This document shows positions 1 to 64,000 of a stretch of 64,000 nt of DNA, piece by piece. The stretch covers positions 1-64,000 of IMG/VR virus record IMGVR_UViG_3300043464_002317, one strand, 5' to 3'. The position numbers were made by a program, and so were the translations under genes. The DNA is from a virus. The notes beneath the pieces were generated by a model. It was not told where the DNA came from, searched no databases, and saw nothing but the letters and a program-made list of their open reading frames with translations. Within the stretch, counting starts at the first letter, position 1. Each line of letters begins with the position of its first letter.

Positions 1-18
1 TATTCCTTTTGTTTTCAT
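1..18 (-). CDS. 5' end of a leftward gene, cut by the window edge
   Basis: Only the first six codons (MKTKGI) are inside the window, reading leftward from an ATG at 18-16. The start is supported by a -7 box (TATCTTTG on the minus strand, 30-23) only four bases upstream, the same near-leaderless geometry seen at other genes here. Nothing can be said about function. Confidence 0.35.
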
Positions 19-22
19 AGTG

Positions 23-54
23 CAAAGATAAGTTTTTTAGTTTAAAAAAAGAAA
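23..54 (-). promoter_or_regulatory. Probable host-type promoter
   Basis: The minus strand carries TATCTTTG (30-23), a match to the Bacteroidota -7 consensus TAnnTTTG. A TTTC lies 20 bp upstream (54-51), one mismatch from the -33 TTTG. It would start transcription at or just before the ATG at 18. Confidence 0.4.
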
Positions 55-63
55 ATTTATTTG

Positions 64-300
64 TTAAAATTTAGTTCTAAAATAGCCTTGCTCAATCTTT
101 AACTGTAGCGAATTTAGCTTTGAAGCTACATAGCTTAATACCTCTAAAGAATTTAGCTCTATTGTCTCAGCTTTTTGTTTATTTACATACTTTCTATACT
201 CTACTATAAACGTCCCCTTGTCAGTTGGTTTATAGTTATTTACGTAAACTTGTCTACCAAAACGTGCTGTAAGATACTCTGTTAAAATATTTAATTCCAT
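64..300 (-). CDS. Hypothetical protein, 78 aa
   Basis: A 78-aa leftward reading frame starting MELNILTEYL. It has no recognised motif, signal peptide or membrane segment; it is mixed charged/hydrophobic and could be a small alpha/beta protein. It is the last gene before the promoter at 23-54. On the minus strand a GGAGGT lies about 15 nt before the ATG, too far to be a convincing ribosome-binding site. Real-gene status rests on length and tight packing in the leftward arm. Confidence 0.55.
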   Translation of the reverse strand: MELNILTEYLTARFGRQVYVNNYKPTDKGTFIVEYRKYVNKQKAETIELNSLEVLSYVASKLNSLQLKIEQGYFRTKF

Positions 301-379
301 AACTTTTTTATTTGCACCTCCGTCTGTATCGCTCAGAATAAAGTCTTAAACTTTCGGAGGCTGATGAAAACCCAAAGAC

Positions 380-550
380 CTATTTTTCTATACCTAAAAG
401 CTTCTTTGCGCTAAAATATGCATAAGCTTTTTTCTGTGTTTCTGTTCCTGTCCTCTGAGGCTCAGGTAATAGATATTTGTTACCGTTAACTGTAGCCGAT
501 TTTTTACCTGATAAAATGGCTTGCTCTAATGTTTGAATTTGTTGTGTCAT
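380..550 (-). CDS. Small hypothetical protein, 56 aa
   Basis: A 56-aa frame starting MTQQIQTLEQAILSGKK and ending KKLLGIEK, hydrophilic and Lys/Gln-rich. It lies between two small genes on the same strand, and spacing to the neighbours is short. No family recognised. The 79 bp downstream (301-379) hold no gene that I can support. Confidence 0.5.
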   Translation of the reverse strand: MTQQIQTLEQAILSGKKSATVNGNKYLLPEPQRTGTETQKKAYAYFSAKKLLGIEK

Positions 551-562
551 GTTTTTTATTTT

Positions 563-637
563 TTAAAGGTTTATAATACAAACAGTTGTTAATATTGCTA
601 CACATATTGCAGCTGCATAAAAAGTTTTTTCAGTCAT
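563..637 (-). CDS. Single-pass membrane micropeptide, 24 aa
   Basis: A 24-aa frame: a short charged start (MTEKTFY) followed by a hydrophobic stretch AAAICVAILTTVCIINL that is long enough to cross a membrane. Its start overlaps the end of the preceding 48-aa gene by 8 bp, which suggests translational coupling. Function unknown; phage membrane micropeptides often act on host envelope or transporters, but nothing here shows that. Confidence 0.4.
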   Translation of the reverse strand: MTEKTFYAAAICVAILTTVCIINL

Positions 638-776
638 TTTTAAAAGTTTTTATGTGTTTAAGAAAATCTAATATAGCATTTTTCACACTACTTTCAAAGT
701 ATGTCTTTGAAATTCTTTTGCCTCCGATAGTCTGACTTGCTATCAAATTGCCATCAATTGTTTTTGTTAAAATCAT
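630..776 (-). CDS. Small hypothetical protein, 48 aa
   Basis: A 48-aa frame starting MILTKTIDGNLIASQTIGGK, with a Lys-rich helical C-terminus, overlapping the next micropeptide gene. A probable promoter (TACCTTTA -7 box) sits just upstream at 797-827. No family recognised. Confidence 0.45.
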   Translation of the reverse strand: MILTKTIDGNLIASQTIGGKRISKTYFESSVKNAILDFLKHIKTFKND

Positions 777-796
777 AGTCTATTTGTTTTGTAATG

Positions 797-827
797 TAAA
801 GGTATGTATTTTTTTTAAAAAAAGAAA
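797..827 (-). promoter_or_regulatory. Possible host-type promoter
   Basis: On the minus strand TACCTTTA (804-797) resembles the -7 box TAnnTTTG with the last base changed, and TTTC lies 19 bp upstream. It would serve the small-gene cluster 776 to 380. Weaker than the promoters at 1893 and 7928. Confidence 0.35.
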
Positions 828-831
828 TATT

Positions 832-1014
832 TTAACTTTTTTTTGCAATGTGCCAAAATCCAATAAGACAAACAATATCTGTTATAGATAATAAGGCTAA
901 AACGCCATATTGCTCTAAATTGAAATTGAATAGGTTAAAGACGGCTATTACAATAATAAAAGCTAGATAAGCTAGTAAAAATAGTACAAATAGCCATGAA
1001 ATTAATTTTTGCAT
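832..1014 (-). CDS. Small membrane protein, two transmembrane segments, 60 aa
   Basis: The 60-aa product is almost entirely hydrophobic: residues about 5-27 and 36-55 form two membrane-spanning helices joined by a short polar turn (NFNLEQ), with a Lys-Lys-Ser tail. It could be a holin-like, superinfection-exclusion or other inner-membrane peptide; the sequence does not decide. It lies 6 bp downstream of the 143-aa gene and is probably co-transcribed with it from 1483-1512. Confidence 0.55.
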   Translation of the reverse strand: MQKLISWLFVLFLLAYLAFIIVIAVFNLFNFNLEQYGVLALLSITDIVCLIGFWHIAKKS

Positions 1015-1020
1015 GATAGT

Positions 1021-1452
1021 TTATTTTGAAAGTGAATAAATAGCTTCCCCGTTACTAAAAGTCCCTTGCTTCACCAATACGTCTGAGAAGTCTTTGAATT
1101 TTGCCTCAGCTTTGTGCCATACTTTGTTTATCCAATGCTCCGCTAACTGTTCTTTTGTGCTCCAATGACTGTTTGGACGTATACTTATTGAAACAAGTCC
1201 ACAATATTCACTAATAGCAATTTCAACAAGGTTATTTTCTAAAAATATAAAGACTTCGTTACCGTCCCATCTTTTACAGTTAGTCAAAGATGGAAATAAG
1301 TCTTTTAAACTACTTTCGATATTGTCTTTTAAGTCATCATACCAAAAATCGTCCTCTATTGTTTCGTTTGTCTCTTCATCTATCCATGTACTTTCTACAT
1401 GAAGATAACTTACTTTTGTAGCGTAACTGAGATAATTTACTGAACGTCCCAT
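1021..1452 (-). CDS. Hypothetical protein, 143 aa
   Basis: An acidic, Trp-rich soluble protein (MGRSVNYLSYATKVSY...), with many aromatic residues in its middle (WIDEETNETIEDDFWYDDLK). The general look is that of a small phage protein also found as hypothetical in Bacteroidota phages, but I cannot name the family. It has its own promoter (1483-1512) and is followed by the small membrane protein gene. Confidence 0.6.
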   Translation of the reverse strand: MGRSVNYLSYATKVSYLHVESTWIDEETNETIEDDFWYDDLKDNIESSLKDLFPSLTNCKRWDGNEVFIFLENNLVEIAISEYCGLVSISIRPNSHWSTKEQLAEHWINKVWHKAEAKFKDFSDVLVKQGTFSNGEAIYSLSK

Positions 1453-1482
1453 AGTTTGTTGTTTTTTTGTTATTTGATAGTG

Positions 1483-1512
1483 TAAAGATAGTAATTTATT
1501 TTAAAGCGCAAA
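1483..1512 (-). promoter_or_regulatory. Host-type promoter for the 1452 to 832 genes
   Basis: Minus-strand TTTG (1512-1509), 18 bp, then TATCTTTA (1490-1483), about 30 bp before the ATG at 1452. This fits the Bacteroidota promoter TTTG/TAnnTTTG with one -7 mismatch. Confidence 0.5.
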
Positions 1513-1513
1513 G

Positions 1514-1861
1514 TTAAAATTTGTGAAAATAATTGTAGTCAAAAGTATACAATTCCCCTTTATACTGTTCCCCAAAAGATAAATTGCCTTTGCCATCATA
1601 CTCATATGCAATAGAGTCTTGTTTTAATTTTGTAGCCACAACAATAAGCCCAAACAAAATATCCTCTTCTGTTCTATTTGTTTCTATTTCAACTATTAAG
1701 CAACGTTCCTTAATATTTTGCGCCTCATAAAAACTATTATCATTGATACATAATCTTTGAAACGTGCCTATATTAGATATAGAAGCAATAGTCTTATTCA
1801 GTTGATTAGTAGGTTCAGTATCGCCTACATTCAGACCGATATTTAAAATTAATTTTGCCAT
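1514..1861 (-). CDS. Hypothetical protein, 115 aa
   Basis: A 115-aa soluble protein starting MAKLILNIGLNVGDTEPTNQL. The pattern of an N-terminal strand (LILNIGLNVG) and a later IVEIETNRTEEDILFGLIVVATKLKQ segment suggests a small alpha/beta fold. No known family recognised. A good promoter lies at 1893-1923, so it heads its own transcript. Confidence 0.6.
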   Translation of the reverse strand: MAKLILNIGLNVGDTEPTNQLNKTIASISNIGTFQRLCINDNSFYEAQNIKERCLIVEIETNRTEEDILFGLIVVATKLKQDSIAYEYDGKGNLSFGEQYKGELYTFDYNYFHKF

Positions 1862-1892
1862 GTTATAAAGTTTTAATTATTATTTGATAGAA

Positions 1893-1923
1893 CAAAGGTA
1901 TACTATTATACCAATAAACCAAA
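1893..1923 (-). promoter_or_regulatory. Host-type promoter
   Basis: Minus-strand TTTG (1923-1920), 19 bp, then a perfect TACCTTTG (1900-1893). The ATG of the 115-aa gene follows about 30 bp later. It restarts leftward transcription after the terminator at 2129-2169. Confidence 0.6.
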
Positions 1924-1994
1924 CTTAAAACTGTTAAGAAAATATAAAAAATAATAGCCTATATATATACATAAATAGAAACACTAGTCTACAG

Positions 1995-2022
1995 AAGACA
2001 AGCAAACAAAGACAAGCAAACA
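1995..2022. repeat. Perfect 14-bp tandem duplication
   Basis: AAGACAAGCAAACA occurs twice head-to-tail (1995-2008 and 2009-2022). It lies in the gene-free stretch 1924-2276, followed at about 2035-2085 by imperfect TACATACAT-type repeats. No gene is visible in this stretch. Confidence 0.7.
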
Positions 2023-2128
2023 TAAAATAATAAAGTATACATACATAGTGTACATACATTGTACATACATACTAAAATATGTAGTACATAGTCTTGCTTC
2101 TAAAAAATTAGTAATGTCAAAAATAAAA

Positions 2129-2169
2129 TACCCCCTACACAAATGTTTTAAAACTTGCATAGGGGGGTA
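2129..2169 (-). terminator. Rho-independent terminator of the leftward arm
   Basis: Read leftward, a stem of TTACCCCCCTA-type bases pairs with TAGGGGGTA (arms at 2160-2169 and 2129-2137), followed by TTTTATTTTTG. The loop itself contains the palindrome GTTTTAAAAC. It sits after the last gene of the RecA-to-DUF5522 run and before the promoter at 1893, so it plausibly ends that transcript. The run of Gs and Cs stands out in an otherwise AT-rich sequence. Confidence 0.65.
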
Positions 2170-2186
2170 ACCTCAGAAATTTTTAT

Positions 2187-2237
2187 GGGGGGAGGTTTAC
2201 TATATATTATGTACGGTCACAATTACTGAGAGCCCCC
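2187..2237 (-). other. Second GC-run hairpin upstream of the terminator
   Basis: CCCCC at 2233-2237 (GGGGG in the leftward transcript) can pair with GGGGGG at 2187-2192 across a roughly 40-nt AT-rich loop. The same runs could pair instead with those of the terminator hairpin, so mutually exclusive structures are possible. Seen only as complementary runs; folding was not computed. Confidence 0.3.
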
Positions 2238-2241
2238 AGCA

Positions 2242-2289
2242 AAATCAAATTAAATAAAACTTAATATTAAATCAAATTAAATAAAACTT
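2242..2289. repeat. 21-bp direct repeat
   Basis: The 21-bp unit beginning AAATCAAATTAAATAAAACT and ending in T occurs at 2242-2262 and 2269-2289, separated by six bases. The right copy overlaps the stop codon of the DUF5522-like gene (2277-2279). Possible slippage duplication or protein-binding site. Confidence 0.65.
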
Positions 2290-2417
2290 GAAAGTGGTAG
2301 AAAGGCGAATCTTTTCCACTGGTAAAAACACTGTTCCTTTATATAGGGACAGTTCTTACAACCGTTCTTACAGCACCTGCCTCTTTTTAGCAGGAATTCT
2401 TTGGTGAGGGGTTTCAT
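2277..2417 (-). CDS. Cys-rich miniprotein resembling DUF5522, 46 aa
   Basis: A 46-aa protein whose core, residues 11-25 (KRGRCCKNGCKNCPY), matches the hallmark of the bacterial DUF5522 family (RG-CC-x3-C-x2-CPY, from memory). Four cysteines at 15, 16, 20 and 23 probably bind a metal. The host family is of unknown function and common in Bacteroidota, so a host-derived copy is plausible. Its ATG overlaps the TGA of the upstream 50-aa gene (ATGA), so the two are translationally coupled. It is the last gene before the leftward terminator. Confidence 0.6.
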   Translation of the reverse strand: MKPLTKEFLLKRGRCCKNGCKNCPYIKEQCFYQWKRFAFLPLSSFI

Positions 2418-2566
2418 GCTGTATACTCTAAATGGAGGTGAGTTGGTACAAAGGTGTTTGGTTTACGTATTAGTTGGTAAATACAGTTGTTGGAGTAATA
2501 GAAGTCTAGGTTAGTTGGAGAGTCTATTTTACAGGATACTTTACTTACTGCTATTGTTTGTTTCAT
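2414..2566 (-). CDS. Small hypothetical protein, 50 aa
   Basis: A 50-aa frame (MKQTIAVSKVSCKIDSPTNL...), aromatic-rich in the middle (DFYYSNNCIYQLI). ATGA overlaps join it to the PhoH-like gene upstream and the DUF5522-like gene downstream, a strong sign that all three are real and co-translated. No family recognised. Confidence 0.55.
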   Translation of the reverse strand: MKQTIAVSKVSCKIDSPTNLDFYYSNNCIYQLIRKPNTFVPTHLHLEYTA

Positions 2567-3222
2567 TTCTTATAGGTAAAGTCTAATATTTTTTGAACGA
2601 GGTCATGTCTGTGGTTTCCTTTTAGGTCTATTCTTTTAATTTCATCAAAGTGATTAGATAGGTTTATTACCCAAGATAAGCCGTCATTTTGAGAAGTTAT
2701 GTCCTTTTGTTGCAAATCTCCGAGCAACACTATTTTACCTGTTTTGCCAAGCCTTGTTACTAAAGCTTCCATCTCTTTTTGGGTACTGTTTTGAGCTTCA
2801 TCTACAATAACAAAATTAGAAAAAGTTTTTCCACGGACAAACTGCAAAGCTTGTTCCTTTATAATGTCTTTTTCAAGATATTCTTTTATTTTAGTTTTAT
2901 TAATTGAACATGTTTCAAGATTTTCTATAAACGCCTCAAAATACGGGGAGAGTTTGGATGTTAAATCTCCAGGCATAAAACCTAATGTTTTGCCTACTTC
3001 AACAGTTGGTCTAAATAAGACTATATTATCTGCCATTTTTTTAGCTAAGAAATGTAGAGCGCAATGAGCTGCACATAAACTTTTTCCGCTGCCAGGTCTT
3101 CCTGTAATAATTGTTATAGGATTTTCATAAATATATTTAGAAGCTAACTTTTGCTCCTCATTCAGTTGAATAGCATTAATCTCTTTAATTTCTGATTTTC
3201 TTTCTCTATTTGCCTCTTTCAT
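2563..3222 (-). CDS. phoH: PhoH-like P-loop ATPase, 219 aa
   Basis: A cytoplasmic P-loop ATPase of the PhoH family. Visible motifs: Walker A GRPGSGKS (residues 41-48); the family-specific RPTVEVGKTLGFMPGDL (71-87) followed by K..PY; and Walker B VIVDEAQN (138-145), then GDLQQ (sensor). The length is typical of the stand-alone phage form. PhoH is widespread in phages; the family is related to RNA helicase/nuclease modules, and its role in infection is unsettled. It starts inside a tiny upstream membrane-peptide frame (ATGA overlap) and ends overlapping a 50-aa gene. Confidence 0.9.
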   Translation of the reverse strand: MKEANRERKSEIKEINAIQLNEEQKLASKYIYENPITIITGRPGSGKSLCAAHCALHFLAKKMADNIVLFRPTVEVGKTLGFMPGDLTSKLSPYFEAFIENLETCSINKTKIKEYLEKDIIKEQALQFVRGKTFSNFVIVDEAQNSTQKEMEALVTRLGKTGKIVLLGDLQQKDITSQNDGLSWVINLSNHFDEIKRIDLKGNHRHDLVQKILDFTYKK

Positions 3223-3305
3223 TTCTTATTTTTAATTATACTCACTAATATTTCTACTCCTGCTATAAATAACGCCATTATTACTATTAATATAAATTCT
3301 TTCAT
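3219..3305 (-). CDS. Membrane micropeptide upstream of phoH, 28 aa
   Basis: MKEFILIVIMALFIAGVEIL plus VSIIKNKK: a single predicted transmembrane helix with a basic C-terminal tail, presumably cytoplasmic. The stop overlaps the phoH start (ATGA), which argues that it is translated. No family assigned. Confidence 0.45.
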   Translation of the reverse strand: MKEFILIVIMALFIAGVEILVSIIKNKK

Positions 3306-3320
3306 AGTGTTTAACTGAAA

Positions 3321-3821
3321 TTATTTTAAAATTGTAGCTTTTACAATACTTGCAAGCTGCTCGGTTGTGAAATAAACATCTTCTCCATTCATCAGTTTTT
3401 TTCTTTGTTGTAATGAAATTCCTTTCGTCCCGAATATTTTTCGAGAATGGTTGGTCAATATCTTTTTAGATATTTCTAATTTAATTTGGTCTTCAGTAGT
3501 ACTTGGTTTTCCTTCAAAGCCTACGTATATTGGAGTAGATACCTGATGATATGCTCCTATGCAAGAGCCGATTATATGTTTTTTACACTGCGCTCTGATA
3601 AATAGCTCAAAAGCTGAGGAGTACAATTGCCCCCAGCCATATAAAATAGTGCGTTCTTTGTTTCTGTTTATAACTGATGAAGTTACAGCCATTATATCAT
3701 GGTCTCCTCCTTCAGAGTTTACATATAAATGTAATATATCGTTTTCTTGTAAGCTGTTATAAGCGTTGATAATCGCTTCTAAAAAGCTATCAGTAATTTC
3801 AGATTTTAAGTTAAGCCACAT
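3321..3821 (-). CDS. ClpP-like serine peptidase (S14/SppA-type crotonase fold), 166 aa
   Basis: The pattern follows ClpP. LHLYVNSEGGD (30-40) matches the oxyanion-loop INSPGG. GWGQLYSSAFELF (62-74) aligns with G-x-A-A-S-M-G, making Ser68 the likely nucleophile. IGAYHQVS (88-95) supplies the likely catalytic His92 (MIHQP in ClpP). EDVYFTTEQLASIV near the end matches the D-x-x-L-T-A-E-E-A region. It is shorter than bacterial ClpP (about 195-200 aa). In phages such enzymes often act as prohead proteases; here it lies far from the capsid genes, so a role in virion-protein processing is inference. It overlaps the next gene by 11 bp. Confidence 0.65.
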   Translation of the reverse strand: MWLNLKSEITDSFLEAIINAYNSLQENDILHLYVNSEGGDHDIMAVTSSVINRNKERTILYGWGQLYSSAFELFIRAQCKKHIIGSCIGAYHQVSTPIYVGFEGKPSTTEDQIKLEISKKILTNHSRKIFGTKGISLQQRKKLMNGEDVYFTTEQLASIVKATILK

Positions 3822-4014
3822 TTTCTAATTCATTTAAAACTTGTTTAATTGCTTCTGCCATTTCATAATGCTCGATAATCTCAAATTTAGGGAGCATTTC
3901 TTTTAATACGTGAGAATCAAGATTCTTAGCCATCATATCTAAATAAATATCGTATTTTAGTTTAAGCACTTCTTGCTCAAACGGATTTTCTGATGTTAAA
4001 TCTTTTTCTTCCAT
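3811..4014 (-). CDS. Hypothetical protein, 67 aa
   Basis: A short, acidic, helical protein (MEEKDLTSENPFEQEVLKLKYDIYLDMMAK...), with no recognised domain. It overlaps the winged-helix gene at its 5' end by 38 bp and the ClpP-like gene at its 3' end, so it is part of one tightly packed operon. Confidence 0.6.
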   Translation of the reverse strand: MEEKDLTSENPFEQEVLKLKYDIYLDMMAKNLDSHVLKEMLPKFEIIEHYEMAEAIKQVLNELENVA

Positions 4015-4321
4015 CGGTAAAAATTAGTATTCCTTTTTTGCGTATAGACCGTATAAATATATTTGGGTCTTCTTTAAACAGTCTTTTTAACATCACCATA
4101 TAAACATCAAAACTTCTTTTCTTTATTGTAGTAAATGGTTTATCATATCTTTCAATTATTTTTTCACGAGTTGTATAGTTGTTTTTATGAAACACCAGGC
4201 TTTCAAAAATATCTGCACATCTACTTGTCACTTTAAGTTTATCTCCGTTTGGGGCTGTTAAAATATTGTTCTGCAAACAAAATTTCCCTAAGAAGTATTT
4301 TTTATCTGGTTTACGGTTCAT
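3977..4321 (-). CDS. OmpR/PhoB-type winged-helix DNA-binding protein, 114 aa
   Basis: Residues about 9-108 follow the Trans_reg_C (OmpR/PhoB effector) pattern: an N-terminal strand pair (YFLGKFCLQNNILTAPNGD), LKVTSRCADIFESLVFHKNN in place of the LT-x-x-E-x-x-LL helix, TREKIIERY, the recognition helix KRSFDVYMVMLKRLF (68-82), and the wing IRSIRKKGILIF. There is no receiver domain, so it is a bare DNA-binding effector and cannot be a phosphorylated response regulator. It is a candidate phage transcription factor, possibly for the late composite promoters; that link is inference. It overlaps genes on both sides. Confidence 0.7.
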   Translation of the reverse strand: MNRKPDKKYFLGKFCLQNNILTAPNGDKLKVTSRCADIFESLVFHKNNYTTREKIIERYDKPFTTIKKRSFDVYMVMLKRLFKEDPNIFIRSIRKKGILIFTDGRKRFNIRKSV

Positions 4322-4628
4322 GTATTTCTATAAAAGGCTCAATCATTTTTAAAAAAACATCTAAACCTAATCGGTAAATAACAGGGTCTTCTTGCCCATA
4401 TAGAAGTATTGATACTTTATTTTTACCTATATCGTTAAATCTATCTATGTCTGATAATCTTACATACTGATGTCCATGTACCTCTCCTTCGCAAGGGCAT
4501 TTAGTATTAATACCTAAACGCTCGTTTCTTTCTTTACATTTGTAGCAATCATCCCCTTCTTCTTCTGTAAGGTCAAAAAGAACTGGCAGTTTTAACCAGA
4601 TTTCTTTATTCATGTTGTTTTTGTCCAT
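4311..4628 (-). CDS. Hypothetical protein with possible zinc site, 105 aa
   Basis: Contains C28-x2-C31 and C44-x-C46 followed by H51-x-H53, a spacing compatible with one structural zinc. The rest (SDIDRFNDIGKNKVSILLYG..., then PVIYRLGLDVFLKMIEPFIEIHEP) is ordinary soluble sequence. It overlaps the phosphoesterase gene upstream by 19 bp and the winged-helix gene downstream by 11 bp. Function unknown. Confidence 0.6.
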   Translation of the reverse strand: MDKNNMNKEIWLKLPVLFDLTEEEGDDCYKCKERNERLGINTKCPCEGEVHGHQYVRLSDIDRFNDIGKNKVSILLYGQEDPVIYRLGLDVFLKMIEPFIEIHEP

Positions 4629-6199
4629 AATGTTGTAAAGTTATTTTCAATAAGAATTATTTGTTGCGCTTTCCCATCTGTATGTACAATAGTTGCTCCG
4701 TGTAACCAAGTTGTTAGCCCTTTATTGTACCCCATTTCATATTTTGTGCAAGTTCCGCTGGACAGACAACCGTCTTCTCTAAAAACTGTATGGTCATGGT
4801 TTTTTATTATCTTCGTAGAAAGCTTTCTAAAGGTCGTATTAGAGCCTTTTGCTCCGTTTGTACCTAAGTGCCCATGGAAACCTAATTCCCAGCCTAATAC
4901 CCTAAAAGAATCATCTACGCCAAGGGTTGTAATCTCTTTTCCATATCTTTCTTCTAAAATATAAGGTAATAAACCTTTAGGAGCTTTTTCTTCAAGAAGA
5001 ACTTGTAGAAATTTATTATATGTTAAAGCATTTACAGGGTCTTTTCTCCAATCTTGTCCGATAATATATTGGTCTAAGTGTTCGTCATGGTTTGACCTAA
5101 CTACTACTAAGCCATATTTTTTCCATTTATCGCAAAAATTAAAAACTTCTTGAAGCTCTTTTTCGATTAGATTTGTTTGGTATTTATGAGCTAAATACTC
5201 TTTCACTGGATTTTTAATATCGTGTTTACGTACAGAGTACATATCTACAATATCGTGAATTACAGTATAATCTGGTTTTAATACTTTTATAAGTTTTTCT
5301 TCTATAGTGTTTATCACAGCATCGTCATGTTTTCCTAAATGAAGGTCTCCAAGAACTATAGTAGAGATTTTTTTGTTTTTAGATACTTTCCCATTACGCA
5401 CAGTAAAATATAAATCGGTAAATTCGCCTTCTTCAGTGGATGTAACATTTCTCATATAAAAAATATTTTCATCTTTTATTTCCACTAAAACAAATCCGTA
5501 AGTGTGGTGTGCTTCTCCAACTTTTCCGCTATTACTGTCAGTATAATTTGCATAAGTGCAAGTTCCAGTAGTTATCATTACTTTTGGGTCGTAAGTTTTT
5601 AACCTTGGAACTGAACGAAGGTGTACTCGTGGATGCCCAACAATACAACTGTTCAAAGAGGACATTAACTCTTTAGCTTGTAAAGGATTAGAAGAAGTCG
5701 GTTGTACTTTTACATCCCCCAATAAAACCAATTTAGGGTGAATATGCTCTCTTCTTGCATGTAAATATTTAGTTATAGATTCATCCCATTTATCTACTTT
5801 TTTATCCGTGAATACTGAAGTTGGGTTTTTATAACGAAGAGGTATAACAATGATTTCAGCTTCTAAGAAAGCTGCATAAGCTTCCATATTCTTTAAAAAT
5901 TCTTCGTTAACTGGAGTAGCGTTTTGAGCGCACGTAATTAAGTAATACTTGCTTTTTTTCAACTTGTTCGTCATCGCCATTTTAAAATGCTCTCCGTGCT
6001 CAATTAAAGTAGTCGATTCTGACCTGTCGTCAAGGTTACTAGAAATAAATTTCGATAGTTTTCTTCTGAAATTGTCGTTGTAAGTCAATTTCATGTGTTT
6101 TGCAACAATCTCAGCTGTTTTTGTTATATTAAGGTTATTCTTAGAATAAACACTATTTATAAAAGCTTTGTGCGGTAAAAATGTACTTTCTTTTGCCAT
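4610..6199 (-). CDS. Calcineurin-like metallophosphoesterase, 529 aa
   Basis: The C-terminal half carries metallophosphoesterase motifs: GDLHLGKHDD (about residues 283-292), then HDIVDMY, VVRSNHDEHLDQ (about 368-379) and GFHGHLG (about 440-446). These are D-x-H, the GNHD/E variant SNHDEH and the GH-x-H-like element. The N-terminal part begins with a helix-turn-helix-like stretch (HKAFINSVYSKNNLNITKTAEIVAKH split over residues 10-35). A phage DNA-processing or nucleotide phosphoesterase role is likely; substrate unknown. It sits one base from the GIY-YIG gene upstream. Confidence 0.8.
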   Translation of the reverse strand: MAKESTFLPHKAFINSVYSKNNLNITKTAEIVAKHMKLTYNDNFRRKLSKFISSNLDDRSESTTLIEHGEHFKMAMTNKLKKSKYYLITCAQNATPVNEEFLKNMEAYAAFLEAEIIVIPLRYKNPTSVFTDKKVDKWDESITKYLHARREHIHPKLVLLGDVKVQPTSSNPLQAKELMSSLNSCIVGHPRVHLRSVPRLKTYDPKVMITTGTCTYANYTDSNSGKVGEAHHTYGFVLVEIKDENIFYMRNVTSTEEGEFTDLYFTVRNGKVSKNKKISTIVLGDLHLGKHDDAVINTIEEKLIKVLKPDYTVIHDIVDMYSVRKHDIKNPVKEYLAHKYQTNLIEKELQEVFNFCDKWKKYGLVVVRSNHDEHLDQYIIGQDWRKDPVNALTYNKFLQVLLEEKAPKGLLPYILEERYGKEITTLGVDDSFRVLGWELGFHGHLGTNGAKGSNTTFRKLSTKIIKNHDHTVFREDGCLSSGTCTKYEMGYNKGLTTWLHGATIVHTDGKAQQIILIENNFTTLWTKTT

Positions 6200-6200
6200 T

Positions 6201-6647
6201 TTATTTATAATCTGATGAAAAGATTTTTCCTAATACGTTCTTGTTATAACAACCTTCAGTTTGCAGACAATCTGAACATAAAATAAATTTTAATTCCCAA
6301 GCTGTCATATTTCTTCTTGTTTTGCAAAACTGCAATATTTTTTTTATGTACTTATGCCCAATAGCTAGGTCTTCATTTAGCTCTTTGCATGAACCTGTAT
6401 AACTTTGCCAATTTGTTTCTGAAACATCAATCTTAAACTTTTTACGTTTGTTTTCTGGTAAGGCTTTTTCTTTTATTGTAAGCTTCTTTTTCCTGTAAGA
6501 ATAAAAAGATTTTTTCCCAATATAAATTTTATTATTTGTTAAGTTCTCAATTATGTATACAAAACCCTCATAACCTTCTGGAGCTTTTTTTACTGCCTTT
6601 TCAGATAAAGAGTCTATCCAATCTTGATGTAACTTCTTTTTAGGCAT
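6201..6647 (-). CDS. GIY-YIG nuclease, SegE-like, 148 aa
   Basis: Residues about 28-45 read GFVYIIENLTNNKIYIGKK, a GIY-YIG variant (YII...YIG), followed by a basic KKSFYSYRKKK segment, then NWQSYTGS and a later AWELKFI containing the likely metal-binding Glu. This matches phage SegE-type GIY-YIG proteins. Such enzymes are stand-alone homing endonucleases or degrade host/competitor DNA; which applies is not visible. It has its own promoter (6713-6744) inside the 3' end of recA. Confidence 0.75.
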   Translation of the reverse strand: MPKKKLHQDWIDSLSEKAVKKAPEGYEGFVYIIENLTNNKIYIGKKSFYSYRKKKLTIKEKALPENKRKKFKIDVSETNWQSYTGSCKELNEDLAIGHKYIKKILQFCKTRRNMTAWELKFILCSDCLQTEGCYNKNVLGKIFSSDYK

Positions 6648-6712
6648 TATAAAAATTTATATATAAAGTCAATAATTTTCTTACCTATTTTTGTTTGATA
6701 CATTGATACCAA

Positions 6713-6744
6713 CAAAGATAATAAAAAGTATCTCATATTCCAAA
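6713..6744 (-). promoter_or_regulatory. Host-type promoter inside recA 3' end
   Basis: Minus-strand TTTG (6744-6741), 20 bp, TATCTTTG (6720-6713): a full Bacteroidota promoter. The -33 half lies within the last recA codons. It gives a leader of about 60 nt before the GIY-YIG ATG at 6647. Confidence 0.65.
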
Positions 6745-7707
6745 ATTATTTTTAATTTTATTTTCTAACTCGTTTGCAAACTCAGGATTATCTGTTAAAA
6801 ATTGTTTTACTTGAGCTGCTCCCTGACCTATTTTATTTCCATCTACAGAAAACCAAGAGCCGCTTTTTTGAATAAAATTTAACTCTTCTGCATATTGTAA
6901 AATCTCTGAGTTTTTATCAATACCTTTTCCAAAAACAATATCGTATTCGCATTGCATGAATGGAGCAGCTATTTTATTTTTTACTACTTTAGCTTTTCCT
7001 TTGCTATCTAAAAGATTACCTTCTTTATCTTTATTTCCTTGTGATTTACTTGTTTCTACTCGTATAGAAGCATAATATTTCAAAGCCTTTCCTCCTGTTG
7101 TGGTTGTAGGATTTCCAAACATTACGCCAATTTTATCTCGCATTTGATTTGTAAATATTAAAAGGGTGTTTGTACTAGCAACTATTCCTGTTAATTTCCT
7201 CATTGCTTGAGACATTAATCGTGCATGTAAACCCATCTTGGAATCACCCATATCCCCCTCTAGTTCTGCTTTTGGAACTAAAGCTGCTACAGAATCTATC
7301 ACACAAACATCAATAGCTCCAGATTTAATAAGTTCTTCTGCGATAGACAGTGCATCTTCTCCGCAGTCTGGTTGAGAAATTAAAAGTTCGTCAACGTTTA
7401 AACCTAAATTTTTTGCATATTGTTTATCGAAGGCATGTTCGGCATCAATGAATGCCACTACACCCCCCTTTTTTTGTGCTTCAATCATTGTGTGAATGCA
7501 TATTGTTGTTTTTCCAGATGATTCTGCACCATAAATTTCAACAATACGTCCTTTTCCCCATCCACCTCCTGTGGCTATGTCTAATCCAAGAGAGCCTGTA
7601 GATAATCTTTCAACTTCAAGAATTTCATTTCCTAAAATTGTTGCTCCTTTGCCGTACTTTTTTTCAAGTAATGCTCTAGTTTCCGATAACTTTTTTTGTT
7701 TGTCCAT
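6733..7707 (-). CDS. recA: RecA recombinase, 324 aa
   Basis: A complete RecA core: Walker A GAESSGKTT (residues 60-68), the preceding STGSLGLDIATGGGWGKGR, Walker B-region VCVIDSVAALVPKAELEGDMGD, the L1 loop region RLMSQAMRKL, FTNQMRDKIGVMFGNPTTTTGGKALKYYASIR (split here into motif names LIFTNQMR and GGKALKYYAS), and the C-terminal KSGSWFS/GQGAAQVKQFL segment. Slightly shorter than bacterial RecA (about 350 aa). It promotes homologous strand exchange in replication/repair and recombination of phage DNA. The start ATG overlaps the stop of the upstream 70-aa gene by one base (TAATG). Confidence 0.95.
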   Translation of the reverse strand: MDKQKKLSETRALLEKKYGKGATILGNEILEVERLSTGSLGLDIATGGGWGKGRIVEIYGAESSGKTTICIHTMIEAQKKGGVVAFIDAEHAFDKQYAKNLGLNVDELLISQPDCGEDALSIAEELIKSGAIDVCVIDSVAALVPKAELEGDMGDSKMGLHARLMSQAMRKLTGIVASTNTLLIFTNQMRDKIGVMFGNPTTTTGGKALKYYASIRVETSKSQGNKDKEGNLLDSKGKAKVVKNKIAAPFMQCEYDIVFGKGIDKNSEILQYAEELNFIQKSGSWFSVDGNKIGQGAAQVKQFLTDNPEFANELENKIKNNFGI

Positions 7708-7919
7708 TAAAACAATTTTTGTTTGAAATTACGTAATAGGGATTCTACCAAAACTGTAGCTTTATTTGCTGGAATGTCAATGTGATACATGGAAAAAATA
7801 AATTCTCGGAGAGGGTTATTTTCTACAGAGCCAAAGTTTATAACTACCAAACTGATATTACTCATAATGGTGTTGTAATAATCATCGAAATCAGGATAAT
7901 ATGTTGCGTTGTTTGACAT
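7707..7919 (-). CDS. Hypothetical protein, 70 aa, first gene of leftward arm
   Basis: I choose the ATG at 7919 (MSNNATYYPDFDDYYNT...) over an upstream in-frame ATG at 7979. The longer start would place the -7 promoter box (7935-7928) inside the gene, whereas the shorter one begins 8 nt after the box. The product is small and soluble with no recognised family. It is coupled to recA (TAATG), so it may assist recombination; that is guesswork from position. Confidence 0.6.
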   Translation of the reverse strand: MSNNATYYPDFDDYYNTIMSNISLVVINFGSVENNPLREFIFSMYHIDIPANKATVLVESLLRNFKQKLF

Positions 7920-7927
7920 AACCGATG

Positions 7928-7959
7928 CAAATATAGTAAAAACTTTTTTAACTTCCAAA
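7928..7959 (-). promoter_or_regulatory. Leftward divergent promoter (host-type)
   Basis: TTTG (7959-7956), 20 bp, TATATTTG (7935-7928) on the minus strand. The spacer contains AAAAAAGTTTTT. The rightward promoter at 8282-8313 has the same TTTGG start, the same 20-bp spacing and the same AAAAAAGTTTTT core, so the two are a matched divergent pair. Confidence 0.75.
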
Positions 7960-8281
7960 TTTATTTTAATAAAAAACAAAAAAAGTTATTTGTTAAAAAA
8001 TGTTAATTATAGTTAAAAAATTTGGAAGTGAATATTTTTTTCCTATATTATATATTAGTATTTATATAGTAATAATATATTAGTTTATATACTGTATATA
8101 TAATTATATAACTTAGTATACTGTATTTGTAAGTTATATACTTAGTAGTAAATGTATATTATTAGTTATATTTCATAATTAAGATGTATAGTTATATAAT
8201 TATAATATTATAATTCTCTTAGTGTTTATATATAATAATAATAATAATATATAATATTATAAAAAAATAATCAATAAAAAA
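7960..8281. other. AT-rich divergent intergenic region, possible origin/control region
   Basis: No gene is visible in these about 320 bp. The sequence is nearly all A and T, with runs such as TATATTAGTATTTATATAG and a (TAA)n-like tract around 8231-8250. A third, degenerate promoter-like copy (TTTGGAAGT at 8021-8029 followed 19 bp after TTTG by TATATTAT) lies inside. Location between two opposed transcription arms and low melting stability make it a candidate replication origin or switch, but no iterons are obvious by eye. Confidence 0.45.
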
Positions 8282-8313
8282 TTTGGTTTTTTGAAAAAAG
8301 TTTTTTATATTTG
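8282..8313 (+). promoter_or_regulatory. Rightward divergent promoter (host-type)
   Basis: TTTG (8282-8285), 20 bp, TATATTTG (8306-8313), with the ATG of the first rightward gene 8 nt later. It lacks the ATAAC/GTTAT inverted repeat of the late promoters, so it belongs to the same class as the leftward-arm promoters. Confidence 0.75.
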
Positions 8314-8321
8314 TACCAGAT

Positions 8322-8696
8322 ATGAGCAAGAACCCAATAACATTACCCATAAAATTGAAAGTTGCTGATAAAACAGATTTAATTTTCAAAGTTATAACCC
8401 TTTGGGGTGCTATAACAAGTCAATTGACTGAAAAAAACATTTCTGTGATTTCATTTATGATTTTGCATGATTCAAACAGTGCTGTTTTTCCAAACTTGTT
8501 GATAAAAAACGGAATTGTAAAAACCAAAGAACATTACAGAACCGAGATGAATCGTTTGCATAAAAAAGGTTTGATAAGTTACAACGAAAAAAGACAGAAA
8601 GTCCTTCATCCTAATCTGGAAATTTTAAAAAAATTGTTAAACGTAGATTTAGAAAACAATAACATTGCAATCCGTGTTGAGTACGAAAAAAAGTGA
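8322..8696 (+). CDS. Winged-helix-like protein, first gene of rightward arm, 124 aa
   Basis: The middle (SVISFMILHDSNSAVFPNLL... then HYRTEMNRLHKKGLISYNEKRQKVLHP) has the helix-helix-RLxKKGLI-wing pattern of MarR/replication-initiator-type winged helices. The position immediately after a strong divergent promoter suits a regulator or replication protein. Nearly leaderless start. The exact family is not identified. Confidence 0.65.
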   Translation: MSKNPITLPIKLKVADKTDLIFKVITLWGAITSQLTEKNISVISFMILHDSNSAVFPNLLIKNGIVKTKEHYRTEMNRLHKKGLISYNEKRQKVLHPNLEILKKLLNVDLENNNIAIRVEYEKK

Positions 8697-9096
8697 TAGG
8701 GTTTTAACAACAAAAGAAATAATTAAAAGTTTTTGCGAGGATTATGGCTATGAAGAAGATTATGTTTATAAAATTTTTAAAACTGTACGAGACGATATAC
8801 TAAAAAACTTTGCAGAAGAGAAACCTGAGTTCAGAGTAAGAAAATTTGGAATGTTTTATTCTCCAGTTAAACTTACCGAGAGAACACTTAAGAAAACACG
8901 AGCAAAAGTAAAAGCAAGTGCTAAATACCCAAAGTTTCAAAAAAGGCATGACGACTTGAAAATCAAAGAGTTAAAACTTGAAAAAAGACTAGAAAACGCA
9001 AAGAAAAATAAAAAATTAATTGATAATTCAGTTCTTAGAATTAGAAATCCTTACGATAAAACAACAATGTCAATAAAAAGAATTAAAAATGCATAA
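8665..9096 (+). CDS. Possible IHF/HU-like DNA-binding protein, 143 aa
   Basis: Residues about 12-58 (TTKEIIKSFCEDYGY...VRDDILKNF, then RVRKFGMFYSPVK) follow the HU/IHF layout of a helical base and a beta arm starting V-x-K-F-G-x-F. The C-terminal half is a very basic, probably coiled-coil extension. The start is uncertain: a TTG at 8665 gives 143 aa, and a TTG at 8677 would also work; all overlap the preceding gene. crAss-like phages encode IHF-like subunits, which fits, but resemblance here is modest. Confidence 0.5.
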   Translation: MQSVLSTKKSDRVLTTKEIIKSFCEDYGYEEDYVYKIFKTVRDDILKNFAEEKPEFRVRKFGMFYSPVKLTERTLKKTRAKVKASAKYPKFQKRHDDLKIKELKLEKRLENAKKNKKLIDNSVLRIRNPYDKTTMSIKRIKNA

Positions 9097-9685
9097 AATA
9101 AGACCTAAAAAAATAGCCGAAGGCTTTAGTAAAGCAGTTGTTTCTGCAACAATAGGGAACAAATCTGAAGAAGCTTCTTCTCGAATTTCTGTTTGCAATA
9201 ATTGCGAAAATTTAACAAAAATTAGAAGTTGCACTTTATGTGGTTGCCAAGTCGATGCAAAAGTAGAAGTTAATACAGAGTATTGCCCAGCAAATAAATG
9301 GGAAGATGTTAAAGTAATACCATCTTTAGGTGTAGGTATTAAAAACTTGTCTTCTGAAACAGCTACCTTGTCTCTTGCAGGCGAAAGAATTTATTTAGAA
9401 TTTAAACAAATTCAAAAACAAAATATCCCTGCTGAAATCAACTTACTTTTAATCAACGATAGGGCTAACTTTTTTGAAGAAAACCAAAAACTTACAAAAC
9501 TAAAATTAGTTGCCACTTGTGGGTGCACTATTTTAAACAAAATAAAGGAAGACCTTACAGATGGTGACGATACAGAAATAAAAGCTCAATACAACAATGC
9601 AGCATTAGGTACGTTTTCAAAAACTTTCATTATAAAATCAAACGAAATAGAATTTAGAATAACTTTAAAAGGAAAAACAGAATGA
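9089..9685 (+). CDS. Zinc-ribbon-containing protein, 198 aa
   Basis: N-terminal C36-x2-C39, C48-x2-C51-G-C53 and C66-P form the phage zinc-ribbon pattern C..C.....C..CGC.V..K......CP..KW seen in many tailed-phage hypothetical proteins. The C-terminal about 115 residues are predicted beta-rich (SLAGERIYLEFKQI..., FRITLKGK). Role unknown; it could be a small virion or DNA-binding protein. Overlaps neighbours by a few bases on both sides, so it is within the operon starting at 8322. Confidence 0.6.
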   Translation: MHKIRPKKIAEGFSKAVVSATIGNKSEEASSRISVCNNCENLTKIRSCTLCGCQVDAKVEVNTEYCPANKWEDVKVIPSLGVGIKNLSSETATLSLAGERIYLEFKQIQKQNIPAEINLLLINDRANFFEENQKLTKLKLVATCGCTILNKIKEDLTDGDDTEIKAQYNNAALGTFSKTFIIKSNEIEFRITLKGKTE

Positions 9686-9903
9686 GTGATGTAGTTAATA
9701 AAATGAGAAGAACTTTGATAAAAGATAAAGTTGGAGAATTAATTGATGAATGTCAAGACATGACTGTTCTTCAAGTTCTCTGCATAATCCTTAGAAAAGG
9801 TAACTTTAAAAATAAAAATTTAGACCTTTATCATCAAACAGACATCGAGTTAAACGAAATATTAACTAAATTATTAGAAGAAGTAAAACAAGAAGAAAAA
9901 TGA
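9682..9903 (+). CDS. Hypothetical protein, 73 aa
   Basis: A helical, charged small protein (MSDVVNKMRRTLIKDKVGELIDECQD...) with no recognised domain. ATGA overlaps with both neighbours show tight coupling. Confidence 0.6.
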   Translation: MSDVVNKMRRTLIKDKVGELIDECQDMTVLQVLCIILRKGNFKNKNLDLYHQTDIELNEILTKLLEEVKQEEK

Positions 9904-10274
9904 AACAAGAAGAATTTGAAAAAGTCATAAATAATGGAGTAACTTATCACAGTGACCTTTATTTACAATTAAACAAAGAGCTTTCTGATATTGAAGATAA
10001 ACCAGAATACCTAAGTTTAAAACTAAGTATTGTTGGTTGGATGAATGTTTGTTTGATAAAATTAAAACTATTGCAACAAATATACGAGCCATTAGCAGGT
10101 AAAAAAATAACTCTTCAAGAAGAAATAGAATCAAAAGCATCTTTTATGCAAGAAGCTATTTTAAAATCTGACGGTTCTGTTGCTATACTTAACAATAAAA
10201 ATGAACCTGTATCTATAACACTATTAAAAGACACTATTGATTTAGCTTTAAAAACAAATGGCGACACCAAATAA
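9900..10274 (+). CDS. Hypothetical protein, 124 aa
   Basis: Helical throughout, with no motif recognised. Because it lies just upstream of the terminase large subunit, a small-terminase-like or packaging-accessory role is conceivable, but no DNA-binding motif is evident. Overlaps the preceding gene by 4 bp and the next by 17 bp. Confidence 0.55.
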   Translation: MKQEEFEKVINNGVTYHSDLYLQLNKELSDIEDKPEYLSLKLSIVGWMNVCLIKLKLLQQIYEPLAGKKITLQEEIESKASFMQEAILKSDGSVAILNNKNEPVSITLLKDTIDLALKTNGDTK

Positions 10275-10392
10275 TAGCAATACAATAAATCAACTAACAG
10301 AAGAAGATTTAAGAGATTTAAGAGAAATAATTTTAAATTCAAAAACTGTTACAATTAGAAGAGGTATTGAATTATTACAAAAATTAAAATAG
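10258..10392 (+). CDS. Small hypothetical protein, 44 aa, stop codon overlapping the tRNA
   Basis: MATPNNSNTINQLTEEDLRD and then LREIILNSKTVTIRRGIELL plus QKLK: 44 residues, helical. Its TAG stop (10390-10392) overlaps the first bases of the tRNA. Starts within the 3' end of the 124-aa gene in another frame. Confidence 0.5.
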   Translation: MATPNNSNTINQLTEEDLRDLREIILNSKTVTIRRGIELLQKLK

Positions 10393-10463
10393 CGAAGTAG
10401 AGCAGAGGTTAGCTTGCCAGCTTCATACGCTGGAGGTCGCAGGTTCAAATCCTGCCTTCGCAA
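10391..10463 (+). tRNA. tRNA with CAU anticodon (Met elongator or lysidine-type Ile)
   Basis: A full cloverleaf can be drawn. Acceptor GCGAAG/CTTCGC; D-stem GAGC/GCTT with loop AGAGGTTA; anticodon stem CCAGC/GCTGG with loop TTCATAC (anticodon CAT); variable AGGTC; T-stem GCAGG/CCTGC with loop TTCAAAT; no encoded CCA. The first pair would be A1-A72, a mismatch, although six acceptor pairs are perfect. The anticodon stem lacks the GGG/CCC of initiator tRNAs, so it is probably elongator Met or tRNA-Ile(CAU). It lies just upstream of terL. Confidence 0.9.
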
Positions 10464-10469
10464 CAAAAT

Positions 10470-13400
10470 ATGGAAACTATACAAAAACCAAAATTAGCTT
10501 ACAAAGATTTTCTAATCAATCAAAACCAACCTACAAGGGACAGCGCAGAGTATGTCCCTTTTTGGCTTAAACATATTGAATATTGCAAGTCTGGTGTTAG
10601 TGTAGGTGGAATAGAGATTTCTGGTTGGCTATATTGGCATTTAAATTTTTTCAAAATACCTGTAGATGAAAAAGATAAATACGGCAATAAGATACGTGTT
10701 ATCACATCACCACCTCTAAGAGATAACGAGTATTATTTGAATTGGGGGCGTGAAAAAGGTTACAAAGAACAAAAACCTATCATAATTTTCGGAAGTAGAC
10801 GTATTGCTAAATCAACTGTATTAGCCTCAGATATTTGTTATTCTCTATTTATTATGCTCAATAGTAATTCTGTTGTTATTGGAGCAAGTACAGTTGATAT
10901 TAATAATATTACAGATTATATTACATTTTTCTATTCAAATAGACCCGAATGTTTTTCAGATTTAATGAAATTTGGAGATTTTACAAGAGAAGGGGGCAAT
11001 GTAGAAATAGCTTTTAGTAAAAGAGAAACAACTAAAAAAGACCCAACAACAGGAAAGGCTGGACTTATTAATCCAATAACACCTCACTTGCTAAAAATAG
11101 GCAACGACAATAAATACATTTTTTCAACCCTTTCTGTTAGAAACTTAGAGTTTGGAACAAAGCACAATAAACAAGAAATGCTTGCAGGTATTACACCATC
11201 TAAGGTCATATTTGATGAGGTTGGTAAGTTTTCTTACTCTTTACCATTTTCAGCTTTAAAACCTGCCCTAATAGATTCTTTTGGAGAGTATCGTACAATC
11301 CCTATGTTTGTTGGGTGTTTAACAAAAGGAAATAAAGTATGGGACTCTGATGGAAATATGCTAAATATAGAGGATTTACAAAAGAACCAAGGGATAAAAG
11401 GATTTAGCATAAAAAATCAAGAGGTTACAAATGAAAAAATAACCTATTGGCAAAAACCATTTAAAAAACCATGTGTAAAAATTACAACAAATAAAGGTTT
11501 AGAAATAAGTTGCAGCACTGACCATCCTATTCTCTCAAGAAAATATTTAGAATCTCAAAAAAGAATTGGAAGAGCTATAAGTTTTGAAGAAGCCTCTAAA
11601 TTAAAAATCAATGATGTTGTTGCTGTTGCAGATATTATTCCCATTCAAGGGACTAAAAAAATGTGGAATCCATACTTAGTTGGTTGTTTAATAGGAGATA
11701 GCAGCTATGGTAAAGATAAAACACCAGTTCTTTCTAATGAGGATAATGAAATTTGGGAACATTTAGATAGTTTAAACATAAGTCATACAGTAGAAAAATC
11801 TTACACTACTAAAAAAAACAGATTATATAAAGAGGTAAGAATTAAAAGTATAACGCAAAAGTTACGAGAATTAGGAATTTATGGACAAACAAAAAAAGAC
11901 AAAGATTTGCCTATAAATATTCACTCTTATGATAAAGAATCTATATGTGAACTTATAGCTGGATTAATAGATACAGACGGTTGTATTTTAAATATTCCAT
12001 CAAACAGAAATATTACATTAACAAGTAGCTCTAAAAAACTTGTAGATAGTTTAAAACTTTTATTATTAAGAATCGGTATTCATTCAAATATTGATGTTAA
12101 AAGAGATAAAAGAATTGGCAGAAAAATAATGCCAAAAGAGGAGTTTTATTTGATAGGCATATATGATAAAGCATCCATAGATAGATTCTATGAAAATATT
12201 CCAATTAAAATTAACAGGAAAAAAGAAACTCTACAACAATTAGTCGACTACTATAAGAATAGAAAAAGTAAAAAAAGTCAGAAATATGCAGGTTTAAGGT
12301 TTGAAAAAATTTCAAAAATTGAAGATATAGGAGAACAAGAAGTCTATAATCTTACAGCTGGAACTACAAATACATATCTTGCTAATGGAATTGTTACCCA
12401 TAATACAGGGGGTGATATTGATAGCTCTAAAGACGCTGAAAGAGACTTCTTAAATGCGGAAGAAAATGGATTTCTAGCTGTAAATTCAGAAGAATATAAA
12501 AATTTAGTAACCGAGGGTAATTTTGAATACAAACAAAAAAGTAATTTAAAAACAGGTTTTTTTGCCCCTGCACAGATGTGTAATGCAGGAGGTGTGAAAA
12601 AAGAAATTCCTATATCCGCATACATTCGTAAATCTTATACTAATGAAGACTTAGAGGATTTAGAAGGTTTTATCATTCAAGTGACAGATTGGGTATCAGC
12701 TCCAGAGAACTTACAAAAAGAAATTCAAATAGAGGAGAAAAAATCAGATAAGGAAGGTAAAAAAGCTAAAATGTACTATCCTTTTCAACCAGAGGATTGT
12801 TTTTTATACTCTGGCAATAATCCTTTTCCAGTAGAAGAAGCTAAAGTTACCTTACAAAAAATAAAAGATTCTGGTAATATAGGAGAAAAAGTTATTTTAA
12901 AGCAAGAAATAAATGGAACTATAATTATTGAACCTTCAAGTAAGAGATTAATAGAAACCTACCCTTTTGAAGGAGGAACACACGATGCTCCATGTGTAAT
13001 GTACGAAAGACCAATTCATGATAACCCTTATGAAATTAGAAAAGGCATCTACGTAGCAGGATTTGACGGATATAAAATAGCAGAATCTAAAACAACAGAC
13101 TCTGTAGGTACTTTTTATATTTATAAGAGAATGTGTGGTTTGGATGGATTGCAAAATCAGATAGTGTTCAGTTTAGCAACTAGACCTCCAAAAGATGAAG
13201 ATTTTTATCAACAAGTTATGCTTGCTGTTTTAAAATATAACGCTGATTTACTTCCAGAACGAGATACTAATCTCTATAATTTTTTAGCAAATAAAAAAAT
13301 GGAACATCTTATTGTCAATTGTCAATCTGTTGTATTTAGATATACTCCAAACACAAATGCTAGTACAACCTATGGATTACCTGCCACACCGCAAAATAAA

Positions 13401-13712
13401 GAGCATTATCTTAAAATGATTCAAAAGTATTGTAATGATAATGTTTTAATAGGTTATACTGATAATGATGAACCTATAACCATAAAAGGAGTTGAAAGAA
13501 TAACAGACCCAATACTGTTAAAAGAGATAATAGATTATGGTAAAGAAAAAAATGCCGATAGATTAGCGGCTTTTGGACATGCCCTTGTTTGGGATAACGA
13601 GTTACAAACCAGAGGGGTTATCGCAACACAAGACCCATATAAACCACCAACACAAACAAAACCAGTTCGTAAACAATCCACATTTTCAACAATCATGGGA
13701 AGACACAGGTAA
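10470..13712 (+). CDS. terL: Terminase large subunit precursor with intein, 1080 aa
   Basis: The DNA-packaging motor ATPase/nuclease. Walker A-like GSRRIAKST (residues 108-116), Walker B VIFDE (246-250) and, after the intein, the C-terminal nuclease with AGFDGYK (Asp866 of the precursor). An intein occupies residues 283-645, inserted in the ATPase coupling motif (MFVG | TGG). Splicing would leave a 717-aa terminase, a normal crAss-like length. The ATG follows the tRNA by 6 nt. No late composite promoter precedes it, so it is probably transcribed from 8282. Confidence 0.95.
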   Translation: METIQKPKLAYKDFLINQNQPTRDSAEYVPFWLKHIEYCKSGVSVGGIEISGWLYWHLNFFKIPVDEKDKYGNKIRVITSPPLRDNEYYLNWGREKGYKEQKPIIIFGSRRIAKSTVLASDICYSLFIMLNSNSVVIGASTVDINNITDYITFFYSNRPECFSDLMKFGDFTREGGNVEIAFSKRETTKKDPTTGKAGLINPITPHLLKIGNDNKYIFSTLSVRNLEFGTKHNKQEMLAGITPSKVIFDEVGKFSYSLPFSALKPALIDSFGEYRTIPMFVGCLTKGNKVWDSDGNMLNIEDLQKNQGIKGFSIKNQEVTNEKITYWQKPFKKPCVKITTNKGLEISCSTDHPILSRKYLESQKRIGRAISFEEASKLKINDVVAVADIIPIQGTKKMWNPYLVGCLIGDSSYGKDKTPVLSNEDNEIWEHLDSLNISHTVEKSYTTKKNRLYKEVRIKSITQKLRELGIYGQTKKDKDLPINIHSYDKESICELIAGLIDTDGCILNIPSNRNITLTSSSKKLVDSLKLLLLRIGIHSNIDVKRDKRIGRKIMPKEEFYLIGIYDKASIDRFYENIPIKINRKKETLQQLVDYYKNRKSKKSQKYAGLRFEKISKIEDIGEQEVYNLTAGTTNTYLANGIVTHNTGGDIDSSKDAERDFLNAEENGFLAVNSEEYKNLVTEGNFEYKQKSNLKTGFFAPAQMCNAGGVKKEIPISAYIRKSYTNEDLEDLEGFIIQVTDWVSAPENLQKEIQIEEKKSDKEGKKAKMYYPFQPEDCFLYSGNNPFPVEEAKVTLQKIKDSGNIGEKVILKQEINGTIIIEPSSKRLIETYPFEGGTHDAPCVMYERPIHDNPYEIRKGIYVAGFDGYKIAESKTTDSVGTFYIYKRMCGLDGLQNQIVFSLATRPPKDEDFYQQVMLAVLKYNADLLPERDTNLYNFLANKKMEHLIVNCQSVVFRYTPNTNASTTYGLPATPQNKEHYLKMIQKYCNDNVLIGYTDNDEPITIKGVERITDPILLKEIIDYGKEKNADRLAAFGHALVWDNELQTRGVIATQDPYKPPTQTKPVRKQSTFSTIMGRHR
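11316..12404 (+). mobile_element. Intein with LAGLIDADG homing endonuclease in terL
   Basis: The insertion begins at Cys283 (CLTKGNKVWDSDG, splicing block A) and ends with the canonical block G ...YLANGIVTHN, His644-Asn645, followed by Thr646 as the +1 nucleophile. Between them are STDHPIL (block B, T-x-x-H) and two LAGLIDADG helices, YLVGCLIGDSSYG (402-414) and ELIAGLIDTDG (494-504), so the endonuclease looks intact. At 363 aa it is a full-size splicing-plus-homing element. Confidence 0.93.
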
Positions 13713-13716
13713 AAAC

Positions 13717-13768
13717 ATAACATAAAAAGTTATATCTTACCAACTTTGTTTGATTTTTAGTATTTTCG
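13717..13768 (+). promoter_or_regulatory. Late composite promoter (portal)
   Basis: Inverted repeat ATAAC (13717-13721), 7 nt, GTTAT (13729-13733); exactly 27 bp; then TATTTTCG (13761-13768), a one-mismatch -7 box. The ATG follows 4 nt later, so the mRNA would be leaderless or nearly so. No -33 TTTG. Confidence 0.65.
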
Positions 13769-13772
13769 CACC

Positions 13773-16466
13773 ATGTCAGCATACAATGCCTTAATTTCAA
13801 GCACACGTTCGTCAGCAAATACTTTACCAGCCCAAGCTATACCTACAAAGGATAAAAATCAAACTTGGTTGGAGGATGTTTTAGATACATCTGAAAACAT
13901 AGGTATGGCTCAATACGAATACAATAAAAGAAAATTTGAAGATGCTTATGCTATCATAGACGGTTCGTTCAAATATAGCGATATTTCAAAATCTTCCCTA
14001 TTTTTAGCTGAAGTTGACTTTTTACGAAATCAAGCAGATTTATCTCAAAAATTAGAGAACTATGGTTTTATAGAACCCCTCGTCAATAAAATGACTATGG
14101 ATTTTATGAAAAAACCGCAACCTTTTATAATCACAGCTACAGACGAAATATCTACAAATGAGTATATTCGTGAAAAAACAGATAGACTATGGGAATATGT
14201 AGCTGGTAGATTGGAAGCTGAAATTAAAAAGAAAGCAATGAAGGCAGGATTTAATCCTGACCAAGAGTTTTCTTCTGAAGAAGAACAACAGCAATTTCAA
14301 CAACAATATCAAGAATTTTCAACTAAAAATACTCCAGAAGATATTGAAAGAGAAATGAACTCTTCTTGGAAAGCTCAGTATATAAAATGGGCAGAACTTA
14401 CTATCAAAGATGATTATAATAGATTTGATATTGATGAAATTGACAGGGATTTAGTTTACGATTATTTTATTACAGGTAGATGTTTTAAGCATTTTAAAGT
14501 ATCTTATGATAAATACTTTGTAGAAAGATGGTCTCCAATAGAGACTTTTGTTATTGGAGCACCAACAAGGTATCCAGAAGAAGCTGACGGTATTGGGCGT
14601 GTAAGACTTTTAACACCTACTAAGGTTTTAAAAGATTATGGGTATCTGCTAAACGAGAAGCAAACAGAAGAAATAACTGATAGCGATGACTATAAATCTA
14701 AACAAGGAGCTGGTAAAAGAATAGGTTCTGCAAAAGATTGGATTACTCAAGGCGGTGGAACATTAATGTACTCAGAACGACCAAATCCAATAAATAAAAA
14801 GAACTTAGAGTATATTCAATCTATTACAGGTATAGATTTAGGAATGACAGGGACATTTCCTAACGGAAATCTACCTTTATTTAACGAAAGAGAAGGTTTT
14901 TGGACAGTAAATCAAGTCCGAGTGACGGAGGTATATTGGACTTCTTTTCAAAAGATGTATGCTATCCGTATTAACGATAAAGTAGAAACTTTTTCTGATG
15001 AACTTTTACCAGAATTTTTTAAAGAAAATGGAATAAAAAAGCTTAAAGCTGTTTCTTTAGAACAATTTGAAAAAGACCCTCAAAACAACACTTACATAGT
15101 TTATTACCCACCACAAGTTTGGCAAGGAGTTAAAATATCAAAAGATAGTACAAACTTAGATGAAGATATATATTGGGGACAACCTTTAGATTTTCAGATT
15201 AAAGGGTTTAGTGATATTTATGATACACTACTACCTATTTCTGGGTTATTAGATAGAACAAGTGTAGTATCAAGGCTCGAAACATATCAACGAGATTATA
15301 ATATTGCAGTTAATATGGCTAGGGATTATATGGCTAAGGAATTAGGCAGCTTTTTGTTAATGGATTTTGCTTTTTTACCTACATATATTAAAGACTTAGG
15401 AGGGGATGAAGCTTTAGTAAAACTTATAGATACAGTAAAAGAACTAGGAATTTTACCTATTGACGGTTCAGCTCAGAATACTAAAGGCAGTAATTTTAAT
15501 CAATTTACAAGAGTTGATATAGATTACTCAAACAACATGCAAGGTAAACTTGCTTACGCATCAATGATAAAACAGCAAGCTTACGAACTTATTTTATCTA
15601 ATACAGCTGTAATGGGGCAGCAAAACGAACAATTAAGTCCAACAGGAGTTAAACAAGCAGTATCAGCCTCATTATCTCAAGTTGATTTTTGGTACGATAA
15701 GCTATCAAAAATGCAGTTAAGAGGCATACAAATACTTTTAAATGTTGCCCAATTTGCAAAAACAAATGGTAAAGATATTACTGTAAACTATGCAGATTCA
15801 GAAATCACAAGATATGTAATCAATAGTGTAGATAAATATATTACACTAAGACATTTCAGAATAACACCAGAAATAAACGCTAAAGGAAGAGCAGATTTAG
15901 AAATGCTAAAACAAACTTTCTTCCAAGATAATACTATTCAAAAAACATTAGAAGACATGACTCAGGTTATGTCTTCTGATAGTATCAGCCGAATATTGCA
16001 GTTGGCTAAACTAAGTAGACAACGTACAGAATTAATGCGGCAGCAAGAACAAATGGCACGGCAGCAAGAAATTCAAGCACAAGGAGAAGAACAAAGAAAA
16101 ACAGAAGAACTTCTACATGCTAATAAGTTAGAAGAAATTAGGTTAAAAGGTGAGATAGATTTAAATAAGCAAGCTATTCTTGCTTTAGGTTTTGCAGACG
16201 ATAAAGATGCAAATAAAAATAATGTACAAGATATTGTAGAACAATTAAATGCAGCTACAAACCGCCTTAAAGTAGAATACGGTAAAATATCTCAAGATAA
16301 TAAAATAGAGTCTGATAAATTAACTAAAGAAAGAGAATTTGCTCTTGAAAAAGAAGCCTTAATGGTGAAACAAGGAAATAACGAGGCTAAAAAATACGCA
16401 GCAGATAAAGCTTTAGAAATAGCAAGAGAAAACAAATACAGTTATGAAACAAATAAAAATAAATAA
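13773..16466 (+). CDS. Portal protein, 897 aa
   Basis: Called from position directly after terL, length (crAss-like portals are about 800-900 aa) and overall composition: long alpha/beta N-terminal clip/wing region and, from about residue 745 on, a long Gln/Glu-rich helical tail (RQRTELMRQQEQMARQQEIQ) that suggests coiled coil/barrel. It forms the dodecameric vertex through which DNA is packaged and released. The C-terminus is highly charged. It has its own late promoter and starts 4 nt after the -7 box. Confidence 0.8.
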   Translation: MSAYNALISSTRSSANTLPAQAIPTKDKNQTWLEDVLDTSENIGMAQYEYNKRKFEDAYAIIDGSFKYSDISKSSLFLAEVDFLRNQADLSQKLENYGFIEPLVNKMTMDFMKKPQPFIITATDEISTNEYIREKTDRLWEYVAGRLEAEIKKKAMKAGFNPDQEFSSEEEQQQFQQQYQEFSTKNTPEDIEREMNSSWKAQYIKWAELTIKDDYNRFDIDEIDRDLVYDYFITGRCFKHFKVSYDKYFVERWSPIETFVIGAPTRYPEEADGIGRVRLLTPTKVLKDYGYLLNEKQTEEITDSDDYKSKQGAGKRIGSAKDWITQGGGTLMYSERPNPINKKNLEYIQSITGIDLGMTGTFPNGNLPLFNEREGFWTVNQVRVTEVYWTSFQKMYAIRINDKVETFSDELLPEFFKENGIKKLKAVSLEQFEKDPQNNTYIVYYPPQVWQGVKISKDSTNLDEDIYWGQPLDFQIKGFSDIYDTLLPISGLLDRTSVVSRLETYQRDYNIAVNMARDYMAKELGSFLLMDFAFLPTYIKDLGGDEALVKLIDTVKELGILPIDGSAQNTKGSNFNQFTRVDIDYSNNMQGKLAYASMIKQQAYELILSNTAVMGQQNEQLSPTGVKQAVSASLSQVDFWYDKLSKMQLRGIQILLNVAQFAKTNGKDITVNYADSEITRYVINSVDKYITLRHFRITPEINAKGRADLEMLKQTFFQDNTIQKTLEDMTQVMSSDSISRILQLAKLSRQRTELMRQQEQMARQQEIQAQGEEQRKTEELLHANKLEEIRLKGEIDLNKQAILALGFADDKDANKNNVQDIVEQLNAATNRLKVEYGKISQDNKIESDKLTKEREFALEKEALMVKQGNNEAKKYAADKALEIARENKYSYETNKNK

Positions 16467-16477
16467 CAAAGTTTGTT

Positions 16478-16529
16478 ATAACTTTAAAAGTTACATATTT
16501 TAAAGATATACTTTTTGTAAGTATATTTG
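16478..16529 (+). promoter_or_regulatory. Late composite promoter (scaffold/capsid operon)
   Basis: ATAAC (16478-16482), 7 nt, GTTAC (16490-16494, one mismatch to GTTAT); 27 bp; TATATTTG (16522-16529), a perfect -7 box. It is followed by a 34-nt leader with ACCAATCAAA repeated twice before the ATG. Confidence 0.7.
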
Positions 16530-16563
16530 CATCACAACCAATCAAATAACCAATCAAAGACAT

Positions 16564-17673
16564 ATGGCTGAAAAAGAAGAAATCGTTCTTGGAGAGATTA
16601 ATCTCGAAGATATTACTGGAGAAGCACAAACGTTCTCACCTGTAGTCGAATCAGAAAAAGATAAAAAGAAAAACGAAACTGTTAAAAAACTAGAGGATAC
16701 TTTTTCTTTAGGAGAAAGTTTAACATTCGACCAAGAAGAAGAAGATACAGAAGAAAAAGCCGATAAGGAAAAAACAAAGACTGAAGAAGTTAAAACGGTA
16801 AAAGAGGTAGAGAATGATTCTGAATCTGATTTTACAAAAGAAGTAAAAAAACTAATAAAAAAAGGTCTTTTTGAAGATTTTGAAGTTTCTGAAGGTGTTA
16901 ATTTTTCTGAATTTGAAGGAGAAATAACTAAAGAAGAATACGAAGACATTCTTAAAAATCAAGAATCTTGGAAAAAAGAAAAACTTGAAGACGACCTTCT
17001 TTCCTCTTTAGAAGATGAAGAGAGAGAATTTATAGAGTTTAAGAAGAACGGAGGAAATCTTGACGATTTTGTTGCTACGTATAATTACAAAAAACAAGCA
17101 CAAAATCTTGAAATTGAAACAGATAACGGTAAAAAAAGAGTTATATATGCCTACTATAAAAATTTTGTAGGTTGGGATGATAACAGAATTTTAAAGTTCA
17201 TTGATAGAGAAGAAAAAGATTTAGGCTTAGACGATGAAGCCAAACGTGCTTACGATTTTATAAACAAACAATCCGAGCAAGCTCATCAACAAACTATAAA
17301 ACAACAGGAAGAGCTCCAAAAAAAACAACAAGAATTAGACGCTCAATATAAAGAGCAACTAAAAGATTCTTTGAAAAAAGAAGGAGTAGACTCAAAAAAA
17401 GTACAAACTATCGTTAAAGCCTACACGGAAAAAGATGAAAGAGGTTTAACAGAGGTAGATAAAATGTATATTTCTTTGAGAAATAACCCTGAAAAAACAA
17501 ACTTACTTTTCCAACTTTTAAGTAACCCAGAAGGTTTCTTAGAAGAAAAGAAGAAAAATATAAAAAACGACACTAAACTTGAAGAGGTTAAAAAAATAAT
17601 GTTTAGAAAACCAAAAGTAACTTCAGAAAGAGAGTCTCAATCAACAGATAGATTTAAAGAAATTTTCGGATAA
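16564..17673 (+). CDS. Acidic scaffold-like protein, 369 aa
   Basis: Extremely acidic and Lys/Glu-rich, with an unstructured N-terminal third and a long coiled-coil stretch around residues 236-275 (KQSEQAHQQTIKQQEELQKK). Its position immediately before the major capsid candidate and its composition are typical of phage scaffolding proteins that are removed during head maturation. No direct sequence family recognised. The ATG is preceded by an A-rich leader instead of a Shine-Dalgarno. Confidence 0.65.
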   Translation: MAEKEEIVLGEINLEDITGEAQTFSPVVESEKDKKKNETVKKLEDTFSLGESLTFDQEEEDTEEKADKEKTKTEEVKTVKEVENDSESDFTKEVKKLIKKGLFEDFEVSEGVNFSEFEGEITKEEYEDILKNQESWKKEKLEDDLLSSLEDEEREFIEFKKNGGNLDDFVATYNYKKQAQNLEIETDNGKKRVIYAYYKNFVGWDDNRILKFIDREEKDLGLDDEAKRAYDFINKQSEQAHQQTIKQQEELQKKQQELDAQYKEQLKDSLKKEGVDSKKVQTIVKAYTEKDERGLTEVDKMYISLRNNPEKTNLLFQLLSNPEGFLEEKKKNIKNDTKLEEVKKIMFRKPKVTSERESQSTDRFKEIFG

Positions 17674-17688
17674 AAACAAAAAAACAAA

Positions 17689-19353
17689 ATGAAATACCTA
17701 GGTCAATTTAACAACGGAAACGTTATCGCTTCTGTAAAAAAAGGTGAAATTAAAGATTTCAACTTTACAGATGCTACACTTTTAACAGAAAGTGGTATGG
17801 CTGGAGACGCTATGAATCTCGGCAATATTCAATTATTAGAAACAGCAGGGCTTATCAAAGTTCCTTTTTTGAAAGAACCATTTAAAAAAGCAGACCATAT
17901 CTATGTAAATGGATACAACGGAAGCTTTAAATATGACATCGAATTTCAAGATGAATTCCCTTGTATAGTTCAAGGAGCAGAGCAAGAAGGTAAACTAGGA
18001 TTAGGAGGAGCTTCTTTCCGTGTTAAACTTTCTCACGCTTATCGTAAAGGTGATATTTTGACTGACGACCCACAAGACGGTTTCCAAATCGTAGTTTCTG
18101 AAGAAGATGACGCTATTATTGACGAAGGAGATGGTTTTAATCACTTGGTAACTGTAGTTGGAGCTGATTCTGACTATGTACCTTCATCTAAACTTGAAAA
18201 AGGAAAGCAAATTATCAAAATCGGTAGCATTTCTGGTGAATTTGACCCTACATTCACTGGAATTGGAAATATCGGAAAAAATAGCAAAGTAACTCTTGAG
18301 TATGTACTTGGTGATATTACTGGTGTAGAAGTAGCTTGGACTGAATATGCAAATGCTCTCGAACTTGGTACTCAAGGTGCTGGTTCAGCAAAAGAAAATT
18401 CTTATCTTACCGAGATGTTGTTGAAACAACAACGTACTATGGACGGTGATTTTCTTGCAGTAATCAAACCAAACTCTAACGGCAAACTAACTACATCAGG
18501 TATTAAAGCTATCGGCTCTATCCTACCTATGCTTGCACAAGCAGAACTTTATAAAATTTTGGCAATGCAATTGATGTTTGCTAAAGGAGGTACTGTTACA
18601 GGTATCAACGGCAAAAAGCGTATCAATGAAGGTATTTATCATCAAATGCGTAGAGGTCACAGATTTACCTATGCAAATGCAGCAGAACTTAGAGATAGAA
18701 TCAAAGCAGCAGCAGATACAATCTTCAGAGGACTTCCAGTAGACCCAATGTTGCGTCAATTGAGATTTAAAGCTGGCTTTATGGCTTACAGTGAAGTAAG
18801 AGAACTATTTAAAACAGAATTTTTGAATAACTCTCCTCATGCTGTAGATGCAGATACTCTTATGCCTCACAAAATTCTATCTGGAAAAGATATGAATAAT
18901 CTAACATTCAGAACATTTGGTATCGAAACAGCATACTTGAATGGAATCGGAAATGTAACTATTGAGCACGACCCATCTTTGGACTTTGATATGGGAGACT
19001 ACCTTGAAAGAGGATTTAACAAAGGTTTCTCTAAACGTTCATGGTCTCTTGCAATCTGGGATGTTACTGACCCAATGTACTCTAACAGAATGGACAAAAA
19101 TGTTCTTCCAGACGGAGTAGATATTGACACTCGTTCTTCAAAAACAAGCAATATGTACCTAGTGCAACCTAAAGGACGCAGCGGTATAGCTTACGGCTCT
19201 GAAAAAGGAAGAGTATATGGTCAAGGGGTAGCTTCTACAAAAGCAACAATGGGAGAAACGTTCTGGGCTTATGGTCAAATAGGTGGATTTATTCCTGATT
19301 TGAGCCGAGTAGTTCTAATCGAAAGACCAGACAATACACCATACTTCGTATAA
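17689..19353 (+). CDS. Major capsid protein candidate, 554 aa
   Basis: Called by context: it lies between the scaffold-like gene and ring proteins, 15 bp after the former, at the point where crAss-like phages keep their HK97-fold capsid gene. The composition is that of a well-folded abundant virion protein (few charges in runs, many Gly). The start MKYLGQFNNGNVIASVKKGE and the segment MAYSEVRELFKTEFLN are consistent, but I see no diagnostic motif. A perfect hairpin follows the stop (19361-19384). Confidence 0.7.
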   Translation: MKYLGQFNNGNVIASVKKGEIKDFNFTDATLLTESGMAGDAMNLGNIQLLETAGLIKVPFLKEPFKKADHIYVNGYNGSFKYDIEFQDEFPCIVQGAEQEGKLGLGGASFRVKLSHAYRKGDILTDDPQDGFQIVVSEEDDAIIDEGDGFNHLVTVVGADSDYVPSSKLEKGKQIIKIGSISGEFDPTFTGIGNIGKNSKVTLEYVLGDITGVEVAWTEYANALELGTQGAGSAKENSYLTEMLLKQQRTMDGDFLAVIKPNSNGKLTTSGIKAIGSILPMLAQAELYKILAMQLMFAKGGTVTGINGKKRINEGIYHQMRRGHRFTYANAAELRDRIKAAADTIFRGLPVDPMLRQLRFKAGFMAYSEVRELFKTEFLNNSPHAVDADTLMPHKILSGKDMNNLTFRTFGIETAYLNGIGNVTIEHDPSLDFDMGDYLERGFNKGFSKRSWSLAIWDVTDPMYSNRMDKNVLPDGVDIDTRSSKTSNMYLVQPKGRSGIAYGSEKGRVYGQGVASTKATMGETFWAYGQIGGFIPDLSRVVLIERPDNTPYFV

Positions 19354-19360
19354 AACTAAA

Positions 19361-19384
19361 TGGGGTGTTGAAATACACACCCCA
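19361..19384 (+). terminator. Intercistronic hairpin after the capsid gene
   Basis: TGGGGTGT and ACACCCCA form an 8-bp stem (19361-19368 / 19377-19384) with an 8-nt loop. There is no U-tract (ATTTCATAAAA follows), so it may stabilise or partly terminate the capsid transcript so that capsid is made in excess. Confidence 0.5.
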
Positions 19385-19409
19385 ATTTCATAAAACCAAT
19401 CAAAAAAAT

Positions 19410-20297
19410 ATGTATTCAATTAAACCCAATCGCACGTATAGAATCGTAGAAAAAATCAATGCAGCCACACCAGAAGGATTAAAAGCCATAGGTAGAGTAA
19501 AAATGGGTAGCGGATTTTCAGAATTTATAGGTTGTCTTTATGACACCACAAATAATATAAACCGATACGATACAGGTTTAGATAAGACTTCGAGAGAGTT
19601 CTTTGGAAAGAAAAAAGAAGAGGTAGACAAAATCTTAGCAGACCGAGAAGATTTAATCGAATACTTTGAAATGATTAAAAATGGTAGAAGTAATGAAGAA
19701 TTTTTACCATCATTCACGCTTCAAATATCCCACAACACTTTGTTGGATACAAGTAATCCAGATACTTATTTGAAACTATTCTTGGCAATGCGTGGAAATT
19801 TAATATGCCCAGAAACAGAAATAGGTAATCCTAAACACAATGCTTCTAACTATATTCTTGTTGATAGCGATGAACAAAAAGATGTTCGTACCAAAGTTAA
19901 GGAGATGGAAATCGACATTCAAGAATGGTTATTCAAAACTTGGAGCGAAAATAAAGAAGAAGTTCTTGAATACTTGAGATACTCTGAAATATTAGCTTTA
20001 GATACAAAAGTTAATAGTAAAGTAGGAATTGTTCAAGCGGTTGAAATGGCAATTAAAAACTATGACAATCTACTTAAACTTCATACATCAATAAAAACCA
20101 AAACATTTAACGATGTTAAAAGGTTTAATCTTGTCCGAACAATGATAAGAAAAGGTCAAATAAAACGAGTAGGTCAACTTTATACTTACGAAGGTATCGA
20201 GTTAGGTACGGACGCTCACTCAGTAACAGCCTTCTTATTTGCAAAAGCAAACAAACAAGTAGCTGCAAAACTTTTAGAAAAATTTGAAGATGACTAA
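19410..20297 (+). CDS. Hypothetical virion-associated protein, 295 aa
   Basis: I take the ATG at 19410 (MYSIKPNRTYRIVEKINAAT) instead of a GTG at 19365 that lies in the hairpin stem; the ATG is preceded by the same ACCAATCAAA leader element seen before the scaffold gene. The protein is soluble with mixed helix/strand and a C-terminal helical part. It is between capsid and a ring-like protein, so it is probably a virion or assembly protein. Family not recognised. Confidence 0.6.
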   Translation: MYSIKPNRTYRIVEKINAATPEGLKAIGRVKMGSGFSEFIGCLYDTTNNINRYDTGLDKTSREFFGKKKEEVDKILADREDLIEYFEMIKNGRSNEEFLPSFTLQISHNTLLDTSNPDTYLKLFLAMRGNLICPETEIGNPKHNASNYILVDSDEQKDVRTKVKEMEIDIQEWLFKTWSENKEEVLEYLRYSEILALDTKVNSKVGIVQAVEMAIKNYDNLLKLHTSIKTKTFNDVKRFNLVRTMIRKGQIKRVGQLYTYEGIELGTDAHSVTAFLFAKANKQVAAKLLEKFEDD

Positions 20298-20971
20298 TGA
20301 AAGTCAATGAGATTTATGAACGTACTGTAATAAAAGCTAACCGTAACAAAGGAACACAAAATGTTTCTATTGATAAATATAGGTGGGTTCTTTCATATAA
20401 TGAAAATCGAATAAAGCGTATAGAATATCTTCTTGATAAAAAAAATGACGATGATGTCAGAGAAATACAAGAAGCGATAAAAAATAATACGGAGCTTATC
20501 AAAGTTCAAACTTTATCAGATAGGGTTCTATTTGAACTTCCTAAAGATTATTTAGATTTATCTTCTGCTTACGCTTATGTAAGCCAAAAAGATTGTAAAA
20601 ATCAAAAAATATACCTCTGGGAATTAAAAGACCAAAACTACGGAGAAATATTTCCCGATAGTTTTAATGAACCTTCTTTAGAATATGAAGAAAGCTTTTT
20701 TACAATACAAGGAGGAAATCTCGTAATCTTTAAAAAAGACGACCTTAAAATAGATAAAGTTTTTATAACTTACTATTTTTACCCACCTTTAGTAGATATT
20801 GAAGGATATATAAAATCCGACAATATTACAAATTCTTCTAATCAAGAAGAAATAATGAGCGACAGATTTATAAATAAAGTCGTTTCAATGGTTGTAGCAG
20901 ACTTTGCAAGAAACAACCAAGATGTCCAAGCAAAAAATCTTAATCAAGATAGAATAGTCACAAACTTTTAA
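20297..20971 (+). CDS. Probable head-tail connector/ring protein, 224 aa
   Basis: Layout resembles phage neck adaptor proteins: an N-terminal helical hairpin (MKVNEIYERTVIKANRNK..., RWVLSYNENRIKRIEYLLDKK) and a central beta domain with FELPKDYLDLSSAYAYVSQK and KVFITYYFYPPLVDI, then a C-terminal helix (RFINKVVSMVVADFARNNQD) typical of gp4/gp11-type adaptors. TAATG overlap with the previous gene. Assigned by pattern and position only. Confidence 0.5.
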   Translation: MKVNEIYERTVIKANRNKGTQNVSIDKYRWVLSYNENRIKRIEYLLDKKNDDDVREIQEAIKNNTELIKVQTLSDRVLFELPKDYLDLSSAYAYVSQKDCKNQKIYLWELKDQNYGEIFPDSFNEPSLEYEESFFTIQGGNLVIFKKDDLKIDKVFITYYFYPPLVDIEGYIKSDNITNSSNQEEIMSDRFINKVVSMVVADFARNNQDVQAKNLNQDRIVTNF

Positions 20972-20997
20972 AAAAAAACAAAAAACAAACAAATAAC

Positions 20998-23205
20998 ATG
21001 GGAAGAAGAGGAATCCAAGGTAGTTATAGCGATATTATCGCTCTATTACCTACCGCACCAAAAACAACAGGAGGCAATCTGCAACTTGCAGATGGTCAAA
21101 TCGGTCTTTTTAAAGACGAATCTGGCAATGACGGTTTGCCAGCAGTAAACAACATTACAACAACTCTTAATGCTAAGTACTACTTGGAAGTAGGTACTTC
21201 TATTAAGTCTAATAGCGGTGGTTACACTTCTAAAGGACTACGTTCTGTAGCATTTAAAGCAGAAGATGTATTGGATGTAAAGTTTAGCGAAAGCAAACCA
21301 GCTCAAGTAGCAAAAGTTTACCTTGGTTGGGATGGTCTTAACAGCAATAAATCAATTTCTTTGCAAAAAGGTCAAGTTAGTACAATTACAGTAAGACTTT
21401 CTGGAGAACCTATCGGTCATCTCGGATATTCTGATGGTGTTTTTGAACAAACTTATACAGTATCAGCTCCTTTTGAAGAAGCGTGTGAAGATAATTGCAC
21501 ACCAGCTTCATGCGAAACATTTTTGCTTCCAGTAGTAAATGATATTAAAAATACTTTGCTTAGAAGTGGTGTTAAATTGGAAGATATAATTGATGTTATT
21601 CCAGTTTCTAACTGTCTTCCTGACCAATCACCTACAGGTTCTGTAACTTTCTACACAATCACATTGTGTGATAATGGAGACGATGCAGCTTTAGGTTTAG
21701 TAGAAGGTCAAGTTAATGCTCCAGTGGTAAGAGTTTCTTATGTAGGTAACGTAAGTACTTATCAAGTGTACACTTCAAACGGAGCTCCAGAAGATTTTGT
21801 TTCACCTGCAAAAAGTGTTAAAACGGATTGTGAAGGAGACTGCCCAGACGGATTTGTAGCAGTAGGAGGCGGTTATGCTTATACATTTGCTATTGAAGAC
21901 GATGGTACAAATTTGGCAAGTACACTATTAGATACTATTGTAGAAGTTGCAGATACTGCGACAGCCATTGCAGGAGTAACTGTAGGAGCACCAGCTGCTC
22001 TTAGAGCCGCAGGAACTTATACAATAAACTCAGGATACACTACATCAGGTTCAGGTACTGGAGCTACATTCACTGTAGTGGTTAATGGTTCTGGAGCAGC
22101 AACTGTAACTATTAACAATCACGGAACAGGATTTGCTGTAGCAAATACAATAACAATACCAGATGCACTATTAGGAGCAGGAGGAGCAGTAGCTTTAGTT
22201 CTTACAGTTGCAACTTTAATTACTAATGTTGCTACAGTAACTAAATTAGGTCAAGTATTTGGACAAGGGAAGTACTTAGTTGTATCTTCAAGTCCACTAT
22301 CAACAGCTAGTTTAACAGATTTAACTACAGAAAACCCTACACTCGCATACGAAATTTCAGGATTTTCTGAAAGCATCTGTGTTGAAGAAGAACCAGCTAC
22401 AACAGAATGGGTAGAAGGAGATTCATGTGATACATTCCTTAAATCTTTCTTCATTGATTTGCAAGATACAGAGTGTGGAAATTCTCGTTTGGCAGAACTT
22501 CAAGCCGCTTATCCTGAACTTATGATAAGTGAAGATGAAGAAACAACTCCAACTACATGTCGTAGACGTTATGTGACAAGTGTTGTATCTGAATTTTTGT
22601 GTAGGGATTGCCATACTGATTTATATAAAGTAACAGCTCCTGCTAATTTTGGTGTAATTGCTTGGGAAGAAGTTCCAGCAGCAGCATCAGAAGAAGCGAA
22701 TTGCAAGTGCGGTATCCTTTTCCAAGGAAAAGAATTTAAACAATGCCCACCTAAAGAGCTTGCTCATGAAATTGCAACAAGAGTAGGACAAGTTAAAATC
22801 GAAGTTTCTGGTGGCGAAACTCCTCTTTATCTACCTGTAGGTTACAGAAATTATACAGGAGAACCTTTTGCAGTAACTCATGCTCAAAGACCTTTTGACG
22901 GAACTGGTTGGGGTTTTGAATATATTACAGCAGAAAAAGAAGCTTATAAGAGACTTGTAGGTGTTCCATCTGGAAATTCATACGCAGAACAATGGTTTAA
23001 AGGTACAACTTCTAAACTTGAGCCTTGCGAGCAATACGATACAATCTCTGTTAAAGTTAAAGCTAATAAACATATCAGTTCATTTGCTAACGTAACTTCA
23101 GCTGAACACAGATATATTTACATCGTGCCTAAAGGAACTAAACCTGTATTTCAATCTTTCTTCAACATGGTTGCAGCAGGAAACCCTAACGCTGGAAGTA
23201 TCTAA
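20998..23205 (+). CDS. Large structural protein, beta-rich, 735 aa
   Basis: A beta-rich protein with many Gly/Thr/Val and several Cys pairs (EACEDNCTPASCETF, DCEGDCPDGF, CRDCHTDLYK, NCKCGILF). A central insert around residues 335-410 (GYTTSGSGTGATFTVVV..., NNHGTGFAVANTITI) matches repeat modules common in phage surface/structural proteins (GSGTGAT...GxGxAVxDTITI type). It lies in the capsid operon before a strong terminator, so it is probably an abundant virion protein, for example a head decoration or tail component. Exact role unknown. Confidence 0.6.
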   Translation: MGRRGIQGSYSDIIALLPTAPKTTGGNLQLADGQIGLFKDESGNDGLPAVNNITTTLNAKYYLEVGTSIKSNSGGYTSKGLRSVAFKAEDVLDVKFSESKPAQVAKVYLGWDGLNSNKSISLQKGQVSTITVRLSGEPIGHLGYSDGVFEQTYTVSAPFEEACEDNCTPASCETFLLPVVNDIKNTLLRSGVKLEDIIDVIPVSNCLPDQSPTGSVTFYTITLCDNGDDAALGLVEGQVNAPVVRVSYVGNVSTYQVYTSNGAPEDFVSPAKSVKTDCEGDCPDGFVAVGGGYAYTFAIEDDGTNLASTLLDTIVEVADTATAIAGVTVGAPAALRAAGTYTINSGYTTSGSGTGATFTVVVNGSGAATVTINNHGTGFAVANTITIPDALLGAGGAVALVLTVATLITNVATVTKLGQVFGQGKYLVVSSSPLSTASLTDLTTENPTLAYEISGFSESICVEEEPATTEWVEGDSCDTFLKSFFIDLQDTECGNSRLAELQAAYPELMISEDEETTPTTCRRRYVTSVVSEFLCRDCHTDLYKVTAPANFGVIAWEEVPAAASEEANCKCGILFQGKEFKQCPPKELAHEIATRVGQVKIEVSGGETPLYLPVGYRNYTGEPFAVTHAQRPFDGTGWGFEYITAEKEAYKRLVGVPSGNSYAEQWFKGTTSKLEPCEQYDTISVKVKANKHISSFANVTSAEHRYIYIVPKGTKPVFQSFFNMVAAGNPNAGSI

Positions 23206-23221
23206 TTAATAACAAATATTT

Positions 23222-23270
23222 AAAGGAGGGGTTTCTGTAATAAAATTACAGACTCCTCCTTTTTTTTTAA
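23222..23270 (+). terminator. Rho-independent terminator after capsid operon
   Basis: GGAGGGG-TTTCTGTAAT pairs with ATTACAGA-CTCCTCC around a very short loop, followed by at least eight Ts. It ends the operon that began at 16478. The downstream adhesin gene starts only 12 bp later with no visible promoter, so expression of the fibre module may depend on read-through. Confidence 0.85.
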
Positions 23271-23281
23271 AATGTACAGCT

Positions 23282-24385
23282 ATGGCTTGGAATGGTAATT
23301 TAAAAGATAATAAAAAAGTAAAAGATATACTTGGCGAAAAAATTTTTAACAAAGTTGTTAAAATTTTAGACGCTTGTTGTGGAGGAATCTCAAAAGATGG
23401 CAATCCAAATGCTTTTCTTAATCAACAAGGGGAATGGGTAGAAGGAGGTGGAGGCTCTCAAGATTTACAACAAGTTACAGATGTAGGCAATACTACTGAT
23501 AATGATATTCAATTTGATGTAGGAGTTGGGATACTATTAGATAATAGTTCAAGACTAAGAGAGGGGACAATTGATGCAGGTTTAGGAGGGAATAAAGGTA
23601 TTGCACAAATTTGCGGTTTAGGTTATGAATTAAAATGGGAAGCAGGGTCATTGTATGTAATGAATGGTAGTGGTAATGGAATAAGACAATCATTATATAA
23701 TTTTACTACAGTACCAACAATAACAGATGATGATACAAAAGGATATACTGTAGGCTCATTATGGACTTTGGATAATAATGACACTTATGTATGTACTGAC
23801 GCAAGTACAGGTGCTGCTGTTTGGGCATTAAAACCTAGTTCTGGATATATTTATGAAATAGGTCAATATGTTGCAGCAGAAGGCGGTGTAATTGCTCATA
23901 GATGGTTATCTGCATCATCACTTGGTTCACCTACTTCTGGCACTATTCAAAATTATTTGGTTGTAGATACAGCAAATTTATCAACATCAGCTTTATGGGC
24001 TAGTTCAAATGTGAATATATCTAATGTTGAAAGTACTTGGGATGGAACAACTAATACAGCAAATTTAATTGCTGCTGGAGCAGGTGGAGGTATAACAGCA
24101 GGTACAGCAGCAGTTTTATGTAATAATAGCACAAACAATAGTAAATTAGATTGGTATCTTCCAGCTGTTGATGAGTTATCTAAAATATGGCAAAATAGAT
24201 GGGATATATCACAAGGTATAACTACTGCTAGTGGAACACAAATAGGATTTAACTTTTATTGGAGTAGTTCGGAGCTTGACACCACCTACGCTTGGGTTTT
24301 ATCCTTCTACGATGGGGTTGCCTATGACGGCTTCAGTAAGAACGCCACCTACTATGTGCGTGCAGTAAGAAAATTCAGTATTTAA
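23282..24385 (+). CDS. C-type-lectin-like adhesin with DGR-type variable end, 367 aa
   Basis: Residues about 1-50 form the anchor module shared with the next two genes (LGEKIFNKVV, DACCGGIS, FLNQQGEW). The C-terminal 130 or so residues match DUF1566/FISUMP-type C-type-lectin folds: WYLPAVDELSKIWQNR, then FNFYWSSSEL, a hypervariable stretch, and YYVRAVRKFSI. This is the fold most often diversified by retroelements. Probably a receptor-binding adhesin at the virion surface. The last 110 bp have strikingly different codon use (see variable region). Confidence 0.8.
   Translation: MAWNGNLKDNKKVKDILGEKIFNKVVKILDACCGGISKDGNPNAFLNQQGEWVEGGGGSQDLQQVTDVGNTTDNDIQFDVGVGILLDNSSRLREGTIDAGLGGNKGIAQICGLGYELKWEAGSLYVMNGSGNGIRQSLYNFTTVPTITDDDTKGYTVGSLWTLDNNDTYVCTDASTGAAVWALKPSSGYIYEIGQYVAAEGGVIAHRWLSASSLGSPTSGTIQNYLVVDTANLSTSALWASSNVNISNVESTWDGTTNTANLIAAGAGGGITAGTAAVLCNNSTNNSKLDWYLPAVDELSKIWQNRWDISQGITTASGTQIGFNFYWSSSELDTTYAWVLSFYDGVAYDGFSKNATYYVRAVRKFSI
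24257..24370 (+). other. Candidate DGR variable region (VR)
   Basis: From the TAT-TGG of YWSSSE to the YVRAVR codons, about half the codons end in C (GAC ACC ACC TAC ... TCC TTC TAC ... GCC ... GAC GGC TTC ... AAC GCC ACC TAC), whereas flanking phage genes strongly prefer A/T in third position. That is what results when AAC codons in a template repeat are mutated at their adenines. Boundaries approximate; template repeat and reverse transcriptase are not in this window. Confidence 0.7.
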
Positions 24386-24409
24386 TATAAATTTTAAAAA
24401 CCAAAAAAT

Positions 24410-24688
24410 ATGACAAACATAGAAAACTTAAAAGAAAACAGAAAAGTAAAAGATATTCTAGGCGAAAAAATCTTTAACAAAGTTGTAAAAATTTTAGATG
24501 CTTGCTGCGGTGGAATCTCAAAAAACGGAGATTCAGCAAAAGTCTTAACACAAACAGGAGAATTTCTTCCTACATCTGACGTATTATTTCTACTACCGTC
24601 ATATGCTGACGATGTAGCAGCTGGCGCAGGTGGTTTAGTTGAAGGACAATTATATAGAACAGCGAGTGTAGTTAAAGTTAAGCTTTAA
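24410..24688 (+). CDS. Short anchor-domain paralogue, 92 aa
   Basis: Residues 8-45 are nearly identical to the anchor of the preceding adhesin (KVKDILGEKIFNKVVKILD then ACCGGIS). The rest (SYADDVAAGAGGLVEGQLYR then TASVVKVKL) is a short phage-fibre-like ending often seen as a C-terminal tip in Bacteroidota phage proteins. It could be a small virion cap/decoy, or a remnant adhesin that has lost its receptor domain. Confidence 0.7.
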   Translation: MTNIENLKENRKVKDILGEKIFNKVVKILDACCGGISKNGDSAKVLTQTGEFLPTSDVLFLLPSYADDVAAGAGGLVEGQLYRTASVVKVKL

Positions 24689-24697
24689 TAATCTTTA

Positions 24698-24716
24698 TAG
24701 ACTAAATTTTAGTCTA
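24698..24716. promoter_or_regulatory. Perfect 19-nt palindrome between fibre genes
   Basis: TAGACTAAA-T-TTTAGTCTA, 9-bp arms around a single base. There is no U-tract beyond it. May form an RNA hairpin or a protein-binding site between the 92-aa and 652-aa fibre genes. Confidence 0.5.
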
Positions 24717-24735
24717 CACCCATATAAATAAAAAA

Positions 24736-26694
24736 ATGAGCCTCAATCAACAACAACCTGATAAGTTAAGATATTTTTTTGGGAATAACCTCTACTACAA
24801 GTTCAAAAAAGTTTTTGACGCTTGTTGTGGAGGTATCTCCTTTAAAGGAGATGAAAACAAATTTTTAAATCAACAAGGAGATTTTGTTGAAGCGACTGCC
24901 TCAGCTTCTATTGAAGACATTACCTATTTAGAACTATACAATCTTACAATAAATGAAGAATTAACACCTCTTCAATGGTATAGACTTACAGATTATAAAT
25001 CAGTAAATTTTCTTAATGGATGGCAAATAGCTAATGAAAATTCTAATTTTAACAACAATGCTCCAACCGACCCTAATTTTATTCCGAGAGAAGTTTATAC
25101 AGGAGATACAGAAGTTCTTTTACTTCAAGCAATTACAGAATCAGAAATTTCACCAATAGGTTATTCAGAAACTTATCCACAAGATATTATCCAGTATAAT
25201 CCTTTGGTAAATAAAATTGGAGTTGGTTTGTATATAAATAATGGTGCTACATTACCTAATTTATCAGTAGTTTCAGGCTTTGACCTTCAATGGGATGGCA
25301 CTAATGCTTATTTTGAAATGCCAATCGGTTATCCTGCTTTATTTGGACATTATTTTCGTATTTATTTTACTTTAGATAGTGGTAATGTTGTAAACGAGGG
25401 AGTATTTGAACCTTTAAATTCAGGAATAGCTACTTGTCAATTTCCCGAATCAACTGTAGTTACAAGAATTAAAGTAGAAAATGGAGGAACAAAAATTTTA
25501 CTGTTAGATATAACCCAACAGGATGTAAATGATTACGATATAAATACGCTTTTTGTTGAAACAGTAACAGCAATAGAAAACGCTTACGGTTGGATTGAAA
25601 GAAGACAAGATACAGAAAGAAATATAGATGTTCCTTTCGACTTTAGAGGTAGAAAATATCGTAGATTTGAAATAGATATGTCACCTATACACCCTTCATT
25701 TGGAATAGTTTATGCAGGTATTGGTGATGATTATAAAAATTTAGGTACTACTGGAAATTATAAAGACTTTCCATGTTTTAGTGAAACTAACTCAACTTTC
25801 GATATTCAATGGAACGATATGGGGAGTCCTGACTCTTACTATTTTAGAGGGTTAAATGATAATAATGTATTTCAAGGTGTTTTTGTAGCTAATAATTTAC
25901 AATGGACAGTGAGGGATAATACAGGTATTGAAGAAATAACTTTAAATCGCATTGAAAATTTTTTTTCGTTGAATATAATAGTTTCTATGTCATCGAACAA
26001 TATTAAAGATGGTTTTGAATCTAGTGTTATTGGCAATTATTTTTCCAACAATAACGTAAAAAGTGGTTTTTATAATAACGTAATAGTTAGAGATTTTTAT
26101 AATAACAATATAGGGGTAAGCTTTTATGATAACATAACAAGTCAATATTTTATTAATAACACAGTAGGAGATGAGTTTGCTAATAACATTACAGGTGAAT
26201 ATTTTACCCAAAACACTATAGGAAATTATTTTCAAGACAACGAAATAGGTGATAACTTTCAAAGTAATAACATAGGTAATGTATTTGACAATAACAATAC
26301 AGGTAATTACTTTGTTTACAACAACATAGGTAATGATTTTAAAAACAACGAAATAGGTAATAGCTTCTTCAACAATAACACAGGTAATTACTTTGCTAAC
26401 ACCAATGTAGGTAATAGTTTTGGAAACAACTATATAGGTGAGAGCTTTCTTTCTAACAACATAGGTAATGACTTCTTAAACAACAATGTAGGTAATGACT
26501 TCTTAAACAACAATGTAGGTAATGACTTTCGATTAAATACCACAAAAGCATTAGTAAACGGTATAAATTTTACATCTGCTACTCATGTTTATGGTAATTA
26601 CAATTGTGAAATATTTAAAGCAAGTAATTCAATTCTATATTTAAGTTATTTTAATGGTACAGCAGTTGTATACCCAGCATCAATAAACTCATAA
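24736..26694 (+). CDS. Tail-fibre protein with anchor domain and 20 nonapeptide repeats, 652 aa
   Basis: The same anchor (DACCGGIS, FLNQQGDF) at residues about 30-55. A middle region with beta-strand-rich unknown domains follows. From residue 421 to 600 there are about 20 tandem 9-residue repeats of the form N-N-x-I/V/T-G-N-x-F-x, which should fold as a beta-solenoid shaft, and then a small C-terminal domain (FTSATHVYGNYNCEIF). A long fibre/spike for host contact is likely. The last repeats are identical at DNA level, indicating recent slippage. Confidence 0.75.
   Translation: MSLNQQQPDKLRYFFGNNLYYKFKKVFDACCGGISFKGDENKFLNQQGDFVEATASASIEDITYLELYNLTINEELTPLQWYRLTDYKSVNFLNGWQIANENSNFNNNAPTDPNFIPREVYTGDTEVLLLQAITESEISPIGYSETYPQDIIQYNPLVNKIGVGLYINNGATLPNLSVVSGFDLQWDGTNAYFEMPIGYPALFGHYFRIYFTLDSGNVVNEGVFEPLNSGIATCQFPESTVVTRIKVENGGTKILLLDITQQDVNDYDINTLFVETVTAIENAYGWIERRQDTERNIDVPFDFRGRKYRRFEIDMSPIHPSFGIVYAGIGDDYKNLGTTGNYKDFPCFSETNSTFDIQWNDMGSPDSYYFRGLNDNNVFQGVFVANNLQWTVRDNTGIEEITLNRIENFFSLNIIVSMSSNNIKDGFESSVIGNYFSNNNVKSGFYNNVIVRDFYNNNIGVSFYDNITSQYFINNTVGDEFANNITGEYFTQNTIGNYFQDNEIGDNFQSNNIGNVFDNNNTGNYFVYNNIGNDFKNNEIGNSFFNNNTGNYFANTNVGNSFGNNYIGESFLSNNIGNDFLNNNVGNDFLNNNVGNDFRLNTTKALVNGINFTSATHVYGNYNCEIFKASNSILYLSYFNGTAVVYPASINS
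25996..26535 (+). repeat. 27-bp coding minisatellite (about 20 copies)
   Basis: In-frame 27-bp units encode NNxIGNxFx. Copies toward the 3' end (around 26452-26532) are almost identical, while those at the 5' end are degenerate. This gradient suggests expansion/contraction at the 3' side. Confidence 0.85.
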
Positions 26695-26706
26695 AAATTA
26701 ACCAAT

Positions 26707-27051
26707 ATGAAAACATTAGTAGAAAAATCAATTAAAATTACAGGAGTACCAAAGTTTAACGCTAAAACTCTATTTGACTTAAATCAAATACCAATATTAG
26801 CAGAAGATGCAACCGAAGAACAAAAGAAAGAAGTTAAAGAAAAAGAATCTGAAAATAAAAGAATAACTTCTGATAGAGAATTTATCTCTTTAACTATTAT
26901 TTCAGGTAGGAAATTAGTTGTTCAATTTGAGTTTGAAGAGGAAGGTGTTAAAACAAAAGATAAAGTTTTAATCTCAATTCCAAAAACAGACTCAGAAGAA
27001 GAAATAAAAGAATTTATCATAAATGCAATAAACAGCCAAAAAGATAAATAA
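26707..27051 (+). CDS. Hypothetical protein, 114 aa
   Basis: A charged alpha/beta protein with a central Lys/Glu-rich helix (EEQKKEVKEKESENKR). It sits between a fibre gene and the holin gene, and translation may be coupled to the holin (2 bp gap). No family recognised; possibly a fibre-assembly chaperone by position only. Confidence 0.55.
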   Translation: MKTLVEKSIKITGVPKFNAKTLFDLNQIPILAEDATEEQKKEVKEKESENKRITSDREFISLTIISGRKLVVQFEFEEEGVKTKDKVLISIPKTDSEEEIKEFIINAINSQKDK

Positions 27052-27052
27052 A

Positions 27053-27529
27053 ATGAAAACACCAGCACAAGAAATAACATTTTCTGTTTTGCATATTAAA
27101 TCTTTTCCAGACTTTATATTTAATTTATTTGTGACAATATTTTCATTTTTTTTAGGGTACTTTCAAGTTATTACTGTAGGTAGCTCTAACCTTTTTATGG
27201 CTGTTGCAATTGTTGTTGTTATAGATTTTATTTTTGGCTCACTAAATGCTGTATTAGACCCTAAAAAACATTGGGAAACAAGAAAAGCTTTGAAAATAAT
27301 CTACTATTTATTTACATATTGGCTTATGGTTTTTATGGTTTTAGCTATTGAAAAAGCGCATCCAGCAGCATTTTTTCTCAGCGAAGCTATTATTCTACCT
27401 ATACTAATTTTTCAGACTATCTCAATATTAAAAAATATGTCTTTGTTAGGATTAATACCAAAAGGACTACTTTTAGAAATATTGAAAAATATTGATTCAT
27501 ACAAAACAAAACTTTCACAACAAGAGTGA
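27053..27529 (+). CDS. Holin, phage holin 4 superfamily type, 158 aa
   Basis: Three to four hydrophobic segments (about 24-40, 47-66, 83-103 and 105-130). The diagnostic pattern is VVVIDFIFGSLNAVLDPKKHWETRKALKIIYYL (motifs DFIFG and ETRKALK), then E....I..F..ISILKNMSLLG. This matches the Bacteriophage_holin_4 (toxin secretion/phage lysis) family. It makes inner-membrane lesions that release the lysozyme encoded at 32857. It lies in the fibre module, not next to the lysozyme. Confidence 0.8.
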   Translation: MKTPAQEITFSVLHIKSFPDFIFNLFVTIFSFFLGYFQVITVGSSNLFMAVAIVVVIDFIFGSLNAVLDPKKHWETRKALKIIYYLFTYWLMVFMVLAIEKAHPAAFFLSEAIILPILIFQTISILKNMSLLGLIPKGLLLEILKNIDSYKTKLSQQE

Positions 27530-29265
27530 AACTAAAAGAATTTGATAAGGAAGAAGTAATTGAATTTTTTCGCTCTCTAAATAGAAAAATAGAGAGCTTA
27601 ACTTGTTTTGTAAAAGAGTGCTGTGAAAAAGTCCCTATAAATATAGGAAATGGTGCAAAAATTTATAAAAGGTTTTTTAATAATAAATGGGAATTTAAGA
27701 GTTTAATTCCTGGGGCTAATATCGGAATAACTGAGACTGAAAATGAAATAGTTGTTTCTAATACTATGCCTCCAGTAAGTTGTGATTATATTGAAAATTG
27801 TATTGGCATTACACCTTTAGGAGATGCAAATAAATACTTAAATGAACAAGGAGATTTTTTAACAATAACAGTTCCTCCTTCGTTTATACAGTCAATATCT
27901 GACACATCAAACATTGACCTTACTGTTACAGGAACAACTTTATCTGCCGATTTAACAAATACTACAGTTACACCTGCTACTTATGGAGATGCAAACAATA
28001 TTCCTCAAGTAACAGTAGATAGTAAAGGAAGAGTAACAAATGTTACAGATATTCCTATTACAATTCCACCTAATTTTATAGACAGTGTTTCTGATACTTC
28101 TTCTATAGATTTAACAGTTACAGGTACTACACTATCGGCAGATTTTATAAATAATGCAGGATATACAACTAACACAGGAACTGTTACTTCTGTAGATTTA
28201 ACAATGCCAAGCGCATTCACTGTATCTGGTAATCCAATAACAACTTCTGGAACTTTAGCAGTAACGGGTGCAGGATTAGTTAGTCAATATGTAAGGGGAG
28301 ATGGTACGTTAGCTAATTTTCCAGCATCAACAGGCGGAGGTGCTTCACAATCATTTTATTTGAATGGTTCGGTTTCGCAAGGTACTTTTGGAGGAATAGC
28401 ATGTAAAGAAATGGACAGAGTACCAATATTAGGCGCAGGTACTGATTTCACTATAAACACCAACGGATATATTCAATCTTTTATTACAGATGCTAACGTA
28501 CCTAATCAATTACAAATACCAGCAGGAAATTGGAACTTTGAAACCTATTTTAGTGCGTCAAGTGGTGGTGGTTCGCCATCTTTTTATGTAGAATTATACA
28601 AATGGGATGGAGCGACATTATCATTAATAGCTTCAAGTTCAGCAAATCCCGAAGGTATTACAAACGGAACGGCAATAGATTTATATTTAACTGCTTTAGC
28701 AGTTCCACAAACAGCATTATTAGCAACGGATAGATTAGCAGTTAGAATATATGTTAGTAACAGTGGTAGAACAATTAAATTGCATACAGAAAATGGTCAT
28801 CTTTGTCAAGTTATTACAACATTTTCAACTGGAATAACAGCATTGAATGGTTTAACCGACCAAGTTCAAAACTTATCAGTTGGTACAAGCGGAACTGATT
28901 TTGCGATTAGTTCAATAAGTCCAACGCATACATTTAATTTACCAACAGCAAGTGCATCAAATAGAGGTGCTTTGAGTTCAGCGGATTGGACAACTTTTAA
29001 TGGCAAAGTAAGTTCTGTTTCAGCAGGAACAAATATATCAATTACAGGAACGGCAACCAGTCCAATAGTTAATAAATTAAATTCTGAAAGACGTAATGAC
29101 TGGGTAGCACCTTATTCTTATTGTGGAACAGCTCCAAATGGTTCAGCAGAATCAGCATCAGTGTGGACAATATATAGAATACAAGTAGCAAGTGATGGAA
29201 CGGTGACTACATTATCAGCTACAAATGTAGCATGGACAGATAGATTAATAGCAATATATACATAA
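27526..29265 (+). CDS. Tail-fibre protein, 579 aa
   Basis: A GTG start overlaps the holin stop (GTGA). N-terminal helical part with FVKECCEKV, then a remnant of the anchor-type phrase (GDANKYLNEQGDFL), then two near-identical tail-fibre repeats: SISDTSNIDLTVTGTTLSAD and SVSDTSSIDLTVTGTTLSAD, with VTVDSKGRVTNVTDIPI between. GLVSQYVRGDGTLANFP follows. The C-terminus (NDWVAPYSYCGTAPNGS...) is a globular tip. Fits an adhesion fibre of repeated beta modules. Confidence 0.75.
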   Translation: MKLKEFDKEEVIEFFRSLNRKIESLTCFVKECCEKVPINIGNGAKIYKRFFNNKWEFKSLIPGANIGITETENEIVVSNTMPPVSCDYIENCIGITPLGDANKYLNEQGDFLTITVPPSFIQSISDTSNIDLTVTGTTLSADLTNTTVTPATYGDANNIPQVTVDSKGRVTNVTDIPITIPPNFIDSVSDTSSIDLTVTGTTLSADFINNAGYTTNTGTVTSVDLTMPSAFTVSGNPITTSGTLAVTGAGLVSQYVRGDGTLANFPASTGGGASQSFYLNGSVSQGTFGGIACKEMDRVPILGAGTDFTINTNGYIQSFITDANVPNQLQIPAGNWNFETYFSASSGGGSPSFYVELYKWDGATLSLIASSSANPEGITNGTAIDLYLTALAVPQTALLATDRLAVRIYVSNSGRTIKLHTENGHLCQVITTFSTGITALNGLTDQVQNLSVGTSGTDFAISSISPTHTFNLPTASASNRGALSSADWTTFNGKVSSVSAGTNISITGTATSPIVNKLNSERRNDWVAPYSYCGTAPNGSAESASVWTIYRIQVASDGTVTTLSATNVAWTDRLIAIYT

Positions 29266-29277
29266 AATAAAAAAAAT

Positions 29278-29574
29278 ATGCCTTTAATAAGCACACAACC
29301 AACAATAGTAGACGGAAAAGAATATCCATTTTTAGCATTAAATATGGCGGTAAGTCCATTTTGGCAACCTCAATATGTAGGTGGTTCAATAGCTTTAAGA
29401 TTTACTCCATTTAGATATGATGAAAATCATAATGTAGAAAAATTAGAAAATCCTGATTATCAAAAAGTACTTAGCTTAATGGATGTATTTGATAATGGTA
29501 CAACCGAGGAAAAAGATATTGCAAATAAAATAATGCTACAAATTCAAGAATTAATTAATTATAAAGGTTTTTAA
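29278..29574 (+). CDS. Hypothetical protein between fibre genes, 98 aa
   Basis: A small protein with a beta-rich N-terminus (MPLISTQPTIVDGKEYPFLA then LNMAVSPFWQP...) and a helical C-terminus (KVLSLMDVFDNGTTEEKDIANK). It overlaps the next fibre gene by one base (TAATG). Location suggests a fibre chaperone or adaptor, not proven. Confidence 0.55.
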   Translation: MPLISTQPTIVDGKEYPFLALNMAVSPFWQPQYVGGSIALRFTPFRYDENHNVEKLENPDYQKVLSLMDVFDNGTTEEKDIANKIMLQIQELINYKGF

Positions 29575-30698
29575 TGGCAACTATAACATCAGCAGCAACA
29601 GGCAATTGGTCAGCAGGCGCTACATGGGTTGGAGGAGTTCCTCCTACATCAGTAGATGATGCTGTAATTGGTGCAGGACATACTGTAACACTTGACGTTG
29701 ATGCAACAGTAATTAGTTTAAGTGGTGCTGCTAATGCAGCTTCAAATTTAGCAATAACAACAAGCAGGAATTTTACTTGTACAGGGGCTAATGGAATAAC
29801 ATCTAAGACTGTATCAAATGGAGGTGCTTTAGTCAGAATAACAGGGGTGGGAACTACAGTTAATATTAATTCTAACATATCTCATACAGTTGCAGTTGCA
29901 GGAACAGGAACTTTTGCTTTACAGGTTTCAACAATATGCACAGTAAATATTGTTGGTAATATAATTGTAGGTGATAATATAAATCATGCTACTTTAGTTA
30001 TTGACGCTGCAACTGTTAATATAACAGGTAATGTAAGTGGTGGTAGCAATGCAATCAGAGTAAATGGAAATTCAACTCTTAATATAACAGGAAATGTTAC
30101 AGGTGGAGCTGCAGGCACACAAGCTACAATAGCTAACGCAACATCAGCTTGTACAATAAACATTACAGGAAATTGTACTGCTCAAACAAATATTGCATTA
30201 ACGTCTGCACAAAATAGTACAATTACAATAGTTGGAACAATAACAGCTAGTAGTACAGTAGTTGGAGTTAATATGTCATCTGGAAATATTACAATTTCCA
30301 CACCTTGTCTAAACGGCACAAATGGTGCAATGGCAGTATCAGCTCCAATTGTAAAAATATACAGTAGTGCAATTGCAAGTTGGGGATTTTTAACAGATAT
30401 TCCAGCAACTAATAAATTTCTTTATTCAGCAGGGGTAGCACTTGGCAACCCAGTAATAGGAGATGTTAGAGATGGAACAGTATATGGAGCATCAAATGAA
30501 TTAACAGGCTCATTAATTATGGCAGTACCAAGTGATGTAAGAAAAAGTGTTCCTACAGATGCAACAGTTGGAACAGCAGATTTAACAGCACAAGACATAT
30601 TTACAGAAATAGCAAGTAGTTCTGACCCTATTGCTGTAAGATTAAGAAACATAGCAACAGTACAAACTACTGGAGCACAATTAGCATCATATAATTAA
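29574..30698 (+). CDS. Beta-helix surface protein with G8-like N-terminus, 374 aa
   Basis: N-terminus (residues 4-45: TSAATGNWSAGATWVGGVPP...) is like the G8-type opening GNWS..TWVGGVPP.. of Bacteroidota surface proteins. It is followed by a long right-handed beta-helix rich in NITGN-type turns (about 115-240), and a C-terminal conserved tail (SAGVALGNPVIGDVRDGTVY and SDVRKSVPTDATVGTADL). A putative receptor-binding or polysaccharide-active fibre. Paralogous to the next gene. Confidence 0.7.
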   Translation: MATITSAATGNWSAGATWVGGVPPTSVDDAVIGAGHTVTLDVDATVISLSGAANAASNLAITTSRNFTCTGANGITSKTVSNGGALVRITGVGTTVNINSNISHTVAVAGTGTFALQVSTICTVNIVGNIIVGDNINHATLVIDAATVNITGNVSGGSNAIRVNGNSTLNITGNVTGGAAGTQATIANATSACTINITGNCTAQTNIALTSAQNSTITIVGTITASSTVVGVNMSSGNITISTPCLNGTNGAMAVSAPIVKIYSSAIASWGFLTDIPATNKFLYSAGVALGNPVIGDVRDGTVYGASNELTGSLIMAVPSDVRKSVPTDATVGTADLTAQDIFTEIASSSDPIAVRLRNIATVQTTGAQLASYN

Positions 30699-30700
30699 TT

Positions 30701-31888
30701 ATGGCTGATAAGTATCCTACAATAAATGGAAATTGGAGTAATCCTCTTATTTGGAATGGATTATCTAAACCCATTGCAGGAGACGATGTATATGCAGATG
30801 GTAAGACTGTAACTATTGATGAAAATGTAAATGTCGGAACTATTAGAAATACGCTTAGAAGTGGTGGTACAACAGGAGGTGCTTTCTTAGTTACTTCTGG
30901 AGGGTTTACCATAACAACTACATCCGCACAAGGCTTTTTCCCTAACATAGGTACATACCTATTACAGTTAAGCCACACTACAGGAACAAACATAATAAAT
31001 GGCTCGATAGTCTGTCCAGGTACATCTAATAATGGTATATCAATTAGTGGTGTAGGTGGGACTACTAATATCAACGGAAACATAACAACTAATGGAGCTT
31101 CGATTGCTCTTCTTGTTTCAGCGGCAGCTACGGTTAATATAGTTGGCAATTTACAAGCAGGCACTTCATCAATTTGTTGCTCTATTACAGCAGCAGCAAC
31201 TTTAACTGTAATTGGAAATGTAACAGGGGCAGCAGGAGGTGGTGGTGCTGGTATAAACAATGCATCAGTAGCAGCAACAATTACTATAACTGGCAATGTT
31301 ACAGGACAAGCAGGTGCTGGGATAAGTAGCAATCAAAACTCTACAATAAACATAACAGGTAATCTTACAGCAAATAATACAAATGCTGTATCATTAACAG
31401 CATCACCAACAACAACAGTAGTTGGAACAATTACTGCTTCAAACAGTGCAGTAGGTTTAAACCAAACAGGAGGAACAGTTACTTTTTCAGGAACAGCAAT
31501 TAATGCAAGTAATGGTGCAATGGCTATTTATTGTCCTACTATTAGATTATACAATGCTAATACAGTAGAATGGAGATTTAGGGATGAATTAGGTAATGTA
31601 AAAACATTATACAGTGCAGGAATAGCATTAGGAAACCCTGCTATTACAAACGTAAGAAGTGGAATTACTTATGGAGCATCATTAGAATTAACAGGAACAA
31701 TGATAGTTCCAAGTCCAAGTGATGTAAGAATTTCAGTACCAACAGATAATACAGTAGGAACAGGACAATTAACAGCAGCAGATTTTCTTGCTGCAATAGC
31801 TGCTTCATCTGACCCTATAGCTGTAAGATTAAACAATGTATCTACAGTAGATACAAGTGGAGCACAAATGGCAAGTTATAACGTATAA
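30701..31888 (+). CDS. Paralogous beta-helix surface protein, 395 aa
   Basis: The same architecture as the previous gene, starting 2 bp after it: NGNWSNPLIWNGLSKPIAGD, beta-helix with NITGNVTG-type turns, and a near-identical tail (SAGIALGNPAITNVRSGITYG, SDVRISVPTDNTVGTGQL, SGAQMASYN). The N-terminal halves diverged more than the tails, so the shared C-terminus may be the virion- or trimer-forming part. No catalytic residues recognised. Confidence 0.7.
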   Translation: MADKYPTINGNWSNPLIWNGLSKPIAGDDVYADGKTVTIDENVNVGTIRNTLRSGGTTGGAFLVTSGGFTITTTSAQGFFPNIGTYLLQLSHTTGTNIINGSIVCPGTSNNGISISGVGGTTNINGNITTNGASIALLVSAAATVNIVGNLQAGTSSICCSITAAATLTVIGNVTGAAGGGGAGINNASVAATITITGNVTGQAGAGISSNQNSTINITGNLTANNTNAVSLTASPTTTVVGTITASNSAVGLNQTGGTVTFSGTAINASNGAMAIYCPTIRLYNANTVEWRFRDELGNVKTLYSAGIALGNPAITNVRSGITYGASLELTGTMIVPSPSDVRISVPTDNTVGTGQLTAADFLAAIAASSDPIAVRLNNVSTVDTSGAQMASYNV

Positions 31889-31899
31889 AAATTAAATAA

Positions 31900-32028
31900 A
31901 TGGCAAAAACAAAACAAACTTCTGTAGGAACTTACAATCCAAAACCTAAGAGTAAGGGAAAATACAAGAAAAAATTAAATAAATCTGAAAAACTTTCGAC
32001 CAAACCTTACGTTGGACAGGGAAGATGA
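31900..32028 (+). CDS. Very basic small protein, 42 aa
   Basis: MAKTKQTSVGTYNPKPKSKG followed by KYKKKLNKSEKLSTKPYVGQ and GR: about one third Lys/Arg with an Ala-Lys start and a YVGQGR end. It could bind nucleic acid or be a small head/ejection peptide. It lies 11 bp after the beta-helix gene, and the stop lies just before the late promoter at 32046. Confidence 0.55.
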   Translation: MAKTKQTSVGTYNPKPKSKGKYKKKLNKSEKLSTKPYVGQGR

Positions 32029-32045
32029 AATAAAAATAGTGTTTC

Positions 32046-32097
32046 ATAACAAAAAAAGTTATGTTTTCCAATCGTGTCTTAATTTTCAGTATATTTA
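32046..32097 (+). promoter_or_regulatory. Late composite promoter (lysis block)
   Basis: ATAAC (32046-32050), AAAAAAA, GTTAT (32058-32062); 27 bp; TATATTTA (32090-32097), one mismatch in the -7 box. It shows that the coding start of the next gene must be downstream of about 32100. Confidence 0.65.
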
Positions 32098-32128
32098 CAA
32101 CAAAATAACCCAGATATGGGCATACACC

Positions 32129-32857
32129 ATGGAAAAAATTAATAAAAACAAGATTTTTATTGGCGGCTTACTTTTACTACTTGTAGTATTATTGTTTCTA
32201 TTTCTCAAAACTTCCTTAGAAGTACAGAAACAAAAAAACTTACTATTAGATAAGAAAATGGAGTATTTAAAGATAGAAAAAAATTTCTATATAAAACAAA
32301 ATGCTTCTCTTATAGAAAAAATTAATTATTTAAAAAATAAAGACTTAGTTTTAAATACAAAAAAACAAAAAGAAGTTAAAGTTTTAAATAAAATAAAAGT
32401 AGATAAAAAAGATAAACTAGAAAAAATAAAGAAGGATACTTCAGTAGTAAACCAACTAAACACATTTTCTAAAAACATAGAAGATAGTGCAAAACTAAAG
32501 GACGACTCTGTTTATTTCCACAAAGATAACCTAAACGAAATAAATTTTACTTTTGAAGAAAACTCCTATTTAAAACAAGAGGTTAAACAATACGCAAATA
32601 TTCTAATTACTTCAGACTCAATATATAATAATCAAATATCTATAAACACATCAAAATCGGTAGTTATAAAAAATCAAGAAAGTATAATATCACTCCATAT
32701 AGATGAGAACAATTTCTTGAAAAACGAAAATACGAACTTAAAGAAAATTCAAAAAAAGCAAAAAACAATAAATATCATCAAAAATATTGCGTTTTTTGCA
32801 GGAGGGAGTTTAATAGGAGTCACATCTGGATTTCTAATTTCTAAATTTGCATACTAA
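32129..32857 (+). CDS. Rz-like coiled-coil membrane protein (putative spanin), 242 aa
   Basis: Start set at the ATG at 32129 (MEKINKNKIFIGG), because an earlier in-frame start at 32012 would place the promoter inside the gene. A strong N-terminal membrane anchor (residues about 8-28), then a long Lys/Glu/Asn-rich periplasmic coiled coil (about 30-205), then a second hydrophobic segment near the C-terminus (NIAFFAGGSLIGVTSGFLIS). The next gene is the lysozyme. The layout recalls Rz-type spanins, but two membrane segments and no separate lipoprotein partner make the assignment tentative. Confidence 0.55.
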   Translation: MEKINKNKIFIGGLLLLLVVLLFLFLKTSLEVQKQKNLLLDKKMEYLKIEKNFYIKQNASLIEKINYLKNKDLVLNTKKQKEVKVLNKIKVDKKDKLEKIKKDTSVVNQLNTFSKNIEDSAKLKDDSVYFHKDNLNEINFTFEENSYLKQEVKQYANILITSDSIYNNQISINTSKSVVIKNQESIISLHIDENNFLKNENTNLKKIQKKQKTINIIKNIAFFAGGSLIGVTSGFLISKFAY

Positions 32858-33384
32858 TGGGAGATATATTTGAATTAGTCAAGTATTACGAATCCCTACA
32901 CGATGGAGATTTAAAAACTATTGGATTGCAACCAAAAATTTGCCCAGCAGGTTATTGGACTATAGGTTATGGACGAGTTATTAAAAACGAAAAAGGAGAG
33001 ATGTTAACATACAAAACTCCTTATAAAGATGTATTGAAGTATACTTTAGAAGACGAAAACGAAGCTTTAGCTTTACTAAAAGAAGATTTTGAAGATTACA
33101 GAAAAACAGTTAAACAAAATATTCATCCAAGTATTTTTTTAAAAAAATATGAAGAAGATAGTTTAACATCTTTTTGTTATAATGTAGGAAGAGGTAATTT
33201 TTCTAAAAGTACACTAGTAAAGCTACTAAATAAGAACGACAGGGTAGGAGCAGCTAATGAACTCTTGAAATGGTGCAAAGCAAAAGACCCGAATACTGGG
33301 AAGATGATTATTTTAAAAGGATTAGAAAAAAGAAGAAAAGCCGAGAAACATTTTTTTGAAACAGGAACTGTGAAACTATTTTAA
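32857..33384 (+). CDS. Phage lysozyme, GH24 family, 175 aa
   Basis: Hallmarks of T4/lambda-P22-type lysozyme: catalytic Glu12 in YYESLHDGD, CPAGYWTIGYGRV (residues 29-41) with Thr35 of the E-D-T triad, and the C-terminal SFCYNVGRGNFSKSTLVKLLN then LKGLEKRRKAE (GL..RR.AE). No signal peptide, so it depends on the holin at 27053. It overlaps the spanin-like gene by one base (TAATG). Confidence 0.88.
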   Translation: MGDIFELVKYYESLHDGDLKTIGLQPKICPAGYWTIGYGRVIKNEKGEMLTYKTPYKDVLKYTLEDENEALALLKEDFEDYRKTVKQNIHPSIFLKKYEEDSLTSFCYNVGRGNFSKSTLVKLLNKNDRVGAANELLKWCKAKDPNTGKMIILKGLEKRRKAEKHFFETGTVKLF

Positions 33385-33386
33385 CC

Positions 33387-33938
33387 ATGAGTTTATTACC
33401 TACATTAAATTTCGATATATTGCCTACTTACGATTCAAGGATATTAGGTATTTATGATTCGTCAGATTGGAAACATTTATCTTCAGAAGAAGCGTATTTA
33501 GATGTGACCACACCAGGAAAAAAATTTCCAGTAACAAAAATATTTTATAAAAATAAAACAACAATCTATAATAGTGCGACATTTGAGTTAACTTGTACAG
33601 ATTGCCAAGATGATTTAATTCCATTACCAGACGGATTATATCATTTTAAACTTTTTATATGTGAAGGTTCTAAATTCAGCACTGAAAAGTATCATCTTAG
33701 AACAGTTAAGCTGTTAGCAAGGTTAGACCAAATTCTTATAGATGCTGATTTTGGAAGTTGTAACCCACATCTTTGTAATTTTGACCATCTTGTTGAAATA
33801 GACTTAATGTTAAAAGGAGCTCACGCTAATATAAGATTTGGAAATATAGAAGAAGGGATGATTATTTATAATAAAGTTTTGGATAAAGTTAAACAATTAG
33901 AGACATGTGCGGATGTACCAAACCTAAGAAGCCAATAA
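33387..33938 (+). CDS. Hypothetical beta-rich protein, 183 aa
   Basis: A beta-rich domain (residues 10-120) with FELTCTDCQDDLIPLPDGLY and FKLFICEG, then an all-helical C-terminus (LLARLDQILIDADFGSC, KVLDKVKQLE). The Cys-containing virion-like composition is like the next three genes. Possibly the base or adaptor of that fibre cluster. Confidence 0.55.
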   Translation: MSLLPTLNFDILPTYDSRILGIYDSSDWKHLSSEEAYLDVTTPGKKFPVTKIFYKNKTTIYNSATFELTCTDCQDDLIPLPDGLYHFKLFICEGSKFSTEKYHLRTVKLLARLDQILIDADFGSCNPHLCNFDHLVEIDLMLKGAHANIRFGNIEEGMIIYNKVLDKVKQLETCADVPNLRSQ

Positions 33939-33951
33939 AAAAACCAGCTAA

Positions 33952-34194
33952 ATGAATGAGTCAACTCAACTTCGTGAAAATACTGTACAGTCTGTTTTAA
34001 AAAAAATAGATATGTGGTATGCTGATAAATCTTCTAAATTAGTAAGAAATATTCGTTTCGATACTAAATATAAGATAGATTTAGATAGATTTATACTATT
34101 ATCTATGTATGACAGAGTTCTATGCAGTCCAGTAAGAAATGAAGTTGAATTAGAAGGAGAATTTTTAGAAAAAGTAAAAAAAGCAATTAAATAA
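33952..34194 (+). CDS. Hypothetical protein, 80 aa
   Basis: Small, basic and helical (MNESTQLRENTVQSVLKKID, MWYADKSSKLVRN...). It overlaps the next gene by one base (TAATG). No family recognised. Confidence 0.55.
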   Translation: MNESTQLRENTVQSVLKKIDMWYADKSSKLVRNIRFDTKYKIDLDRFILLSMYDRVLCSPVRNEVELEGEFLEKVKKAIK

Positions 34195-34679
34195 TGAGTA
34201 GTAATAAAAATAAAAGAACTTGCAAAAATTGCAGAGATTATGTCACAATATCTTGTGGAGAAGGAAAAACTTTTGCTCCTTGTGTAGGAGTAGAATATGA
34301 TTTTCCTGATTTCTCTTCATTATTAGACGATGACGGAGACCCAATACAATGTGCAACATTACAAGATGTCGTTGAAGATGTTTACACTATTTTAGAAGAC
34401 TGGCAACTAGATTTAACAGAATACGATAAAAAATGTTTAGATATAGAAGAAGTAACGGAATTTAATATTCTACAAGGTCTTACAGATTTAATTTGCGAAC
34501 ACGAAGAAAGAATAGATGCATTAGAAAATGTATGTAACATTTTAAATAAAAATATAACAGCTTGTGGATTAGATTTAACATGTTTAGAAGGTACTGATGA
34601 TTGCGATAATCCTGTAAACCTCAACACCCTTAAAGATGTTTTACAAGCATTAATTAACAAACATTGCCCAACACCTTAA
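34194..34679 (+). CDS. Cys-rich putative fibre-base protein, 161 aa
   Basis: About 14 cysteines: CKNCRDYVTISCGEGKTFAP then C, later ICEHEERIDALENVC, LTCLEGTDDCDNP. The N-terminal C-x2-C...C...CVGV and the helical segment that follows are shared with the next two genes, so this is a related module lacking the beta-tip domain. Disulfides or metal may stabilise it extracellularly. It probably forms part of the virion surface appendage. Confidence 0.55.
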   Translation: MSSNKNKRTCKNCRDYVTISCGEGKTFAPCVGVEYDFPDFSSLLDDDGDPIQCATLQDVVEDVYTILEDWQLDLTEYDKKCLDIEEVTEFNILQGLTDLICEHEERIDALENVCNILNKNITACGLDLTCLEGTDDCDNPVNLNTLKDVLQALINKHCPTP

Positions 34680-34681
34680 TT

Positions 34682-35383
34682 ATGAGTACTAAAAATTGCA
34701 CAAACTGCGACCCAGTTTATATAGAAAAATGTGACAAAGACATCTGTGATATTGAAGTCCCAGCAAACTGTGTTATTGTAAATGAAAAATACCCTTGTAT
34801 AGGAGTTAATACAAAACCAACTAAATTAAGCGTATTTTTACAAAAATTAGTAGACTATCTTTGTAACTTAGTCTTAGAAAGTTCTTGTACAGTAGCTGTA
34901 TCCTCAGACGACACTTGCTGTGGGTATTTAGAAGATAAATTTGTTTCAGATACTTTAGATATAGAAACAGAAACAGATGAAAACGATTGCCAGAAAATTC
35001 GTTTAGAGTACAATAATTGTGGTTTAGATTGGCAGAATATTACGCTAAATCTACCTTTTACTGGTGTAACTACAATACCCCCTGCCCCAGCAGTACAAAC
35101 TGCACAATATGCAGTTGACAATTGTGGTAAGGTGTATTTTAGAGGTTCTTTTCTAATTCCAAATGGTACAGATACTTCTATAGATAGCTTATTCTTTACT
35201 TTACCTTCAGGAGCAAGACCTTTACTTACTAGAGGAGCTTTAAATATTCGCCCTGCATCAAATTCTGGCGATTCTTATACAACTACCTTTTTACCAGACG
35301 GGCAGGTTAGGATAAGAGAGACTGTTACTTTTGATAGTACAGCTTACGTTCTTTTAGACGGTTTTTCATACGAAATAAATTAA
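34682..35383 (+). CDS. Cys-rich fibre/tip protein, 233 aa
   Basis: Start taken at the ATG 34682 (MSTKNCTNCDP), not the TTG at 34664 inside the preceding gene. N-terminal Cys-rich part, a helical neck (LSVFLQKLVDYLCNLV), then a tip domain: LDWQNITLNLPF ... KVYFRGSFLIPNGT ... FFTLPSGARPLLTR ... TTFLPDGQVRIRE. The FTLPSG-RP phrase is a signature of tail-fibre tip domains in many phages. Likely a host-recognition protein. Confidence 0.65.
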   Translation: MSTKNCTNCDPVYIEKCDKDICDIEVPANCVIVNEKYPCIGVNTKPTKLSVFLQKLVDYLCNLVLESSCTVAVSSDDTCCGYLEDKFVSDTLDIETETDENDCQKIRLEYNNCGLDWQNITLNLPFTGVTTIPPAPAVQTAQYAVDNCGKVYFRGSFLIPNGTDTSIDSLFFTLPSGARPLLTRGALNIRPASNSGDSYTTTFLPDGQVRIRETVTFDSTAYVLLDGFSYEIN

Positions 35384-35392
35384 AAAATTAAA

Positions 35393-35974
35393 ATGAGTCA
35401 TCACTTAAATTCTTGCGGAGAACCAATAAAACCATGTTGTAATACACATGACGATTGTTTAGGCTGCACCCATTATCATACTACAGACTGCATTACAGTA
35501 AATGATGATTATGAATGCCTTGAAGTTGAAAAAGGAGACTTATTGTCTACCGTTTTAGAAAAATTGTGCGAACAATCAACTCAAAATTGTACTTTAACTT
35601 GGCAAGATATTACCGTTAAATCTGCATATACTGTACCTGCGGTATTCAGTACACTTGCATTACAAATACCACAATTTGCAAAAAATGAATGTACAAATCA
35701 AGTTTATTTAAGAGGCACATTTATGATTCCACAAGGTAATCCAGACCCTAATTCTGCCTCAGCCTTTACATTACCATCAGGTTTTAGACCAGTAACCAAC
35801 CGTTTATTTCCGAACAGCTTATTCCCTTTAGATGGTTTTGACACTGCATCACAAAAATATACGTTATTATTAATTAAACCTAATGGGCAAGTTATACCAT
35901 CAGAAATAGCTGGAAATTCAGCCAACAGAGATTTATATTATTGTTTAGACGGAATCGTATTTGAAACAGATTAA
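35393..35974 (+). CDS. Paralogous Cys-rich fibre/tip protein, 193 aa
   Basis: The same plan as the preceding protein: Cys/His-rich start (CGEPIKPCCNTHDDCLGCTH), neck (LLSTVLEKLCEQ), tip (LTWQDITVKSAYTV ... VYLRGTFMIPQGN ... AFTLPSGFRPVTNR ... YYCLDGIVFETD). Compared with its neighbour it has a different loop pattern in the tip, so the pair may give two specificities. It ends just before the terminator at 36001. Confidence 0.65.
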   Translation: MSHHLNSCGEPIKPCCNTHDDCLGCTHYHTTDCITVNDDYECLEVEKGDLLSTVLEKLCEQSTQNCTLTWQDITVKSAYTVPAVFSTLALQIPQFAKNECTNQVYLRGTFMIPQGNPDPNSASAFTLPSGFRPVTNRLFPNSLFPLDGFDTASQKYTLLLIKPNGQVIPSEIAGNSANRDLYYCLDGIVFETD

Positions 35975-36000
35975 AAGGTGTGATTGGTTGCCTTTTAGGG

Positions 36001-36036
36001 GGGAGAGCACTACGTGCTACTCCCTCTTTTTTTTTT
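36001..36036 (+). terminator. Rho-independent terminator
   Basis: GGGAG-AGCAC-TAC-GTGCT-A-CTCCC stem followed by ten or more Ts. It closes the lysis/fibre transcript and immediately abuts the next late promoter, a back-to-back terminator/promoter boundary. Confidence 0.85.
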
Positions 36037-36088
36037 ATAACTAAAAAAGTTATGAATTATAATTGTAACAATTTTTGTTGTATATTTG
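36037..36088 (+). promoter_or_regulatory. Late composite promoter (neck/tail block)
   Basis: ATAAC (36037-36041), TAAAAAA, GTTAT (36049-36053); 27 bp; TATATTTG (36081-36088). The clearest copy of the element. The ATG at 36093 follows 4 nt after the box. Confidence 0.75.
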
Positions 36089-36092
36089 CAAG

Positions 36093-36779
36093 ATGACGAA
36101 TCGTGAATTTGTAAGCAAAGTTAGGCATACACTCAAAACGCTCAATATTGACGAGCGTATGAGTAATAGATTTATTCTGCAAGTTGGAAGAGATTATGTA
36201 CAAAATATTCTCGCTAATCGACCATTAAGCGATATTCTTCGAGACAATTCGTTTAGCACTGTTTTAGAGTGTTTTCCAATGGAAAAATTAGACACTGTTA
36301 AATGCGATGTTGTAGAGTTCAGAACATGCCAAACAGTCATGAAATCTAAAAAAAAGATTCCAGACTTGTTTAATTCTAAAATAGGTTTATCTGTCATATC
36401 TGTTATAAATATAGATAGAACTATTGAATATCAACCACTTAGAAATATAAAAGATTTTATAAATGAGTCTAAAAGAATGTTCGGTAAACATTCTAAATAT
36501 TATTATATAACTAATGGTTATTTATATGTATTAAACTCTGAAACAGAATTAGTGCATATAGAAGGTCTTTTTATAGACGAAAAACAAGTTAAAGAAGCTT
36601 CAGATTGCACAGACTGTCCTGCTTGCACCAAGATTCTTGATATGGAATTTAAATGTCCAGCTAAATTCTTGAGTGTTATTCACGAGCAAGTTGCAAATAC
36701 GTTAAGACTTCCAAGAACGATAATAGAAGATGAAAACCCAGACGGAGACAGTAACCAAAAGTCAGAAAAACAAGCATAG
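36093..36779 (+). CDS. Probable neck/ring protein, 228 aa
   Basis: Start taken at ATG 36093 (MTNREFVSKVRHTLKTLNID), downstream of the -7 box; a longer TTG start at 36075 overlaps the promoter. N-terminal helical domain, central beta region (VVEFRTCQTVMKSKKKIPDL then INIDRTIEYQPL), C-terminal Cys cluster (ASDCTDCPACTKILDMEFKC). Its place between the promoter and the IHF-like gene matches crAss-like neck/ring gene order. Assigned mainly by order. Confidence 0.5.
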   Translation: MTNREFVSKVRHTLKTLNIDERMSNRFILQVGRDYVQNILANRPLSDILRDNSFSTVLECFPMEKLDTVKCDVVEFRTCQTVMKSKKKIPDLFNSKIGLSVISVINIDRTIEYQPLRNIKDFINESKRMFGKHSKYYYITNGYLYVLNSETELVHIEGLFIDEKQVKEASDCTDCPACTKILDMEFKCPAKFLSVIHEQVANTLRLPRTIIEDENPDGDSNQKSEKQA

Positions 36780-37269
36780 GACTTATTCAAGAAGTACTTA
36801 TGTAGATAGTTCTTTTAGTGCGCACTCTGGTGCTCTTTATAAAATGTTTATAAAAACATATCCAGAATATAATTATCTTTCTTATAAAGAAATAATTCAA
36901 ACTTTCAACGAATTATTAGAATATATTGGAGAAACATTAATCAATTCTGAGCATGGAATTATTTTAGAAGGTATCGGATATTTTGGAATGCCATCATATA
37001 ATAAAAAAAGAATTCTTTTACCAAAAGTTCGCTTTTTAGACGATATTTATATAAATGACAGAGATAAAACAGATATATATACATCCGCATTTTTCCCACA
37101 TCTTTACAAAAATCTCGATGCAATGGCTTGGAGATTTCAATTAGATTTAAAATGGAGAAGAAGAATGAGAGATGTTATTATTAAGGGACATAAATACACC
37201 TGCCATGCAGAAGTGTTTAAAAAAATAAAAAACAATGGTAGAACTCGTATCTTTGGAGAATCTTATTAG
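36730..37269 (+). CDS. IHF/HU-like structural protein, 179 aa
   Basis: Residues about 30-80 contain helical SGALYKMFIKTYPEYN and YKEIIQTFNELLEYIGETL followed by the strand-turn ILEGIGYFGMP, the arrangement of HU/IHF core proteins (V-x-x-x-G-F/I-G-x-F). The C-terminal third is basic (RFQLDLKWRRRMRDVIIKGH). crAss-like genomes keep an IHF-like gene here, next to ring proteins. The frame overlaps the previous gene by 50 bp, with no better start visible. Confidence 0.5.
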   Translation: MKTQTETVTKSQKNKHRTYSRSTYVDSSFSAHSGALYKMFIKTYPEYNYLSYKEIIQTFNELLEYIGETLINSEHGIILEGIGYFGMPSYNKKRILLPKVRFLDDIYINDRDKTDIYTSAFFPHLYKNLDAMAWRFQLDLKWRRRMRDVIIKGHKYTCHAEVFKKIKNNGRTRIFGESY

Positions 37270-38116
37270 TGAGGTAGCCTCTCAACCTTATTTTAAAGAT
37301 AATCCTCATCTTATTGATAAAGCGGCAATTTATAGATGGGTTACAATGGCTCTTGGTAATTTTGGTAGAAATATCATGCAAAAACAAGAAGCTGTTATTC
37401 ATATTCAAAATTATAAAGGTCTGAAACCAAAAGGTTTTAAACAACTATCGTTAGCAATAAAATTAGATTTAGCTGGGATAAATGTAAATACAGAAGATAA
37501 ATCTGTAATGCAAGGTTCTTTTATGTGGAAAGAACGTATAGAAAAATACAACTTAGAAGATACTGTCGATTTTAATTGTGAAGAAACTTGCGAGAAAAAA
37601 ACCTGTGAAAAAACTATAGTTGAAAATTTTTATCTTCGACCAGATGTTTTAGCAACAGCTCGCTACATAAACCCTCTTTACTTAAAAATAGGTGATGATT
37701 TACTAGGTTCATGCGACTCCGATTGTGTAAACCGTTTTAATTATGACTCAAGATTTCAAATCAATATTAAAGGAGACTTTGTTAATGCAAACTTCAAAAA
37801 CGGAGTTATTTACTTACGCTATTGGGGATTACCAATAGATGATGATGGATTGCCATTAATCCCTGATACAGAAAATCATTCTGTTCAACACTATTTAGAA
37901 TACCTTATAAAGAGAAAATTGCTTGAACAAGCAATGTGGAGCAAAGATGCAGTTAATTTACAAGCAATGTTCCAATTCACTGTGCAAGAAGAAAAAAATC
38001 TACTTGGAACAGCTTTAAGAGACACAAGTCCTCTATCCATGAAAGCTTTGTGGAATGCAATAGATTTTAAAAGAAAAAATGTTTCTAAGTTTAATGTAAA
38101 TCTTGGTAATTATTAA
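37235..38116 (+). CDS. Probable tail ring/adaptor protein, 293 aa
   Basis: Helical start (MVELVSLENLISEVASQPYF then IDKAAIYRWVTMALGNFGRN), beta-rich centre with a Cys cluster (FNCEETCEKKTCEKTIVENF), then a late GVIYLRYWGLPIDDDGLPLI with a helical tail. This follows the adaptor/ring pattern (helix, beta, YLRY, helix). Overlaps neighbours at both ends; the next is the muzzle gene, consistent with ring proteins stacked on it. Confidence 0.55.
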   Translation: MVELVSLENLISEVASQPYFKDNPHLIDKAAIYRWVTMALGNFGRNIMQKQEAVIHIQNYKGLKPKGFKQLSLAIKLDLAGINVNTEDKSVMQGSFMWKERIEKYNLEDTVDFNCEETCEKKTCEKTIVENFYLRPDVLATARYINPLYLKIGDDLLGSCDSDCVNRFNYDSRFQINIKGDFVNANFKNGVIYLRYWGLPIDDDGLPLIPDTENHSVQHYLEYLIKRKLLEQAMWSKDAVNLQAMFQFTVQEEKNLLGTALRDTSPLSMKALWNAIDFKRKNVSKFNVNLGNY

Positions 38117-41100
38117 TGGAAAAATCAAATCAAAATATAAATCAAGGTTTTAAAGGAATGAATAAAGACGTTCCTGTTGACACTAACAATCAACAAACCT
38201 ATACCTATATGCTTAACGGTAATATTGAAAGCATAGATGGTAATTCAGTAGGCATCCAAAATGAGCAATCAAATCTTTTATGTACGGTATTTCCTGAAGG
38301 TTATAAAGTAATAAATTATCAATTAGATATTACAGACGATACAGTTTATTATTTTTTAGTAAACCCAGATACAAATTGTTCAGAAATAGGTAAAATAAGA
38401 AATATTCAAAATATATCTAATTTATCTGATACAGAGATATTATGTGGTTGCGGTATAAAAATGGTTTTAGCAGAAGGTCTCGAAACACAAGAGCCAACTC
38501 CAATATGCAACTATGAAACGGTAATAAACGACTGTGATTGCAACGAATTAGAAGAAGGTTTAAGATGTTTAAATTTTAGTATTAACTACCCAATAGATTC
38601 TGAGATAAAAGATGAAAAATGTGGTAAGGTACTTTATTTTACAGATAATTATAACGAACGAAGAAGATTAGAAGTAGATAGTTTAGAACAGTATTATACC
38701 AAATTAGAATACTGCGAAGAAGGAGACGAAGATTGTAACGATTGCGGAACGAAAGAAGTTCAAGTATGTTTGAATTGCACAAAAATGCTTGTACAAGCTC
38801 CTTTTTCTATTCCTTGTATAGACGTAAAACCAATAGTTAACGGAGGAAATTTACGCCATGGACTTTATGTTTATTATGTAGCTTATTCTGATAAATTAGG
38901 TAATGAACTAACACGATATATGAGTGTTACAGGAGAAATTCCTGTAAAAGATTTAAACAGAAATATCTATCAACAAAATGAATTAGATGCAGTAACTAAT
39001 TTAGGCATCAAACTCGAAGTATCTAATTTAGATTTAAACTACAAATACTTTAAAATAGCTGTTGTAGAGAAAACATCTGTAGACGGAGCAGTGAGATACG
39101 TAACTGTAGGGACATATCCTATTGGAGAAAATGTAGTTTTTCATACAGCAAACAATTTAACTACAGAAGAAAAACTCTCTCGTGAAAGATTATCTTTAGA
39201 TTTTCCGCAATATAAAAAGAGTAAATATGTTCAGCAAATTGACAATAAACTCTTTTTTTCAGATTTAGAAGCACAAGATGAAATAAATCTGCAACCTGTT
39301 GTAAATTTAATAGGTCAATTTGCAAAATGGAGAACAGTTATTGCGGAAGAAGATATTTATAAGTCTTCTGATTTAGCTTCTAAGTATAGAAGTAATATGA
39401 GAGATGAAGTTATTCCATACGCCATACGATTCTTTACATCCGATGGATATGTAACAGCAAATTTCCCACTAATAAATAGAGTAGCTCAAGACCCTAATGA
39501 TTTATACTTTGATAATACGCACGCAGCAGACCCACAAGGCACTATAGAAACTCTTTTGGAAGAGTACAAAGATTCTCAAATACAACCAGAGAATACTTGG
39601 GAAAAAGATATTGTTTCAACTCTTGTAAATGGCAACTCAAATTGTGAGAGTTTAGAGCGTATTTACAAATGGCAATATTATAACACTGCAATAGTTGAAA
39701 TAGATGGTTTTGAAACAGTATTTTCTTCAGAATACCCAGATTGTCTTACTGGAGAAACAGAAACATTAGAAGACCAAGATGTTACAAAATATTGTATTAG
39801 TCAGTATTTTACAGACCAAGTTGGTAAAATAATTATTTCAAATTTTGAAGAAGGAGAAATATTTACAACATTAGAAGAGTATATAGAAGACCATCAAAAT
39901 GACCCAGACCCAGATGCTAATTTAGATTTTGCAGATAGCGGAATAACAACCATAAAAACATCAAATTATACTTCTAAAATTTGTTGTGTATGTGGAGAAC
40001 AAGACTGTGATTTAGCTTGTGAAGACTCTTCTTGTATAGATTGCGAAGTTAGTGAAGATTGTTTCGTACCTTGCATAGATGATGTAGTAGAAGTAAATAG
40101 TTGTGATTTATCAACTTTATTTCCAGAAGGTATTTGCGGAGAACCTTGTTATGATGAATCTAAAAGTAAAGCTTCTTTTGTAAAACTACATAAATGTGAA
40201 AACGAAATTTCTATTGTAAAAACCTACAAAGATTGCAACACTTACGATAGACAAGACGAACCTGTAAACTGTTATATATATCAACAGACAACAGGTGGTT
40301 TTACTAATCTAAATGTTTGTTGCCCAAATTGCTCTTCAGCAGAATGTACAAATGCAGATGGAGATAGTTGTGAAGAAACATCTCCTGGAGCTAATGATGG
40401 CGACCCATGTTGTGAATGGGAATATGCTCAAGTTATGGACACTTCAGGAACTGGAAATTGTAGAAGTTCCATGGAAGTATACGACAGAGTAGCTAACGCT
40501 TACGGAGGTAAAACTTGTGCAACAGCAAGCAATGTATTTCTCAATCAAATTTCAGCTTTAACTGCACATTTAATTCCTTATTACACAAATGCAGGAGCAA
40601 CAGATTTAGTTACTTCAGTAGTAGCAGGATACAGTGGAAATTATGGGACTTTGGCAACAATAAAAAGTTGTAATGCAGGTATTGGTAAATCTCAACCAAC
40701 AGGAGAAACAGCTATTTTTGATACAAACATACATAAAAATGCGCTGTGGTTTAAAGTAGAAAATATACCTACAGGAGTAGATAAAATAGTTTTAACTATA
40801 TCAGATTTAACAAATACCCCTTCTGGAACAACAGGAAAAGACTGTTTAATGTACAGCTCATACCACAGATTTTCACTTTATACAACATGTGGAACTCCAT
40901 TAGCAGGAGGATTAGTAGAAGAACCAGCCGAATTAGTAAATGACGTTAATAATTCTATTGACCAACCAAAAGCAGGTGTTTTATGTATTGATACACTATC
41001 GTTAAGAGATGACCCAGATGTACCTATCACAACAATATATATTGCAATAGATGCACCTTATTGGATAAACTCAGCTGATACTGATTATGGATATGTTGTA

Positions 41101-44100
41101 GGAACAGCATCTTGTTTTTCTATTTTAGCTAAATCGGCAGATATTGAATCAGTTACTGTAGACTTAGGTACTGCAAGATTAGAATATGAAAAGAAGTGTG
41201 CATACACAGCTAAATGTGATTTACAAATTTTTAAAGATGTAAAGTGCAATCCTGTTCCATTTTCAGAAGGAAAATTTGCATATTGGGAATCAATAGAAAA
41301 ATATCCAGACAACTCTTATTTATATAACAGTACTAACTTAGTTATAAATGAAGATGATATTCCATTAGATATACAAACAGAATTTGAAGATGTATTTACA
41401 AGTGATACTTTAGAAAATGGAGATTATGAATTGAACTTAGAAACTACAGATTTTAGATGCAAACCTATTCGTCATTTTAAATTCCCAGATAGTTGTATAT
41501 CTCCAGAACACGATGGTAATTTAGAATTTGGATTACAACCAAACTTTAATAAAAATAAAGTGTTCCCTATAGGACTTTATTTAGATAACAAAATTATCAA
41601 TGCATTCTTAGATGTTGCAGCAAAACCAGAAAATGCTCTAATAACTCCAGAATTTAGAGATAAAATAGTCGGCTATGAAATCTTTATAGGTAACATGATG
41701 TTAAACAGAAGTATTATTGGAAAAGGTCTTTTGTACGATATGTATAAATACAAAGAAGATAATAAAGATGTTTTATTTTCTAACTTCCCATTCAATACTT
41801 TAGGTAATAATAAATTGCTCTATAAAGATATGAGTAGAGCAGAATTTATTGACCACCCTTACAACTCAACAGAAAACGATAGGTTCTCTTTCTTATCTCC
41901 AGATTTTAGTTTTGACAGACCAAATTTACCTTTTGAAATGAAAATAGAACATTTCAAAATAGGAAATAGCCGAGGAAGATTTGCACAAGTAGAGGGACAT
42001 TCTAAAATGGTTCTACTTACTAAGAATGCTGAAATTATTGCTGCCGTATTAGCAGGATTAGAAGAAGCACTTTTAATAGTTACAAAAACACTAGATAGCT
42101 TAGTTGTAGCAGGGACAGGAACATTTGGTATAGGCGTATCAATTGCAGCTATATCAGCTACATTAGCAGCAGAATTAGTAGCTTCGTTTACATATCGAGG
42201 AGCTCAAAAAACATTCCAATGGTTACAAATATTTGACCAAAACGGGATACCAAATAATTTCGCTTCTTATTACGCTTCAGAAGGTTTATACAATGGATTT
42301 TCTTGTAGCGGAACAGAAGGGAATTTATTGCGAGGTCTACAAGGCAAACAATATATTCGTAATGGAAGATATTTATTCAATGAAAATTTTGAAGAAACTC
42401 GTATAAATAATTTTAACAGAGAAAGTTCTGTTTATTTGAACTTAGGAAAAGATTTTAAATTAGAATATCCGTCTCAAATAAAAACATACGATGATTCAAG
42501 AATTGATGAAGCTCCATCAGAAACAGAAGGAGAAGAAAGAAAAACATCAACAGAACAAATAAGAAATATTGCATCTGCATATGTATCTTTAAAAAATTAT
42601 ACTCCAGCTCAACATGGAACTATTAATTCTATCAGTTGGATAAGTACAAGTTACTGCGGTGATTTAACAAAAGAAAACACATGTGATACAGTTTTCGGTG
42701 GAGATACTTTTATTGTTAGACATACAGTTAAAAGAAAGTTTCCTTTCTTTATAGCTCCGATGATTAATGGTATAAATTCATTACCATCTTTAACACCTTT
42801 CAGTTATTCTTTACAAAGAAACATAGGAGCACCACGTTACTACGTTGATTATAAAACAGGACAAGTACCATTACTAGGTTTAGTTTCTTTTCCACCAATA
42901 AAAAGCTATTATTACTTAGATAATCAGGAAACTTCTTTCTTGTATGTAAAAGATACATCTAAGTTCTATTTATACGAATACGGTATAGCAAGTTTTATTT
43001 GCGAAACAAGAATAAACGAGAATTTTAGATACGCTGAAAATAGCCGAGAAAGAGATTTTTGGGGTAATCAAAATGATTATATAGCTTGGACGCAAGAAGA
43101 AAATGTTCCTATATTTGAAGATAATTATTATTTTTATAACAACACTTATAGTGCAGATAATTATATCTATGCATGGAGAGCATTAAGGGCTGACTTTGAC
43201 CCAGTACAATCCGCTTGTCAAGTAAATCATTGGGACAGAACAATCTATAGTATAGAAGATAATAATGAGCAAGATAATATAGATAACTGGCGTATATTTT
43301 TACCAAATAATTTTAAGGATTTTGGTAATAAATATGGAACTTTTTACGGAGTTAAACCTATTGAATCTTTAAAGTTAGTAGCTCGATTTGAAAATGGCTT
43401 TGCTATTTATCCATCAACAGCTACAGTACAAAGTTCGGCAGGTGATGTAACATTAGGAACAGCTGGTCTTTTCCAAGTAAAACCTTCAGATTTTGTTGTA
43501 TCAGATTTAGGTTACGGAGGCACACAACAATCAGCTTGGCTAAGTACAGAATACGGTCATTTTTGGGTAGATGCAAAACGAGGAAGAGTTCATAGATTAG
43601 AAGTACAAGCAGCAGGACAAGAAGAAATCTCTAAGAACGGAATGAAAAACTGGTTCAGAGAAAATTTACCTTTCAATATCTTGAAACAATTCCCTAACAT
43701 GTCCGTAGAGATGTTAGACAACCCTTATAAAGGAATAGGTATTGTTCTCGGTTGGGACAGCAGACACGAAAGAGTCTTCTTAACTAAGAAAGATGTAAAA
43801 TTAAAACAACAATATTTAAATAATGTTGTTATAGAAGGATTAGATTTTTATCTAGTAACTATAGAAGACGAAGAAGAAGTAAAAACATTAATACAACCTT
43901 CAGATGAAACTTACTTTACAGATACAAGCTGGACTTTAGCTTACAGCCCAAATCTTAAAACTTGGATTTCATACTATACATTTAAACCTAATTATTTCGT
44001 ACCGTTCCAACATTATTTTCAAACAGGTATAAACTGGGGAGCTAATACAGGACTATGGTCGCACTTACTAACAGATAACACTTCTTTCCAAGTTTTTTAC

Positions 44101-44622
44101 GGTAACTTAGAACCTTGGAAATTAGAAATACCTTATAAGAGCGATGTGTATTCTAAATATGGAGAAGATATAAACTATTCTTTAGAAACATTACGTTATG
44201 AAAATGAAAACGATTTTAAACATATTGTTGCTAACTTCAACCATGTAGTTATCTATAACAATCAAGAAAGCACAGGGAAATTAAATTTAATAAGACAAAT
44301 TCCAAATAATGCTAGATTTATATGTAATTATCCTAAATACAATGTTTATAACTCAGTAGATATTTTAGCGACTAACGAATACCAAGATTGGAGTTTTAAT
44401 TATCTATTTGACAATATTAAAAACAATACAAACATTCCTATTTGGATTCATACTCCGAGTGCAGACGATAAAGTTTTAAATCAAAATGCGCACGATTATA
44501 GACCAACATTTAAAAACCTACTAAGAGGTAAATATTTCTTGGCACGATTTACTCAAGAAACAGAGTCAAGAATTAAATTCATCTACAAGTGGAGCAGTTT
44601 ACAAAATAAATTGTTTGATTAA
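38116..44622 (+). CDS. Giant muzzle/tail-stabilisation protein, 2168 aa
   Basis: The N-terminus (GFKGMNKDVPVDTNNQ, YTYMLNGNIESIDGNSVGIQ, NLLCTVFPEGYKV, YFLVNPDTN) follows the crAss/P22-gp10-like stabilisation pattern (G-x-N-x-D-x-x-P, LNG....GN....N, FP-GY). About residues 620-780 hold dense Cys clusters (ICCVCGEQDCDLAC, SSCIDCEVSEDCFVPC, NVCCPNCSSAEC), which may bind metal. A hydrophobic patch near 1295-1360 could insert in a membrane. It should form the tail nozzle at the virion tip. The stop overlaps the next gene's start (TAATG). Confidence 0.75.
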   Translation: MEKSNQNINQGFKGMNKDVPVDTNNQQTYTYMLNGNIESIDGNSVGIQNEQSNLLCTVFPEGYKVINYQLDITDDTVYYFLVNPDTNCSEIGKIRNIQNISNLSDTEILCGCGIKMVLAEGLETQEPTPICNYETVINDCDCNELEEGLRCLNFSINYPIDSEIKDEKCGKVLYFTDNYNERRRLEVDSLEQYYTKLEYCEEGDEDCNDCGTKEVQVCLNCTKMLVQAPFSIPCIDVKPIVNGGNLRHGLYVYYVAYSDKLGNELTRYMSVTGEIPVKDLNRNIYQQNELDAVTNLGIKLEVSNLDLNYKYFKIAVVEKTSVDGAVRYVTVGTYPIGENVVFHTANNLTTEEKLSRERLSLDFPQYKKSKYVQQIDNKLFFSDLEAQDEINLQPVVNLIGQFAKWRTVIAEEDIYKSSDLASKYRSNMRDEVIPYAIRFFTSDGYVTANFPLINRVAQDPNDLYFDNTHAADPQGTIETLLEEYKDSQIQPENTWEKDIVSTLVNGNSNCESLERIYKWQYYNTAIVEIDGFETVFSSEYPDCLTGETETLEDQDVTKYCISQYFTDQVGKIIISNFEEGEIFTTLEEYIEDHQNDPDPDANLDFADSGITTIKTSNYTSKICCVCGEQDCDLACEDSSCIDCEVSEDCFVPCIDDVVEVNSCDLSTLFPEGICGEPCYDESKSKASFVKLHKCENEISIVKTYKDCNTYDRQDEPVNCYIYQQTTGGFTNLNVCCPNCSSAECTNADGDSCEETSPGANDGDPCCEWEYAQVMDTSGTGNCRSSMEVYDRVANAYGGKTCATASNVFLNQISALTAHLIPYYTNAGATDLVTSVVAGYSGNYGTLATIKSCNAGIGKSQPTGETAIFDTNIHKNALWFKVENIPTGVDKIVLTISDLTNTPSGTTGKDCLMYSSYHRFSLYTTCGTPLAGGLVEEPAELVNDVNNSIDQPKAGVLCIDTLSLRDDPDVPITTIYIAIDAPYWINSADTDYGYVVGTASCFSILAKSADIESVTVDLGTARLEYEKKCAYTAKCDLQIFKDVKCNPVPFSEGKFAYWESIEKYPDNSYLYNSTNLVINEDDIPLDIQTEFEDVFTSDTLENGDYELNLETTDFRCKPIRHFKFPDSCISPEHDGNLEFGLQPNFNKNKVFPIGLYLDNKIINAFLDVAAKPENALITPEFRDKIVGYEIFIGNMMLNRSIIGKGLLYDMYKYKEDNKDVLFSNFPFNTLGNNKLLYKDMSRAEFIDHPYNSTENDRFSFLSPDFSFDRPNLPFEMKIEHFKIGNSRGRFAQVEGHSKMVLLTKNAEIIAAVLAGLEEALLIVTKTLDSLVVAGTGTFGIGVSIAAISATLAAELVASFTYRGAQKTFQWLQIFDQNGIPNNFASYYASEGLYNGFSCSGTEGNLLRGLQGKQYIRNGRYLFNENFEETRINNFNRESSVYLNLGKDFKLEYPSQIKTYDDSRIDEAPSETEGEERKTSTEQIRNIASAYVSLKNYTPAQHGTINSISWISTSYCGDLTKENTCDTVFGGDTFIVRHTVKRKFPFFIAPMINGINSLPSLTPFSYSLQRNIGAPRYYVDYKTGQVPLLGLVSFPPIKSYYYLDNQETSFLYVKDTSKFYLYEYGIASFICETRINENFRYAENSRERDFWGNQNDYIAWTQEENVPIFEDNYYFYNNTYSADNYIYAWRALRADFDPVQSACQVNHWDRTIYSIEDNNEQDNIDNWRIFLPNNFKDFGNKYGTFYGVKPIESLKLVARFENGFAIYPSTATVQSSAGDVTLGTAGLFQVKPSDFVVSDLGYGGTQQSAWLSTEYGHFWVDAKRGRVHRLEVQAAGQEEISKNGMKNWFRENLPFNILKQFPNMSVEMLDNPYKGIGIVLGWDSRHERVFLTKKDVKLKQQYLNNVVIEGLDFYLVTIEDEEEVKTLIQPSDETYFTDTSWTLAYSPNLKTWISYYTFKPNYFVPFQHYFQTGINWGANTGLWSHLLTDNTSFQVFYGNLEPWKLEIPYKSDVYSKYGEDINYSLETLRYENENDFKHIVANFNHVVIYNNQESTGKLNLIRQIPNNARFICNYPKYNVYNSVDILATNEYQDWSFNYLFDNIKNNTNIPIWIHTPSADDKVLNQNAHDYRPTFKNLLRGKYFLARFTQETESRIKFIYKWSSLQNKLFD

Positions 44623-47600
44623 TGAAAAATAATAAATTAATAAGGTTTAGTTTAGAGCAAAATGGAGGGTCTGCACCAAAGTTAATGCAAGAAGGAAGAT
44701 TTTCTAATTATAATTGGAAAGAAAATAGAGAATATAAAAAAAACCCAGCTAATTTAAATAGTAGAGGTGGACTTGATGTAGGTGTTTCAAAAAATTTACC
44801 ATTAGGATTTAGAAGTTCTGCTGGTGTAGAGTTTGATGAAGGTAAAGTTAATTACAGAGGAGGTTTAGGATATAATAATAAAGGTCTTGATATAAACACT
44901 AATTATAATAGCAGCGGCAAACTTAATGCGAGTGTTAATTATGATAGCCCTGTTGGTCTTAAAGCAGGTTTTAGATATAGTGATAATAAAGGAGAAAAAA
45001 CTTATAGTGGAAATTTAGGTTATAGTGGTGAAAAAATACCTATAGGTTTAAATACTGGTTATACACATACATCTGAAGGACATAATGCAAATGCTGACCT
45101 TAACTTTAATACAAAAAATATTAATGGAAATTTTGGGTACGAGTATAATCAAGAAGGTAATAAAAATTCATTTAATGCAGGAGTAAATATTCCATTTGCT
45201 AATAAAAAAGGAAACATAGGCATCAACAGTAAGTATAATATAGGAGATAAACAACCATCTGTTAATATAGGAACTACTTTTAAATTTAAAAACGGAGGGG
45301 ATGTAAGCGATAAAAAAGACACATTATCTAAATTAAAAAAAGCTTTATCTTTAAGAGAAAACTTAGGTAATCTTGATACTGAACAAGGATATAATACTCC
45401 ATTAAAACAAGTTTTAAGAACTGCAATAGGATTAGAAGGAAAAGATTATAGTAATAAACCTATGTCATCTATTGCTAGAGAGCAAGATGCTTTTAGAATG
45501 TATTTAGGATTACCTTCTAGAACAGGAGCATTTGAACAAACAGGTTCTAATAAATATAGAATAAGGGATTATGGTCAGTTGTATCCTGAAACTATGCCTT
45601 CAGATGAAGCAGTATTATATTCTAATAAAATAAATAAGGCTGTTGAAATGGATAAATCTCCTGTAGATTTAAACAAACTAGTAGAGTTAACTCCTTATGC
45701 GGATATACTTATGGGCACCCATAATGTTGTTAAAGATAAAGATGCTAAAGGAGAATATTTAAAATACTACGATAGATTTGATTTTGACCCTACAAGATAC
45801 GCAAATCAATTTATTGATAGAAATGTTAACCCAACTATTGGTAAATATTTAAAAAAAGCAACTCCTGTATTAGATGAATTAGAGAGTCTAATATTTAACC
45901 CTTTTGAACTAGAAGATAAAGTTTATTACAACCCTAAAACAAAATTACGTTCAGATATTATTTTACAACAAAATAGACAAAGAGTAGTTCCAGGACAACC
46001 AATAGCTATCCCAGCAGATTTTCAAAGTGGTGGAGAAATGATAAAAAGAAATCTTTGGGATAATATAGGGAGTACTTTTAAGTTTCAAAATGCAGGGCAA
46101 AAAAACTCAACATATACTTGGAGTACACAAGAAGCATCAAAACCAAAAGGGACAGATGTAAAAGCTCCAAATGACACAAATATTACCAAAACAGATGTAT
46201 TAACTGATAAAGCTCAATTAGACGAGTACCGAGATTTTCTAAAATCTAAATATAAAAAACAAGACGAAGAATATAATAATCTACCTCTTGTAAAAATGCA
46301 ATCTTTATATAGCGATAAAATAGAAAACTTCTCACCAGAGACTAGGTTTGGAGAAATCCCAGAAAATCCTACAACAGTAAATTTAACACAAGGTAGATTT
46401 AATACAGCAAAAGTACCAACCTATGTTATTGACCAAGCAATAGAATCAGCAAAAAGAAATAATAGACCAGTAGGAGAATTATTAGCTCTTATAGGAAGAG
46501 AATCTACATTTGGTCAACAAAAAAGTGACATGAGAGGTACTGCAAATAAAAAAGACTTAATTTCTGGTTGGAATCTAGCTGAAAAATATGAACCTTACGA
46601 TTACATGCGTTTTTTAGCAGATAAAGGTGTTGAAGGTATTATTGCTGAAAAAGATAGATTAAGAACATATTATGACTTTGACCCAAATGGAGGAAGAGAA
46701 CAAGTTTTTGATTATGTCAATAGAAACCCAAAATTACTTGAAGAGTATAAGAAAAAATTAGAATCTCAACCTCAAATAGGAAATCAAGATTATTTTGATT
46801 TAGCTTATGAATTTCTCAAAGACAAAGGAATTAAGAAGTACAATCCAGGAGACCCAAAATATGAAAGTATGTATAACGAAGATTTTCAAACATTGGAAAA
46901 AGAACCTGCATTACAAGAATATTTAAAAAGCAAAGGAGTTTCATTTTCAAATACAAAATATCAACAAGGAGGCAACATTAATATAAATTCATTACAAATG
47001 CAAAACAACAATAAATTACAAACACCTTCAGAAGCCGTTTATTCTGCATTAAGTAACTCGTACAATATAAATACAGATATGGGTTTACCAGAACTAACTA
47101 CTTTAGAGCAATTTAAAAACGGAGGTTATAAAGTTATTCGCACTAACGAAAGAAAAGGTAAGACTCATAAAGTCATAGCACCAGATGGAAAAGTGCAATA
47201 TTTTGGCGATGCAAAATTAGGACAACATCCAAGAGACCCAGAAAGAAAAAAAGCTTTCTATGCTCGCCATAAAAAGAATTTAGAAAAAAACCCTTTATTC
47301 AGAGCATTCGCACGAGAAACTTGGCAAGATGGAGGAGAATTAAATAAACTAGGAGTAGAAAATTCTTTGTGGAATAATATCAGAGAAAATAGAGGCAGCG
47401 GAAGAAAACCTACAAAAGAAATGTTAGAACAAGAAAAGAAAATTAAAGCTAAAGAAATGCAATCTGGTGGTAGCGTACAAGATAAAGAAATGGTAGATGG
47501 TATTGCAAATATATTATCACAAATCAAAGACAAATCAAATAGAAAACAAGTAGCAAAAAATATGATAAAAGACTTTAACAACGAAAATGTAAATTTTAAT

Positions 47601-48968
47601 TACGATAATTTTTTACAAGCTATTAATCTTGATAGATTAAAAAACGGAGGAGGAATAGATTTAAACGAACAATTTATAGTAGGAAACTATCAAGGAGGAG
47701 GTATAAATTTAGACCCATCTAAAAAAGGTACTTTTAAAGTGCAAGCTACGAGAATGGGAGTATCTGTTCAAGAAGCAGCCAATAAAATTTTATCTGCGCC
47801 AGAAGGTGAATATTCTCCAGAAATGAGACGTAAAGCTAATTTTGCTCGTAATTTTGCAAAACAAGATGGAGGCGTGATGGACGATATGGTATATATTAAC
47901 GGAGCTTGGTATGATAAAACTACAATGCAAAACGGAGGTAATAAACAACCAGCCTATTCTTGGAGTACACAACAAGCACCATCCCAAGCAAACACAAGTA
48001 TACGAATCCCTACAACTTCAAAAAACAGAGGAATCATCGCAAGACCGCTAGCAGATTTTAATAAAGAATTAGAAGAAAAAAGACAAAAAAATATTAAATT
48101 AGAACAAGAAAGAAAAGCAGCTATAAATAGAGCTAATTTAGCTCAAAGCACACAAGGATTTCCTACAACACCAGAAGAATTAGCTGCTCAAGTAGCAGTA
48201 GAAGAAAAATTTACTATACCTTATACGTCTCCGCTTGCACCTTTAAATTATTTTAATGTTTTTAAAGGGATTGGTAGTATGTCTAATGAGTTAGCATATG
48301 CCCCATTAAATGTTAAAAGAGGTGAATATTTAAAAGCTGCTACAGCTGTAGCGCAACCACTATTATTAGGACATATTGCAGGAGCACATGGAAATATAGC
48401 GGCTAATTTAGTAAATCCTGTTGCAGGTGTAAAAAATGCTGTTACATCGCTTGCAAAAGGAGAAATAATGCCAGCAGCACAAGTTGCAGCTAAAAATTTT
48501 CTTAAAAAGTATTCTTCAGAAAATCCAGATTTAATTGATTTACCGTATGCAATAGATAAAAGATTCGTAACCACCAAAGAAGTTACACCAACAGCACAAC
48601 AACCACTTGTAGGTCAAAACGGAGGTCTTACGCCTAAAAAAGCCAGAGAAATTTTGCATGATGGCACAGTACATGGAAAACCAATAACTGAGCAACAACG
48701 CAAATATTTTGGCTATATTTCGTCTAAAAAACAAGACGGTGGAGCTGTAACTATGACGGGTTACAGACAAGATTCTCCAGATGTAAATAACGCATTTAAC
48801 TATATACCAAGCAAGAATATTTCTATGGGTAACGTAGTTGGCGATGTAAATGCCGTGGATAGATTTGGGAATGTAACTACTATGAAACCTAACGAAAACT
48901 ATGTTTTTCCTAACGGAGGAGTATTAGAATATAGACCTAAAAAAGGAAGAGTAAAATTCTCTATGTAA
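44622..48968 (+). CDS. Giant cargo/ejection protein with beta-barrel-like and transglycosylase-like parts, 1448 aa
   Basis: Residues about 45-225 are a run of short amphipathic strands (LDVGVSKNLPLGFRSSAGVE, LDINTNYNSS, LNASVNYDSPVGLKAGFRYS, SVNIGTTFKF) that looks like an outer-membrane barrel. Around 605-700 VIDQAIESAKRNNRPVGELL then ALIGRESTFG resembles an SLT-type transglycosylase with a catalytic Glu. Later come small phage-virion modules: GKTHKVIAPDGKVQYFG...AFYARH, KKGTFKVQATRMGVSVQEAA and KKAREILHDGTVHGKPITEQ. At least a dozen xGG motifs separate the parts. Probably ejected with the DNA to open the envelope. Confidence 0.6.
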   Translation: MKNNKLIRFSLEQNGGSAPKLMQEGRFSNYNWKENREYKKNPANLNSRGGLDVGVSKNLPLGFRSSAGVEFDEGKVNYRGGLGYNNKGLDINTNYNSSGKLNASVNYDSPVGLKAGFRYSDNKGEKTYSGNLGYSGEKIPIGLNTGYTHTSEGHNANADLNFNTKNINGNFGYEYNQEGNKNSFNAGVNIPFANKKGNIGINSKYNIGDKQPSVNIGTTFKFKNGGDVSDKKDTLSKLKKALSLRENLGNLDTEQGYNTPLKQVLRTAIGLEGKDYSNKPMSSIAREQDAFRMYLGLPSRTGAFEQTGSNKYRIRDYGQLYPETMPSDEAVLYSNKINKAVEMDKSPVDLNKLVELTPYADILMGTHNVVKDKDAKGEYLKYYDRFDFDPTRYANQFIDRNVNPTIGKYLKKATPVLDELESLIFNPFELEDKVYYNPKTKLRSDIILQQNRQRVVPGQPIAIPADFQSGGEMIKRNLWDNIGSTFKFQNAGQKNSTYTWSTQEASKPKGTDVKAPNDTNITKTDVLTDKAQLDEYRDFLKSKYKKQDEEYNNLPLVKMQSLYSDKIENFSPETRFGEIPENPTTVNLTQGRFNTAKVPTYVIDQAIESAKRNNRPVGELLALIGRESTFGQQKSDMRGTANKKDLISGWNLAEKYEPYDYMRFLADKGVEGIIAEKDRLRTYYDFDPNGGREQVFDYVNRNPKLLEEYKKKLESQPQIGNQDYFDLAYEFLKDKGIKKYNPGDPKYESMYNEDFQTLEKEPALQEYLKSKGVSFSNTKYQQGGNININSLQMQNNNKLQTPSEAVYSALSNSYNINTDMGLPELTTLEQFKNGGYKVIRTNERKGKTHKVIAPDGKVQYFGDAKLGQHPRDPERKKAFYARHKKNLEKNPLFRAFARETWQDGGELNKLGVENSLWNNIRENRGSGRKPTKEMLEQEKKIKAKEMQSGGSVQDKEMVDGIANILSQIKDKSNRKQVAKNMIKDFNNENVNFNYDNFLQAINLDRLKNGGGIDLNEQFIVGNYQGGGINLDPSKKGTFKVQATRMGVSVQEAANKILSAPEGEYSPEMRRKANFARNFAKQDGGVMDDMVYINGAWYDKTTMQNGGNKQPAYSWSTQQAPSQANTSIRIPTTSKNRGIIARPLADFNKELEEKRQKNIKLEQERKAAINRANLAQSTQGFPTTPEELAAQVAVEEKFTIPYTSPLAPLNYFNVFKGIGSMSNELAYAPLNVKRGEYLKAATAVAQPLLLGHIAGAHGNIAANLVNPVAGVKNAVTSLAKGEIMPAAQVAAKNFLKKYSSENPDLIDLPYAIDKRFVTTKEVTPTAQQPLVGQNGGLTPKKAREILHDGTVHGKPITEQQRKYFGYISSKKQDGGAVTMTGYRQDSPDVNNAFNYIPSKNISMGNVVGDVNAVDRFGNVTTMKPNENYVFPNGGVLEYRPKKGRVKFSM

Positions 48969-49017
48969 ACAAATATTGTTATAAATTATGAAGTTCATAA
49001 CTTTTTTTGTATTTTTG
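48966..49017 (+). promoter_or_regulatory. Late composite promoter (cargo block)
   Basis: TAAAC (48966-48970, degenerate left half, overlapping the stop codon), AAATATT, GTTAT (48978-48982); 27 bp; TATTTTTG (49010-49017). Right half-site, spacing and -7 box are kept. The ATG is at 49038. Confidence 0.55.
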
Positions 49018-49037
49018 TCACCTCTCATTATAACATC

Positions 49038-52000
49038 ATGAAAATCAAACGCAAAGTAAAATCTAAATTACCTAAGTATCAAAATAATCTTACAGATAAT
49101 ACTAATTTGTCAGGACAATCTCAAACAATAGATTTAAATCCAAACAATAGTGCTTTAGGTAATAATATGAGTTTAAGACAACAAGAAAATATTTCTACTC
49201 TTTCGCCTTTAACAACTCAAAGTTTATCACAAGCTAATCAATATACTCAACAACCTAACTTAGTTAAACAGCCCCAGCCTGCCATGGCTGGAACTACTAA
49301 AAAAGAACCTCAAGTATTACCTATTTGGATGGATAGCCCATTTGGAACAAACGAAGGTTTTACGTATGCTGGGAGAGGATTTGGAGCACTTAAACCTATT
49401 TCTAAAAATGAAAATTTAACACCAGAACAAAAGAAAGATTATAAAGCATTAGCAATAACAGAAGGAATTTCTGGGACTCTTGCAGGAGGGTTCGGAATGG
49501 CACGAGATTTTATGAGTGGTTTTTCTTCTAAAAGAGAAAATCAATTTCTTTCGCAAGAAGCTGTTGAAAATCAATTACGAGCAAATAGGCAATATAACAG
49601 AGGAGAACAAGATATAAATGCAAATAGAGGTTATGTTAATTCACAAAATGGTGGTATATTTCAAGCAGGAGGTGAAGTACCAATAGAAGAAATGTTAAGT
49701 GACAGAAGCGTTAAAGGATTACCAGAAGAAATGGAAGGTGTCGCTAATGCGGAACTTGAATCTAAAGAATTTTTAATATCTCAAGGAGATATAAGCCGAG
49801 TGGAAGGAAAACGTCATTCAGAAGGAGGAGAGAAATTTGCTCTGAAAGGAGGTGATAAAATAATATCTGATAATATTCTTATAGGAAAACAACTTGATAA
49901 GTTTTTTGATGATATGGGATTAAATACAAACCCTAAAAACTCTTTTGCTACAGTAATGGAAAAATTCCGTAAAAAAATCGGAATGACTGAACTTCAAAAA
50001 GAGCAAGAAGTATATTTCAAAAAACTTGAAAAAAATACTAAGCTACCTGATTCCGAAACAAAAACTAAAAATGAAGAGTTTATATCTTCTCAAATTAATG
50101 AGATAGAAGAACAAAAAGAAGATTTAAAAGCATTAGAATCATTTTTTGCAGATGTAGTTTATAATAAACAAGAAGATAGAAAAAAAGAAGGAGGCAATAT
50201 CTATAAAAATAAAGTAATTGACCAACCAATGCCAGAAGACGATTCTTATAATGGAGAAGTAATCATGGCTGCAAATGGAACTAAAATTCCTGTATATTTA
50301 GAAGATGGAGGTATTTTTGTAGATTCAGCAGATGATAATATAGCTCTTAAAAATTGGGCTAAAAATAAAGGCTTTACTACAGAAGAGCAAATGTATGATT
50401 ATCTTAGTCGTAAACAACAAGGTGGCGAACAAGAAAATCAATTAATGCAAGAAATTGCTTCAGCTCTTCAACAAGGTGCATCTCCAGAAGAAATTGTACA
50501 AGCTTTAGTTCAACAAGGAGCTTCAGAAGAACAAGCAGCAGCAATGATAGAACAAGTGACCATGCAAATGCAACAGCAACCTATGATGCAACAAGGGGGC
50601 GAGCAAGAAAATCAATTAATGCAAGAAATAGCCTCAGCTCTTCAACAAGGCGCATCACCAGAAGAAGTAGTGAGTGCTCTAATACAACAAGGAGCTTCAG
50701 AAGAACAAGCAATGGCAATAGTTGAGCAAGTAACTGCTCAAATGCAACAGCAACCTATGATGCAACAAGGTGGTGAACAAGATGTTATGACATACATATC
50801 AGACTCATTGCAACAAGGAGTAGACCCACAAGAAATTATGACTTCATTAGTTGAACAAGGGTTACAAGAAGAAGAGGTTACAGCAGCTATTCAACAAGTT
50901 ATGGCACAAATGCAACAACCTAATGAACAAATGATGCGTAACGGAGGAATGAAACTACCTATGTATGATAACGGGGGAGGAAAAGATACACCCCCTTACG
51001 ATGAAAAAGACGCTTATACTGAAGAAGGTGTTGCAAGACTAAACAGGTTTCTTAAAGAATATAATCTAAAAGAATTACCTAAAACAGCTACAAAATCAGA
51101 AGTAAAGGATGCAGCAAGTGCAATGCAAAAAAAAGCTCTACAAATAAATCCTGAACTAGTTACTCACTACCTATTAAATCAATCTCATCAGGCTGCTAAT
51201 AAATTTACATCTGTCTTAGATAAAAAGTATGGTTCAGCTGCCGATTATAAAAAAGATTGGACACAAGCTGAAAAACAAGCTTACGCAAGAGAAAAATATA
51301 AAACTGGAGATTTAAAATTTGATGAATTAGGAGATGCTTTTAATGATGCCTTATGGTGGTATCGTTCAGTATCTAATGATGTAAAAGCAGTGCCAAGACC
51401 AGAATATGAAAAATTTCTAAAAGATAATGCAGATAAACTTATAAAGCAAGCAGATGCAAGTGGTAATCCTTTGTACTATCTTTATAAAGGAGATGGTCAA
51501 TACGAAGCTTTAACACCATACGATGTAGAAACAACAAAAAAAGAAAAAGAGAAAATAGAGCAAGGAAAACAAGGCGACATGAAATCTTTTCAAGCAGCGG
51601 CTCAACAAAGAGCCGCAGGTTTTACACCAATTACGCCAAGATATAGAGAAATGCCAACTTCTATGCTACTACCTGGATATTTTCAAGAAACTCCAGAAGA
51701 TGTTGTAGCTCCAAAAGTATCACCTACAGAACAAATAGCTGCAATCACTGGAAGCGCAAGAAATGTTGCTGGACTTATGTCTGGAACTTCTGGTGCAGAA
51801 AAAATGGCTAATTTAGCATATCTACAAGCACAAGAAGCTGAACAAATTGATAAAGCTATTTCTGGAACTAATAGAGCTAACTTAGAATCTGAATTTAGCG
51901 CAAGACAAGCAAATAGAGCTAACAGACAAGGAGTTCAAACAAAAAATATCTCTTATGCAATACCTTACGTAGATAAAGCTAATCTTGCACAAATAAATAC

Positions 52001-52232
52001 CGAACAAGAATGGCAAAAATACTTTGCAGAAATGAGTGGGGACAGATTAAACAATATTAGAGAACAAAGAGCTTTACAAACTTACGCAAGCATGACACCT
52101 AATTATAGATATGATGCTGCAACAGGAATTACTTATGGAGCTGATGGAAAGCCTATAATTAATGAACAATTAGACCCAATAGCAATGGCAATTCTTGCTC
52201 AACAGCAACAACAAAATACTCCGAGAAAATAA
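49038..52232 (+). CDS. Cargo protein with three tandem 58-aa Gln-rich repeats, 1064 aa
   Basis: Residues about 210-290 (IFQAGGEVPIEEMLSDRSVK, MEGVANAELESKEFLISQGD, RHSEGGEKFALKGGDKIISD) match a module seen in crAss-like virion proteins (VANAELE....H-x-x-GG....GdKI-SD). Residues 460-633 are three exact-length repeats of QQGGEQENQLMQEIASALQQ-type helices (UBA-like GASPEE/GASEEQ). The C-terminal third is helical, with long Gln/Ala-rich segments. Structural or ejected; driven by the late promoter at 48966. Ends in TAATG with the next gene. Confidence 0.6.
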   Translation: MKIKRKVKSKLPKYQNNLTDNTNLSGQSQTIDLNPNNSALGNNMSLRQQENISTLSPLTTQSLSQANQYTQQPNLVKQPQPAMAGTTKKEPQVLPIWMDSPFGTNEGFTYAGRGFGALKPISKNENLTPEQKKDYKALAITEGISGTLAGGFGMARDFMSGFSSKRENQFLSQEAVENQLRANRQYNRGEQDINANRGYVNSQNGGIFQAGGEVPIEEMLSDRSVKGLPEEMEGVANAELESKEFLISQGDISRVEGKRHSEGGEKFALKGGDKIISDNILIGKQLDKFFDDMGLNTNPKNSFATVMEKFRKKIGMTELQKEQEVYFKKLEKNTKLPDSETKTKNEEFISSQINEIEEQKEDLKALESFFADVVYNKQEDRKKEGGNIYKNKVIDQPMPEDDSYNGEVIMAANGTKIPVYLEDGGIFVDSADDNIALKNWAKNKGFTTEEQMYDYLSRKQQGGEQENQLMQEIASALQQGASPEEIVQALVQQGASEEQAAAMIEQVTMQMQQQPMMQQGGEQENQLMQEIASALQQGASPEEVVSALIQQGASEEQAMAIVEQVTAQMQQQPMMQQGGEQDVMTYISDSLQQGVDPQEIMTSLVEQGLQEEEVTAAIQQVMAQMQQPNEQMMRNGGMKLPMYDNGGGKDTPPYDEKDAYTEEGVARLNRFLKEYNLKELPKTATKSEVKDAASAMQKKALQINPELVTHYLLNQSHQAANKFTSVLDKKYGSAADYKKDWTQAEKQAYAREKYKTGDLKFDELGDAFNDALWWYRSVSNDVKAVPRPEYEKFLKDNADKLIKQADASGNPLYYLYKGDGQYEALTPYDVETTKKEKEKIEQGKQGDMKSFQAAAQQRAAGFTPITPRYREMPTSMLLPGYFQETPEDVVAPKVSPTEQIAAITGSARNVAGLMSGTSGAEKMANLAYLQAQEAEQIDKAISGTNRANLESEFSARQANRANRQGVQTKNISYAIPYVDKANLAQINTEQEWQKYFAEMSGDRLNNIREQRALQTYASMTPNYRYDAATGITYGADGKPIINEQLDPIAMAILAQQQQQNTPRK
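50415..50936 (+). repeat. Three tandem 174-bp coding repeats
   Basis: Units 50415-50588, 50589-50762 and 50763-50936, each exactly 174 bp (58 aa), starting with the codons for QQGGEQ. Units 1 and 2 are close in sequence; unit 3 is diverged. Each contains two helix starts GASPEE and GASEEQ, which look like UBA-type helical pairs. Confidence 0.9.
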
Positions 52233-54661
52233 TGGCTACATTTAACTCACAACCATACCAGTATGGAGAATATATTTCTCAATACCCTGTAGAATTAATT
52301 GGTAAATCTCTTTTGTACAAACAAGAGAAATACGATGTTAATAGACAAAAACTTCAGGATTTTTACAATAGAATGAATATGACTGACTTCTATAAAAAAG
52401 AAGACAGAGAATATTTTCAACAAAGATTAAGTGTATTATCAGAAGAAGTAAATAAAGCAGGAGCAGGTGATTTATCTATTGCAGCAAATTTAGATGGGGT
52501 AACTGGACATCTTTCTCAAGCGACAGATGAAAGAGTTATAAACGGTTATTTAGGTACACAACAGATTCGTCAATACCAACAAGAGTTTGAAAAACTAAGA
52601 GAAAAAGACCCTAAAAACTACAACGATTTAAATTATCAATACGGCTTAGTAAATGCACAAAAATGGGCTCAAGATGGAAAATCTGGTACAAGATTAGATT
52701 CTTACAAAGATTCAAGAATCGGAGCTGGAATAGGTAGAGTTACTCCATACAGAGATACAATGAAAGAATTACAGGAGGCAGCTGAAAAAATATCTCCAGA
52801 TATAAAAGTAGTTCAAACAGAACAAGGACTTCAATTTATAGATATTTACAATAAAACTGTAAGTGATTCGAGACTAAGAAATCTTGTAGAAATGAAAATG
52901 CAAGATTCTGGATTTTCAGAGCAAATGAATGTAAATGCTTGGGGTCAATACCGAGGCATGGATGACGGTACTTTTAAAAGTTATGCCAAGATAAATCTTG
53001 AAACGCAAAAAACACAATTACAAGACCAACTAAGTACATTGCAAACAGAAGCTACTAAATTAACAGGAGCTGAAAAACAGAAAAAAGATGCTGAAATAAA
53101 TATGGTTTCAGCAAATATGAATGCTATACAGAATAGAATGGTTAACTTAGATGTCGATTTAGATAAAGAACGAGCTCTTTTGGAAAGAAATATGCATGCT
53201 CAAGAATTAACTAACAATTTTGTAGATACCTACGGCTATTCTCAAGTAACAGATATTAAGTATCATACTAATGAGGCTAAAAAGTTGCTTTTTGACCACA
53301 ATCTTCAAACGGAAAGAATGAAGCTTAAAAATCAATATGATAAGGCAGCAGCAAAACAAAAAGAATCTGATGATTTATTAAAATTAGCTTATGCAAATGC
53401 AACAAAAGACCCAGAATTAGCACAATTATATAATCAAAGATTTAAAGGACTAACAGGTACTGAAGGACAACCTTCTCCTTTTGATAGAGATATAGCTGCT
53501 ACAGTTAAAAAAGAAACAGCAACAGCACAGATAGAACAATCAGTAAATAAAGCTCAACTGTTTAATCAAAACATAGACAATATAAGAGCAGCTAAAGAAG
53601 CTACAGGTATAGGCACTATTGACAGAGCAAATGAAATAATAAACGAATATACAGCTACTAAAAAATCAGGAAAAACAATACCTCAAGAATTAGCTAATAA
53701 TTATAAATTAGCTTTAAATTTTCAAACTAATAATGATGCTGAATTAATATCATTAGAAAGAAAAAAACAAGCAGAAGACGCATATGTAAATAAATGGATA
53801 AACGGTAAATTTGGTAAGGTTAATTTGAATTTTTCAAATAAAATAGAAAAAGAAAATGGAAAATTTATACTAACCACTAAGACAACTGAAGGATATGATG
53901 CAGCGACTGGAGTAGGTGAATTAAAAGAAACAAAAAGAGAATTAAGTAGAGGAGAATTTGCAAAATTAATAAGAGACGAAGTAAACAAACCTAACTCTAC
54001 ATTCAGAGAGGATTTTAATGGCTTTTTATCCGCACCTGCAAACAGAAATATATTACCTGCCCAAACATTTCAAACAAAAGTAGTCATCGGAGATGATATT
54101 AGTAGTGGGGATAAAGCTATCTTAAATGAAGCAGAAGCTTTAGGTTTTAAACCCTCAAAAGAAGACGATGGCAAATTAAAAGGAACAGTAGATGTACAAA
54201 TAAATGCTCAAGGTATAACTTTTATTCCATCAGACGACCCTAAAAATAGTAAAACTATTTCAGCTGAAAAAATAAATTCTCAATATCCGCAGTTAAGTGC
54301 AGTATACGGAGCAAATTTACAAAATCAACAACCAGAAGCATCAAAAATAGTTGTACAAGATTATTTTAATAGAGCTAAAAAAAGTGGAATTGGACATACT
54401 TATCAAATTCCTGATGCCTACACATTAAATGATGGTTCATCTATAGAAGGAGCATTTAGAATTGAAACTGGGGCTTCAGAGCAAGAAAACAAAATTTATT
54501 TTGATATTAATAGAACATATAAAGATAATACCCAAAAAGATATAATTATACCACCATTAACACAAGGAAATTTATCTGAAGTAGATTTCTTTAATCAAGC
54601 CAATTTATATTTTTTACAAAATATCAGTAAATACCCATTAAAAAATCCAATCAATCTTTAA
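52232..54661 (+). CDS. Cargo/ejection protein, 809 aa
   Basis: Almost entirely helical up to about residue 480, with long coiled coil (INLETQKTQLQDQLSTLQTE then ATKLTGAEKQKKDAEINMVS). This is followed by a beta-rich C-terminal half (FILTTKTTEGYDAATGVGEL, YFDINRTYKDN). It has no xGG motif pattern and no enzymatic motif. It overlaps both neighbours by one base (TAATG). Consistent with an internal virion protein of the crAss cargo set, but unrecognised beyond that. Confidence 0.55.
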   Translation: MATFNSQPYQYGEYISQYPVELIGKSLLYKQEKYDVNRQKLQDFYNRMNMTDFYKKEDREYFQQRLSVLSEEVNKAGAGDLSIAANLDGVTGHLSQATDERVINGYLGTQQIRQYQQEFEKLREKDPKNYNDLNYQYGLVNAQKWAQDGKSGTRLDSYKDSRIGAGIGRVTPYRDTMKELQEAAEKISPDIKVVQTEQGLQFIDIYNKTVSDSRLRNLVEMKMQDSGFSEQMNVNAWGQYRGMDDGTFKSYAKINLETQKTQLQDQLSTLQTEATKLTGAEKQKKDAEINMVSANMNAIQNRMVNLDVDLDKERALLERNMHAQELTNNFVDTYGYSQVTDIKYHTNEAKKLLFDHNLQTERMKLKNQYDKAAAKQKESDDLLKLAYANATKDPELAQLYNQRFKGLTGTEGQPSPFDRDIAATVKKETATAQIEQSVNKAQLFNQNIDNIRAAKEATGIGTIDRANEIINEYTATKKSGKTIPQELANNYKLALNFQTNNDAELISLERKKQAEDAYVNKWINGKFGKVNLNFSNKIEKENGKFILTTKTTEGYDAATGVGELKETKRELSRGEFAKLIRDEVNKPNSTFREDFNGFLSAPANRNILPAQTFQTKVVIGDDISSGDKAILNEAEALGFKPSKEDDGKLKGTVDVQINAQGITFIPSDDPKNSKTISAEKINSQYPQLSAVYGANLQNQQPEASKIVVQDYFNRAKKSGIGHTYQIPDAYTLNDGSSIEGAFRIETGASEQENKIYFDINRTYKDNTQKDIIIPPLTQGNLSEVDFFNQANLYFLQNISKYPLKNPINL

Positions 54662-57600
54662 TGAATACACCAGAATATTACGCTAAATTTGCAGCACCAA
54701 GCTCATTTGAAGGTAGTTATGTAGCCCCTCAGAAATCTTTTGATTTTGATGCTGTATATAACTATGCAGGTAAAAATTTAGGTTATATAACAAGGTATCC
54801 TGAATTAAGTCCTTATGGGGATTCAGAACAAATTCAAGCTGAAAAACAATCTGGATGGGATAAAGCATTAAATTCTGGTTTACAATTAGGAGCTTTAGCA
54901 ACTAATACGTTTGCAAATCATTTTTACAGTTATGGAAGACAAGCATCAGCCTTAACAAATCAAGATTGGAGTAAGCTATGGCAAGATGATTTTGGGCAAG
55001 AAAGTGCTCAAATGATACAAGGTGTCAGTGATTTATACCCTATATACGAAACAGAAGAACAACAAAGATTAAGAGATGAAGAAGGAGGTTTATCAACTTC
55101 ATTAAAACAATTTGTTCCGTTTACTGGTCGTGCTGGAAATGCTTGGGCAAATTTAGCAGGGCAATTAGGTTTTATGGCTGGTACAGCAGGAGCAGTAGCC
55201 TTAGAATCCGCAGGATTAGCTGCACTAACAGCTGCAACAGAAGGAGTAGCAGCTCCCCTAGCTTTGACTAAAACTGTTTCAAATGCAAAGCTATTAAAAT
55301 CAATGTACACCTTATATAAAAATGCACGTACAGGACTAACAGGTGTAAAAAATGCAGCACAATCAGCAGGATTAATAGGTAATATTGTAAAAAGCCCAGT
55401 ATTTACAACATATCGAATGTTAACAGCAGCTCAAGGTGAAGCGGCTATTGAGGCTAATATAAATGCATTAGAATACAAAAATAAACAGCTTGAAAAATAT
55501 GGAGTAAATGTTACTCCAGAACAAATGCAAGAAATAGATACAAGAGCAACAGAATTAGGTAATACAGTATTTAATTGGAATGCACCTGTTTTAATGCTTG
55601 GAAATGCAATGACTATTGGAAGTCTTTTCAGAGTTGGAAATTTAGGTAAATCAGCTACAAGTCAGCTAATCAAAGAAGAAGCAACAGGAGTAATAAAAAA
55701 GAAATTTGGAGAATTAACAACTAAAGAAGCTTTAAACCCTTTTATTAAAAAAACATGGGAATTTTCTAAAAAAGGAGGTAAATTTGTAGTTAATGAAAAT
55801 TTATATGAAGGTGTAGAAGAAGTTCTCCAAGGTATTGGAGGTAGAGCTGCTCAACATATGTACGAGACATATGATTCTGAAGGGGGTAAAGGTTTGGATG
55901 CATTTTTAACTGCGTTAGGAGAAGAAACTTCAAATACATTTAGTACAAGAGAAGGTTGGGATGAATTTGTATCTGGAGCTCTTACTGGTTATGGCATAAA
56001 AGGTATTACTTCTGTATACAATAGAGCAACAGGAGCAACAGCTAAAGAACAAGCAATACGAGACTTTACTCAAAAAGGGGTTGAACAAGATATTCAATCA
56101 GTAAATAATTATATGAAGTCTGTTTTAACTAATACAGACCCAAACACTAATTATGTAAAAAATCAAGTTGCTTCTATAGAACAACAAGAAACAGCAATAG
56201 CTGATGGTAATGTTAAAGTTGCAAAAGATGCGCAAGGTCAAACTAAAATAGGTTTATTTTCAAAGTTGCAAAAATACGGTACATCTGTATCAGACGATAT
56301 TTTTGATTTGTGGGGAGAAACCATGAAAGAAATGCAAAAAACCAACGAAACAGATTTCCGTCAAATGATGGGAGACAGAAACGTTGAAGAAGTTGTATCT
56401 AAATTAAAACAAGAAAATAAACAATTTAACGATGTTTATAATACCATAGATAAAAACGCAAAAAATCCGTATAACCAAAAAACAGACTCTAAAAATTATC
56501 AGCTTTATGAGCAAGCAAAACTTTTTGCTGCTGGAATGGAATACAATGCAAGAGACAGTAAAGAACGAGGTCAGGCAATTGTAAAAGATTTAACAACTAA
56601 TTTTGGTATAGATGAAACTTTAATTGCTTCCATGTTTGATGGAACAACTTTAAGGGATAATCTTACAACAGCTAAAAAACTTTTTAAATTACAAGAAGAA
56701 GCATTAAAAAATGCTGCAACCCCAGAAGAAAGGGAAGCTTTAGAACAAGAGCTTCTTAAATCAAAAGAAAAAGTAGAACTTCTTCAAGCAATAGAGACTG
56801 GAGCTTTTGATGAAAAAGGTAATCCTGTTTACGGAGAGAAAAATCCAGAAGAAACAGCAGCTATGTTTATTAAAGCTTATTACAGAGATAAGTCAGCTTT
56901 AGTACCAGACGAACTTAAAAAGAATATAGAAGATTTAATAACTTTAGAAACAGAATCTGAAGGCTATTTAGCAGCTTATAACTTTCTTTCAAACAAAGAT
57001 TATCTTGAAAAATTTGCCGAATCTTATTTAAATGAAGCAAATAAAAAAATAGCTCAATCTGAAAAAAACATAAGCAGAAATCAAAAAGCGGCTTCAAAAC
57101 CTATTATAACCCCAGAGGAAAAATACGATGATAATCAAGTTGATGAAGCTTTAACAGGAACTACAGCAAAGGCAAGCATAACAGATTTTTTAGAAGAGGT
57201 TCGTTCAAAAAAACAATCAGACGGAACATACCTACATAATGGTAAAAAATATAACACTGCAAAAGAATTAGCAGAAGACTTAAAAAAAGAAACTGAAGGT
57301 TTTGAAGATTTACTTGACCAAACAAATGATAAAGGTGAATCAATAGATTCTATCTTAGAAAAAGCTCTTAATAATTTAGAAGAAGAGTTAACAGAACCAG
57401 GAGATGCGGTAAGAAAAACAGAAGGGCAACCAAAGCAAGTTATCCAACCAAAAACTAAAACACAATCAGAAGCCGAAATTAAAAAAGGTTTTTGGCAAAA
57501 ATCTTCTCCATATAACACAAAAGTACATAGCTTTGATTTAGTTATCTCGTTTCTATTTCCTAAAGATTTAAGTTATCTTTTTGATAGTCTTGTTAAGGCA

Positions 57601-60600
57601 AATCAAAACGATGTACTTAACGTCATACAAAATGGATTATCAAGAATTGGTCGTGGGGCGAGAGTAACTATGATAAATCTTGCAGATGAGACAGTTATTG
57701 ATGTTTCAAGGATAAACAATCCAGAACAAATTGAAGTTATATCAGATGGAATTCGTTTTTATATAATTACTCCAGCAGATGTAGCTCCAAACGTAGTTAT
57801 TAAAGAGCAACTAGGCTTAGAAGTTGGAGATGCAGAAAGAAAGTTTACAACAATACGAAATGATAAGGGAACTGTAATCTCATCACCATTCAGAGCTGCA
57901 AATCAAATTACTCCAGCTTCAGACGATGTTATTCACTCATTGAAAATAGATGATGAAGTAGAAATTTTTGTTGCAGATAATCAATATAATAGGGATTTAC
58001 AAGATAAGAGAAATAACAACGAAATAACAGAACAAGAATATACAGATAAGTTGGTTCTTTCTGTTGTAAAGAATGGTGAAATTATCGGAGTTCTAAGAGC
58101 AGCAGACTTTCTATTTGAACAAGAAGAAAATCAAGCTCAAATGGACGAATTCCGTTCGCAATTCGCAAATCGAGAATTAGGCGATAGAATTGGTTCTACA
58201 CCAGTACAAGGTTTTGAAGTTGCTCGTGGCTATAATTATGTAAATGGTCAGATTCAATACACAACATTAAACGAATACAATCCTGTAAACTATAGCACAT
58301 CTTTTTATTTTGTAAAAGAAGATGGAACTATTATTGATGAACAAGGTAATGAAGTTCAAGAAGACTTTTTTGACCGAGGGAGTTTTGCGCAAGGCGGTGT
58401 CTATATGCGTGTTGATGGAGTAAATAATAAAAAGAATCATACAGTTCAAGTTCTACGTAGTGATAACGATAACTCTGTATTTACTGAAGAAGAATTTACA
58501 AGCGGTAAATTTAAAGAAATAGGGCAAACAAGCCTATCGGATGAACCTATTATTTCTAAGCGTATATCTATTTCTTTGAGACAAGTAAAAGATACTGATA
58601 CTACACACAGTGAAGGTATAAAAGAACAAGTTCAGAATATTACTGATAATAAAGTTTTATCTCAAGAAGAGGAAAAAGAAGTAGCTAAATTGGAAAAAGA
58701 TTTAGCTAAAAAACAAGAATCTTTAGATAAAGTAAATAGGCAAATTGACGAGAATAAAGAAAGAGTAAAAAAATACAACGAAAGCGGAGTATTGGGTCAA
58801 GCGGAGTATAAAAAACTTACTAAAAAAGATATTGATTTAAATATATCTAAACAATCTCTTGAAAAAGATATTCAAGATATAAATCAAAAAATAAAATTAA
58901 TTAAAGGTGACAGAGCAGTAATTGAAGATGTTAACGGAGCTCAAACTGTAGTAGATTCTGTTGTAGAATCAGAAAATGAAACTGTTTTAATATCAGTTAA
59001 CGGAGAAACTGTAGAAGTTAAACTTTCTGAAATCAGTTCAGTAGAACCTGTAGAAACAAGTAGTGATGGTGTAGGGGGGGAAGATGTAGATGTAAAAGAT
59101 GATATAGAAAGAAGAAGACAAGAAAAATTAAGTCAAATTAAACCTGATGGTAAAACTTCTAAAGATAGAAGAAAAGTTTTAATGTTAAACGAAGATTCTG
59201 ATAAAACATTTGATGAATCTTTACAAGAAGCAGGGTATGTAAATGTACAAGGGGTTTGGGTTGAACCAGATATAAACATAGAATTACTAAAAAGTTTACC
59301 TCAAATTTTTTGGGAATACTTATTTGATAAACAAGTTATTTTAGTAAATGACACTACTAAAGAAAGAGGTGGGCAAAGTGCAGACAGAACATTTAAAAAC
59401 GAATCAAGACCTGTTATTTCTTTAGGTAAAAATTCTTCTACGAAAGGAACTTTACAGTTAATTGCACATGAACTTGGTCATTTTGAGTTTAGAAAATTAT
59501 CTGAACAAGAAAAAAACTCTTTAAAAAACTATGGTACAGCATCTACTTGGTATGTAAAAGGTTTAGAAGAAGGAACTTACAAATCAGCAGCAGAAAATTA
59601 TGAAGAAAATTTTGTTGAAAATTATGCAGCAGATTTATTACAAAAAATGGGAATTTCTAAAGGTGTAGATAGAGCTGAAATAAAAATTAATTCCATTTAT
59701 AAAACTATTTTTGATAAAATCAATGCCAAATATGATGCAGAACTAGATGCTTTACAACAACCTAACGAAGAAACAATAGTTTCAGAACAACAACTACCAG
59801 CAGAACAAGTACAAACAGCACCTACAGAACAAGATGCTAACAAATGGATAGCTCAAAATGCTAAAACAGGTGATAAATTAATATTAACAGATGGAACTGA
59901 AATAGAAATAGTTTCTAATGAAGATGGTGTAATAACTATTAAAAGAACTAAAAATGATACTACTGTACAACAAGTATTTCGAGTTTTACCTGATGGTACT
60001 GTTGTTTCAGATGAACCATTATCTTTAGAAAAAGCTGAAGAACCATTAGCTCTACCAAGAAAACCACAAGATACTACAGTTATAGACTCTTTCAGAGAAA
60101 GATTAAGAAAACATGGGATAGAATCAGAAGTTGTTTTATCAGCTTTATCTCAAGTATATCAAAAATCTATAAATGAAGGCAATCCTATAACAAATCTTGA
60201 CGATTTGATTGAAGCTTCTGGATTGACAGCAACTCAAAAAGAACAGTTACAAATGGTTCTTACTCCAGTATATAGAATGGGTGTATGGCAATTCTTAACT
60301 AATTCTGATACTATTTTTGATATTGCTCAACAAGAAAGATGGGCAGCATTTCAAACAACCATCAAAAGTATTCTTGAAGAATCTAGCACTGTAGAAAGTT
60401 CCCTACCTACTGACAACTTAAAAAATGAATTTAAATTAAACGTAATAGATGCCCTTTCAGATGTATTTAATAATTTCAAAATCGGTATCAAAAACATTGA
60501 AATAGCTAATACATTTACTTTACCTGATTGGAATAAAATAACATCAGCTTTAAGTGCAGCAGTTAACACTATAAATCCAAGAGAAGCTATTGTTAAGTTA

Positions 60601-61284
60601 CAACAAGACTTAGCTGAGTTAGGATTACAAGTATACGCAAAAGGACTAATTCAAGTAGCTAGAGTTTCAAGAGCTTCATTAGGTAGAAATCCGCAAGTAG
60701 CTACAGACTATAACAATGTATACACAGATTTATCCATGGCAAATGTAGATGGTAAAATATTTGTTCGTAACGAAAAAGACGGTCTTTTTGTAGAAGTTAA
60801 AGCAACTAAGAAAAAATTTTCAGAAAATGTTATAAATATTCAAAAAGATTTATTATCTTTGTTGGGAGTAAAATTCCCATTAGAATATTTAAACGCATAT
60901 CAACGTATAAACGGAGATTTTGCAGCATTAAAAGAAAGAGCCATATATGAACAACAAAGAGCCGATGCTTTACCTAATTTCTCTTTCTCAGAGATTAAAC
61001 CAGAAAGTATATCATTTGTCACTGAGGATTTATTCGTATCTAAATATTCTGCTAGTACATTAAGTCTTGATGGTAAAAAATATTATAATCTACTGACACT
61101 TGAAAATGGAGAAACTGTTTATGCACCTATAAATAAACGTTTAAACTCAGCAGAAGTAAGAAACTTACTAAAGAGAAACGGGCTTAATGTAGGTAAAATT
61201 GTAAGAAAAGACCAATCATTCGCAGAAAGATTATCTAAAATAGCAAAAATTAAAAAACAATTAGAAAAAATAACTTGTAACTAA
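54661..61284 (+). CDS. Giant cargo (polyvalent-type) protein with HExxH metallopeptidase domain, 2207 aa
   Basis: N-terminal helical half with an Ala/Gly-rich hydrophobic region (about residues 165-200, LGFMAGTAGAVALESAGLAA) that could insert in a membrane. A coiled coil lies near 1340-1420. At H1603 the motif LIAHELGHFEFRKL is a zinc metallopeptidase H-E-x-x-H (H1603, E1604, H1607), with a later YEENFVENYAADLL likely giving the third ligand. C-terminal region includes more helical/beta domains. The pattern of one huge multi-domain protein with a protease fits polyvalent proteins delivered with phage DNA. Role inferred. Confidence 0.6.
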   Translation: MNTPEYYAKFAAPSSFEGSYVAPQKSFDFDAVYNYAGKNLGYITRYPELSPYGDSEQIQAEKQSGWDKALNSGLQLGALATNTFANHFYSYGRQASALTNQDWSKLWQDDFGQESAQMIQGVSDLYPIYETEEQQRLRDEEGGLSTSLKQFVPFTGRAGNAWANLAGQLGFMAGTAGAVALESAGLAALTAATEGVAAPLALTKTVSNAKLLKSMYTLYKNARTGLTGVKNAAQSAGLIGNIVKSPVFTTYRMLTAAQGEAAIEANINALEYKNKQLEKYGVNVTPEQMQEIDTRATELGNTVFNWNAPVLMLGNAMTIGSLFRVGNLGKSATSQLIKEEATGVIKKKFGELTTKEALNPFIKKTWEFSKKGGKFVVNENLYEGVEEVLQGIGGRAAQHMYETYDSEGGKGLDAFLTALGEETSNTFSTREGWDEFVSGALTGYGIKGITSVYNRATGATAKEQAIRDFTQKGVEQDIQSVNNYMKSVLTNTDPNTNYVKNQVASIEQQETAIADGNVKVAKDAQGQTKIGLFSKLQKYGTSVSDDIFDLWGETMKEMQKTNETDFRQMMGDRNVEEVVSKLKQENKQFNDVYNTIDKNAKNPYNQKTDSKNYQLYEQAKLFAAGMEYNARDSKERGQAIVKDLTTNFGIDETLIASMFDGTTLRDNLTTAKKLFKLQEEALKNAATPEEREALEQELLKSKEKVELLQAIETGAFDEKGNPVYGEKNPEETAAMFIKAYYRDKSALVPDELKKNIEDLITLETESEGYLAAYNFLSNKDYLEKFAESYLNEANKKIAQSEKNISRNQKAASKPIITPEEKYDDNQVDEALTGTTAKASITDFLEEVRSKKQSDGTYLHNGKKYNTAKELAEDLKKETEGFEDLLDQTNDKGESIDSILEKALNNLEEELTEPGDAVRKTEGQPKQVIQPKTKTQSEAEIKKGFWQKSSPYNTKVHSFDLVISFLFPKDLSYLFDSLVKANQNDVLNVIQNGLSRIGRGARVTMINLADETVIDVSRINNPEQIEVISDGIRFYIITPADVAPNVVIKEQLGLEVGDAERKFTTIRNDKGTVISSPFRAANQITPASDDVIHSLKIDDEVEIFVADNQYNRDLQDKRNNNEITEQEYTDKLVLSVVKNGEIIGVLRAADFLFEQEENQAQMDEFRSQFANRELGDRIGSTPVQGFEVARGYNYVNGQIQYTTLNEYNPVNYSTSFYFVKEDGTIIDEQGNEVQEDFFDRGSFAQGGVYMRVDGVNNKKNHTVQVLRSDNDNSVFTEEEFTSGKFKEIGQTSLSDEPIISKRISISLRQVKDTDTTHSEGIKEQVQNITDNKVLSQEEEKEVAKLEKDLAKKQESLDKVNRQIDENKERVKKYNESGVLGQAEYKKLTKKDIDLNISKQSLEKDIQDINQKIKLIKGDRAVIEDVNGAQTVVDSVVESENETVLISVNGETVEVKLSEISSVEPVETSSDGVGGEDVDVKDDIERRRQEKLSQIKPDGKTSKDRRKVLMLNEDSDKTFDESLQEAGYVNVQGVWVEPDINIELLKSLPQIFWEYLFDKQVILVNDTTKERGGQSADRTFKNESRPVISLGKNSSTKGTLQLIAHELGHFEFRKLSEQEKNSLKNYGTASTWYVKGLEEGTYKSAAENYEENFVENYAADLLQKMGISKGVDRAEIKINSIYKTIFDKINAKYDAELDALQQPNEETIVSEQQLPAEQVQTAPTEQDANKWIAQNAKTGDKLILTDGTEIEIVSNEDGVITIKRTKNDTTVQQVFRVLPDGTVVSDEPLSLEKAEEPLALPRKPQDTTVIDSFRERLRKHGIESEVVLSALSQVYQKSINEGNPITNLDDLIEASGLTATQKEQLQMVLTPVYRMGVWQFLTNSDTIFDIAQQERWAAFQTTIKSILEESSTVESSLPTDNLKNEFKLNVIDALSDVFNNFKIGIKNIEIANTFTLPDWNKITSALSAAVNTINPREAIVKLQQDLAELGLQVYAKGLIQVARVSRASLGRNPQVATDYNNVYTDLSMANVDGKIFVRNEKDGLFVEVKATKKKFSENVINIQKDLLSLLGVKFPLEYLNAYQRINGDFAALKERAIYEQQRADALPNFSFSEIKPESISFVTEDLFVSKYSASTLSLDGKKYYNLLTLENGETVYAPINKRLNSAEVRNLLKRNGLNVGKIVRKDQSFAERLSKIAKIKKQLEKITCN

Positions 61285-64000
61285 TGGCTTGTATTTTAAA
61301 AGATAAAAACGGAAATGTAACTTCAGTAACAGCTGACAATGGAAAACCATCTCAACTATTTGATGCAATTAATAAAATACCAGTTTTTGAAAATAGAAAC
61401 AAAGCAGCAGAATTTTATGCTTATATTGTCTCTGAAAAGTATAATCAACAAAAAGATTTACTATTAGATAATAATGGAGAGCCAGTTTTATTTTTTAAAG
61501 ATTTAACAACAACTACAGACCCTGCATCTGGTCAATTTAAATATGAAACAGACTTTTTAATTTCGTTTAATAAAGACAAAGATTCAAAAGGTATACAAAT
61601 AGGTTTTTTAAAAGGAACTGAAACTCAAACAGATTCGGCTAAAAACTTTGTACAAATAGAAAAATTTGAAAGAAATTTAAATCCAAGAACATACTCTGGT
61701 TTTATTGAAAACATGTTGAGCAGAGGTGTACAGCTGACGACTAAAACTGAGAGTGAGCCATCTCAAGCAGGTAGTGTTGGGAAATTGAATGTTGTTGACA
61801 AAACTAAGGATATATTAGACGAAGTTACTGATGAAAAAATAGGTGAAAAAAAGTATCAAGACTTTTCTATTGATTTTGAAGACGGGGCAAGAGCTTTTGG
61901 GACAATTGAAAATGGAGTTGCAAATATTTCAGGCATCAATGCACCTAAAAAAGAAGACAGCGTTATTGAGCCAAAAAGAGGAACAAAAACATACGAAAGA
62001 GTAATTGAAAAGTTAAAAGAAAATGGAATAAAAACCATTAAGGTATCTTTACAATCACAAGACAGTCAAACAGCACTATCTAAGTTAGTTGAAAAAGGTA
62101 TATTGTCAAACCCAAGAGATATGCAAGGGGTGAGCGACAGTCAATTTGCTACCACTTTTGATATACAATCCCTCAAAGAAACACTCCAAGCAGGTAGTGT
62201 TGGTGTAGGGGGAGATGTGAAGCAACAAGAATTGGATGCACAGAGGGTTAACAAAGAAGCAGGTGTAGATATTTATGTAGCAAGACAAGATGTGGATGCG
62301 AATGGCAGTACATACACATTATCGCAAATAAAGGAGAATGGGAATACCAATACATTTTTAATTGAAGATGCCAATGGTAATGAAGTTGGGAAAGCACAAT
62401 TAAGTGTAGATGGTAATTATTTAGAGAATATAAGGATTGACGAAAATCACAGAAGAAAAGGACTTGCAAGTAAGGTATACGATTTTATAGAATTACGAAA
62501 AGGTATTGAATTAAAGCCTTCACCAAATAAGCAATCAAAAGAAGCTAAAGCGTTGTGGGATAATCGTAATTTAAAAAAATCAGAACAACCCCTCAAAGAA
62601 CAACAGACTCAAACTACTCCAGAAAAAACTTTATTTGACAGAGCTGTTGATTCATTAAAATCATTTGTAGCTTTTAAGGATACTAACGTAACAACTGACG
62701 ACACTAATTTGAAAAAAGCTTTGAACGCTGTAGATTTAAAAACTCCAAAAGGAGAAATCTACGGTGCATCTTATGTCAATGCAGACGGGCAACAAGAAAT
62801 TTATATCAATCCTGAAAAACTTTCAATCGAGTCATTAATCCATGAAAATTTTCATCCGTTTCAAGTAGCACTTAGAGAAGCAGCTAAAAGCGGAGACCCA
62901 CAAGCAAAAGCATTTATAGACAGAATGCTTGAACTTGCAAAACAAGAAGTAAAAGATAATTTTGCACCTGCCGAAGCCGAGCAGATTTTGGCGCAGTTTG
63001 AAAATAGGTTGACAAAAACATCTATGCCAGAAACAACCCCTGTAAACTTCTTTGCAATAGGTCAAAGAGGTGCTATGGCTCTTGATAAAATAGAAGGAGG
63101 ATTTAATAGATTAAAAAGACTAAAAGAAGCAAAAGAATTAGAAAGTTTAGGAAAATCTAACGCATACATAAAATTTTTGACAGGTTGGGAAAGACAAGAT
63201 GGTAAATGGAAAACAGAAATTGATGATTTTACTGATTTAAAAACAACCCCAGAACAAATTCTTAATCTCAGAGAAAATATAGGAGCAACAACAACCGTAA
63301 AAGAATTTTTTAATAATAATGCAGCAATTGTTTTACAAGCATTTCCTAAAATAGGAGATATAACTGTAAGATACGATGACAATGCTACAGGAGCTTATGC
63401 ACATTATGACCCTATAAATAAAGAAATAGTCTTTTATAAAGATTATTTAGATAGACCAGTAAATGATATTAAAAGTTCATTTCTTCATGAAATACAACAC
63501 GCTATCCAACAAATAGAAGGTTTTGATTTTGGAGCTGACGAAAATATGCAAAAGATTTTGTCAGATATGCATAAAATAACTACAAATGATGCATATTTTA
63601 GGTCAGCTAGTGAAGTTGAAGCAAGAAACATACAAAAACGTATGTTGATGTCAGCTAAAGATAGATTACTTACTGAATTAGATGCTACAGCAGATGTTTT
63701 ACCAGAAGATAGGCTTTTTATAGCAGATGCTTTAGATGCAACAAATAAAGCTATAGTCAAGTTATCTGATGTTAACTTCGTAAGAAATATGGAAGTTAAA
63801 CCAATAGCCAATGAAATAGATGTTGTAAACGGATTTTATTCTCCTATTGAAAAAATATTAACTGAAACAAAAATTGAAAAACAGAGTGGAGCGAAGTGGC
63901 TTTCAGTAGTAGGTAAAGGTGACGAGGCTACATGGACAGGAGTTAAAAATTGGTTAGAAGAAAATTCACAAAAACAAATTTCAAAATCTGAAATTCAGCA
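61284..64000 (+). CDS. Polyvalent-type protein with GNAT and two HExxH domains, 5' part (runs off the window)
   Basis: Open from ATG 61284 (TAATG overlap) to the right edge, at least 905 codons. A GNAT acetyltransferase-like segment (ENIRIDENHRRKGLASKVYD, acetyl-CoA loop RRKGLA at 390-395). A first H-E-x-x-H, HENFH (520-524). A second, FLHEIQH (735-739), followed by SEVEARNIQKR (776-786) supplying the likely Glu ligand, the form seen in large polyvalent-protein-associated peptidase domains. Two SQAGSVG-type spacers (residues about 160-170 and 300-310) split the modules. Function by family; end not visible. Confidence 0.65.
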   Translation, partial: MACILKDKNGNVTSVTADNGKPSQLFDAINKIPVFENRNKAAEFYAYIVSEKYNQQKDLLLDNNGEPVLFFKDLTTTTDPASGQFKYETDFLISFNKDKDSKGIQIGFLKGTETQTDSAKNFVQIEKFERNLNPRTYSGFIENMLSRGVQLTTKTESEPSQAGSVGKLNVVDKTKDILDEVTDEKIGEKKYQDFSIDFEDGARAFGTIENGVANISGINAPKKEDSVIEPKRGTKTYERVIEKLKENGIKTIKVSLQSQDSQTALSKLVEKGILSNPRDMQGVSDSQFATTFDIQSLKETLQAGSVGVGGDVKQQELDAQRVNKEAGVDIYVARQDVDANGSTYTLSQIKENGNTNTFLIEDANGNEVGKAQLSVDGNYLENIRIDENHRRKGLASKVYDFIELRKGIELKPSPNKQSKEAKALWDNRNLKKSEQPLKEQQTQTTPEKTLFDRAVDSLKSFVAFKDTNVTTDDTNLKKALNAVDLKTPKGEIYGASYVNADGQQEIYINPEKLSIESLIHENFHPFQVALREAAKSGDPQAKAFIDRMLELAKQEVKDNFAPAEAEQILAQFENRLTKTSMPETTPVNFFAIGQRGAMALDKIEGGFNRLKRLKEAKELESLGKSNAYIKFLTGWERQDGKWKTEIDDFTDLKTTPEQILNLRENIGATTTVKEFFNNNAAIVLQAFPKIGDITVRYDDNATGAYAHYDPINKEIVFYKDYLDRPVNDIKSSFLHEIQHAIQQIEGFDFGADENMQKILSDMHKITTNDAYFRSASEVEARNIQKRMLMSAKDRLLTELDATADVLPEDRLFIADALDATNKAIVKLSDVNFVRNMEVKPIANEIDVVNGFYSPIEKILTETKIEKQSGAKWLSVVGKGDEATWTGVKNWLEENSQKQISKSEIQ

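What the first reader, a model, noticed from the sequence alone, without database searches (positions are those of the whole stretch)
24257..24370. Candidate diversity-generating retroelement variable region in a phage adhesin
The C-type-lectin-like end of the 367-aa adhesin has YWSSSEL before and YYVRAVR after a segment in which about half the codons end in C, while surrounding genes are strongly A/T-ending. AAC codons in a template repeat mutated at adenines produce exactly such NNC codons. The fold and its position at the protein C-terminus fit known DGR targets. No reverse transcriptase or template copy is in the window, so the rest would lie elsewhere in the genome, or the variability may be a fossil.
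Basis: partly seen in the sequence, partly recalled or inferred. Interest (0 to 1): 0.88.

Follow-up and report, generated by a model that had tools for sequence, protein, structure and literature searches.

The report
Phage adhesin hypervariable patch, host-type template
The tip of a tail-adhesin-like protein in this phage carries a patch scrambled in the manner of a known bacterial mutation machine (a diversity-generating retroelement), but the machine and its template are absent from the phage record and turn up instead in chromosomes of Bacteroidota bacteria, so many unrelated phages may be drawing binding-site diversity from their hosts.

Summary
Codons 24275-24352 of the 367-aa adhesin end in C 15 times out of 26; the best 36-codon stretch (16/36) is the highest of all long ORFs in the 81-kb record. 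The patch is a DGR variable region (VR). Against a template repeat (TR) found in a Chitinophagaceae MAG (L058: target, Avd, TR, RT), the window differs at 24/43 adenine sites but 5/64 others (p=6e-8). 27 other distinct viral VRs show the same bias (pooled 44% vs 5.7%). Phages 98-99% identical over 5-10 kb differ in the VR almost only at adenine sites. Yet no RT is in the window's record or in 59 other virus records tested, no TR is in 36 tested, and TR-pattern scans of IMG/VR found no TR. The phage VRs also lack the CCGC-loop-GCGG hairpin that follows bacterial VRs of this family. Best reading: an orphan DGR target, renewed from a host-encoded DGR by cDNA in trans or by recombination with host VR alleles; the transfer step is inferred. 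The window copy has five third-position changes, so it may be ageing. Main rival: a DGR in unassembled phage sequence.

The parts
23282..24385 (+). Gene of the 367-aa adhesin-like protein (target gene)
   Evidence: ORF; follows capsid-region genes and precedes other tail-type genes; N-terminal part and residues 55-184 are shared with other phages that lack the Lcl_C tip
23834..24382 (+). C-terminal Lcl_C (C-type-lectin-like) domain, residues 185-367
   Evidence: Pfam PF07603 on residues 252-363; AlphaFold2 model (best of five, mean pLDDT 80.8) and Foldseek match to 8q4e
24257..24366 (+). Variable region (VR), 110 bp, aligned to positions 1-107 of the bacterial TR in L058 with one extra codon
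   Evidence: 24/43 adenine sites differ vs 5/64 other sites; Fisher p 6e-8
24257..24274 (+). 5' conserved block TATTGGAGTAGTTCGGAG (YWSSSE)
   Evidence: Same block (N at position 13) found in 43 IMG/VR stretches
24275..24352 (+). Hypervariable core, 26 codons, 15 ending in C
24353..24366 (+). 3' conserved block TATGTGCGTGCAGT, in the place of the initiation-of-mutagenic-homing end
   Evidence: Shared with phage VRs and bacterial VR/TR; role as IMH inferred from position
24367..24466 (+). Downstream stretch where bacterial VRs of this family have a CCGC-loop-GCGG hairpin; none here

Best explanation
The segment is the variable region of a diversity-generating retroelement whose template and reverse transcriptase are not carried by the phage but by Bacteroidota of the kind it presumably infects. 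The Lcl_C domain at the tip of the adhesin forms the putative binding face. Its VR has been overwritten, since the domain diverged from its relatives, by sequence made from an AAC-rich bacterial template copied with random substitutions at adenines. The phage obtains this product in the infected cell either as mutagenised cDNA of the host DGR acting in trans (my estimate 0.35) or by short-homology exchange with a host VR allele (0.25). Shown: VR identity, adenine specificity, a bacterial template with Avd and RT, adenine-specific divergence between near-identical phages, and absence of RT, TR and hairpin from the phage records. Inferred: the transfer route, the host's identity, receptor binding.
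For: A bacterial TR of the predicted all-AAC form exists with Avd and RT in L058. Window vs this TR: 24/43 adenine sites vs 5/64 others, p 6e-8; pooled 28 viral VRs 527/1196 vs 100/1767. Several phage VRs match it at every non-adenine site compared (L016, L029, L032, L033, L037, L051). Window vs L041: identity at codon positions 1-2 / 3 is 0.79/0.61 upstream but 0.64/0.80 in the VR. L031/L032 (98.6% over 4.9 kb) and L051/L053 (98-99.5% over about 9 kb) differ at 20/43 and 25/43 adenine sites with one non-adenine change each (L052 and L053 have the same VR). No RVT_1 in the window's record or 59 other virus records, of which nine VR-bearing ones exceed 50 kb. No TR in 36 records, in IMG/VR by two TR patterns, in INPHARED or in PLSDB.
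Against: No read-level variation was seen. The window VR has 5 non-adenine mismatches, so its own renewal may have stopped or its template differs. Phage VRs lack the hairpin found after 9 bacterial VRs, which canonical retrohoming would want. L058 is not the exact donor: some phages have adenine-type codons upstream that its TR cannot give. Six of seven MAGs with such VRs show no TR of this kind either, so absence of a TR from an assembly is weak evidence. No host was linked to the window phage. Pairs at about 99.5% identity or more share their VR, so renewal is not frequent.
Confidence: 0.6

Rival explanations
1. The phage has its own complete DGR in sequence missing from these records.
For: Records are linear and may be fragments; the window's record ends inside a polymerase-like ORF. 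TR regions may assemble badly. The 1-2 extra adenine-type codons upstream in L031/L032/L053 suggest a TR closer to the phage genes than L058.
Against: No RT in 59 other virus records, including 296, 120, 79, 74, 69, 69, 65, 61 and 58 kb ones with VRs; no TR pattern match in 2.9 million viral contigs; no relative of the L058 RT confirmed in IMG/VR.
Confidence: 0.17
2. Fossil: the VR was captured once from a DGR target and in this phage's lineage is no longer renewed.
For: Five third-position changes away from the TR; relatives with the same domain have lost the signature (L003, L011, L023); no hairpin.
Against: 56% of adenine sites differ against 8% of the others, while upstream third positions are only 61% identical to L041, so the VR is younger than the domain; sister phages still change at adenines.
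Confidence: 0.21
3. Ordinary protein evolution: C-ending codons reflect composition or fold constraint, without any DGR.
For: YWSS and VRAVR motifs are conserved in Lcl_C domains whether or not a DGR acts on them.
Against: Lcl_C domains without the signature (L011, L023, L050) keep the motifs with A/T-ending codons (third-position identity 0.24-0.35). Positions 1-2 vary more than position 3 inside the VR, the reverse of purifying selection. A real template with adenines at the variable sites exists.
Confidence: 0.02

Closest known systems
Bacteroidota chromosomal DGR of L058 and relatives (Lcl_C target, bAvd, TR, RVT_1)
   Same: Same target domain, same TR/VR core down to every non-adenine base in several phages
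   Different: The phage has only the VR; no Avd, TR or RT, and no hairpin after the VR
BPP-1 phage DGR (mtd target; PMC3240598)
   Same: Adenine-directed variation in the C-type-lectin-like tip of a phage receptor-binding type protein
   Different: BPP-1 carries TR, Avd and RT beside the target and needs a hairpin/cruciform after the VR; none of these is here
DGRs of crAss-like phages (crAssphage LMMB, PMC7290462; epsilon PMC11054128; zeta PMC12386605)
   Same: Probably related phage order with a DGR target in a tail-type protein
   Different: LMMB carries its own RT and template according to its abstract; the window's record does not
DGRs acting in trans within one bacterial genome (Thiohalocapsa PB-PSB1, PMC10907252)
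   Same: VR matches, at non-adenine sites, a TR that is not at the same locus; same criterion for action in trans
   Different: There TR and VR are in one genome; here they are in a bacterium and in phages
Legionella Lcl C-terminal domain (PDB 8q4e)
   Same: Best structural match of the target domain
   Different: Bacterial collagen-like adhesin; not examined here for a DGR

Membership tests
Diversity-generating retroelement (complete cassette) | VR whose differences from a TR fall on TR adenines | tested here: met
   24/43 vs 5/64 for the window; 527/1196 vs 100/1767 pooled, with the TR taken from a bacterium
Diversity-generating retroelement (complete cassette) | Template repeat in the same genome | tested here: not met
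   None in the 81-kb record; the record may be incomplete
Diversity-generating retroelement (complete cassette) | DGR-type reverse transcriptase | tested here: not met
   No RVT_1 in the record
DGR target (VR-bearing gene) | C-type-lectin-like domain at the C-terminus carrying the VR | tested here: met
   Lcl_C; fold match
DGR target (VR-bearing gene) | GC-rich hairpin shortly after the VR | tested here: not met
   None after the window VR; 0 of 25 viral VRs with CCGC-loop-GCGG against 9 bacterial VRs of the family
DGR target (VR-bearing gene) | Current variation at TR-adenine sites within a population | not testable with these tools
   No reads held; assembled sister phages differ at adenine sites
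Lcl_C domain (PF07603) | Score over Pfam's curated cut-off | tested here: met
   37.9 bits vs 34.9
Crassvirales phage | crAss-like TerL, portal and capsid genes | tested here: inconclusive
   TerL phrog_6681, portal phrog_6547; capsid nearest Cellulophaga phi17:2/phi4:1 and csAssE-Sib at about 30% identity; no tree was made

The most novel reading that the evidence does not exclude
Unrelated lineages of Bacteroidota phages keep orphan DGR targets whose sequence is renewed during infection by the host's own DGR (cDNA in trans, integrated by phage recombination rather than by hairpin-dependent retrohoming), so that the host's diversification machine retargets the phage's binding protein.
Probability: 0.35. 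Interest if true: 0.88.

Novelty: new variant of a known kind. Interest (0 to 1): 0.72.

Why it matters
Phage DGRs are known as cassettes that carry target, template and reverse transcriptase together. Here one template core is shared by VRs in phages of different lineages that carry neither template nor enzyme, and by a chromosomal DGR of Bacteroidota. If the host supplies the diversity, evolution of phage binding proteins would depend on host DGR content, and surveys that look for targets next to an RT (PMC8144416 notes that it cannot see remote targets) would miss such phages. The missing hairpin makes the route directly testable.

Tried and rejected
Second VR or TR in the record: none. Ascertainment: the set was picked by the 5' block alone, without any demand on the VR body, and nearly all members still show the NNC body (exceptions L011, L023, L024, L050; L040 is a chance match). 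The weak second hit in the 296-kb record (G032, E 0.05) is a short AAC-repeat match. L109, the only new hit of the relaxed TR pattern in IMG/VR, lies inside an ORF of an unrelated protein. L059 (Verrucomicrobia MAG) is a chance match. RTs of G052, G053, G056 and G059 are not beside this TR. Elevated mismatch just upstream of the L031/L032 VR comes partly from one or two codons that seem to belong to the VR. Searches for papers on phages using a host DGR found none in the held library; weak evidence, as most subscription papers and preprints are not held. Relatives of a virus record cannot be drawn by the genome search. One search was a failed script, repeated; a wrong frame, repeated.

Full report
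OBSERVATION. The 367-aa ORF 23282-24385 ends in a Lcl_C domain. Of 38 codons from 24257, 15 end in C, against 5% in the first 325 codons, and the best 36-codon window is the highest of all long ORFs in the record. The window is bases 1-64000 of an 81,322-bp linear virus record; the last 17,322 bases were also read.

WHAT IT IS. Scans of IMG/VR for the 3' block and for the 5' block found about 50 stretches. Nearly all of the 5'-block set have the same body: NNC codons separated by fixed GCG TGG, TTC, GGG, GCC and AAG. This predicts a template with AAC at the variable codons. A scan of bacterial genomes found it: L058, a Chitinophagaceae MAG contig, has a VR at 1645-1757 and an AAC-rich TR at 2286-2398. 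The contig holds a Lcl_C target gene, a bAvd gene, the TR and an RVT_1 gene, between a T9SS-sorted protein and a TetR regulator, so it looks cellular. RTs 53-68% identical lie at related TR/VR loci of other genomes of the same class.

ADENINE TEST. Against the L058 TR the window differs at 24 of 43 adenine sites and 5 of 64 others (Fisher p 6e-8); 28 distinct viral VRs including the window give 527/1196 and 100/1767. The cells are not independent, since phages and positions are related, so the pooled p-value is not to be taken literally. Other bacterial TRs fit worse (13-20 non-adenine mismatches for the window). Codon positions 1 and 2 vary more than position 3 inside the VR and less outside it. 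The fold does not force this: Lcl_C domains of L011, L023 and L050 have A/T-ending bodies.

STILL DIVERSIFYING IN OTHER PHAGES. L031/L032 and L051/L053 are 98-99.5% identical over most of 5-10 kb but differ at 20 and 25 of 43 adenine sites with one non-adenine change each. Some neighbouring stretches of L051/L053 are also diverged, so recombination takes part there. Pairs at about 99.5% or above share the VR, so renewal is intermittent.

NO ENZYME, NO TEMPLATE, NO HAIRPIN IN PHAGES. No RVT_1 was found in the window's record, nor in the 8, 40 and 3 virus records and their like; the 43 VR-bearing records counted sum to 1.61 Mb and ten, the window's included, exceed 50 kb. The count of 59 other records in the summary should be read as the 51 records: that is the number tested. 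36 records, the window's included, hold one VR and no TR (L035 shows a second VR that BLAST did not list). Two TR patterns over all IMG/VR found no TR, and the TR is absent from INPHARED and PLSDB. Several of these records carry phage portal, TerL or replication genes, of more than one lineage. Nine bacterial VRs are followed at +37 to +43 by CCGC-loop-GCGG; no viral VR is.

MECHANISM. The simplest account is that phages obtain VRs from host DGRs. Because the hairpin is missing, integration by recombination seems more likely than ordinary retrohoming: the window encodes a UvsX-like recombinase and L053 a Sak4-like annealing protein. Whether the donor is cDNA or a host VR allele cannot be told from these data. 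L058 is a relative of the donor, not the donor: some phages have adenine-type codons one or two positions upstream that L058 cannot give.

THE WINDOW'S OWN COPY. Five third-position changes, one extra codon, and a middle part shared with L012 including TTA mean either some drift since the last overwriting or a slightly different template. It is a real VR, possibly ageing.

SETTING. TerL, portal and capsid point to a crAss-like phage distantly related to Cellulophaga phages. The Lcl_C module is shared by otherwise unrelated phages. The AlphaFold2 model has mean pLDDT 80.8 in the best of five models, the other four being about 45-50, so the fold match to 8q4e is supportive rather than firm.

Noticed in passing
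window 23282-24385, 24410-24688, 24736-26694: Three consecutive proteins share a near-identical N-terminal stretch (ILGEKIFNKVVKILDACCGGIS or similar), as if a common docking module carried different tips.
   Followed up: no
L053:8953-9300, L031:10171-10524, L020:4782-5222, L054:427-864: In a second class of phage targets the VR sits in a small Lcl_C protein of about 115 aa; in L053 it lies near uracil-DNA-glycosylase-like and DnaB-like genes, not in a tail region.
   Followed up: partly
L071, L073, L087, L110, L058 downstream of VR: Bacterial VRs of this DGR family carry a conserved CCGC-loop-GCGG hairpin about 40 bases after the VR, absent after the TRs.
   Followed up: partly
L109:885-1697, 2971-3393, 8754-9221: An unrelated phage contig holds three similar genes with diverged C-terminal segments, perhaps targets of another DGR.
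   Followed up: no
window 10470-13712: The 1080-aa TerL ORF matches a helicase-type family at residues 298-598 and TerL at 641-1046; an intein-like insertion is possible.
   Followed up: no
L001:15997-17322: The polymerase-like ORF at the end of the record has a stretch that looks like an intein or homing endonuclease.
   Followed up: no
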